A stretch of 35,060 nt of DNA. It comes from an uncultured Clostridia bacterium. Lineage in GTDB: Bacteria > Bacillota > Clostridia > Christensenellales > UBA3700. Made by a program: the position numbers and the translations under genes. Location: assembly GCA_944380395.1 (NCBI GenBank), contig CALWHM010000018.1, positions 1 through 35,060 of the forward strand. Reading direction: 5' to 3'. Positions 1 through 35,060 of this stretch are shown here, piece by piece. The number at the start of each line of letters is the position of its first letter. The first letter of the stretch is position 1. The notes under the pieces are model-generated. The model worked only from the letters and a program-made list of their open reading frames with translations, was not told the DNA's origin and made no database searches.

Positions 1-77
1 GAGGCCGAAGGGGCTCCCCTGCTAAGGGAGTAGTACGGGAAACCGTAGCGAGGGTTCAAATCCCTCTTTCTCCGCCA
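1..77 (+). tRNA. tRNA-Ser(GCU), 5' part cut off by the window edge
   Basis: The anticodon arm is a 5-bp stem (CTCCC 14-18 with GGGAG 26-30) around a 7-nt loop with GCT at 21-23. A long variable arm typical of class II tRNAs follows. The T arm is GAGGG (50-54), loop TTCAAAT, CCCTC (62-66). The acceptor 3' strand is 67-73, the discriminator is G74 and CCA is encoded at 75-77. The 5' acceptor strand and most of the D arm lie outside the window. Confidence 0.95.
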
Positions 78-79
78 TA

Positions 80-116
80 CAGAGTCGCGTTTGAACCCGC
101 GGCTCTGTTATTTTTG
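80..116 (+). terminator. Rho-independent terminator of tRNA-Ser
   Basis: A 10-bp stem (80-89 with 98-107, one G-T wobble) with an 8-nt loop is followed by TTATTTTT at 108-115. It starts 3 nt after the tRNA CCA. Confidence 0.85.
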
Positions 117-117
117 T

Positions 118-225
118 ATCAAAGGTGTTAGCGGCATCATATTCGATACCGTAGTTTATGTCCCGAAGTGGTCTGACTTTTACTTGACTCAGAAACGCGA
201 TCAACATGGCTTTTACACAAAATAA
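118..225 (+). pseudogene. Possible 3' remnant of an unknown gene
   Basis: The + frame ending with TAA at 223-225 reads as a natural-looking protein C-terminus, including FDTVVYVPKW, FYLTQK and ending HGFYTK. It stops right at the base of a hairpin terminator. There is no start codon or ribosome binding site, because upstream lie the tRNA and its terminator. It may be the tail of a gene whose body was lost by deletion or integration next to the tRNA. The family is not recognised and the reading could be chance. Confidence 0.25.
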
Positions 226-251
226 GACGGCAAAATAGCCGTCTTGTTTTT
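224..251 (+). terminator. Rho-independent terminator
   Basis: An 8-bp perfect stem (AAGACGGC 224-231 with GCCGTCTT 238-245) with a 6-nt loop is followed by GTTTTT. It is a second terminator behind tRNA-Ser and would suit the possible gene remnant that ends at 225. Confidence 0.8.
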
Positions 252-320
252 ATAGATACATTTTATAGTTTGAACTATACCAACGCTCTTAATGCCTATA
301 ATTGATCGATATTTGTTAAA

Positions 321-416
321 TCAAACCATTATTGGAGCAGATAACTCTGTCTTTATCGGAGAATTGACGTATATTTTACTACCGGATATTACATCTCCTT
401 TTATATCAAATCCCAT
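321..416 (-). CDS. 31-codon small ORF with a strong ribosome binding site
   Basis: The minus-strand ATG (414-416) overlaps the end of the upstream membrane-protein gene and is preceded by GGAGGGG about 4 nt away, one of the best ribosome binding sites in the window. The frame starts MGFDIKGDVISG, ends SAPIMV and stops at TGA 321-323. The protein has no membrane segment and no recognised family. It could be a true small protein coupled to its neighbour, or the surviving start of a longer gene disrupted downstream. No terminator hairpin is seen directly after it. Confidence 0.4.
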   Translation of the reverse strand: MGFDIKGDVISGSKIYVNSPIKTELSAPIMV

Positions 417-783
417 TTTCCCCTCCTTCTTTTCTGTTTTTGTTTAAATATTTTTTTAAACAAAAATTAGGTAACCAAGCACATAATGCTAACCCTAAAA
501 ATAAACTGCATATAATAACGGGCATAAAAATTTTTATATCCAATTCCAACAAATTTATAATAATTGTCTCAATCGCAATAATTAATCCAACAATAAGTAA
601 TAATAATGCAAAAACTCTGTTCGCATATTTCCAGTTAAATTCATTTTTTACAGACAATTTACTAACGTACCCTATTGAATAATTTATTTTGATTTTCGCA
701 AAGAGTAGGACAACTCCTCCGATAAACAAAATCCCTGCAACGAAAATTCCGAAAGCCCATCGAATAATTATTTGAATATCCAT
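406..783 (-). CDS. Small integral membrane protein, SdpI-like
   Basis: This 125-residue protein has three clear hydrophobic segments (about residues 8-29, 55-76 and 84-106). The hydrophilic stretch NEFNWKYANR precedes the second segment, and a basic C-terminal tail ends the protein. A short conserved-looking N-x-x-W-x-x-A-N-R pattern before a membrane helix resembles the SdpI/DUF3784-type small membrane proteins of Firmicutes, some of which give immunity to a toxin. That match is by eye and the function is not established. The ATG is preceded by CGGAG about 6 nt away. The last codons overlap the 31-codon ORF, whose ribosome binding site lies inside this gene. The strong A/T preference in third positions, unlike the core genes to the right, suggests acquisition. 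Confidence 0.6.
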   Translation of the reverse strand: MDIQIIIRWAFGIFVAGILFIGGVVLLFAKIKINYSIGYVSKLSVKNEFNWKYANRVFALLLLIVGLIIAIETIIINLLELDIKIFMPVIICSLFLGLALCAWLPNFCLKKYLNKNRKEGGENGI

Positions 784-887
784 ATTTTTCTCCGATATCG
801 TAGTTTTGCAATATAGCTATCAAAGGCAATGTATATTATCAAAATTCACTATTGTGATAATAACATAAAATTATAGATTTTTACACA

Positions 888-1088
888 TTGACTTTTCATT
901 ATTTTATCACACATATTTTTAACTGTCAATATCAGGTTAATGAATTATCTGATATACAGGAAGAAGTCGATGAAGCAGCCAATGCTTTTATCGAGGCAAA
1001 GAGTCCTCTTTTGAAACAGCGTATTGAGAAACGAATGCAAGAATGTGAAATACTACGGTTATGCGGGTGTTTCTGTAAATTTGATTAA
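888..1088 (+). pseudogene. Probable truncated gene, 3' part only
   Basis: The frame can start only at TTG 888 without a ribosome binding site. The natural-looking protein begins around residue 17 and is a charged, probably helical segment (VNELSDIQEEVDE, then KQRIEKRMQE). Only about 50 residues are plausible before TAA at 1086-1088. The 3' end meets the opposite-strand gene tail to tail with a 4-bp overlap. I read it as a fragment of a larger gene, and the family is not recognisable. Confidence 0.35.
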
Positions 1089-1687
1089 GCCTTTTTAATG
1101 TAACACATTATGCCGATAAAATCATCACATATGGTGCGGATAGGAAGTTCTCCGTCATTTGATATAGCATTATATGTTTTGCAACTGCTACGATCCGGCA
1201 ATCCGTAACCGTCTTTTTGATAAAATTTAAATATGGTTTCCGATTCTTCGATATAAGTTGTTTTCAATAAATAATTATATATCTGTCTGATAGTCAAATT
1301 ACCGTTTAAAACAACTGTATTTTTAAAATCCGTAAATCGAAATTCTACAGCCACGGGGTCACTGATATTTTCCACAACGTCCATTTCGATCATATGCTTG
1401 CCCCATCCGCCTTCCGCATAAAAGAACCGATTTGGCAAATAATACGCTAAACAAAGACCGTTACTGCCGTGTCCCATATTATTCTGAGAAGAAAATGCTT
1501 TATAACACGGCATAGCAGTATCTGTTATAACATGATAGCTTGAAGCGTCATAGAAAGTTACGATATTCATACCCGCAGGCTCATAATAATCGCCTTGATC
1601 AAAAACAAATTTTATCAGTTCTTTCACCGACTTCTCGTCATCAAAAACAATCGGCTCCATACCGAAAACTTTATAAATTTTATCCAC
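1085..1687 (-). CDS. Unrecognised protein, 200 residues
   Basis: The protein is soluble-looking, has no signal peptide or membrane segment, and is rich in aromatic residues, with GHGSNGLCLAYYLP and YAEGGWGKHM in the middle and ICDDFIGIMCYI at the end. I do not recognise the family. The start is GTG (1685-1687) with GGGAG about 8 nt upstream. An ATG 5 nt further upstream is out of frame and soon closed, so GTG is the real start. A TTGACT-18-TATAAT promoter lies at 1750-1779, giving a leader of about 55 nt. It is AT-rich like its neighbours in the accessory stretch. Cargo genes next to tRNAs are often defence, toxin-immunity or uptake genes, but nothing in the sequence decides between these. 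Confidence 0.7.
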   Translation of the reverse strand: MDKIYKVFGMEPIVFDDEKSVKELIKFVFDQGDYYEPAGMNIVTFYDASSYHVITDTAMPCYKAFSSQNNMGHGSNGLCLAYYLPNRFFYAEGGWGKHMIEMDVVENISDPVAVEFRFTDFKNTVVLNGNLTIRQIYNYLLKTTYIEESETIFKFYQKDGYGLPDRSSCKTYNAISNDGELPIRTICDDFIGIMCYIKKA

Positions 1688-1749
1688 GGCATTTTCTCCC
1701 TTATGGTTTTTTAATTTAATGCAAATAATTTACATTGTTATTATAAATA

Positions 1750-1779
1750 ATTATATTAAACTTTTTATTTTGAAGTCAA
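1750..1779 (-). promoter_or_regulatory. Promoter of the unknown 200-residue gene
   Basis: On the minus strand there is TTGACT (1774-1779), an 18-bp spacer and TATAAT (1750-1755). The predicted transcript starts near 1743, about 57 nt before the GTG start. Confidence 0.6.
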
Positions 1780-1835
1780 TAAAATTATTCGACAAAATTG
1801 CAGCATACAAACAATGTTGTCTTTTTCTATATAAG

Positions 1836-1889
1836 GCTTATAAAAAAGTCCGTTCCGCGGCAAATGACGCAAAACGGACTTTTTCCTAT
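1836..1889 (-). terminator. Bidirectional terminator after the DUF6273 gene
   Basis: AAAAAGTCCGTT (1843-1854) pairs with AACGGACTTTTT (1873-1884) around an 18-nt loop, with T-runs on both strands. It closes the minus-strand unit ending at 1900 and separates it from the AT-rich accessory stretch. Confidence 0.8.
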
Positions 1890-1899
1890 CGTGTGAAAG

Positions 1900-2757
1900 T
1901 TACGCTATGCTTATCCTTACGGAGGGAGCTACGCCTACCGCGGAAAGCGTTGCGGAGTCATATACGCCCACATAGCCGTCGCTGCGCACGTCCATAACCT
2001 TTAATTCGAAAGCCGTGCTGCCGTAATATGCGGATCTGAGCCACCAGCTGCCGTTGCCGACATAGTCACTGTTGCCGATTATTTTGAGCGCTCCGCAAGC
2101 CGCGGCGTAATCGGTGACGCTCTTCATTCTGTTGATGTCCCTGCCCTGCACGACGCCGTCGCCCTGCGCAAGTTCGCCGATAAAGCCGTAAGAGGAATTC
2201 TGAACTTCGTCATAGCTGAGCAGCCACACTTTGTCCGAAGTGTTTTCGCAGACATAGGTATTGCTGCCCGTGGCGCTTACGGGTACGGAAGTGACTCCGT
2301 TGTTAAGCTGAGTTTCCGCTATCATATCCGCCTGCGCTTGAGAGAACGCATTCTCCAAAAATTCGCCGTTGAGCCATTGCCTTATATCGCTTTCGTTCCA
2401 AAGCGAGGACTCGGAGTCAAAGTTCATTCCGTAAATTATTTCGTTGCACAATAAAGTGAGCGTGCCGTCCTCATCGCCTATAACGCGCCAAAGCAGAGGC
2501 TCCACTTTGAAGTAATAGGTTTCGCCCTCTTTAATGCCTGTGCCGTCCTTGAAATCGTAATTGCCGTGAGGCTTAGCCTGAACCGCCGCGTAGAGCGCGC
2601 CGTCCGAACCGGTGTAATAGCCGTTGGCGTCCGCAGAACCGCTTATCGTCACGCTCTCCGCCTTTAAGGTTTGAGGATAGCTGCCGAAGAGGATACTGTC
2701 TGCGGCGCGGACGAACTTTTCGTTCTTGTATTCGGCTCTGCCCACTTCTCCGCCCCA
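1900..2757 (-). pseudogene. DUF6273-domain C-terminal half, cut off from its anchor by a TAG
   Basis: This frame directly continues the upstream gene after a single TAG at 2758-2760, with no frameshift. Family features are GSYPQ near the start, LLWRVI, YGMNF, SDIRQWLNGEFL, VWLLSYDEV and WWLRS, the pattern of DUF6273 domains found on clostridial surface proteins. Read alone, it could start at GTG 2743-2745 with GGAG only 2 nt upstream, giving 281 residues without a signal or membrane anchor, an odd fate for such a domain. The rest of the frame is intact. It may be a recent nonsense mutation, a product of stop readthrough or reinitiation, or a sequencing error. Confidence 0.75.
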
Positions 2758-3630
2758 CTAGGCGTAGAGCACGGTTATATCGTCATCTGCGGTTATTTGG
2801 GTCACTTTGTTTTCAAACTTGCTGTCACTGTACCAGCCCTGAAATTCCTTTTCTATAACGGTGCAATTCACCGTGCCGTCCGCATTGAGCGAAATGTTCG
2901 TGAACTCGTGCGCGTTTTCGGCAGGGTCGAGCAGCGTGAACTTGCCGTGCTTTTCCATCCATTCATCGGAGTATCCGGCGATGTTGCCTGCGGCGTTAAT
3001 GCCGCCGTTCATAATGTATTGCAAGGTGTGGGGATAGGTAAAGCGCACTCCCGCGGTGCATTTTGTGCCGAAAGCGTCCGTCCATTCAAAATCCATAGTG
3101 CCGGCGGAAGCTGAAGTAACGCCGCTTTTCACAAGGTCTTTGCTGAAACTGCCGTCCTCGTATTCCACCATATACACTATGTCATAGACGTTGGCTTCCT
3201 CACCTTCGGAAGATACGAAGAACTTGAAGTCTTCCTGATCGCTGCCCGTCAATAAAGCGATGGCTTGCATTACTTTGCCCTGAGTGTTTTCACCGTTTGA
3301 GTTGAAGACCACTCTTGTCACCTTATCGTTTTGGAAAGTTATCTGCGCGTAATTGTACGCCCCGCCCTTTTCCGCGTCGTCGGCGTTGAAGTATTCCCAT
3401 ACGTCGCCGTCGCCGCCATCGGCGGGATCGCCCAATTTATCCGTTACGGCGGCTTTGGAGTCGCCGATATTTATCTCATACACGGCAGATCTGCTCAAAC
3501 CGCCCATCATAAGCACGACCACGACAACCACGATTATCGCCACGACGACGACCGCCGCGGTGACGCCGATGATTATCTTTTTGCGTTTTTTATTGTTTGC
3601 GGGAGCCTTTTCTTGCTTTGCTGTATCCAT
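2758..3630 (-). CDS. Membrane-anchored protein with BamE/BLIP-like domain and interrupted Listeria-Bacteroides repeat
   Basis: This 290-residue product has a short Lys-rich cytoplasmic N-terminus (1-18), one membrane helix (about 19-43, a long Val/Ile run), and an extracytoplasmic part. Residues about 48-112 (INIGDSKAAVTDKLGDP, WEYF, then ITFQNDKVTRVVF) resemble the small BamE/SmpA/BLIP-like fold. Residues about 235-290 look like a Listeria-Bacteroides (InlB B-type) repeat with FQGWYSDSKF, which in the family ends in YAKW. Here it reads YA, then TAG, then W. The frame continues after the stop into the DUF6273 half, so the ancestral protein was probably about 575 residues. The ATG has GGAGGG 7 nt upstream and its own promoter. 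A surface role is inferred and the function is unknown. Confidence 0.8.
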   Translation of the reverse strand: MDTAKQEKAPANNKKRKKIIIGVTAAVVVVAIIVVVVVVLMMGGLSRSAVYEINIGDSKAAVTDKLGDPADGGDGDVWEYFNADDAEKGGAYNYAQITFQNDKVTRVVFNSNGENTQGKVMQAIALLTGSDQEDFKFFVSSEGEEANVYDIVYMVEYEDGSFSKDLVKSGVTSASAGTMDFEWTDAFGTKCTAGVRFTYPHTLQYIMNGGINAAGNIAGYSDEWMEKHGKFTLLDPAENAHEFTNISLNADGTVNCTVIEKEFQGWYSDSKFENKVTQITADDDITVLYA

Positions 3631-3653
3631 AAATTTCCCTCCTAGATGCGTTA

Positions 3654-3683
3654 ATTATAAAACAAAACGCATATTAAAGTCAA
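3654..3683 (-). promoter_or_regulatory. Promoter of the BamE-like/DUF6273 gene
   Basis: On the minus strand there is TTGACT (3678-3683), an 18-bp spacer and TATAAT (3654-3659). The leader is about 17 nt and contains GGAGGG. It lies in the gap after ispE, in which I see no terminator, so some readthrough from ispE is possible. Confidence 0.65.
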
Positions 3684-3689
3684 TATATA

Positions 3690-4520
3690 TTATATAATAT
3701 GTAAAACGCTTTTATATTTATAGCCTTGCAGGGCGCGCGCGCATTCTTCCGCCCCTTCAAAAGTATCGAAAACGGCAAAACAGGCGCTTCCGCTGCCCGT
3801 CATACAGGCGGCGGAGGAGAAATTTTTCAAATCGAACATGGTTGCCACTATGCTCGGGCAATGGTAGGTAGCGGAAAGAAACAGGGCGTTATACAATCCG
3901 TCTTCATATCTGCCGGTTTTTAATGAAGAAACGGTTTTATCAAACGAATTTTTAGGCTGCATACCCAAAGTATCGAAGTGGGAAAATACTTTGGCGGTGG
4001 TGGCTCCTATGCATTTTTGCGCGACCACGAAAAACTTGGTGCGCAAATTTTCCAAGCCCTCTACGGGGGTGAGTTCTTCGCCCCTGCCGCGGGCGCGCAT
4101 AATGCCGCCGTACATCATATATACCACGTCGCTGCCCACTTTCAAAGCCATCTCCTCAGCCGTTTCGGGCGATATGCCGAAGAGCTTTTTCGCCGCGTTG
4201 AGCACGCCCGCGCTGTCCGCGGAAGAGCCGCCCATTCCCGCGCCCACGGGTATTTTTTTGGCTATGGTTATGTCAAGTCCGCTGCCCGTATATTCACTCA
4301 CGAGTTTTGCCGTGCGGAAAGCCGTGTTTTCCTCACCCGCGGGCACGCCGTCCATTTTCACGCTCAAAACGCCCTTGTCCGCCTTTCTGACCGTGATGAC
4401 GTCGCCGCAATTCACCGTGACCATAAGCATATCCAAATCGTGATAGCCGTCAGGGCGCTTTCCCAAAACGTCCAGATATAAATTGAGTTTCGCGTTTGCA
4501 AGTACCGTCACTTTATCCAT
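3690..4520 (-). CDS. ispE: 4-diphosphocytidyl-2-C-methyl-D-erythritol kinase (IspE)
   Basis: IspE phosphorylates the 2-OH of 4-diphosphocytidyl-2-C-methylerythritol with ATP, in the cytoplasmic MEP route to isoprenoid precursors. The 276 residues fit the family. Family marks are ANAKLNLYLDV at the N-terminus with the active-site Lys11, a GHMP-kinase ATP loop PVGAGMGGSSADS at 91-103, the catalytic Asp131 in GSDVVYMMYGG, and the C-terminal GHMP motif MTGSGSACFA. The ATG at 4520 gives the usual N-terminus, only ten residues before Lys11, so a much later start is impossible. There is no ribosome binding site. Instead the -10 box ends 6 nt before the ATG, so the mRNA should be leaderless. The terminator just upstream isolates it from the DUF3794 gene, so it depends on this promoter. 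Confidence 0.95.
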   Translation of the reverse strand: MDKVTVLANAKLNLYLDVLGKRPDGYHDLDMLMVTVNCGDVITVRKADKGVLSVKMDGVPAGEENTAFRTAKLVSEYTGSGLDITIAKKIPVGAGMGGSSADSAGVLNAAKKLFGISPETAEEMALKVGSDVVYMMYGGIMRARGRGEELTPVEGLENLRTKFFVVAQKCIGATTAKVFSHFDTLGMQPKNSFDKTVSSLKTGRYEDGLYNALFLSATYHCPSIVATMFDLKNFSSAACMTGSGSACFAVFDTFEGAEECARALQGYKYKSVLHII

Positions 4521-4526
4521 ATATCT

Positions 4527-4555
4527 ATTGTAACGCGCAAACGCTTATAAGTCAA
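4527..4555 (-). promoter_or_regulatory. Promoter of ispE, leaderless geometry
   Basis: On the minus strand there is TTGACT (4550-4555), a 17-bp spacer and TACAAT (4527-4532). Six nucleotides then separate the -10 from the ATG (4518-4520), placing the expected start of transcription on the A of the start codon. Confidence 0.75.
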
Positions 4556-4582
4556 GGGACGCGGTAAAGTGCGCCCGCACGT

Positions 4583-4611
4583 AAAAACAAAAAGGGCGGC
4601 AAACGCCGCCC
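4583..4611 (-). terminator. Terminator of the DUF3794-LysM gene
   Basis: The perfect 7-bp stem GGGCGGC/GCCGCCC (4594-4600 with 4605-4611) has an AAAC loop as written on the + strand. Read on the minus strand it is followed by CTTTTTGTTTTTAC. It lies 20 nt after the stop codon and ahead of the ispE promoter. Confidence 0.85.
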
Positions 4612-4630
4612 CGCCGCTTTTTTATGAGCC

Positions 4631-6127
4631 TCAGCCCATACACCTGAACACGACTATCTTGTCCCCTTCCTTAACGCCTTTTTCCGCATAAGGATTTTGA
4701 GAAATTATGTCGCGTTCGGACACGTTGAGCGCTTTTGCCGCGTCCCAAAGCGTTTCCCCTTTTGCCACGGTGAACACGCTTATGCCGCCCATATCCAGCT
4801 CGCGCTCCTGTCCGACTTCTATATGCCCCACGCCGTAAACGGCGCAGTTGATTTTGCATTCCAATTGCAAAGATATGCTTGCGCACACCTCTGTTTCTCC
4901 CTCTCTGCGCACGCGGGACACCACGTCCGTAACTGCGACGCCCGTGCATTCTATCTGATTTTCCGCGTCGTCTTTAAGGTCGCAGGAGAAGGAGAAGGGG
5001 ATCTCAACGGCGCAGGAATCCACCGCTCCGCCGTCCGTTTCGTATATCTGACACACATTGAGCACGCCCTCGCAGACGAGTTTGGCGCCCTCGCGGTACA
5101 TATTGCTCACGCTTGCAAAAGAAGGAACGCCGGCAAGAACGCGCCTTATCCCCTCCGCTTGGATATCCGCGCTTCCGCATACGCGCTTGGATATAAATTT
5201 CATACCTACGGGCGCCGAGTAACTTTTTTCCGTGAAGGAAACTTCCAGCTCCGCGGCGGGAGAAAACACGTCCGCGACAACTTCTATCTCCTCTTCTTCA
5301 TACAGCCTGACGTCTACGCCCACGGTGACGTCCGTTTGCACCACGTTCTCCTCTTCACTGCCCGTAATGAGTATGGATACCCCTTTCACACACGCCCTAG
5401 CAGTGGCAATTAAGTCGGCTCTGCTGCCGCCTATCATCAGCTCTTCCGCAAATGGATGGGAAAACTGCTTGCTGCATATGCCGCCGTCGTCATAGACGAG
5501 TTGTATCCAAACTTCGCCTTCTGCGTACACGCTGCCCTCTTCCGCACGCACGGACGTTAGGAATACTTCCGCGCCGTAGCTGAGTATTTTCCCGATGGCT
5601 CCGCCCGCTTCGTACTCCTCAGTGACGGTAAAGGCGTCACTGCCGCCGCCTTTAAGGCATACCGCCTTTATATCCTGCGTGCGGGTGACCGCGCCCTGAA
5701 CATCGTCCACGAGCGGAGCGGTATACTCGCACTCCCCTTCAAAGTCGATATCAAGCACGGTCTGAACCTTTAAGGAAGAGCCGACTACTTCGCTTTGAAT
5801 ATCGGAAATACCCGCGCAGGCATATACGTTCATTCCCGCCACGGCGCCTTCCGCCGCCACCGTTCCCGTGACCTCCGTGACGTAATCGGCATTTGCAACG
5901 GCGCCCGCGCCGTCCGCATATATAACGCGCGTGGTCACTTCGCACACGACTTTCACGGCTCTCTCCTGCGCCTCCGCGCTCTTTACGTTCACGCCGCCGC
6001 TTACGCAATATATCTTGCTCACGCCGCCCGCGCTCATATCTATGCCGCATTCCGCGACCAGCTGACCTTTGCCAATCTTGTCCGTATATTTAACGGTCAC
6101 ATCGTTTTCACTTATCTGAATTGCCAT
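4631..6127 (-). CDS. DUF3794 and LysM domain protein, spore-envelope type
   Basis: The 498-residue protein has several DUF3794-like beta segments through residues 1-440 and a C-terminal LysM domain (about 452-498: FTVAKGETLWDAAKALNVSERDI, then NPYAEKGVKEGDKIVVF) that would bind peptidoglycan or a related glycan. This architecture is common in spore-forming Clostridia, where such proteins are predicted coat or cortex-associated components. The assignment to spores is by family, not shown here. It lacks a signal peptide, fitting assembly from the mother-cell cytoplasm. The ATG is preceded by GGAGGT 5 nt away. It is transcribed away from veg and followed by its own terminator. A TATAAT (6154-6159) is a possible -10 box but no good -35 box accompanies it. 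Confidence 0.85.
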   Translation of the reverse strand: MAIQISENDVTVKYTDKIGKGQLVAECGIDMSAGGVSKIYCVSGGVNVKSAEAQERAVKVVCEVTTRVIYADGAGAVANADYVTEVTGTVAAEGAVAGMNVYACAGISDIQSEVVGSSLKVQTVLDIDFEGECEYTAPLVDDVQGAVTRTQDIKAVCLKGGGSDAFTVTEEYEAGGAIGKILSYGAEVFLTSVRAEEGSVYAEGEVWIQLVYDDGGICSKQFSHPFAEELMIGGSRADLIATARACVKGVSILITGSEEENVVQTDVTVGVDVRLYEEEEIEVVADVFSPAAELEVSFTEKSYSAPVGMKFISKRVCGSADIQAEGIRRVLAGVPSFASVSNMYREGAKLVCEGVLNVCQIYETDGGAVDSCAVEIPFSFSCDLKDDAENQIECTGVAVTDVVSRVRREGETEVCASISLQLECKINCAVYGVGHIEVGQERELDMGGISVFTVAKGETLWDAAKALNVSERDIISQNPYAEKGVKEGDKIVVFRCMG

Positions 6128-6218
6128 ATATACCTCCGCTTGAAGTTCATTAAATTATATTGCCGAGGCAGTCCGTTTATGACGGAATAAAAATTTCCCG
6201 CGGGGGAATACTCGGAAT

Positions 6219-6449
6219 ATGAGAAAAGCAAAACTGCAGCTTGACGCGGTAAAAGCCGCGCTGGAAAAGATGCTGGGGGAACGCGTGGTGATGGACATCA
6301 ACCGCGGCAGAAATAAGTTTGAACGCTTTGAAGGCGTGCTCACGCACCTGTATCCGGGAATTTTCACCGTGGTTTCGGACGGAAAGGTTTCCTCTTATTC
6401 ATATAACGATATTCTTTCGCGCAATATAAGATTTTGCTCAAAGAAGTGA
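6219..6449 (+). CDS. veg: Veg family protein
   Basis: The 76 residues match the Veg family in length and pattern: KAALEKMLGERVVM, then a basic NRGRNKFERFEGVLTHLYP, FTVVSDGK and SYSYNDILSRNI. In Bacillus subtilis Veg stimulates biofilm matrix genes through an effect on SinR and is highly transcribed. Its molecular action is unclear, and whether that role holds here is unknown. The gene is divergent from the DUF3794 protein in a 91-bp gap. The only Shine-Dalgarno-like run (GGGGGA 6202-6207) lies 11 nt before ATG and can pair in a small hairpin (6195-6208). The nearer GGA at 6214-6216 is too close to act well. Translation may therefore be modest or regulated. Confidence 0.85.
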   Translation: MRKAKLQLDAVKAALEKMLGERVVMDINRGRNKFERFEGVLTHLYPGIFTVVSDGKVSSYSYNDILSRNIRFCSKK

Positions 6450-6459
6450 CGCTCCCCTA

Positions 6460-6488
6460 TTGTGTTTTCCGCCTATACTTGCTATAAT
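6460..6488 (+). promoter_or_regulatory. Promoter of the SDR gene, leaderless geometry
   Basis: There is TTGTGT (6460-6465), a 17-bp spacer and TATAAT (6483-6488). The ATG at 6495 begins after 6 further nucleotides, exactly where transcription should start. It begins about 10 bp after the veg stop codon. Confidence 0.75.
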
Positions 6489-6494
6489 ATAGGC

Positions 6495-7211
6495 ATGAAA
6501 ACAGCAATCGTTACGGGCGCTTCGGGCGGCATAGGTTCGCAGATAGCGCAGGAATTGAGCAAAAAAAATTACGCCGTCATCGGCTGTTACCGCAACGGCG
6601 CGGACGTATGCGAAGCCATGGCGGAAGACATCAACAAGTTCGGCGTGTTCGACCCTTACTGCCTGAACTTGCGCAGTGAGAACGAAACGGCGGAGCTTGT
6701 CAAATACGCCGTGAAGACTTACGGCAGGATAGACCTTTTGGTGAATTGCGCGGGTATAGGCGAAATAGCGCCGCTCACTGAGTGCAACCGCTGGGAAGAG
6801 ATCATAGACATAAATTTGAACGGAACGATAAGAATGTGCCGCGCTGTGCTCCCCCATATGTTCAGGCAGGGCGGCGGCAATATAATCAACATATCTTCCG
6901 TGTGGGGCGAATGCGGTTCCGCGTGCGAAGCGCCCTATTCCGCCAGCAAGGGCGGCGTGAACGCATTTACCAAAGCCCTTGCCAAAGAAACGGGCATTAT
7001 GGGCATACGCGTGAACGCGGTGGCGCCCGGCTTTATCGATACGGAAATGAACGCCTCTTTGACCGACCGCGACGTGGACGAAATCCGCGACGACATCCCC
7101 CTAAGGCGGCTGGGCACTCCCGCGGACGTGGCGAAAGCCGTGCTGTTCCTTACCGAAGCGGACTACGTCACGGGGCAGATAATCACCGTGGACGGGGGCT
7201 GGACGATATAG
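6495..7211 (+). CDS. Short-chain dehydrogenase/reductase, FabG-like
   Basis: This classical SDR of 238 residues is an NAD(P)-dependent oxidoreductase with a Rossmann fold. It has the cofactor loop TGASGGIG at 7-14, NCAG at 84-87, the catalytic Ser in NISSVWG (about 134-135), the Tyr148-x3-Lys152 pair in YSASK, and NAVAPGFIDTEM for cofactor closure. It resembles FabG (3-oxoacyl-ACP reductase), but the absence of other fatty-acid genes nearby leaves the substrate open. An in-frame start 33 nt upstream (6462) would lie inside the promoter. The ATG at 6495 fits the family N-terminus and the leaderless promoter. It ends with TAG and a hairpin terminator follows. Confidence 0.85.
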   Translation: MKTAIVTGASGGIGSQIAQELSKKNYAVIGCYRNGADVCEAMAEDINKFGVFDPYCLNLRSENETAELVKYAVKTYGRIDLLVNCAGIGEIAPLTECNRWEEIIDINLNGTIRMCRAVLPHMFRQGGGNIINISSVWGECGSACEAPYSASKGGVNAFTKALAKETGIMGIRVNAVAPGFIDTEMNASLTDRDVDEIRDDIPLRRLGTPADVAKAVLFLTEADYVTGQIITVDGGWTI

Positions 7212-7229
7212 CGCCTGACGAATATAGCA

Positions 7230-7257
7230 AAAAGCGCCTTGCGGGGCGCTTTCTTAT
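7230..7257 (+). terminator. Terminator of the SDR gene
   Basis: AAAGCGCC (7231-7238) pairs with GGCGCTTT (7245-7252) around a 6-nt loop, followed by CTTATTA. It lies 19 nt after the TAG stop codon. Confidence 0.75.
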
Positions 7258-7265
7258 TACCTTAT

Positions 7266-7293
7266 AAAAACGGGGAAGCAAAGCGCTTCCCCG
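7266..7293 (-). terminator. Terminator of the large lipoprotein gene
   Basis: A 9-bp perfect stem (7271-7279 with 7285-7293) and a 5-nt loop are followed on the minus strand by TTTTTATAAG. It faces the SDR terminator, so convergent transcription is closed on both sides. Confidence 0.85.
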
Positions 7294-7315
7294 CGTTAAT
7301 TTTTCCGAACCCGTA

Positions 7316-10300
7316 TTAAATGGTCACGGTCACGGTCGCGCAGGATACCGCAGCGCCGCTTGAATTTGTGACGACATACTTGACCAACGCGGTGCCGCTG
7401 AGTCCGAATCTGCCCGCGCCGTCCGTCACGTAAACGGTAACCGTATATCCGCCTTCAAGCGCAGTCTGCTCCACGCCGTACACGACTTTGCTCTCCTTGC
7501 CGCCCGTCACGATAACGCCCTGAGTGGAAGGCGTGCCGCCTACGATGACACTCTCTTTGAAGTTCTCCACATAAAGCGCGCCTTCAAGCACGGGAGTTTG
7601 ATAGCTTGCAGCCTTTGCAAAGCCGTTTGCGGTGAGAGTTTCGTTATTCAAGCCGGCAAGGCTTCCGCCCTGCTGTCCGCCGTTATAGTCGTACATAAAG
7701 CAGTTTTCGGGCGTTTGCGCTCCCCATACAAAGGAAGGTGCGGTGTTTTGTATCCTGGTGGTGCCCGCGCTGTAAGCATAGCTTATCGTGCCGCTGTTTG
7801 CCACCGCAAAACCGCCCGCCTGTTTGCTGCCGCTCACCCTGGCTATCGCATACGCCTTGGTTATGCTGCCGGTATTATTGCCGACAAAGCCGCCCGCATA
7901 CTCCGCGCGCACTTCTCCGATATTGCCGTACGCGCCCGCGGTGAACTTGCTGCCGTAATAGCTTGAGGTTATCTGTCCGCCGTTGATACCGACAAAGCCG
8001 CCCGTATAGACCGTCTTTGTGGCGTCCGTCTTCACGTTGCCGGTTGCGTAGCTGCTCTCTATGCTGCCTTCGTTAAAGCCGACAAAGCCGCCTACCGCCG
8101 TATTATCCAAAGCGGTGTTGGTCAAAGTGACTTGTCCGCGGTGCGAGCTTGCGCTTATACTGCCGCCGCTTGCGTTATGACCGACAAGTCCGCCCACATA
8201 AGCGGTGTTGTCCTCTCCCTCCTGCCCTTCATCAAGCTTGGAATAGGCGGTGGCGTTAACGGCTATATCGCTTTCGCAGGCGATTATCTTTCCGTTATTT
8301 ACCGCCGCTATCACGCCCGACGTATTGATCGGGGTAAAGCTGCCGCTGACGAACACGTATTCTATCGTGCCGTTATTTTCGCCCGCGATAACCGCAGACG
8401 TGCTTACGCGCTGATACTTTTCTTCGTCTTCCGTGGCCTCTTCGTCTTCCGTGGCTTCCTGTCCCGGTACGGTGTAAGAATATTCTCCGTCCGAAACGGT
8501 GACGTCAAGGAAGTTCACGTGGCTTATGGTCCCGCCGAATACGGGGAACATAGCGTAATTTTCCGTGAAGTCGGCGCACGCGCTCTCATGCTCTTCCGCG
8601 CGGGCATACTCCAAAGCGGCTTTATTGAGCACAAACAAATTGCTTATCGTATACTCGCCCGAACGTGTGACGCCCTCGTATTCTATCTCCGCGCTCTTTA
8701 TAACGCCCTTGAACTCCGCATTATCCAGCGCAAGCCATGCGTTATTCGAAAAATCTATATCCTCCGCCAAAATAAAGGTCTTGCCCGAGCAGTCGGACCC
8801 CGTGAGCATCAGTTTCTGGATATACATCAGTTGGGCGCGCGCCGAAGCGTATATACCCTTTTTATCATCCTCTTCATCTCTCACGTAAGTGGTCTTTATC
8901 GTGTACGTATTGCCGCTTTCGTCGGCTTCCGGCTCGCAGGCGGAGAGATAGGAAACGGGAAGAGTCAGACTTTTGCCCGCCACGCGTGCGGTAACATTGC
9001 CCGTAGCGCCCTCATCGGTATGGCTAACGTCTGTGTTTTGATAATAGCAAGCCTGCACCTGCACATTGAAATATCTGCCGTACAGATTGGAAGAATTCTG
9101 ATTATGCGTGGGCTTTGCCCCGTCCTCCGCAGCGGAATGGAATATCCTTTCCAGCGAATAGGTGAGCAGATAGCCGTCCCCTTCTTCCTGCAAAGTAGCC
9201 GCCTCGTATTCGTCCGAACCCGTGCGGATCACCACTTTATCCGCATTGTCGCCCGTGCCGAGTTCCAGCCTTACGGAAGCGGTTATGTCGGACAGAGAGT
9301 TAGCCGAAGAGGTGTTGACGGAAGAGAGCACTATTTTGAACATATTGGCGCTGTTCAAAACGTCCTTGGTGAAACGAATGTACAGCGTATCGGTTATTCC
9401 GCACTTGGAAGCGTTTATATCTTTGAAATCGATATTCACCGCGTCGCCCTCGGGCATAGCGCTGCCCGTTTGGGGAGTTGCCACCACCGTTGCCGTATAA
9501 AGGCGGGTGGACTCGTTTGCCTCGTCTGCGGTGCACACGTTCACCCTGGGAGATGAGTAGTATATGCTTTCGTCGCCGTTCGCCCTTACGGTTATAAGGT
9601 ATTCGCCCGGTTCGGTCATATTCAGATTGCTGAGCGTGGTGTTTTGCGCCGTGCCGGAAGAAGATTTATAGGAGTAGTCCGCCTCGTGCTCTTTGGCATA
9701 TTCTTCGATGTTCTTGAAGAGGGACAGCGCGCTGTCGTTCGTCGTATCTTCGTCCGTCGCGTCTATCTTCCACGCCTCCACGGTTATGGAAGAAGCTTTG
9801 GACACCTGCGTCCATCTGAGCCTTTGCACTGTTTCACTTGTGAAAGAGTACTTGGTGATGAGCGGATTTGTAAGCTGAGCGGTGACGTTCACGCTCGTTT
9901 TCGACCAGGAAGAAGGGATATCGTTGCCCTCTTTGGGAGCGTTGGCGCGCACCTGAACGGTGTATTTTCCCGGTTTGTCTGCAAATTTCACCGCGGTTTC
10001 GTTGTTATCGGAGTCTTTTTCCGTATATGATTCGTACCAATTGGAAGTGGAAGCGGTCGTAGTATCCAGCAACAGGGTATCTCCGCTCAATATCTGCACG
10101 GCGTAATCCGCCGCGCCCTCGACCGCGTCGAAGGTGACGCGCAAGCCCTTAACGCCCGTACCCGCCTGCGCTTCCGCATACTCGGCTTTCACGTTCTGAG
10201 GATTGCCGTACTGCTCTCCGCGCACATAGGTGTATTCGGCAACGTCGCTGTCCTGATGGACGGGGTTGCCGCTCACGTCCACATCCTCATCGTCGGCAAG

Positions 10301-10621
10301 CGCCTGCACGTGAATGGTGTAAGTGCCCTTTTCCGTTATGCCTGCAAGCGACTGCGACGGAGTTACGGGCGTGCCGTTATCGTTGGTTTTCGCGGGAATG
10401 TTGTTCACGTTGCTGCGGACCCCTTGCTCGTCCGTGATATAAAAATCGTAAGCAACGGCGTTTTCCACCGGCGTCCAAGTGAGCGTCTGCGTATCCTTAT
10501 TCACGGTAAATCCCGTGGGCGCGTCCAGCTTGCCGGTATTATCGCAAGCGGCAAACGCCGCCGTCATACCCAGCGCAAGACACAAAATTATTATCAATGC
10601 CAAAACTTTCTTTCTCATCAT
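7316..10621 (-). CDS. Large surface lipoprotein with FN3-like domains and GLUG repeats
   Basis: This 1101-residue exported protein has an N-terminal signal with a basic start (MMRKK), a hydrophobic core and a lipobox-like FAAC with Cys26 as the likely lipidated residue. Phe at -3 is unusual. Fibronectin-III-like segments follow at about 30-130, 137-245 and 250-360, then a mixed beta region. Around 808-950 there are at least five GLUG-type repeats (GGLVGHN, GGFVGFN, GGFVGIN, GGFVGNN, GGFAVAN, each followed by an SI/QI/TI-containing beta strand). GLUG repeats occur in adhesins and other surface proteins of gut bacteria. The ligand is unknown. ATGATG start codons follow GGGAAG, and the leader is about 47 nt. 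The gene stands alone with its own promoter and terminator. Confidence 0.85.
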   Translation of the reverse strand: MMRKKVLALIIILCLALGMTAAFAACDNTGKLDAPTGFTVNKDTQTLTWTPVENAVAYDFYITDEQGVRSNVNNIPAKTNDNGTPVTPSQSLAGITEKGTYTIHVQALADDEDVDVSGNPVHQDSDVAEYTYVRGEQYGNPQNVKAEYAEAQAGTGVKGLRVTFDAVEGAADYAVQILSGDTLLLDTTTASTSNWYESYTEKDSDNNETAVKFADKPGKYTVQVRANAPKEGNDIPSSWSKTSVNVTAQLTNPLITKYSFTSETVQRLRWTQVSKASSITVEAWKIDATDEDTTNDSALSLFKNIEEYAKEHEADYSYKSSSGTAQNTTLSNLNMTEPGEYLITVRANGDESIYYSSPRVNVCTADEANESTRLYTATVVATPQTGSAMPEGDAVNIDFKDINASKCGITDTLYIRFTKDVLNSANMFKIVLSSVNTSSANSLSDITASVRLELGTGDNADKVVIRTGSDEYEAATLQEEGDGYLLTYSLERIFHSAAEDGAKPTHNQNSSNLYGRYFNVQVQACYYQNTDVSHTDEGATGNVTARVAGKSLTLPVSYLSACEPEADESGNTYTIKTTYVRDEEDDKKGIYASARAQLMYIQKLMLTGSDCSGKTFILAEDIDFSNNAWLALDNAEFKGVIKSAEIEYEGVTRSGEYTISNLFVLNKAALEYARAEEHESACADFTENYAMFPVFGGTISHVNFLDVTVSDGEYSYTVPGQEATEDEEATEDEEKYQRVSTSAVIAGENNGTIEYVFVSGSFTPINTSGVIAAVNNGKIIACESDIAVNATAYSKLDEGQEGEDNTAYVGGLVGHNASGGSISASSHRGQVTLTNTALDNTAVGGFVGFNEGSIESSYATGNVKTDATKTVYTGGFVGINGGQITSSYYGSKFTAGAYGNIGEVRAEYAGGFVGNNTGSITKAYAIARVSGSKQAGGFAVANSGTISYAYSAGTTRIQNTAPSFVWGAQTPENCFMYDYNGGQQGGSLAGLNNETLTANGFAKAASYQTPVLEGALYVENFKESVIVGGTPSTQGVIVTGGKESKVVYGVEQTALEGGYTVTVYVTDGAGRFGLSGTALVKYVVTNSSGAAVSCATVTVTI

Positions 10622-10638
10622 TCTTCCCGAATTACTGC

Positions 10639-10659
10639 CTGCCGCAAACTCTGCGACAG
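10639..10659 (-). promoter_or_regulatory. Hairpin in the leader of the lipoprotein mRNA
   Basis: CTGCCGCA (10639-10646) can pair with TGCGACAG (10652-10659), 8 bp including one G-U pair, around a 5-nt loop. It sits between the promoter and the ribosome binding site. It lacks a T-run, so it is not a terminator and may only stabilise the mRNA. Confidence 0.4.
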
Positions 10660-10674
10660 ATATACTTTTCTAAT

Positions 10675-10703
10675 ATAATACCAAAATGCCTGATATTTTT
10701 CAA
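10675..10703 (-). promoter_or_regulatory. Promoter of the lipoprotein gene
   Basis: On the minus strand there is TTGAAA (10698-10703), a 17-bp spacer and TATTAT (10675-10680). Transcription should start near 10668, about 47 nt before the ATG. Confidence 0.65.
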
Positions 10704-10736
10704 CCTTATTATCGTTTATTTTATAACTTTTTATGT

Positions 10737-10765
10737 AAAAAATATCGCGCGGCGGGCGCGCGATA
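10737..10765 (-). terminator. Terminator of the glycosidase gene
   Basis: The 9-bp stem TATCGCGCG/CGCGCGATA (10743-10751 with 10757-10765) has a 5-nt loop. On the minus strand it is followed by TTTTTTACAT, about 20 nt after the stop codon. Confidence 0.85.
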
Positions 10766-10783
10766 CTTTTATGATGTAACCAC

Positions 10784-12649
10784 TCAATCGGAAAAGCTGT
10801 CCGAAAATTTTATTTCAAAGGGCGCAAGCTTTCCGCTCACCCTGCCCGCACCGGGCAGTTCAAAGGAGTATTCCTTCTCCGAATCGCCCGCATTGCGCAG
10901 CATAAGCGCGTAGTCTTTTCCGTCAAATGCAATATATCCGTACACTTCGCCCTTGGCGGGATCTCCGCCGAAAAATTCCGAATGGCTGAGCACTCCGTAA
11001 TGCTTTTCCGCCCATTCCAGCGTGCGTGCGGCTATGTTCCACTTGTCCCCGTCCATCATAGAAGGAGAGAAGTATACTTCCGCAAGTCCGCTGCCGCGCA
11101 TCATACAGCATTTGAGATAGAGCGCGAACTGCTCGTCCGTATATACGACCGTCTTGTGTGACGGCGCGGGAAGCGGCGGATTGTAATTGCGTTCCGCATA
11201 GCACGGCTCGTGGTTGTAAAGATGCGCCGCGGGGAACTGCACCTGCCTGACTTCAAACAGGTCGCGGTAACGCGAGTCGCGGTAATTGAGGCATTGTGAA
11301 AGATTGTCGCCCTTGCCGATGTAATACATATCCGAAGCGTTGTTCATCCACACATAGTCCGCCCATTTCAAAAAGAAGGGAGAACAATGCGTATATGAAG
11401 TTATATTCAGACACACGTCGGGACAAACGCTGCGTATATGTTCAAAACCTTTGCACCAGCACTCCCACAGATAGGTATAAAACGCCTTGCCCGTCAAGCC
11501 GCGCGCGGGCGGATGGTTGTGGTCTTTGGCGTAGCACGGACTTATGGCAAAGCCGTCTATCTTGAAGTAGCGCACGTTGTATTTTACGCAGAAGTCCGCC
11601 ATAAGCGCGCACAAGTCTTTAACGTACTTGGCGTCCGCCGTGCATATGTCGCGCGAAAGCGCGTTTTTGTGGTACCCTATCTTTTTCAGATGTGAAGCGT
11701 ATACGGGCGTTTGAGTCGTGTATCCGCCGCGCGGACCGAACCACACGCCGAAGGAGGAGGAAAACGAGCGCGTAAGCTCCGCCTCTTTGGTGAACCCCTC
11801 CTTGAATTTATCATTGAACGCCCAAAACTCAGGCTTGTCGTACTCCGTCCAGCCGTCGTCCACCACATAGCAGTCCAGCGGTCTGAGCCCTGCATTCTTA
11901 AAGCCCTCATACACGGCGGTAAAGGAAGATTTTATATTGTTAGGGTCTATGTCAAGCATATTGTCGTACCAGCTGTTAAACTGGATACGGAAGCGCTCCG
12001 GGCGCGAGAATGTGCGCACATAGCGGAAGAAGTCGCGGCGCATTGCGGTAAATTCCGCCTTTTCTCCGCCGCCCAGAATGACAGACGGAGGCGTGTATGC
12101 TCCGTCCTCACTCACCTCAGAGAACTTTTTGCCCGCATAATAACGCATACGCACCCTGCCGCCCTCTATCGTGTTTTCCCCCATAGGGCTTTCAATTGCG
12201 GTGAATATGTCCCCGCTGTACACGGGCTGACCCATCGCGGCGATTTTCGCCGGCTGAAAGACGCGCTTGCCCACGGGCGCACACCACGAAAAAGCGGCGC
12301 CCGCCTCACCGCAGCCGAACTGCACGTACTCTATAAACACGTCCTTTTCAAACTTGAAAGAAAAAGTTTGGCGCAATATATCTCCCGCGCAGGAACACTC
12401 GCAGACCGCGAAAAAACCGTCCGCCCGCGCGATGTATCCGCTCTCAGTCTGCTTGATGTCGCAATCCGCGGAAGATACAAATTTAACGACCGAAAAAATG
12501 CTTGAAGAATTTTTATAGCATACGATAAATTCGTCCTGCGGCGCAAGGGCATATTCCGCCCCGCTAAGGGCGTTTTTCACCTTTCCGCCCGTAAGGCGCC
12601 CGTCCTTGATAAAGAGCGATTTTTTTACACTTTTTGCAGTAAATTCCAT
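10784..12649 (-). CDS. GH-D clan glycosidase, alpha-galactosidase-like (GH36/GH27 type)
   Basis: This 621-residue protein has no signal peptide, so it acts in the cytoplasm on imported sugars. An N-terminal beta-sandwich (about 1-210) precedes a TIM barrel with NSWYDN (about 228), CYVVDDGW with Asp264-Asp265, and YFKIDGF, where Asp365 corresponds to the catalytic nucleophile of GH-D alpha-galactosidases. The later NNASDM is a likely acid/base site. A C-terminal beta domain follows from about 540. The pattern supports retaining cleavage of alpha-linked galactose or N-acetylgalactosamine, and the exact substrate cannot be read. The ATG has AGAGGGA about 6 nt upstream. The gene is divergent from an XRE regulator, and the 185-bp gap holds promoters for both, which suggests but does not prove control by that regulator. 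No transporter is adjacent. Confidence 0.8.
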   Translation of the reverse strand: MEFTAKSVKKSLFIKDGRLTGGKVKNALSGAEYALAPQDEFIVCYKNSSSIFSVVKFVSSADCDIKQTESGYIARADGFFAVCECSCAGDILRQTFSFKFEKDVFIEYVQFGCGEAGAAFSWCAPVGKRVFQPAKIAAMGQPVYSGDIFTAIESPMGENTIEGGRVRMRYYAGKKFSEVSEDGAYTPPSVILGGGEKAEFTAMRRDFFRYVRTFSRPERFRIQFNSWYDNMLDIDPNNIKSSFTAVYEGFKNAGLRPLDCYVVDDGWTEYDKPEFWAFNDKFKEGFTKEAELTRSFSSSFGVWFGPRGGYTTQTPVYASHLKKIGYHKNALSRDICTADAKYVKDLCALMADFCVKYNVRYFKIDGFAISPCYAKDHNHPPARGLTGKAFYTYLWECWCKGFEHIRSVCPDVCLNITSYTHCSPFFLKWADYVWMNNASDMYYIGKGDNLSQCLNYRDSRYRDLFEVRQVQFPAAHLYNHEPCYAERNYNPPLPAPSHKTVVYTDEQFALYLKCCMMRGSGLAEVYFSPSMMDGDKWNIAARTLEWAEKHYGVLSHSEFFGGDPAKGEVYGYIAFDGKDYALMLRNAGDSEKEYSFELPGAGRVSGKLAPFEIKFSDSFSD

Positions 12650-12720
12650 ATTTTCCCTCTGTTTTACGGCAAGATTTGCGAAATTACATTGAAAAATATC
12701 ACTTATATGCCTTTTATTAT

Positions 12721-12749
12721 ATGATATTATACTGTTAAAATATTGTCAA
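12721..12749 (-). promoter_or_regulatory. Promoter of the glycosidase gene
   Basis: On the minus strand there is a consensus TTGACA (12744-12749), a 17-bp spacer and TATCAT (12721-12726). TATAAT hexamers nearby have poor spacing to this -35 box. The leader would be about 65 nt. The very AT-rich sequence 12715-12745 contains an imperfect 17-bp palindrome (12716-12732) that could be an operator. Confidence 0.6.
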
Positions 12750-12769
12750 TGATTATTGAGGAAAAATCA

Positions 12770-12798
12770 TTGAAATTTATCACCTTCTGTGTTATAAT
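12770..12798 (+). promoter_or_regulatory. Promoter of the XRE regulator gene
   Basis: There is TTGAAA (12770-12775), a 17-bp spacer and TATAAT (12793-12798). The leader is about 30 nt and ends with GAGGGAG before ATG 12835. Its -35 box lies only about 20 bp from the divergent glycosidase promoter. Confidence 0.7.
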
Positions 12799-12834
12799 GT
12801 CTTTCGTAATCAAATTGTATCCGAGGGAGATATT

Positions 12835-13050
12835 ATGACGGATTTTGCAAAGAATCTCAGACTGCTGCGCAAGCAAAACAGAATGTCGCAATTTATGCTG
12901 GCAGACAAATTGGGCGTTTCTCAACGCACCGTTTCTCACTACGAAAACGGCTCTTCCGAGCCTTCCTTACAGATTTTGTGCCGCATAGCGCGCATCTTCA
13001 AAGTGTCCGTGGACGAACTTTTGGGATTTGTGCTCAAAGACGAGGACTGA
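12835..13050 (+). CDS. XRE-family HTH transcriptional regulator
   Basis: This 71-residue protein is essentially one Cro/C1-type helix-turn-helix domain: FAKNLRLLRKQNRMSQFMLADKLGVSQRTVSHYENGSSEPSLQILCRIARIFKVSVDELLG, with the recognition helix around SQRTVSHYE (about 29-37). No ligand-binding domain is present, so it probably works as a dimer whose activity is set by another factor or by its own level. The start has GGGAG about 7 nt upstream. It is divergent from the glycosidase gene and is followed directly by a strong terminator. It is a candidate regulator of the shared intergenic region. Confidence 0.9.
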   Translation: MTDFAKNLRLLRKQNRMSQFMLADKLGVSQRTVSHYENGSSEPSLQILCRIARIFKVSVDELLGFVLKDED

Positions 13051-13070
13051 ACTTTACCGCACATAACGCG

Positions 13071-13095
13071 CCGCGCCGACAAGGCGCGGTTTTTT
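13071..13095 (+). terminator. Terminator of the XRE gene
   Basis: CCGCGCC (13071-13077) pairs with GGCGCGG (13083-13089) around GACAA, followed by six T. It lies 20 nt after the stop codon. Confidence 0.9.
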
Positions 13096-13210
13096 ACTGC
13101 CCTTTCACAAGAAATAATAACGCGCCGACACTATCGCGCCAAGCAAACCGCTTTAACTCCTATAAATTTTTATTATCAATATATAAAATAAGAATGTATA
13201 CTTCTTTTTT

Positions 13211-13239
13211 TTGAGATTTTCGTCAAAAACTTTTTTAAT
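13211..13239 (+). promoter_or_regulatory. Possible promoter of the 81-residue gene
   Basis: There is TTGAGA (13211-13216), a 17-bp spacer and TTTAAT (13234-13239), which would give a leader of about 58 nt. The match is modest in an AT-rich stretch, and a sporulation-type sigma factor cannot be excluded. Confidence 0.35.
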
Positions 13240-13303
13240 ATGACATATATCTGCATATTAACGGCGGTATATTGTAACTACCAACAACAAAGGAGTCTAC
13301 TTT

Positions 13304-13549
13304 ATGAACTATACCGTTTACGATCGCGCCGAACGCGCCGCAATACGCAGCAACAAAAGAGGGGGCGGAATTAGCTCCGCGGACAAGATGTTTTTGGACA
13401 GCGCCGTGCGCCGCCAGGAACTTGCGATGAAGGACCTTTTCCTGCTTGCGGACAGATACCCCGGGCTTATCCCTTCCGAAGCCTTGGGCGGACTTTACGC
13501 GATAAACACCCTGCTGCAAGACTGCAAGGAGAGCGCGATAAGAAGATAA
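13304..13549 (+). CDS. Small unrecognised protein, 81 residues
   Basis: The protein has a basic N-terminal part (YDRAERAAIRSNKRGGG) and then an amphipathic, probably all-helical region (KMFLDSAVRRQELAMKDLFLL, EALGGLYAINTLLQDC). It has no membrane segment or signal. AAAGGAG precedes the ATG by 8 nt, and the codon choice matches the surrounding core genes, so it is very likely translated. I do not recognise the family. It is transcribed alone, between the XRE gene and the TetR-controlled operon, and three hairpins follow, the last of them a clear terminator. A DNA- or RNA-binding or spore-related small protein would fit the composition, but that is a guess. Confidence 0.75.
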   Translation: MNYTVYDRAERAAIRSNKRGGGISSADKMFLDSAVRRQELAMKDLFLLADRYPGLIPSEALGGLYAINTLLQDCKESAIRR

Positions 13550-13561
13550 CTCATCACCTAT

Positions 13562-13638
13562 GACGGAGTTTCCGTCGCATATTTTCCCTACTTGTCCGCA
13601 CAAAGCGGACGCGGGGCGCCTTCCCGGCGCCCTTTTTT
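13562..13638 (+). terminator. Three consecutive hairpins ending in a rho-independent terminator
   Basis: GACGGA/TCCGTC (13562-13576), GTCCGC/GCGGAC (13594-13610) and GGGCGCC/GGCGCCC (13614-13620 with 13626-13632, loop TTCCC, then six T) follow the 81-residue gene. Only the last has a T-run. The first two may protect the 3' end. Confidence 0.85.
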
Positions 13639-13684
13639 CCCGCAATTTTGCGAAAGAGTTTGGAAAATTTTACTTTTTTTCATA

Positions 13685-13737
13685 TTGACAAAGTGTCAGA
13701 ACGGGTATATAATATAGTTGCTGACAAAGTGTCAGAA
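13685..13737 (+). promoter_or_regulatory. Promoter with two identical TetR-type operators
   Basis: The promoter is consensus TTGACA (13685-13690), a 17-bp spacer and TATAAT (13708-13713). Two copies of the palindrome TGACA-AAG-TGTCA lie at 13686-13698, covering the -35 box, and 13722-13734, just after the expected start point near 13720. The identity extends to TGACAAAGTGTCAGAA and the copies are 36 bp apart. The placement is that of a repressor operator, and the TetR protein at the end of the operon is the likely ligand (inference). Confidence 0.85.
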
Positions 13738-13762
13738 TGAAGATCACGGAGGAATATAACAT

Positions 13763-14932
13763 ATGTTAGGCAGCTTTTCTTATTGCAATCCCACAAAACT
13801 TTACTTCGGGGCGGGAGCCGTGGAGTATCTGAATGACGAATTGCCCAAATACGGCAAAAACGTGGTGCTCATCTACGGCGCAGGCTCCATAAAGAAGAAC
13901 GGCATTTATGACAAAGTATGCGAGATATTAAAGGCAAACGGCAAGTGCGTTACGGAGATTTCCGGGGTAATGCCCAATCCCACGCTGAACAAACTTTACG
14001 AAGGCGTGGATACGGCGCGCAAGGCGAAGGCGGACCTTTTGCTTGCGGTGGGCGGTGGTTCCGTATGCGATTACGCCAAGGCGGTTTCCGTATCGGTAAA
14101 CTGCGACGACGACCCTTGGGAAAAATATTACGTTCGCTTTGAAGAACCTACTTGCAAGATAGTCCCCGTCGGCTGTGTGCTGACAATGACGGGAACGGGT
14201 TCGGAGATGAACGCAGGCAGCGTTATCACAAACACGGATACCAAAATGAAAGTGGGGCACGTGTTCGCAAGTGAGGAGGTGATGCCCAAGTTTTCCGTTC
14301 TCGATCCCGAATATACGCTCACTCTGCCCCGCTATCAGATGGCGGCGGGCATTTACGACATATTCAACCACATCTGCGAACAATATTTTTCGGGAGAGGA
14401 CGACAATACGAGCGACTATATAGCTGAAGGACTTATGCGTTCGCTTTTGCATTCCTCGCGCATAGCAAACAAAGATATGCAAAACTACGAAGCGCGCTCC
14501 AACATTATGTGGACGGCTACCTGGGCGCTCAACACGCTCATATCCCGCGGCAAGAGCACGGACTGGATGGTGCATATGCTGGGTCAGGCGGTGGGCGCGC
14601 ACACCAACGCAACTCATGGAATGACGCTTTCCGCAGTGTCTTTGGCTTATTACCGCCATATCCTGCCCTACGGCTTGAAAAAATTCGTGCGCTTTGCCGA
14701 AAACGTGTGGAATATAGACGGCGCGGGCAAGACGGACGAGCAGACGGCGTTTGAAGGACTTTCCGCAATGGAGAGCTGGATGAAGGAGATGGGACTTGCG
14801 ATGAGCATATCCGAATTGGGCGTTACGGAAGATATGATAGAAAAAGTAGCGGACAGCGTCCTGGTGCTTACGGGCGGTTACAAGCCGCTTGACAGGGACG
14901 AAATAGTAAAAGTTTTGAAAGATAGTCTTTGA
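13763..14932 (+). CDS. Iron-containing alcohol dehydrogenase, YqhD/BdhA-like
   Basis: A 389-residue group III alcohol dehydrogenase. Residues 1-190 form the nucleotide-binding part with [13 protein letters not shown] (GGGS 97-100) and the [10 protein letters not shown] segment. The C-terminal helical domain carries the metal ligands Asp199 and His203 in [12 protein letters not shown], His271 in HMLGQ, and His285 in THGMTL. The pattern is closest to the butanol dehydrogenase/YqhD group, which reduces aldehydes with NADPH. The exact substrate is not readable. GGAGG lies about 7 nt before the ATG. It heads a three-gene operon with flavodoxin and TetR genes, which suggests induction by reactive aldehydes or redox stress (inference). 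Confidence 0.93.
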
Positions 14933-14948
14933 CAAAGGAGATACAGCG

Positions 14949-15416
14949 ATGGCAGAAAAGATTTTGGTAGCATATTTTTCCGCAAGCGGCGTGACCAAAC
15001 GCGCCGCCGAAGAGATAGCCGCGGCGGTGGGCGGTGATTTGTACGAGATAGTCCCCGCCCGCCCTTATACGGACGCGGATTTGGATTGGACGGATAAAAA
15101 GAGCCGCTCCACCTTGGAGATGAAAGACCCTAAGTGCCGTCCCGAAATAGCGGGCGAGATAGACATAACCGAATACGGCAAGATATTCATCGGCTTCCCC
15201 GTGTGGTGGTATGTGCAGCCGCGAATAATAGACTCTTTCCTTGAAAGCCACGACTTTACGGGAAAAACGATTATCCCGTTCGCAACGTCGGGCGGAAGCG
15301 GCATATCCGGCGCGGAAAAGAGTATGAAGCAGCTGTGCCCCGCCGCAAAGTGGGTCAAGGGCAAATTGGTAAACGGCGGCGCCGCCGCTTGGGCGAAAAG
15401 CGCCGTGAAGGAGTGA
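14949..15416 (+). CDS. Flavodoxin
   Basis: This 155-residue flavodoxin-fold protein of the flavodoxin_4 type binds FMN for one- or two-electron transfer in the cytoplasm. The N-terminal [20 protein letters not shown] carries the phosphate loop (about residues 10-15). [19 protein letters not shown] and FATSGGSG are the typical middle and isoalloxazine-binding segments. AAGGAG precedes the ATG and the gap after the dehydrogenase stop is 16 nt, so the genes are co-transcribed. Pairing of such flavodoxins with aldehyde or quinone reductases under a TetR-like regulator is common in Firmicutes. Whether it supplies electrons to the dehydrogenase is unknown. Confidence 0.9.
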
Positions 15417-15419
15417 GCC

Positions 15420-16040
15420 ATGCCCGCAGGATCGGAAAAACTCACCGCCGCGCGCAGAGAAGAGATACTCGACGCCTGCGCGCAGCTGTATGAGATAATG
15501 CCCTTCAAAAAGATAACCCACGCTATGATAAGCCAAAAGACGTCCTTTACCCGCACGTCCATATACAACTACTTCCGCACCAAAGAAGAGATATTTTTGG
15601 CGCTTCTGGAGCGGGAATACGCGGAATGGGTGGCGGACCTGAACGCGCTTGCCGCTCTGGAGATGCCGCGGGAGGAGTTTCCCTCCGCCTTTTCCGCGCT
15701 GCTAGAAAAACGCAAATGTATGTTAAAGCTGATGTCTATGAATTTGTACGACATTGAATCGGGCAGCAGTTTGCAAAGCCTTGTATCATTCAAGCGTGTA
15801 TACCATAGCTCTATGCTGGGGGTAAGTGACTGCCTGAAAAAACACCGCCCCGATATGTCCGATAATCGGATAGAAAAGTTCATATATGAATTCTATCCCT
15901 TCCTGTTCGGCGTGTATCCTTATACGAACGCCACGCAAAAACAACAGGAAGCCATGGCAAAAGCGGGAGTGGAATATAAGCGGCTCACCATAGCGGAGAT
16001 AACGCTCTCACTTGTAGACGACTTATTGAAGGCGAAATAA
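15420..16040 (+). CDS. TetR/AcrR-family transcriptional regulator
   Basis: The 206-residue protein has an N-terminal HTH (about 12-60): RREEILDACAQLYEIMPFKKITHAMISQKTSFTRTSIYNYFRTKEEIF, with the recognition helix TRTSIYNYF. The C-terminal ligand-binding and dimerisation part is helical and shows no family signature for a known inducer. GGAG overlaps the end of the flavodoxin gene and the ATG lies 3 nt after its stop, so the three genes form one operon. The two TGACA-N3-TGTCA palindromes at the operon promoter match the form of TetR operators, so negative autoregulation is the likely mode. The ligand may be a substrate of the dehydrogenase (inference). Confidence 0.92.
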   Translation: MPAGSEKLTAARREEILDACAQLYEIMPFKKITHAMISQKTSFTRTSIYNYFRTKEEIFLALLEREYAEWVADLNALAALEMPREEFPSAFSALLEKRKCMLKLMSMNLYDIESGSSLQSLVSFKRVYHSSMLGVSDCLKKHRPDMSDNRIEKFIYEFYPFLFGVYPYTNATQKQQEAMAKAGVEYKRLTIAEITLSLVDDLLKAK

Positions 16041-16087
16041 CCCCGCAACCTACATTGGGGACGAAACAACACTATAACCACTATCGT

Positions 16088-16145
16088 GGGCGCCAATACA
16101 AAAGGGAAGCCGTGTAGGCTTCCCTTTTTTTTTGCATTGGCGCCC
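16088..16145. repeat. 10-bp inverted repeat of the tRNA-Asn 3' end around the terminator
   Basis: GGGCGCCAAT (16088-16097) and its exact inverse ATTGGCGCCC (16136-16145) enclose the terminator hairpin. The second arm is the 3' end of tRNA-Asn, including part of the acceptor strand and CCA. In the tRNA precursor the two arms could pair and compete with the acceptor stem. Confidence 0.75.
16103..16133 (+). terminator. Terminator of the dehydrogenase operon, also usable by tRNA-Asn
   Basis: The 9-bp perfect stem AGGGAAGCC/GGCTTCCCT (16103-16111 with 16117-16125) has loop GTGTA and is followed by a run of nine T on the + strand. On the minus strand it ends in TTTTGT, so it may also stop the tRNA-Asn transcript. 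Confidence 0.9.
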
Positions 16146-16213
16146 CCAATAGGACTCGAACCTATGACACTGCGGTTAACAGCCGCATGCTCTACCGACT
16201 GAGCTATAGGGGC
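16138..16213 (-). tRNA. tRNA-Asn(GUU)
   Basis: The complete 76-nt cloverleaf on the minus strand has acceptor GCCCCTA with TGGGGGC (one G-U pair), a D arm with AGCTCAGTCGGTAGAGC, an anticodon arm TGCGG-CTGTTAA-CCGCA with anticodon GTT, T arm ATAGG-TTCGAGT-CCTAT, discriminator G and an encoded CCA at 16138-16140. Confidence 0.97.
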
Positions 16214-16232
16214 ATTTGCGATAGCGAATACT

Positions 16233-16261
16233 ATATTATAATATGCTACGGCATTTGTCAA
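16233..16261 (-). promoter_or_regulatory. Promoter of tRNA-Asn
   Basis: On the minus strand there is consensus TTGACA (16256-16261), a 17-bp spacer and TAATAT (16233-16238). A TATAAT with 15-bp spacing overlaps it. Transcription would start about 12 nt before the mature tRNA. Confidence 0.65.
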
Positions 16262-16349
16262 GCGTTTTTTTATCAAATAGAGCAGATTTTTCACGGAAAA
16301 TTTTCCGTTATCCCCCTGCCGCTATCCCCCTGCCGCCTTTCTTACGGCA

Positions 16350-16374
16350 AGAAAAAGCGCGCCTTGCGGCGCGC
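16350..16374 (-). terminator. Terminator of the BspA-like gene
   Basis: GCGCGCC (16357-16363) pairs with GGCGCGC (16368-16374) around TTGC. On the minus strand it is followed by TTTTTCTT. It lies about 20 nt after the stop codon. Confidence 0.8.
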
Positions 16375-16391
16375 CGTGCTTTGCTTGCTTT

Positions 16392-18284
16392 TTAATTGCT
16401 CGCGGTATAAAGCCCCGCAGCGTTAAAGTAAGAGTTGTATTGATTTAATATCTCCGTGCTCTGCGAACCGGAAAGCCTGACGAGTATGTTCTCGCTCTCC
16501 GCGTCTATTCCGCCGAGGAAGTCCTTGCTCAGTTTTTCGTCCGTAAGCAGTCCGCTGTAATAGCTTTCCGTCTTGCCTTCGAAATTGATGATAAACATAT
16601 CGTCGCCCGAAAGCGATTTGCCGTTGAATACGTTCGCTCCGAACGCCGTAAGCTTTTCGGGCAGAGAAATGTAGCTGAACTTCGTTTCCGCAAAGGCGTA
16701 TCCGCGAATGGTCGTGATATTTATATCCAGATTCTGCAAGAACGTGAACTGACCGCTGTTGCTGTAACTTACGGGCTGATCTTTGACGGGCGAAGCGCTG
16801 TCACTGAACGCACCGATATAGCTGTATATCACCGTCATATCCGCAGACATTAGCAGATAGTGATCTTTGCGATCCGTATAATATTGGTTCTCCTCTTCGT
16901 AATAAGGCGCAAGCTTATAGATGGCGAAATGTTCGCCCACGGTATTGCCCAGATCGTCCGGTTCGACGCCGACTATCTCTATCGCTTTCACATTGGTGAG
17001 TGCGGAGAACGCGCCGTCGCCGATAGAGGTCACCGTCTTGCCCAGCTTAAAGCCGTTGAGTCCCGTTCCGTAAAAGAGCAGGGAGGGAATGGAAGTGACT
17101 TCGGGAGAAAGCGAACTTTCGTCGCTCTTGGCGTACTTTACGCTGCCGTCCTCATTCGTGCCGTTTTCCGTATAATAATTGACGGAAGAAAGGTTTGCCG
17201 CTCCGTAAAAAGCGCCCTCTCCCAAATCGGGATTGCTCGCGTAAAAATTGAGCGTTTTAATGTTTTTCACGTTGCGGAACGCGTTGTCGCCGATGTATTC
17301 CGTATCTTCATAGATATTCAATACGGCTCTGCTTGATGCGGAAGACGAATAAGTGCAGCCTTCAAACGCGCCGTCGCCTATGCTTTCAAGCGCCCTGTCG
17401 GACAAAGCCTTGGTCAGGAAAAATTCGCCCTTAACTCCGCCCGTGGTGTTGTTTGCAAAACGCAGGCTCGTGCAGCCGTAAAAAGCGTTGTTGCCTATTT
17501 CCGTTAGGGAAGAATTTGCGCCTTCGGCATAATCGATAAACGATATCTTATTGCAGCCGTCAAACGCGCTTTGACCTATTTGGGCAAGATCCGCGTTGAA
17601 CAATATCTTGCGCGTGTTTACCGAGGACGCGGTTATCGATTGATAGAACGCAAAATCGCCTATCGTTTTAAGCGAGGAAGGCATGGTCATATTGTAAGAG
17701 GTATTGTAATTGGAATCGCCCTTGCCCTTGCCGCCGCTCGACACGGATATATAGATATTCGCAAGCGCGGGACATTCGGAGAACGCATATTCTTCAATTG
17801 TTTCCACGCCGTTGCCCATAACCACTTCCGTCAGCGAATCGCAGCCGGAAAACGCGCGGGTGGGTATGGTCTTGACTCCGTCGGGAAGCACTACGGACAC
17901 CAAAAGCTCCATATCGGAGAAAGCTTGCGCGCCTATGGTAAAGTTGTCCGCGGTGCTTTCAATGGTGATGCTGTTTATCTCGTTATTCTTATAAAAAGCC
18001 TTTTCCGCAATCGCAACAACGGGTCTGCCGCCAATTTCCGCGGGGATCACCACGTTTATCTCCTCTCCCGTGTATTCCAAAACGGTGGCTTGTCCGCGGG
18101 AGAGCGAATATACAAAACCGCCCTCTTCCTTGCGCGAAACGTTAAATTCGCTCACAACAATGAGCGCCACCGCCACGGCGATGATGGCAACCACCAAGAT
18201 GACCGCCATTATTATCATGGCGACGCTTCTTGTGGACAGCTTTTTCCTTGTGTTATCCGATTTAGAATTTTGCAAATCCGACAT
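16392..18284 (-). CDS. BspA-like leucine-rich repeat surface protein
   Basis: This 630-residue protein has a short basic cytoplasmic N-terminus, one membrane helix (about 20-45) and a large outer part. From about residue 85 to 450 there are LRR_5 (BspA-type) repeats with the motif A-F-x-x-C/N-x-x-L/I: IAEKAFYKNNEIN, IPTRAFSGCDSLTEV, IEEYAFSECPAL, IGQSAFDGCNKI, IGNNAFYGCTSL, IGDGAFEGCTY and more. The C-terminal part contains additional such units (LRGYAFAETKFSYISLPEKL). BspA-type proteins bind host or bacterial surface partners in oral and gut bacteria, and the partner here is unknown. It uses an N-terminal membrane anchor rather than a sortase signal. An AGGT-type ribosome binding site is 5 nt before the ATG. 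Confidence 0.88.
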   Translation of the reverse strand: MSDLQNSKSDNTRKKLSTRSVAMIIMAVILVVAIIAVAVALIVVSEFNVSRKEEGGFVYSLSRGQATVLEYTGEEINVVIPAEIGGRPVVAIAEKAFYKNNEINSITIESTADNFTIGAQAFSDMELLVSVVLPDGVKTIPTRAFSGCDSLTEVVMGNGVETIEEYAFSECPALANIYISVSSGGKGKGDSNYNTSYNMTMPSSLKTIGDFAFYQSITASSVNTRKILFNADLAQIGQSAFDGCNKISFIDYAEGANSSLTEIGNNAFYGCTSLRFANNTTGGVKGEFFLTKALSDRALESIGDGAFEGCTYSSSASSRAVLNIYEDTEYIGDNAFRNVKNIKTLNFYASNPDLGEGAFYGAANLSSVNYYTENGTNEDGSVKYAKSDESSLSPEVTSIPSLLFYGTGLNGFKLGKTVTSIGDGAFSALTNVKAIEIVGVEPDDLGNTVGEHFAIYKLAPYYEEENQYYTDRKDHYLLMSADMTVIYSYIGAFSDSASPVKDQPVSYSNSGQFTFLQNLDINITTIRGYAFAETKFSYISLPEKLTAFGANVFNGKSLSGDDMFIINFEGKTESYYSGLLTDEKLSKDFLGGIDAESENILVRLSGSQSTEILNQYNSYFNAAGLYTASN

Positions 18285-18315
18285 ACTTACCTGCTTACAT
18301 TGTTACTTTTCTACA

Positions 18316-18345
18316 AGTATAGCATACGCAAATAATAAATTGCAA
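18316..18345 (-). promoter_or_regulatory. Promoter of the BspA-like gene
   Basis: On the minus strand there is TTGCAA (18340-18345), an 18-bp spacer and TATACT (18316-18321). The leader is about 25 nt with a normal ribosome binding site, unlike the similar but leaderless promoter at 21078-21106. Confidence 0.6.
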
Positions 18346-18378
18346 GTCATTATCGATTAAATACGCGTAAATACGCGG

Positions 18379-19977
18379 TCAAATAATTATCCCCGCACAC
18401 GCCAGCGCAACTCTTATGCCGTCCACGGCGGAGGAAGTTATGCCGCCCGAATAGCCCGCGCCCTCTCCGCACGGCATAAGCCCGAATACGGAAGAGTTGC
18501 AGTCCTTGCCCCTGAGCATACGCAAGGGCGCGGAAGTGCGCGTTTCCACGCCGCACAAAACGCTGCCGTAAGAGTTGAATACGGGTATCTTTTTTGCAAA
18601 GACATCTACAGCCGAACATATGGTTTTGCATACGTAGGGCGGCAGGCAATCGTTTATATCGGCAAATTTATACCCCGCTCTGCAAGAAGGCGTCACGTTT
18701 TGCAGGCAAGTAGATACCCTTCCTGCCTTAAAGTCGCCCAGAAGCTGCGCAGGCGGTGCATATCCGCCCGAAGCGGCATAAGCCGCCCTTTCCCATCTGC
18801 GCTGGAAAGCCACGCCGTCAAGCGCGCCTTCCCCGAAGTCCGAGGGTCCCACGGTGACTATCAGCGCGGAGTTGGAATTTTCGCCGCTGCGGGCGCGCCT
18901 GCTCATACCGTTCACTACGCAGCCGCCCTCTTCGCTTGCCGCCGCAACCACCTCTCCGCCGGGACACATACAGAAAGTGTAACAGCCGCGCCCGTCTTCC
19001 TGCATTGCGAACTTGTAATCCGCAGCGGGAAAACTTGCGTTTTCAATGCCGTATTGCGCAAAGTCAATATCCCGTCTGAGATGTTCTATTCTCACTCCCA
19101 CGGCAAAAGGCTTTGCTTCAAGCTTTACTCCGCGGGCAAACAGCATTTCGTACACGTCGCGCGCGCTGTGCCCCACGGCAAATACAGCTCTGTCAACTGG
19201 CAGTAAGCCGCTCTTCTCCCCTTCAAGTTCAAGCGCGGTAAGCTTGTTTGCGCAAACCTTTATATCCGTAACCTTGGTATTAAAGTAAAACTCTCCGCCG
19301 CCCGCAATTATCTTCCTGCGCATAGCCGTGACCACGCGGGGCAAAACATCCGTACCCAAATGCGGCTTGCTTTCGTATTTCAATTCCTCTCCGCCGCCGT
19401 TTGCGGCAAACTCAGCCACGACCGCCGCCGCCATGCCGCCGCCTATGCCCGTGTTGAGTTTTCCGTCGGAAAAAGTGCCCGCGCCGCCCTCTCCGAACTG
19501 CACGTTGCACTCTTTATCAAGCTCTCCGCCCGCAAAAAACCGCTCGACTTTCGCCGTGCGCTCGTCTACCTTGGAGCCGCGCTCGATAACCGTCGGCTTT
19601 GCGCCCAAATACGTCAGCGTGAGCGCCGCGAAAAGCCCCGCGGGACCGCTGCCCACCACGGCGACTTTCTTTCCCTTCATAACATTGAACGGAACGCCCA
19701 TTCGTATAAGCATATCTTCAAGGGAGGAAACGGGAGCCTGCACAACCTTTACTTTTGCGTTGCGGCACACCCTAGCAATGCGTTCTTCATCGCCGTGCAC
19801 TTCCGCGCCCAAGCTGTAAACCTGATATATGCACGGCTTTTTGCGGCAATCGAAAGAGTGCTTCAATAAGGTGACTTTCTTAATATCTTCCGTCCTTATG
19901 CGCAGAGCGCGCGCGGCGCACTTTACAAAATCGGGACTTTCGCCCGCCCTTACGGTTATGCCGTCTATCCTTATCAT
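18379..19977 (-). CDS. FAD-dependent dehydrogenase of the COG2509 type
   Basis: This 532-residue protein has an N-terminal domain (about 1-95) typical of this group, then an FAD-binding Rossmann motif VAVVGSGPAGLFAAL (Gly109-x-Gly111-x2-Gly114) and IERG at the end of the second beta strand. QFGEGGAGTFSDGKLNTGI is a family hallmark, and VFAVGHSARDVYEML and GEGAGYSGGITSSAVDGIRVA close the FAD site. The length fits the family. The substrate is not known for these proteins. The start at 19977 overlaps the previous stop codon as ATGA, so translation is coupled to the BaiN-like gene, and an earlier in-frame start would lie deep inside that gene. I see only a weak inverted repeat (18364-18377) after it. 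Confidence 0.88.
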   Translation of the reverse strand: MIRIDGITVRAGESPDFVKCAARALRIRTEDIKKVTLLKHSFDCRKKPCIYQVYSLGAEVHGDEERIARVCRNAKVKVVQAPVSSLEDMLIRMGVPFNVMKGKKVAVVGSGPAGLFAALTLTYLGAKPTVIERGSKVDERTAKVERFFAGGELDKECNVQFGEGGAGTFSDGKLNTGIGGGMAAAVVAEFAANGGGEELKYESKPHLGTDVLPRVVTAMRRKIIAGGGEFYFNTKVTDIKVCANKLTALELEGEKSGLLPVDRAVFAVGHSARDVYEMLFARGVKLEAKPFAVGVRIEHLRRDIDFAQYGIENASFPAADYKFAMQEDGRGCYTFCMCPGGEVVAAASEEGGCVVNGMSRRARSGENSNSALIVTVGPSDFGEGALDGVAFQRRWERAAYAASGGYAPPAQLLGDFKAGRVSTCLQNVTPSCRAGYKFADINDCLPPYVCKTICSAVDVFAKKIPVFNSYGSVLCGVETRTSAPLRMLRGKDCNSSVFGLMPCGEGAGYSGGITSSAVDGIRVALACAGIII

Positions 19978-21071
19978 TGCCGCCCTCTTATAATGTCGTC
20001 CGCCGCCGCCATGCCGCTCACCCACGCCCAATGCAGGTTATATCCGCCGCATTCGCCGTCCACGTCAAGCATTTCGCCCACGCAATACAGATTTTTATGC
20101 AATAATGAGCGCATATTGCAGTCAAATTGGCTTATATCCGCGCCGCCGCACACGACCTGATTGTCCTTGTCCGCAAGCGTGACATTCGCCTTGCAGCTCT
20201 TTACAAGTTCAAGTCCGCCTTCGCGCAGCAGTTTATCCGCCAAAGCCTTGTGCAAAAGCCCGCAAAGCAGCCCCTGCCTGCCGCCGTATTCGCGGAATAT
20301 CTCCTCGCGGCTCATATCGGGAGCAAAGTCTATTTCAAGCTCCCCCGCGCAGTTGTTGCGCGCAAGAAAAGATGAAAGCCAAAAAGCGAGAATGCCGCTC
20401 ACGCCGTCGTCACGGAACAATATCTCTCCCCTGTCGCCTATTGTGCCGCACTTGGTGTGAAGCTTTGCGTAAACTTTCGCGCGCACGCCCTTCAAGCCTT
20501 TGAACGCGTCCGTTTTCAAATATGTGACGGCGGGCGCAAGAGGGGTGACCTTATGTCCCAAGCCCGAAAGCAATCCGTACGAAGCAACGCCACCGCCCGC
20601 GCCGCTGCCGCAGGCAAGCACTACGTTTTCCGCATATACCGTGCCGTGTTTGTGCTCTATTTTGAAGGAATTCCCCTGCTTTTTAATACTTTTTACGGGG
20701 CAGTCCGTTAGAACTTTCGCTCCGCAAACGGCGCCGAGCAGTATATTGAGCACGCTTCCGGAGTAATTGGAATGGGGAAAAACTCTCCCCTGCTCGTCCG
20801 TGCGGGTGATAAGCCCCAGCTTCCTCCACTGCTCTATTACCGCCTCAAACGGATATTTTTGCAACACGGGCGCTGCAAATTCGGGCACGTTGTACTTTTC
20901 CGCGCTCACGTTTACGTTGGACAGATTGCACCGCCCGTTGCCGCTGACCAATATCTTTTTACCCACGCGCGCGCCCGCTTCCAAGATAAGCGGAGTTATT
21001 CCGCCCCCGATAAGCCTTGCCGCACACATAAGCCCCGCGGCTCCGCCGCCCGCTATCACGACTTTTTCCAT
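19974..21071 (-). CDS. NAD(P)/FAD-dependent oxidoreductase, BaiN/HI0933 family
   Basis: A 365-residue flavoprotein. MEKVVIAGGGAAGLMCAARL is the FAD dinucleotide motif, VGKKILVSGNGRCNLSN (about 43-59) is a hallmark of this family, VVLACGSG and GYGLL-type segments follow, and CVGEMLDVDGECGGYNLHWAWVSG near the end completes the FAD site. Members include BaiN, proposed in bile-acid 7-dehydroxylation, but most homologues have no proven substrate and no other bai genes are seen here. The in-frame codons before 21071 lie between the -10 box and the ATG, so 21071 is the start. There is no ribosome binding site and the mRNA should be leaderless. It heads a two-gene flavoprotein operon with the COG2509 protein. 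Confidence 0.88.
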   Translation of the reverse strand: MEKVVIAGGGAAGLMCAARLIGGGITPLILEAGARVGKKILVSGNGRCNLSNVNVSAEKYNVPEFAAPVLQKYPFEAVIEQWRKLGLITRTDEQGRVFPHSNYSGSVLNILLGAVCGAKVLTDCPVKSIKKQGNSFKIEHKHGTVYAENVVLACGSGAGGGVASYGLLSGLGHKVTPLAPAVTYLKTDAFKGLKGVRAKVYAKLHTKCGTIGDRGEILFRDDGVSGILAFWLSSFLARNNCAGELEIDFAPDMSREEIFREYGGRQGLLCGLLHKALADKLLREGGLELVKSCKANVTLADKDNQVVCGGADISQFDCNMRSLLHKNLYCVGEMLDVDGECGGYNLHWAWVSGMAAADDIIRGRQ

Positions 21072-21077
21072 AGCCCA

Positions 21078-21106
21078 AGTATACCACAAAACATTGCTTT
21101 TTGCAA
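21078..21106 (-). promoter_or_regulatory. Promoter of the flavoprotein operon, leaderless geometry
   Basis: On the minus strand there is TTGCAA (21101-21106), a 17-bp spacer and TATACT (21078-21083), then exactly 6 nt to the ATG (21069-21071). It begins just after the stop codon of the FtsX gene upstream, with no terminator between them. Confidence 0.75.
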
Positions 21107-21113
21107 GGCGGAA

Positions 21114-22697
21114 TCACCGTGTATCCTTCTTTCTGTTCTCTCCCGCCGTGATGTATGCGAACACAATTCCCACCACTACCGCCATTACCGCCGCAATGAT
21201 AAGCGCAGCGGGAAGGACATAGGCAAGCGCGGTGAAATAAGAACCCCGTGAGCCTTCCGGCAGCGTCATTGTGATGACTATCGCCCCTATTGCGATCAAG
21301 ATAAGCGTTACTATCCCCACCAGAACGGCTGCGCGCACATAGATGGCAGCGGTTTCGAAAAATATAAGGGTGCGCCTGTCTTTTTCCGTAATGCCTATCT
21401 TTTTCATCATATCCAAAAACGCGCGGCGCTTGCGCAGATTGAACGCCGCCGCGTTCATATAATTTATCACGCTTACGGCAAACGTTACGATCCCCACCAC
21501 CCCGAAAACGGCGCAAATTATGTCCGTTGTGCTTATATTTTCCGCCGCTTGCGCGAGTTTCGGGGTAAAGGGCGTATCCGTTCCGTTGATATTATAGCCG
21601 CCGCCCTTAAACGTTAAAAACTCTTCATATGCTTTTACGGCTTCGGAAAAATCGTTATATTGCACAAAAACGCGCGTACTTGTAAAATTGTCGAAGGCAG
21701 TGCCGTCAAAGCGCGAAAGTTCGGAAAACAGCGGTATGAAGGCGCCGTTACGCGCGGCTTGTTCCGCCAACTCCGCCACATTGGCATGCGGATAAGTGAG
21801 CACATATACGGATTCAAGTCGTCCGAATTCGTTATAAATATCCTGCACGGAAATTTTAGGCATCAAATCCGCGCCGTCTAAATATATACTGCTTCTTTTC
21901 ACCCAAATGTCTGTTTCGTCTTTGACGTTCTCGTAATAGACGTTCTCTATCACACCAACAACGGTGAACTCGTAAAAAACGTAAACTTCACCCTGCGGAG
22001 CGATGTACTCTACGCCTTCCGCCGTGCAAGAGTGCGGATCGTCGTATACGGTGTTGTCGTCGTATATATATTGATCGTTAGAAAAGCCCAAAGTTATGCG
22101 CAAGGAAAGCTTTTTGCCAAGCGCTTCCGAAGGCGAAAGTCCCATTTTTTCCAACAGGCGCGCGGAGGCGTATATCTCGTTGCCCGCCGAGGAAAAACCC
22201 GCGCCCGTAACAGGCTCCGACGCGGTTTTACCCAAATATTCCGCCGTATCCGCGGGCAGATAATTTCCGTCGGAGTCGGGAGTTATCGCCTTTACTTTCA
22301 AATTATCGAAGTGGTCAATTGTAAGCGTCGCCCCTTCCGCTATAAGCTCTCCCTGTTCATATAGCATCGTCACCCAGCTTGGAGCAAGCTCTTTATCCCC
22401 GGAGGAGTTTTCCACATTGCTTTTTGTCAATATGTTTGCCGAAACGGAATTTTGATACCTTTGCTCGCTCATACTTCCGAAAACGTATATATCGTCAAGG
22501 TCGCGGTATTCGTATACAAAGAGAAGCTGCGGCGGAGTGTCGTCTATATCGGCGTATATCTCCCCGTAAAAGCCCAGCAATAACCACACTACGGGTAATA
22601 GCAGCATAAGCCCGATGGCGATCGTGAAAGATGTGCGCCTGCCTGCGGAGGTGCGGGCGCGCATAACAGCCAATTTCCAAATATCGCGCCTTTTCAT
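21114..22697 (-). CDS. ABC transporter permease, FtsX/MacB-like (second permease)
   Basis: The 527-residue protein has a first membrane helix at about 26-47 and a large extracytoplasmic domain (about 50-390) of the MacB periplasmic-core type. Three C-terminal helices (about 400-425, 450-475 and 485-515) form the FtsX domain, ending in a short basic tail. Such permeases do not import solutes. They move lipids, peptides or lipoproteins, or transmit force across the membrane. The ATG overlaps the stop of the preceding permease gene as ATGA. Together with it and the ATPase it forms a complete heteromeric transporter. The cargo is unknown, and no adjacent peptide, bacteriocin or two-component system gene indicates one. 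Confidence 0.85.
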   Translation of the reverse strand: MKRRDIWKLAVMRARTSAGRRTSFTIAIGLMLLLPVVWLLLGFYGEIYADIDDTPPQLLFVYEYRDLDDIYVFGSMSEQRYQNSVSANILTKSNVENSSGDKELAPSWVTMLYEQGELIAEGATLTIDHFDNLKVKAITPDSDGNYLPADTAEYLGKTASEPVTGAGFSSAGNEIYASARLLEKMGLSPSEALGKKLSLRITLGFSNDQYIYDDNTVYDDPHSCTAEGVEYIAPQGEVYVFYEFTVVGVIENVYYENVKDETDIWVKRSSIYLDGADLMPKISVQDIYNEFGRLESVYVLTYPHANVAELAEQAARNGAFIPLFSELSRFDGTAFDNFTSTRVFVQYNDFSEAVKAYEEFLTFKGGGYNINGTDTPFTPKLAQAAENISTTDIICAVFGVVGIVTFAVSVINYMNAAAFNLRKRRAFLDMMKKIGITEKDRRTLIFFETAAIYVRAAVLVGIVTLILIAIGAIVITMTLPEGSRGSYFTALAYVLPAALIIAAVMAVVVGIVFAYITAGENRKKDTR

Positions 22698-23893
22698 ACT
22701 TCGTTCCTCACGGTGGAAAGCAGCTTTTTCTTTTTTATCGTCTTATACAGCGTTACCGCCACATAGACTGCGGCAAATGCGGCAAACGCGAAAACGCATA
22801 TTATATCCACCCACCATTGCCACGCAAACACGCATGCGCTTGTATCCAATATAACGGAAGCCGCACGCGCGCACAGCGGGGCAAACGCGTGGCTCAATCC
22901 CACGGCAATCAGGGACGCGCCCGTAACGCAGACGGATATCTCCGCCGCAGCCATCAGTCCTATATCGGTTCTCCTCACGCCCAAACAACGCATAAGCGAA
23001 TACAATCTTATATTATCGTAAATCCCTATCACTGCATTATTGCGCAGTACGCTGAGCATCAGCAGCGCGAAAAACACCGCCGCAACCGCCGCCAAGACGG
23101 CGGTCAACGCAGTGGCGGTTATCAAATCCTTATAATGGGAAACCGCAGGCGAAGAGAGCGCTCCGCCCTGCGGATATATTTGCGTTTCCGCCTTATCAAT
23201 GGCTCCGGACAACGCATCCATAGTGGAATATTCTCCGTCCGGGATTTTAAGCGCAATCTCCGCGTTCGTTATTGCCGCCGCGCCCGATTTGTACAGATAA
23301 TCGCTTTTTGCGTATATCCCGTAGTCGTCCTCCGACAAAACCCCCGCGACGACGAAATCAATGCTTTTGCCTTCTATCAGCGCGGAATAACTCTTGCCCA
23401 CGATATCAGTGACATGCAGATATCTTTCCGCCAGCGCGGCATAAAATGCGGAGAGCCAAACCGCGTTTTCCGGCGCTTCTTCTATATTAAGCCCTTCCGA
23501 TACGGTAACGCCGCTGTTTTCTATGGCTTTCACTCGTACGAGCGCGCCTGCAAATCGTACTTCTCTTGTAATTTCATATGTTTTTACGCCTTGCACTTCC
23601 CCCACTGCGGAAAGGTGCTCCTTCAAAACGGCAATATCTTCCGGCATGACGCTGTATCCTTCTTCATCGCCGCGGGCGCCTACCTTACCGATATTTACCT
23701 GAACTACACCGTCCAAGCCGCTCACATACATACGCATATCTTCGCGCGCAGTGGCTTGCGTTGAAAAAGCGATATAAGTGATCGCAAATATAAGCGTCGA
23801 TACCATAAGACAAAGCAGAGCGGTGATAAAAAACCTGCCCTTGTGCTTTTTCCAATCTTTGAAGGCAAACGCCGCTATATCTTTGAACTTCAT
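22694..23893 (-). CDS. ABC transporter permease, FtsX/MacB-like (first permease)
   Basis: This 399-residue protein has a first membrane helix at about 20-41, an extracytoplasmic domain (about 45-255) and three C-terminal helices (about 262-285, 310-340 and 350-378). The layout is that of an FtsX-family permease with a smaller outer domain than its partner. MRCLGVRRTDIGLM is the cytoplasmic coupling segment after the second helix that usually contacts the ATPase. The ATG overlaps the end of the ATPase gene as ATGA and its own stop overlaps the next permease, so the three products are made in fixed proportion. The function is inferred from the family only. Confidence 0.85.
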   Translation of the reverse strand: MKFKDIAAFAFKDWKKHKGRFFITALLCLMVSTLIFAITYIAFSTQATAREDMRMYVSGLDGVVQVNIGKVGARGDEEGYSVMPEDIAVLKEHLSAVGEVQGVKTYEITREVRFAGALVRVKAIENSGVTVSEGLNIEEAPENAVWLSAFYAALAERYLHVTDIVGKSYSALIEGKSIDFVVAGVLSEDDYGIYAKSDYLYKSGAAAITNAEIALKIPDGEYSTMDALSGAIDKAETQIYPQGGALSSPAVSHYKDLITATALTAVLAAVAAVFFALLMLSVLRNNAVIGIYDNIRLYSLMRCLGVRRTDIGLMAAAEISVCVTGASLIAVGLSHAFAPLCARAASVILDTSACVFAWQWWVDIICVFAFAAFAAVYVAVTLYKTIKKKKLLSTVRNEV

Positions 23894-24552
23894 TGCACCC
23901 GCCCGTCTTTAAGCTCTATTATGCGGTCGCAGCGCGCCGCGAACTCCTTATTATGCGTGACCATGACAATGGTAACTCCTTCCTCCGCAAGCTTGCGAAA
24001 AACGTCTATCACCGCGCTGCCGCTGACGGAGTCCAAGTTGCCCGTAGGCTCGTCCGCCAAAACAAGCTTTGCGCCGCCCGCCAAGGCGCGAGCGATACAC
24101 ACGCGCTGCATCTGCCCTCCGGAAAGCTGCGCGGGCATGGCTTCCGCCTTGTCCGCCAAATCGAATTTTTCCAGCATCTCACGCGCCCGCGCCTCGCGTT
24201 CTTTTTCATCCGCGCCGCGCAAAATGAGCGGTATCTCCACATTGACCAGCACGGAAAAACTTTCCTCCAAATAAAAGCCCTGAAACACAAAACCCACGTT
24301 TTCACGCCTGAACTTTGCCGCCTGCTCTTCAGAAAAACCCGATATATCCTGCCCGCCCACATAAATTTTGCCCTGCGTGGGCGCGTCCAGCGCGCCGATT
24401 AAATTGAGCAGCGTACTCTTCCCGCTGCCGCTCTCCCCGGTCACGGCGACAAACTCCCCGTCTTCTATCGTCAATGAAACATCATCAAGCGCCTTGACTT
24501 CCCCTGCCTTTCCGCCGTTATAAATTTTAGTGACGTCTTTTATCTCTATCAT
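23890..24552 (-). CDS. ABC transporter ATPase, LolD/MacB-type
   Basis: This 220-residue ATPase has all catalytic motifs: Walker [10 protein letters not shown] (39-47), Q-loop Gln91 in VFQGFYL, signature LSGGQ (143-147), Walker B LVLADEP (163-169) with the catalytic Glu, D-loop GNLDS, and switch His200. The sequence is of the MacB/LolD group that pairs with FtsX-like permeases, agreeing with the two downstream genes. It would energise that complex from the cytoplasm. GGAAG lies immediately before the ATG, and AGAGG is about 13 nt upstream, so the ribosome binding site is not well placed. A TTGACG-17-TAAAAT promoter precedes it. It is divergent from leuS. Confidence 0.92.
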
Positions 24553-24577
24553 CTTCCGTTTTCAACCTCTTAACTAT

Positions 24578-24606
24578 ATTTTACCACCTAGACGCTTTTT
24601 CGTCAA
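24578..24606 (-). promoter_or_regulatory. Promoter of the ABC transporter operon
   Basis: On the minus strand there is TTGACG (24601-24606), a 17-bp spacer and TAAAAT (24578-24583). The leader is about 20 nt. Confidence 0.65.
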
Positions 24607-24648
24607 TATGCAATTTCCCTCACAAACCGGATAGTTTTATCAAATGGT

Positions 24649-24677
24649 TTGACATATTCGCGCACGCATTATATAAT
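24649..24677 (+). promoter_or_regulatory. Promoter of leuS-serS
   Basis: There is perfect consensus TTGACA (24649-24654), a 17-bp spacer and TATAAT (24672-24677). Transcription should start near 24684, leaving a leader of about 24 nt, too short for a T-box riboswitch. Confidence 0.85.
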
Positions 24678-24707
24678 ATTTGTAACTTTTATCATACGGA
24701 GTTAAAA

Positions 24708-27131
24708 ATGGACTTTATCGAGATTGAGAAGAAGTGGCAAAAAAAGTGGAGAGAGGACAAGATCTACTCCTTTAACACCGCAAAACGCGATAAAAAGTAT
24801 TATACTTTGGAGATGTTCTCCTACCCCTCCGGCGCAAAACTGCACGTGGGGCATTGGTATAACTTCGGGCCTTCGGACAGCTTTGCGCGTTTTAAGAGTA
24901 TGCAGGGCTATGAAGTGTTCGAGCCGATGGGCTTTGACGCGTTCGGTCTGCCTGCGGAAAATTACGCCATTAAAACGGGCATTCACCCGCAGGATTCCAC
25001 TCTTAAAAACATCGATACGATGGAGCGTCAACTGCAAGCCATGGGCGGTATGTTCGATTGGGACTACGAAGTGAAGACGTGCATGCCCGACTATTACAAG
25101 TGGACGCAATGGATATTCCTTCAGCTTTACAAGGCGGGGCTTGCCTACCGCAAGGAAGCGCCCGTCAATTGGTGCACATCGTGCAATACCGTGCTTGCCA
25201 ACGAGCAGGTTGTGGACGGGCATTGCGAACGCTGCGGCTCGCAGGTGGTAAGAAAGAACTTGACGCAATGGTTTTTCAAGATAACCGCATATGCCGACGA
25301 ACTGCTCCGCGATTTGGACAAGCTGGATTGGCCGGAAAAGACCAAAGCCATGCAGCGCCATTGGATAGGAAAATCCACGGGCGGAGAGCTGGAATTCACC
25401 TGCGAGAGCGGGGATACTTTCCGCGTGTTCACCACAAGGGCGGATACGGTTTTCGGCGTGTCTTACGTCATTTTGGCGCCCGAACATCCGCTGGTGGACA
25501 AGCTGACCACCCCCGAACAAAGAGCGGAAGTGGAGGCTTATAAGCTTGCCTGCTCCAAAGTTTCCGAAATAGACAGAATGTCCGCCACCCGCGAAAAGAC
25601 GGGCGCATTTACGGGCGCTTACTGCATCAACCCCGTGAACGGAGAGCGCGTGCCCATTTGGATAGGCGATTACGTCATCTACTCTTACGGCACGGGCGCG
25701 GTGATGGGCGTGGCGGCGCATGACGAGCGCGACTACGATTTTGCCAAAAAGTACGGTTTGCAGATAAAGCGCGTCATAAAGAGCGCGGACGGCAGTCCCG
25801 ATGAGCTGCCTTACTGCGAATACGGCGTTATGGTCAATTCCGGCAAGTTTGACGGTATGAGCAGTGAAGAAGGCAAAGTTGCCGTGGTCAAGTGGCTGGA
25901 AGAGCAAGGCAAGGGCGAACTGAAAACCAATTACCGCCTGCGCGACTGGCTTATCTCACGTCAGAGATATTGGGGCTGCCCCATTCCCGTAATACACTGC
26001 CCTCACTGCGGTGAAGTGGCTGTGCCGGAGCAAGATTTGCCCGTAAAACTGCCCTACAACGTGGACTTCACTCCCGACGGCAAATCACCGCTTTTGAAGA
26101 GCGAAGAATTTATGAACTGCACCTGCCCCAAGTGCGGCGCTCCCGCAAGGCGCGACCCGGACACTTTGGACACGTTCGTGTGCTCTTCGTGGTACTATCT
26201 GCGTTATCCCGACGCGCACAACGACAAGCAGGCTTTCGATCCCGAAATAATCAACAAAATGCTGCCCGTGGACAAGTATATCGGCGGCGCGGAGCATGCG
26301 TGCATGCACCTTTTGTACGCCCGCTTCTTTACCAAAGCTCTGCGCGATTTGGGATATTTGAAGTTCGACGAACCGTTCACTTCGCTCGTGCATCAAGGCA
26401 CCATTTTGGGACCCGACGGCTTTAAGATGAGCAAGTCGCGCGGCAACGTGGTGTCCCCCGACGACTATGTGAGCAAGTACGGCTCCGATGCGTTCCGTTT
26501 TTATCTGATGTTCGGGTTTTCGTATACGGAAGGCGGCCCGTGGAACAGCAGCGGCATAGAGAGCATAGTCAAATTTTTGGAGCGCACGGAAAGACTTGTG
26601 CTCAAAATAAAGGATATGCCTTCAAAGTCCAAACCCGTGGGCGCTGCGGAGAAAGAGTTGCTCTTCACTTTGAACAACACGATAAAGCGCGTTACGGAGG
26701 ATATGGAAACCTTCTCCTTCAACACGGCGATAGCCCGCATAATGGAGCTTGTGAACGCGATGTACAAGTACGACAACGAAGCGGATAAGGATACAAACTT
26801 GATGAAGGATTGCGCGGACAAACTGGTTTTGATGCTGGCTCCGCTCGTGCCGCACATTGCCGAAGAGCTGGGCAGCGTGCTGGGCAAGCCCTATCCCATA
26901 TACCGCCGTCCCTTCCCCAAGTGCGAAGAAAAGTGGCTTGTGAAGGACGAATACGAGCTTGCCGTGCAGGTGAACAGCCGCATAAAAGCCAAGATAGTCG
27001 TGCCCGTTGACGCGGACAATAAGCAGATACAAGACATTGCCGTTGACGCCGTAAAGGACGTTATCGGCGAACAGAAGGTGGTGAAGGTGATAGTCATACC
27101 CAAGCGCCTTGTGAATATTGTGGTGAAATAA
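24708..27131 (+). CDS. leuS: Leucyl-tRNA synthetase
   Basis: LeuRS charges tRNA-Leu with leucine at the cost of ATP. This full-length 807-residue class Ia enzyme has the HIGH-type motif HVGH at 46-49, a zinc-finger-like pair of CxxC motifs (CTSCNTV and HCERCGS, about 155-185), and an inserted editing domain with [21 protein letters not shown] and the [19 protein letters not shown] segment. [18 protein letters not shown], a second Cys cluster, and KMSKS at 573-577 follow. The anticodon-binding helical domain and a C-terminal tail end the protein. CGGAG is 6 nt before the ATG. It is co-transcribed with serS, and both are driven by a consensus promoter without a T-box leader, so no amino-acid-specific control is visible. 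Confidence 0.98.
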
Positions 27132-27141
27132 GGAGTACGTT

Positions 27142-28434
27142 ATGATAGACATCAAACTTATCAGGACCCAACCCGATTTGGTCAAGGAAAACATCAAAAA
27201 GAAGTTCCAGGACGAAAAACTTCCGCTTGTGGACGAAGTTTTTGCAATGGACAAGGAATATCGCGAAGCCAAAACGCGCTGCGACTATCTGCGCGGCAGG
27301 CGCAACGCCATAAGCAAGCAGATAGGCGGCTTTATGGCTAAGGGCGACAAGGACGCCGCCGCCAAAGCCAAGCAGGAAGTGGCGGACGTAGCCAAGGAAT
27401 TGCAGGAGCTTGAAAGCCGTGAAGAGGTTCTGGAAGCGGAAATAAAAAAGCGTATGATGGTAATTCCAAACATCATAGACGCCAGCGTACCCATAGGCAG
27501 GGACGACAGCGAAAATGTGGAAGTGGAGCGCTTCGGCGAACCTGTGGTGCCCGACTTTGAAATACCCTACCACGTGGATATAATGGAAAAGTTTTCCGGC
27601 ATAGATTTGGACAGCGCGCGCCGCACTTCCGGCAACGGATTTTACTATCTTACGGGCGACATTGCGCGTCTGCATTCGGCTATCCTCTCTTATGCGCGCG
27701 ACTTTATGATAGACCGCGGCTTTACCTATTGCGTGCCGCCGTTTATGATCCGCGCCAATGTGGTGAAAGGAGTGATGAGCTTTGCGGAAATGGAAAATAT
27801 GATGTATAAGATAGAAGGCGAAGACCTCTACCTTATCGGCACTTCCGAACACTCTATGATAGGCAGATTTATGGATACCATTCTCCCCGAAGAGAAAATG
27901 CCGCTTACGCTCACAAGCTATTCCCCCTGCTTCCGCAAAGAAGTGGGCGCGCACGGAATAGAAGAGCGCGGCGTTTACCGCATACATCAATTTGAAAAGC
28001 AAGAGATGATAGTCATCTGCAAACCGGAAGACAGCATGGATTGGTTCGTAAAACTTTATATGAATACGGTGGACTTCTTCCGCTCCCTGGACATACCCGT
28101 GCGCACGCTGGAATGCTGCTCGGGCGATTTGGCAGACCTGAAAGTTAAAAGTTTGGACGTGGAAGCCTGGTCGCCCAGACAGAAAAAATACTTTGAAGTG
28201 GGCAGCTGCTCCAACTTGGGCGATGCGCAGGCAAGAAGACTTGGCATAAGGATAAAGGGCGAAAACGGCAACTACTTTGCTCACACGCTCAACAATACCG
28301 TGGTGGCTCCGCCCCGAATGCTTATTGCGTACCTTGAAAACAATTTGCAGGCGGACGGCAGCGTGAAGATACCCGAACCTCTGAGGGGGTATATGGGAGG
28401 CAAACTTTATTTAAGCGAAAACCAAAAAGGATAA
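27142..28434 (+). CDS. serS: Seryl-tRNA synthetase
   Basis: This 430-residue class II synthetase charges tRNA-Ser and the selenocysteine tRNA where present. The N-terminal coiled-coil arm (about 30-105) reaches the long variable arm of tRNA-Ser. The catalytic core has TSEHSM, motif 2 CFRKEVGAHGIEERGVYRIHQFEKQEM, ECCSGDLAD and a motif 3 that reads NNTVVAPPRMLIAYLEN. Many bacterial enzymes have a Gly-Arg pair (AVGR-like) at this point. The arginine is kept but the flanking PP is less usual. The ATG lies 10 nt after the leuS stop with GGAG 7 nt upstream, so the genes form one operon closed by a terminator. Confidence 0.97.
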   Translation: MIDIKLIRTQPDLVKENIKKKFQDEKLPLVDEVFAMDKEYREAKTRCDYLRGRRNAISKQIGGFMAKGDKDAAAKAKQEVADVAKELQELESREEVLEAEIKKRMMVIPNIIDASVPIGRDDSENVEVERFGEPVVPDFEIPYHVDIMEKFSGIDLDSARRTSGNGFYYLTGDIARLHSAILSYARDFMIDRGFTYCVPPFMIRANVVKGVMSFAEMENMMYKIEGEDLYLIGTSEHSMIGRFMDTILPEEKMPLTLTSYSPCFRKEVGAHGIEERGVYRIHQFEKQEMIVICKPEDSMDWFVKLYMNTVDFFRSLDIPVRTLECCSGDLADLKVKSLDVEAWSPRQKKYFEVGSCSNLGDAQARRLGIRIKGENGNYFAHTLNNTVVAPPRMLIAYLENNLQADGSVKIPEPLRGYMGGKLYLSENQKG

Positions 28435-28435
28435 A

Positions 28436-28475
28436 GACGGATACGGTTTTAGCCGTATCTGCCTTTTCGTTTTTC
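28436..28475 (+). terminator. Terminator of leuS-serS
   Basis: GGATACGG (28439-28446) pairs with CCGTATCT (28453-28460), extended by one more pair, with a 6-nt loop. TTTTCGTTTTT follows. It begins 2 nt after the serS stop codon. Confidence 0.85.
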
Positions 28476-28487
28476 GCTTGTCTGAAA

Positions 28488-28746
28488 GAAAACCCCGGCA
28501 TTCGAAAACGACTTGAATGATAAAAACGCACTATTGCGCATTGCGGCGGAACTTGGTTTCGCCGCAAAATCGTTTTCTTGAGCCTCGGTTTTCTCTCTTT
28601 TTGCGGGAGAGTATCAAGGTCTCGCACTCGCCTTACCCGCAAAAATTCACTCTTTCCGCCTCATTCGTTCGGCTAGCTTCACTCATTCGGAAAACTTGCA
28701 CGGCAAGTTTTATAGGTGCGCTCACCGAAAAGCGTGGTTTTCGGTG
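28488..28746. other. Hairpin-dense non-coding region
   Basis: No credible gene is present. Nested pairing can form a long hairpin from 28488 to 28593: GAAAACC/GGTTTTC and GGC/GCC at the base, GAAAACGA/TCGTTTTC (28504-28511 with 28570-28577), and an apical 10-bp stem (28543-28552 with 28556-28565) with a TTG loop. Next come TTTTTGCGGG/CCCGCAAAAA (28598-28607 with 28636-28645), AAAACTTGC/GCAAGTTTT (28691-28711, loop ACG) and CACCGAAAA/TTTTCGGTG (28723-28746). So many stems in under 300 bp suggest a structured RNA or a small inverted-repeat element. Confidence 0.55.
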
Positions 28747-28974
28747 GCGGATATTTTATTATCTCCAAGCCTTTGCAAAGAGTGTTGCTTTGGCTCTAAG
28801 CCGTAGTTACTTCAAAGAATAATCAGGGGGCGGTGGCTCTCCGCCGCTTGGCAAAATACGATTTCGCCGCGCTTTATTTACAATATAAAAGCCGTCTTTA
28901 ACTTCTACGCGGTGCATTGTGTTGCAGTGTATACAAGGTGAAGGTATCGCATATAAGCGCATATAAGTAACCTT

Positions 28975-29001
28975 AAAAATATGTGCAGTGCACATATTTT
29001 T
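28975..29001. repeat. Perfect 27-bp palindrome, terminator-like
   Basis: AAAAATATGTGCA (28975-28987) and its exact inverse (28989-29001) are separated by one G. With A/T runs at both ends it could act as a terminator in either direction, although no gene end is adjacent. Protein binding as a dimer site is the alternative. Confidence 0.6.
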
Positions 29002-29115
29002 GTGTCACGCAAGTCTTCCACTCACTATAATAAGCACGTTTACAGCTTTTTTTATCGCGCATTGTTTTATTAAAAGGCGACGTGTAATCAACTTGTTTGC
29101 AAAACTAATAGTTAT

Positions 29116-29139
29116 AAAATTTTAAATATTTAAAATTTT
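29116..29139. repeat. Perfect 24-bp AT-only palindrome
   Basis: AAAATTTTAAAT (29116-29127) is followed by its exact inverse (29128-29139) with no spacer. All bases are A or T, so it could be a cruciform or protein-binding site. It lies in the AT-rich part of the gap between serS and the PHP gene. Confidence 0.55.
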
Positions 29140-29190
29140 GCGCACATATATAACATATGGTTATCAAACATGCCATTTTGGCATATAATA

Positions 29191-29409
29191 ACTTACATGC
29201 CTATTTTTTGAGTACAAGTCAAGACTTTGCGAAGAAGAAAAGCAGTAAAACTTTTTTCGTTATTTCAAAGCGGTTCAGGGTGCAGCGGCTCGCTGCTCAA
29301 GTACCACTTGACATGCCTATTTTTTGCTTATTGTTTTAACAGCCGTGTCAGTTACTACTTGACATGCCTATTATTTGAGTACAAGAAAAGACTTTGCGAA
29401 GAAGAAAAG
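29191..29409. repeat. Imperfect direct repeats of about 52 bp plus a partial copy
   Basis: Copy 1 (29191-29242) and copy 2 (29357-29409) share ACATGCCTATT, TTTGAGTACAAG and AAGACTTTGCGAAGAAGAA with few differences. A shorter copy of the left part lies at 29306-29326. The copies are 166 bp apart and in the same orientation. They contain no credible reading frame. Confidence 0.75.
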
Positions 29410-29465
29410 ATATAAAATTATTTCCGTTACTTTAATGTCGGTTGCGTTTTAATATCCTTAGCTTA

Positions 29466-29706
29466 GCGATATTCAGGGCTTGACCTTTGCTATATTTTGC
29501 CATTTTCCGCAATCGTTCCGGCGGTATGCTGCCGGCGATATTCGGGGCTTTGATTTTTGCTATATTTTGCGATTTTCCGCAATCGTTCCGGCGGTATGCT
29601 GCCGGCGATATTCGGAGGCTTGACCTTTGTTATATTTTGCGATTTTCCGCAATCGTTCCGGCGGTATGCCGTTAGCGATCGGGGCTTTGACTTTTGTCAT
29701 ATTTGC
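29466..29706. repeat. 70-bp tandem repeat, about 3.5 copies
   Basis: Units begin at about 29466, 29536, 29606 and 29676 (partial). The marker CAATCGTTCCGGCGGTATG recurs every 70 bp. Each full unit has two short hairpins: TTGCG-ATTTTC-CGCAA (the first stem base is lost in unit 1) and CCGGC-GGTATGCT-GCCGG (degenerate in unit 3). As 70 is not a multiple of 3, no repeated protein is encoded. The last partial unit runs into the stop codon of the PHP gene on the minus strand, so the repeat would form the 3' end of that operon's mRNA. Confidence 0.9.
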
Positions 29707-30503
29707 AGTATCTTTTTTGAATATCCGTCTATTCTCCACTCTACGCTGCCCATCTCCACGGGGCGTATTTTGCCGTGGTAGTCCGTGCCGCCGGTGGCGA
29801 TAAGGCGGTATTTGCGGGCGACTTCATAAAGGTGTGCGGTAATTTGCGGGGTGTGGGAGGGGTAATTTGCCTCTATGCCGTCCAGACCGAACGGTTTCAA
29901 GCCGCAAATGAGATCGTCCAGCACGCTCTTGTTTACGAATATCAGCGGATGAGCCAGCACGGCGACGCCGCCCGCCGCCTTTATGGTTTTGACGGCTTCA
30001 AGCGGAGTGAGCCTGTTGGAAGGCACGTACGCCGCGCCCGACTTGCCCAAATATCTTTCAAAGGCGTCCTGCACAGACGTCACGTATCCGCCTTTGAGCA
30101 AAAGCTGGGCTATGTGCGGTCTGCCCACGCTTCCGTCGTTTTTAAGCGCGCTTCTGTCCAACTTTATATTGAAAGTTTCAAGTTTATCCAAAATCTTATG
30201 GGCGCGCGCTATGCGCTTTTCTCTCAACTCTTCCAATTTTCCGTTCAAAGCCGCGCTTTGCACGTCTATATTATAACCCAAAACATGCACTTCGTATGAG
30301 GAAAAAGCGGAAAGTTCCACACCGCGAAGCACCTTTACGCCCGACTTTTTGCCCGCTTCCAAAGCCTCCGTTACGCCCCCGACGGTATCGTGGTCGGTGA
30401 GAGCGATAATGTCTATACCCTTTTCCTTGGCAAGCTCAACTATGCGCGACGGAGTATCACTGCCGTCGCTAGCGGTGGAGTGCAGATGCAGATCCAGTTT
30501 CAT
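29697..30503 (-). CDS. PHP-domain phosphoesterase, RNase AM/TrpH-like
   Basis: The 268-residue polymerase-and-histidinol-phosphatase fold protein has the metal ligands in DLHLHSTASDG (His6, His8, Asp13), ALTDHDTVGG (Asp37, His38, Asp39), GVELS (Glu), RPHIA (His), VLAHP (His) and GGTDYHG (Asp, His). This set is typical of the YciV/TrpH group, whose E. coli member is a 5'-3' exonuclease on RNA and also acts on 3',5'-bisphosphonucleotides. A role in RNA trimming or nucleotide turnover is likely. The ATG overlaps the rmuC stop codon as ATGA. It is the last gene of the tilS operon, and a 70-bp repeat array follows instead of a simple terminator. Confidence 0.88.
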   Translation of the reverse strand: MKLDLHLHSTASDGSDTPSRIVELAKEKGIDIIALTDHDTVGGVTEALEAGKKSGVKVLRGVELSAFSSYEVHVLGYNIDVQSAALNGKLEELREKRIARAHKILDKLETFNIKLDRSALKNDGSVGRPHIAQLLLKGGYVTSVQDAFERYLGKSGAAYVPSNRLTPLEAVKTIKAAGGVAVLAHPLIFVNKSVLDDLICGLKPFGLDGIEANYPSHTPQITAHLYEVARKYRLIATGGTDYHGKIRPVEMGSVEWRIDGYSKKILQI

Positions 30504-31870
30504 TCTTCGTCACCTCCCGGCAGAGCCGCGCCATCTTCTCCCACCTCGGGATTTTCGTTGGCTATCTTATTTATCTTCTTCATCACCTTGCCCGTGCGGT
30601 CGGCTATCTGTTCCAGAGTGCCGCCCACGGTTTCGTTCTGCTTTTGCGCCTTGTCCACCAAGCCGGAGAAGGTTTCAAATTGCTTTTTGAAATCGCCGAA
30701 CGCTTTGGCTATCTCCTTGCTCGACTTTTGCAGTTTCATTGTGGTAAAGCCCATCTTCAAGCTGTTCAAAAGCGCCGCCATTGTGGAAGGTCCGCACGGC
30801 ACCACGCTGCAATCGCGCCTGAGTCTGTCCATTAAATTTGTATCGCGCACCACTTCCGCATACACGCTTTCGGAAGGCAGATACATTACGGCAAAATCCG
30901 TTGTGGACGCGCTGATATACTTGTCGCGTATGCTCCTGCCCTGCCTCATCACGGATTCTTTGAAAGTTTTCAGATATATCTCCGCGGAAGCATTGTCCCC
31001 CGCGTTTGCGGCGTCCGCGTAGCGCAGATAATCCTCCGCGGGAAATTTGCTGTCAATGGGCAGTAAAACTTCCTTACCCTCACTGCCCGGCATACGCACG
31101 GCAAAGTCCACGCGCTCACTTCCGCCGCGCTTGATTTGACATTGCTTTTCGTATTGTTCGGGCACGAGTATATCCCCGAGCAGGGATTCAAGGGCGACTT
31201 CACCCCAACTGCCACGCGTCTTTACGCCGCCGAGCAATCTGTTCATATTGCTCACCTGCTCTCCCAATTGTTTCATTTCTCCGAAGCCCTTATATACGCT
31301 TTCAAGCGACTTTTGCACGGTTTCAAAGGACTCGTTCAACCGCTTGTTCAGCGTTTCGCTCAATTTTTCGTCCACGGTCGCGCGCATTTTTTCCAGCTGC
31401 TGAGCGTTATCCGTACGCACTTTTTCCAACTGCTTTTCGTTATCCTCGCGCACCTTATCCAAGCTGTTTTTCACGTTTTCGTCCAACTTGTTCAGCCTCG
31501 TTTCCATTTGAGTGCCCAAAGACGTCAGCTTTTCGTCCACCTTTTGCGTAAGTTTATCAAAGTTCTCACTTACCGCTTTTTGCGTTTCGGCGGAAGTTTT
31601 GCTTATGCTGTCCATATATACGCCCAACGCCTTGGTCTGTGCGCCCGAAGTGGCGGAAATACTCTCCTTTAACACGCTTCCCTGCGCTTCAATATTCGCC
31701 TTGATCCCCTTTTCCACCTCGTGCAAGGTGTTGGAAAAATACTCCTCGGAAAGCGGCGTATCCGCGGAAGCGCCCTGCCCACTCTTTTTGCGTATGGCTA
31801 TGACAAGCGCCGCCACGGACGCGGCAAGGGTCAAAACAAGCAATATCGTGGTAACTATAAATTCAGTCAT
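30500..31870 (-). CDS. rmuC: RmuC-family DNA recombination protein
   Basis: The 456-residue protein has one N-terminal membrane helix (about 4-26), a long coiled-coil region (about 45-215) and the C-terminal RmuC domain with GSWGEVALESLLGDIL, LLPIDSKFPAEDYLRYA, and AVMYLPSESVYAEV. RmuC limits inversions and recombination at short inverted repeats in E. coli. Its nuclease activity is inferred from the fold. The start at 31870 (MTEFIVTTILL) has GAGGAAG about 5 nt upstream and yields the expected membrane helix at the N-terminus. An in-frame start 57 nt earlier lies inside cca and is unlikely. It overlaps cca by 8 nt and is coupled to the PHP gene by ATGA. Confidence 0.9.
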   Translation of the reverse strand: MTEFIVTTILLVLTLAASVAALVIAIRKKSGQGASADTPLSEEYFSNTLHEVEKGIKANIEAQGSVLKESISATSGAQTKALGVYMDSISKTSAETQKAVSENFDKLTQKVDEKLTSLGTQMETRLNKLDENVKNSLDKVREDNEKQLEKVRTDNAQQLEKMRATVDEKLSETLNKRLNESFETVQKSLESVYKGFGEMKQLGEQVSNMNRLLGGVKTRGSWGEVALESLLGDILVPEQYEKQCQIKRGGSERVDFAVRMPGSEGKEVLLPIDSKFPAEDYLRYADAANAGDNASAEIYLKTFKESVMRQGRSIRDKYISASTTDFAVMYLPSESVYAEVVRDTNLMDRLRRDCSVVPCGPSTMAALLNSLKMGFTTMKLQKSSKEIAKAFGDFKKQFETFSGLVDKAQKQNETVGGTLEQIADRTGKVMKKINKIANENPEVGEDGAALPGGDEE

Positions 31871-33179
31871 TGTTCTTCCTCTTTTCAAGTATTCCCAGCA
31901 GGACATCTCTTTGGTTTTTCTTTTCACCGGATAAAGTAAGCTCGAACAGTTCCTGCAATACCCTGCCCACGCTTTCTCCCGTATAACCGTAATCCATAAC
32001 GTCGGCGCCGTTCACCGCCAGCTCAGCCACGGAAAACGGCACGCCCTCTTCCTTCATTCTGTCGCGCACCCGCTTTATGCGCAGGCACTTGTCTATGTCC
32101 GCGTTTTCGCAAGTGGCGCGTGCGTCCGCGATGATAAGCTCCGTCAAGTCGTCTATCAAATCGGCGTTGGCTGCCACAACTCTGCGCAGTTTGCGCTCGC
32201 GCATATCTCCGCGCATATCCGTCATATGCAATGCCACAAGCCGCACTACCCGCCTTATCTCCGCCTTGGGATAGCGCAGACGGGTCATTATCTCCTCCGC
32301 CGTTTGCGCGCCCGCTTCCGCATGGCGGTACATATTCCCGTCCTCTTTCATACATCTGCCCTTTGCTATATCGTGCAATAAAGCGGCAAGGCGCACTCGC
32401 ACGGGGGCATATTCCACCGTTTTTATAATGTGCTCGTCCACGGTGTACTTATGGAAAGCGGGGTTTTGCGCAACCCCTATATTTTCGCAAAACTCGGGCA
32501 ATATCACCTGCATTGCTCCGCACTTTATCAGCCCGCGCAGCGCCTTCCCCACATACTCGCCCGCAAGTAATTTGTCGAGTTCCACGCGTATGCGCTCGGG
32601 TGCGATATCCTTCAAAAGCGCGCTTTTATTTGTGGCGGCGCGCTCCGTTTGCTCTTCCGCGTCAAAGCCCAAAACGGAGATAAAGCGGTAAAGGCGCATT
32701 ATGCGCAGTCCGTCCTCACCCAGCACGCGTTCGGGATCGTCCGCCGCGCGCAGCAAGCGGGCTTTGAGATCGTCCGCTCCGCCCACAAGGTCTGTCAATT
32801 CGCCCGTGGCGATGTTGCGGTACAGCGCGTTTACGGTAAAGTCGCGCCTGCGCGCGTCCTCCGCGATGTCTTCCGTAAAGCGCACGGAAACGGGCTTGTG
32901 CACGCCGCTGCCCGCGGGGTAACTGTCCACGCGGAAAGGGGTGTACTCATAACAGTTTTCGCCTTTTATAATGACCGTGCCCAAGCGCTTTGAGCCAAGC
33001 GCCACGCGCATACCCGCGGCGGACGCGAACTCCTCCGCCTGCTCCTGAGTACAGGCGGAAGTAAGGTCTATATCGTAAATTTTTCTGCCTAAAAGCTCAT
33101 CACGCACACAGCCGCCCACCGCATAAAGCGGCTTTTCGGGCGGAAATTGCGCCGCAAGCTTTTTCAGCTCTTCGTTCAC
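31863..33179 (-). CDS. cca: CCA tRNA nucleotidyltransferase
   Basis: This 438-residue class II nucleotidyltransferase of the bacterial CCA-adding/poly(A) polymerase family adds or repairs the 3' CCA of tRNAs. The head domain has YAVGGCVRDELLG and YDIDLTSA, with the catalytic DxD pair, then RRRDFTVNALY and the EDGLRIMRLYRF neck motif. A C-terminal HD domain with LLHDIAKG (His, Asp) could act as a phosphohydrolase. Both tRNAs in this window already encode CCA, so repair is the likely main task. The GTG start overlaps the hpt stop codon as GTGA and has GGAAG upstream. Confidence 0.93.
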   Translation of the reverse strand: MNEELKKLAAQFPPEKPLYAVGGCVRDELLGRKIYDIDLTSACTQEQAEEFASAAGMRVALGSKRLGTVIIKGENCYEYTPFRVDSYPAGSGVHKPVSVRFTEDIAEDARRRDFTVNALYRNIATGELTDLVGGADDLKARLLRAADDPERVLGEDGLRIMRLYRFISVLGFDAEEQTERAATNKSALLKDIAPERIRVELDKLLAGEYVGKALRGLIKCGAMQVILPEFCENIGVAQNPAFHKYTVDEHIIKTVEYAPVRVRLAALLHDIAKGRCMKEDGNMYRHAEAGAQTAEEIMTRLRYPKAEIRRVVRLVALHMTDMRGDMRERKLRRVVAANADLIDDLTELIIADARATCENADIDKCLRIKRVRDRMKEEGVPFSVAELAVNGADVMDYGYTGESVGRVLQELFELTLSGEKKNQRDVLLGILEKRKNND

Positions 33180-33703
33180 TTATCTTCCTTCAAAGTGTAG
33201 ACGTGCGGCAGATTGCGGAATTTTTCGTTCCAATCCAAGCCGTAGCCCACCACAAATTCGTCGGGAATGGAAAAGCCCACATAGTCGCCCTTTATATCCA
33301 CGACTCTGCGCGAAGGCTTGTCCAAAAGCGCACAGGTAGCCACGCTCACCGCGCCGCGCTCCGCCAGCATATTGTTGAGCGCAAGTGAAGTTTTTCCGCT
33401 GTCTATTATGTCGTCCACAACAATGACGTCCCTGCCCTTGACATCGGTACGCATATCGGAGATGACTTTGAGTTTTCCGGCGGTGGTGCCGCTGCCGTAG
33501 CTGGATACGGTTATGGTATCCACCGTCACGGGCAGATCTATCTCACGAATAAGATCCGCGAAAAACGGGATCGCGCCGCGCAGAATGCACAGCGTTATAG
33601 GCTGTTTGCCCGCATAGTCGCGGGTTATCTGTTCGCCCAGCTCTTTGACGCGCTTTTTTATAAGCTCTCCGTCTATCAAAATTTTGTCCAAAACGTAATT
33701 CAT
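33176..33703 (-). CDS. hpt: Hypoxanthine phosphoribosyltransferase
   Basis: The 175-residue type I phosphoribosyltransferase converts hypoxanthine or guanine plus PRPP to IMP or GMP in purine salvage. The PRPP-binding motif VIVVDDIIDSGKTS (about 97-110), the N-terminal CILRGAIPFFADLI, the flexible-loop segment SSYGSGT, and the base-binding VVGYGLDWNEKFRNLPHV near the end identify the HPRT group. The start at 33703 (MNYVLDK) has GAGGAGA 7 nt upstream and overlaps the tilS stop codon as ATGA. A start 87 nt earlier would lie inside tilS. A tilS-hpt pair is widespread in Firmicutes, where ftsH often follows. Here cca follows instead. Confidence 0.95.
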   Translation of the reverse strand: MNYVLDKILIDGELIKKRVKELGEQITRDYAGKQPITLCILRGAIPFFADLIREIDLPVTVDTITVSSYGSGTTAGKLKVISDMRTDVKGRDVIVVDDIIDSGKTSLALNNMLAERGAVSVATCALLDKPSRRVVDIKGDYVGFSIPDEFVVGYGLDWNEKFRNLPHVYTLKEDK

Positions 33704-34977
33704 AGCGTTCTCCTCACGGATATATACAGGCAGTCGTCGCCTTCTTTTACTTTCAGATTTTGGGATATTTCCATTCCCGCTACCACGCATATGTCGCTGC
33801 CGTCAGCCAAAACGGGAATGTGCGGGCGCAGATATTTGGGCACTTTTTTATCCGTGAACCAATCGCCCAAGGAGCGCCGCCCTCCGCCGAACGGCAAGAA
33901 CCTGTCCCCGTCACGCCGCGTGCGCCACACAGCGTTTTTGGGCACCGCCGCCGCATTTATGCGCAGCGCGCCCGGCTCTGCTTTTTTGGATACGGTCACT
34001 TCGTATTCGCCCAGCACGGCTCCGCCCGTTTCAAAGGGCAATTCCTTTGTGAATACGGGCGTTTCGCGGTAAAAGTGCACCTCGTCCCCCACCCTGCACG
34101 CGCGGAATGCGGACGGAAGATATACGGTGGAACCGTTTTCACTTTCCGCAAGCGCGAAGATGGCTGCGATGTGATCGCTTGTCACGTCCACCCTTCCGCC
34201 TATCCTGCCCAGCGCTTCAAACACAGCCGTTTCACCTGTCACTCCGTGCAGGCAGTCTATTTCCAGCACAGCCGCCTGCCCTTCGAGCTTGGCTTGCGGA
34301 GAGTGCGCGGCGATGTATTCGTAAGCCTGAAAAGCGCGTTTGCCCAACATAGATATGCCGCTTTTTGCGTTGGGAAAGCGGCTTTCTATCATAGGCAGCA
34401 ACACTTTGCGCACATAGTTGCGGGAAAATCCCGTATCGTTATTGGTCGCGTCCTCACGGTACTCCACGCCTTTTTTAACGGCGTATTCCGCTATTCTCTC
34501 CGCCGTAACGTCGATAAGCGGACGATACACCACCCCGTCGTCGCGCGGAATGCCGCACAGCCCCTTAAGTCCGCTGCCGCGGAAAATGTGCATAAGTATG
34601 CTTTCGGCGTTGTCGTCCGCGTGGTGTGCGGTTAGCACCCTGTCCGCCATGCCGCATTTGACTATACGCTCAAACTCGCGCCGCCTCAAAATGCGCGCGC
34701 CCTGCTCTATGCCGTAGCCGTGAGTGCGGCAGAAGGACTTGCAGTCCAACTCCACTATGTCGCACGCGATGCCGCGCTCCTTGCAATAAGCCGCCACAAA
34801 GGCGCTGTCCGCGCTCGATTCTTCCCCGCGCAGTCCGTGTTCAAAGTTGAGCACGGTAAAGGCGGGAAGCCTGCCCGCGTTTTCAATGAAAAAGTGCAGC
34901 ATACACATAGAATCCCTTCCGCCGGATACGGCAAGGACCACTTTTTTGAAATTACTTAATTCTCCCGCGTGTATCAT
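33700..34977 (-). CDS. tilS: tRNA(Ile)-lysidine synthase
   Basis: TilS attaches lysine to C34 of tRNA-Ile(CAU) with ATP, changing codon reading from AUG to AUA. The 425-residue protein has the PP-loop SGGRDS at 18-23, FEHGLRGEES, LTAHHADDNAES, GLKGLCGIPRDDGVVYRPL and TNNDTGFSRNYVRKVLLP, all TilS family marks. A middle domain and the C-terminal TilS_C domain with FLPFGGGRRSLGDWFTDKKVP follow. The ATG at 34977 lies only 6 nt after the -10 box and no ribosome binding site precedes it. A later start would remove residues next to the PP-loop. It heads an operon of five overlapping genes, and the whole operon would be read from a leaderless mRNA. Confidence 0.95.
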   Translation of the reverse strand: MIHAGELSNFKKVVLAVSGGRDSMCMLHFFIENAGRLPAFTVLNFEHGLRGEESSADSAFVAAYCKERGIACDIVELDCKSFCRTHGYGIEQGARILRRREFERIVKCGMADRVLTAHHADDNAESILMHIFRGSGLKGLCGIPRDDGVVYRPLIDVTAERIAEYAVKKGVEYREDATNNDTGFSRNYVRKVLLPMIESRFPNAKSGISMLGKRAFQAYEYIAAHSPQAKLEGQAAVLEIDCLHGVTGETAVFEALGRIGGRVDVTSDHIAAIFALAESENGSTVYLPSAFRACRVGDEVHFYRETPVFTKELPFETGGAVLGEYEVTVSKKAEPGALRINAAAVPKNAVWRTRRDGDRFLPFGGGRRSLGDWFTDKKVPKYLRPHIPVLADGSDICVVAGMEISQNLKVKEGDDCLYISVRRTL

Positions 34978-34983
34978 ATATTA

Positions 34984-35012
34984 ATTATAGCGCAAAAAAC
35001 GCTCCGGGGCAA
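34984..35012 (-). promoter_or_regulatory. Promoter of the tilS operon, leaderless geometry
   Basis: On the minus strand there is TTGCCC (35007-35012), a 17-bp spacer and TATAAT (34984-34989), then 6 nt to the ATG (34975-34977). The start of transcription should coincide with the A of the start codon. Confidence 0.75.
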
Positions 35013-35060
35013 GGGGGTATTGATAACAAAAATCAATTATTAAAAATTATCGCATAAATA

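Follow-up and report, generated by a model that had tools for sequence, protein, structure and literature searches.

Orthologue-conserved promoters abutting the start codon point to a set of probably leaderless genes within one family of Christensenellales-like Clostridia

Leaderless genes are already known in other bacteria, and 21.6% of bacterial species are predicted users of leaderless transcription, as cited by StartLink+ (PMC9581028). Among the Firmicutes, the survey of Zheng et al. (2011; PMC3160421) gives leaderless genes in 56 of 209 genomes, at 4.2 (2.4, 16.6) per cent as printed there, concentrated in Lactobacillales and Mycoplasma. The genes with a TA-like signal in that survey share with those described here a Pribnow-type box near the start that replaces the Shine–Dalgarno (SD) motif, and the presence of SD-led genes in the same genome; unlike in the survey as published, the lineage here is another branch, with conservation followed gene by gene among orthologues. 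The -10-adjacent ORFs reported from Deinococcus–Thermus (PMC12340547) likewise carry a box a few bases before the start at a specific spacing and are leaderless, as the genes here would be. The leaderless transcriptome of Mycobacterium tuberculosis (PMC3898074) provides a further parallel, in that transcription sets out from the start codon's first base, a property that the present genes probably share. This organism belongs, unlike the present lineage, to the high-GC Actinobacteria. The leaderless share of its genes is reportedly much larger.

Closer in phylogeny are three reports from mapped clostridia, which give 15 potentially leaderless genes in C. difficile (PMC7438776), about 2–3% of transcripts as potentially leaderless in three solventogenic strains (PMC9045289), and 4% of intergenic sense starts as potentially leaderless in C. 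phytofermentans, where a further start upstream and a typical ribosome binding site were the rule for such genes (PMC5171806). Class and low percentages are thus common to these organisms and the present lineage, although their figures were measured and ours are read from sequence alone. Given such percentages, our own estimate of about 5% is not unusual; the difference lies in the conservation of the geometry and the exclusion of SD motifs, ribosome binding sites being generally kept in the C. phytofermentans report (PMC5171806). Among open-licence papers, we found no report of leaderless genes for this lineage, Christensenellales included.

The sequence analysed here, referred to as the window, is a stretch of 35,060 nt from an uncultured Clostridia bacterium, and it holds four members of a class that is genuine and conserved and whose genes are presumably leaderless. 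The original prediction had claimed that four units in the window share one geometry and that none has a ribosome binding site. Scanning both strands for TTGnnn-17-TAnnnT-6-[A/G/T]TG recovered these four units (start codons at 4520 on the minus strand, 6495 on the plus strand, and 21071 and 34977 on the minus strand; all ATG), every one of them close to a long ORF's 5' end or directly at it (Table 1), and an SD-like motif was present at 0/4. Nor was such a motif found at in-frame alternative starts within the first 40 codons of the four genes. Among 200 dinucleotide shuffles of the window the mean was 0.28 sites and the maximum 2, so that 0/200 reached four, and box-to-start distances from 0 to 30 other than 6 gave 0 or 1 site each in the window itself. 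The gene identities proposed earlier were also borne out, with matches to TIGR00154 for ispE, to TIGR02432/02433 for tilS and to TIGR00275 ('aminoacetone oxidase family') for the BaiN-like flavoprotein; the short-chain dehydrogenase/reductase (SDR) gene scored just over the NCBIfam cut-off for the EF-P 5-aminopentanone reductase YmfI (238.6 vs 238). A simple gene caller placed the start of the SDR gene 33 nt too far upstream, orthologues supporting the ATG at 6495. Of the genes with GGAG leaders that the original prediction named as contrasts, leuS was the one examined; it is SD-led in the window.

Table 1. Coordinates of genes and promoter elements at the four units in the window
Feature	Position	Strand	Basis
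ATG of ispE, A = inferred transcription start	4518..4520	-	TIGR00154 (NCBIfam) match begins at residue 5
6-nt discriminator AGATAT of ispE	4521..4526	-	sequence
-10 box TACAAT of ispE	4527..4532	-	pattern and promoter scan; same distance in 6/7 genus genomes
-35 box TTGACT of ispE	4550..4555	-	pattern and promoter scan; TTGACTT kept in those 6 genomes
Terminator-like hairpin and T run, between SPOCS-domain gene and ispE promoter	4593..4612	-	consensus scan
ispE, 276 aa	3690..4520	-	ORF; NCBIfam TIGR00154
-35 box TTGTGT of YmfI-like SDR	6460..6465	+	pattern scan
-10 box TATAAT of YmfI-like SDR, 6 nt ahead of ATG at 6495	6483..6488	+	pattern scan
YmfI-like SDR, 238 aa	6495..7211	+	ORF, NCBIfam; orthologues start at same residue
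-10 box TATACT of TIGR00275 flavoprotein, 6 nt ahead of ATG at 21071	21078..21083	-	pattern scan
-35 box TTGCAA of TIGR00275 flavoprotein	21101..21106	-	pattern scan
TIGR00275 (BaiN-like) flavoprotein, 365 aa	19974..21071	-	ORF, NCBIfam
-10 box TATAAT of tilS, 6 nt ahead of ATG at 34977	34984..34989	-	pattern scan
-35 box TTGCCC of tilS	35007..35012	-	pattern scan
tilS, 425 aa	33700..34977	-	ORF, NCBIfam TIGR02432/02433

Our working hypothesis, which we hold to be highly probable, is that sigma-A promoters abut the ATG at these genes, so that the mRNA would start on the A of AUG, leaderless and free of an SD motif, and that a large part of the family has retained this arrangement. The four sites would be ordinary vegetative promoters of the sigma-A/sigma-70 type, comprising -35 and -10 boxes together with a TRTG-like stretch. 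An A separated from the -10 box by six bases lies at the normal start point of a sigma-A promoter, and pyrimidine followed by purine is the usual dinucleotide at which transcription starts. The A of the ATG, as the seventh base after the box, would take up this point, and the mRNA would consequently begin with AUG and have no leader. Translation from such a 5' AUG would proceed without SD pairing, most likely through 70S ribosomes binding the 5' end, as established for leaderless mRNAs of other bacteria; the transcription start on the A is what we infer from the layout.

The genome from which the window derives is 88% complete and consists of 66 contigs with a total of 1.78 Mb. The strict pattern TTGACN-17-TANAAT-6-ATG gave 11 whole-genome matches against 0 for the reversed pattern, with T before the ATG in 11/11. 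The reversed-pattern control was set aside as not stringent enough, since a strong promoter may have an ATG next to it by chance alone, and was replaced by other distances and by out-of-frame ATGs, counted over 41 stretches (835 kb; 592 called genes, of which 532 were usable). For in-frame ATGs in these 835 kb, near-consensus -10 boxes at distances 0 to 14 numbered 9, 6, 8, 1, 8, 7, 31, 10, 6, 9, 4, 8, 5, 7 and 9. The genome-wide excess at exactly this distance that the original prediction called for was thus present, with 31 boxes at 6 nt against a mean of 6.6 at 10–19 nt (Poisson p 5e-12); out-of-frame ATGs in the same 835 kb showed no peak, with 3 at distance 6 against their own mean of 2.9. 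A second, broader rise near 28–29 nt (15 and 15) lies where the leadered class is expected. The excess at 6 nt comes to about 24 of 532 genes, or about 5% of those in the genome, and roughly a fifth of the 31 sites may therefore be due to chance. An SD-like motif was seen at 1/31 of these sites, and under a looser definition an SD motif lay near a candidate start in 300 of the 532 genes. We suppose that about 5% of the genes in this genome would be leaderless, the rest being SD-led, downstream in operons or otherwise started. As T precedes 286 of the 532 called starts in any case, T at -1 was rejected as sole evidence; the absence of purines at -1 is the stronger sign.

The strongest evidence for the proposed class comes from orthologues. 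A total of 120 loci was assembled from the best 30 orthologues of each of the four genes, own copy included: for ispE the best 30 of 55 genomes matched, including G044, which belongs to a different family of the order, and for tilS, the flavoprotein and YmfI the best 30 of 36 genomes with a match each. The box stood at 6 nt in 82/120 loci and at 7 nt in 12/120, the next commonest distance accounting for 10 loci; by gene, a box at 6 or 7 nt was found in 20/30 (ispE), 28/30 (tilS), 20/30 (flavoprotein) and 26/30 (YmfI). No SD motif occurred in the 94 loci with a box at 6–7 nt, compared with 13/26 loci without. The base before the start in the 94 boxed loci was T in 74, C in 19, G in 1 and A in 0, i.e. 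a pyrimidine in 93/94, which is what a transcription start on the A of the ATG would predict.

When the 82 starts with a 6-nt distance were aligned, TTGA at -35, a TRTG-like stretch and a -1 base that was always T or C stood out, none of which had been selected on, while the -10 columns owe part of their uniformity to the way in which rows were selected. The middle of the spacer and most of the discriminator were near random. The first base of the start codon was A in 98% of these starts and the rest were GTG, ATG having been preferred when starts were chosen. The orthologue loci thus display the features of sigma-A/sigma-70 promoters (-35 TTGa, spacer of 16–18, TATAAT) together with those of leaderless genes, namely a -10 box at a fixed distance that would put +1 on the start codon, an ATG start and no SD motif. 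A TTG at 16–18 nt spacing from the box was found in 71/94 loci, so that the -10 motif is not the sole core element here, unlike in Deinococcus–Thermus, where the -35 box is described as an added enhancer and about 30% of ORFs are concerned, against about 5% of genes here (PMC12340547). The 6-nt peak was present in orthologues from five genera of the family; the sixth, g5, contributed only two loci, one with a box at 7 nt and one SD-led. The regular class proposed for this lineage on the strength of four spacings is accordingly upheld by the one-base peak at 6 nt, the conservation among orthologues, the lack of SD motifs and the pyrimidine at -1, yet it is a minority of genes (about 24 of 532) and is not unique to the lineage.

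Were transcription to begin 1–3 nt ahead of the ATG, or to be spread over several bases, the result would be a very short leader with SD-independent initiation. Start points 7–9 bases past the box are normal for bacterial RNA polymerase, and the 12 of 94 orthologue boxes that lie at 7 nt and not at 6 would suit such a reading. Since the other 82 lie at exactly 6 nt, and the T or C followed by A falls exactly at the ATG, we consider a short leader of this kind unlikely.

A slightly smaller chance attaches to the view that the boxes form a second, minor promoter, the main transcript coming from further upstream with an SD-less leader whose translation would depend on S1 or on AU-rich sequence. 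The C. phytofermentans report is in its favour, as the potentially leaderless genes there generally had another upstream start and a ribosome binding site (PMC5171806). Against it stands the division of SD motifs between boxed and unboxed loci given above, and also the arrangement at ispE, where the site (minus strand, 4518–4555) reads TTGACT-17-TACAAT-AGATAT-ATG directly in the window sequence. On the ispE strand, between the upstream gene and the ATG, the scan detected just one hairpin region and this single promoter; 37 nt separate the terminator-like hairpin from the -35 box, and no second promoter was found between the two by consensus scan. The terminator scan near ispE returned 8 terminator-like sites in the scanned region against 5.2 in shuffles. 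Promoter-like sites at 3600–7300 showed no excess in the promoter scan (3 vs 3.2 in shuffles), and a site taken singly, apart from the geometry, therefore carries little weight. The gene upstream of ispE (4634–6127, minus strand) encodes a SipL/SPOCS domain.

That AT-rich upstream sequence or wrongly chosen start codons produced the pattern by coincidence is barely credible, for although T before ATG is common in the genome and the ispE of G006, the most distant member of the genus, has no box, the peak is one base wide, occurs in frame only and is absent at leuS, the box is kept where spacer and discriminator have diverged, and the chosen starts agree with profile starts and with orthologues. 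For the leuS control (best 30 of 35 close matches, with the first 264 codons as query), -10 boxes at 4–11 nt were found in 0/30 orthologues and an SD motif in 20/30.

Under the preferred reading, promoters abutting the ATG, some genes would occur both in leaderless and in SD-led form within the family. For the flavoprotein, the box was absent in 9/9 loci examined in genus g4, and 8 of these had an SD motif; the nine g4 loci of ispE were mixed, in that an SD motif occurred in four and a box at 7 nt in one, two more had their box at 8 or 9 nt, and the remaining two had neither. In the same genus, a box at 6 nt was present in all five tilS loci and all nine YmfI loci. Among 27 more distant genomes (L131–L157), ispE had a box at 6 or 7 nt in 0/27 and an SD motif in 21/27. 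A fifth gene, encoding an NFACT protein, is a leaderless candidate in the same genome outside the window; it was picked as the first protein of the Pfam run described below, its annotation being known beforehand. In the best 30 of 34 orthologues, a box at 6 nt was found in 8/30, namely in 6 of the 7 members of the window's genus and in two genomes of g6. SD motifs occurred in 0/8 boxed loci as against 15/22 others, and in 15/23 in genomes outside the window's genus. Pooled over 150 loci of the five genes, an SD motif accompanied 0/102 boxes and was present at 28/48 loci without one. The same orthologous gene is therefore of leaderless type or SD-led in sister genera, as seen for NFACT and for the TIGR00275 flavoprotein, and a change in the mode of translation start can be traced stepwise. 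Two NFACT orthologue matches (G003:C1:174891-176609 and G033:C28:2473-4200) have one internal TAA each.

Pfam was run on 20 of the 27 sites with the layout in the same genome outside the window, seven being left out as looking like chance. The matches were to TsaE, MnmE, thymidylate kinase, NFACT, Fur, an HD phosphohydrolase and a ParA/MinD-type ATPase; to Asp23, an IMS polymerase, an integrase-type recombinase, a glycosidase, an esterase and a PadR regulator; to a cation-type ATPase, a membrane transporter, a BspA-type repeat protein and a metallophosphatase; and to a phosphoribosyltransferase with a zinc ribbon, which we take to be ComFC-like, and an SH3_3 protein, with one protein lacking a match. 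Genes for tRNA or translation upkeep that have the layout are those of MnmE type (L010:3064-4392), TsaE type (L026:2994-3404) and NFACT type (L024:2444-4165), as well as tilS and ymfI. A functional bias towards tRNA modification among the layout genes is possible, some of the sites being expected by chance. It is a further and rather doubtful step to suppose that leaderless initiation in this family picks out a conserved set of genes, weighted towards tRNA modification and the upkeep of translation, whose own translation would go up or down jointly with the available 70S ribosomes or initiation factors; if true, this would be a regulon set by the mode of translation start and not by a DNA-binding regulator. 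A more practical consequence concerns gene finding, in that tools expecting an SD motif may misplace the starts of such genes.

The spread of the layout was assessed in whole genomes by the ratio of strong promoters with an ATG at 5–7 nt to those with an ATG at 10–12 nt. The 36 genomes of the family gave 478 vs 269, and the 33 genomes without genus g5 gave 442 vs 204; in g5 the ratio was reversed (36 vs 65), driven by the 38 matches of G010. This genome has 38 strong-promoter matches at 10–12 nt, compared with 1–17 in the other 35 family genomes, and they perhaps reflect a repeated element carrying a promoter. The excess was weak in 24 other members of the order (186 vs 149), and 248 other genomes of the phylum gave 1480 vs 1234, the excess in the family without g5 being the stronger of the two (Fisher p 9e-11). 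The genome of the window gave 23 vs 12, an excess equalled or topped in 5 of the 248 phylum genomes. These five are G144, G179 (family f93), G070, G245 (family f41) and G203 (family f58), with G288, G190 and G156, from the same two families, close behind; the five are possibly other lineages with leaderless genes. G144 gave 21 vs 7, but an in-frame count over 80 kb of it found 2 sites against 1.9.

In small samples, in-frame counts at 6 nt against the mean were 6 vs 2.1 in G002 of the same genus, 6 vs 0.8 in G008 and 8 vs 3.9 in G018 of the same family, and 4 vs 2.1, without T at -1, in G201 of the same class. G050, from the order, had 0 vs 0.8 in 6 of 10 stretches, the four with known sites, some of them picked for those sites, having been dropped, which biases the count downwards. 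As g5 and most other families of the order have no clear excess and a few unrelated genomes equal it, the trait is neither universal nor unique, but within the family it stands out clearly from the weak excess seen more generally. Much of this family of Christensenellales-like Clostridia has retained the arrangement at the same housekeeping genes. Uncultured gut Clostridia of this branch would thereby join the bacteria with leaderless expression, which here would be a conserved trait instead of a handful of isolated cases. The named relatives of the window's ispE are Candidatus Alloclostridium intestinigallinarum (85%), placed by NCBI in Clostridia incertae sedis, and Candidatus Caccalectryoclostridium excrementigallinarum (77%), placed in Christensenellales; both names point to the fowl gut.
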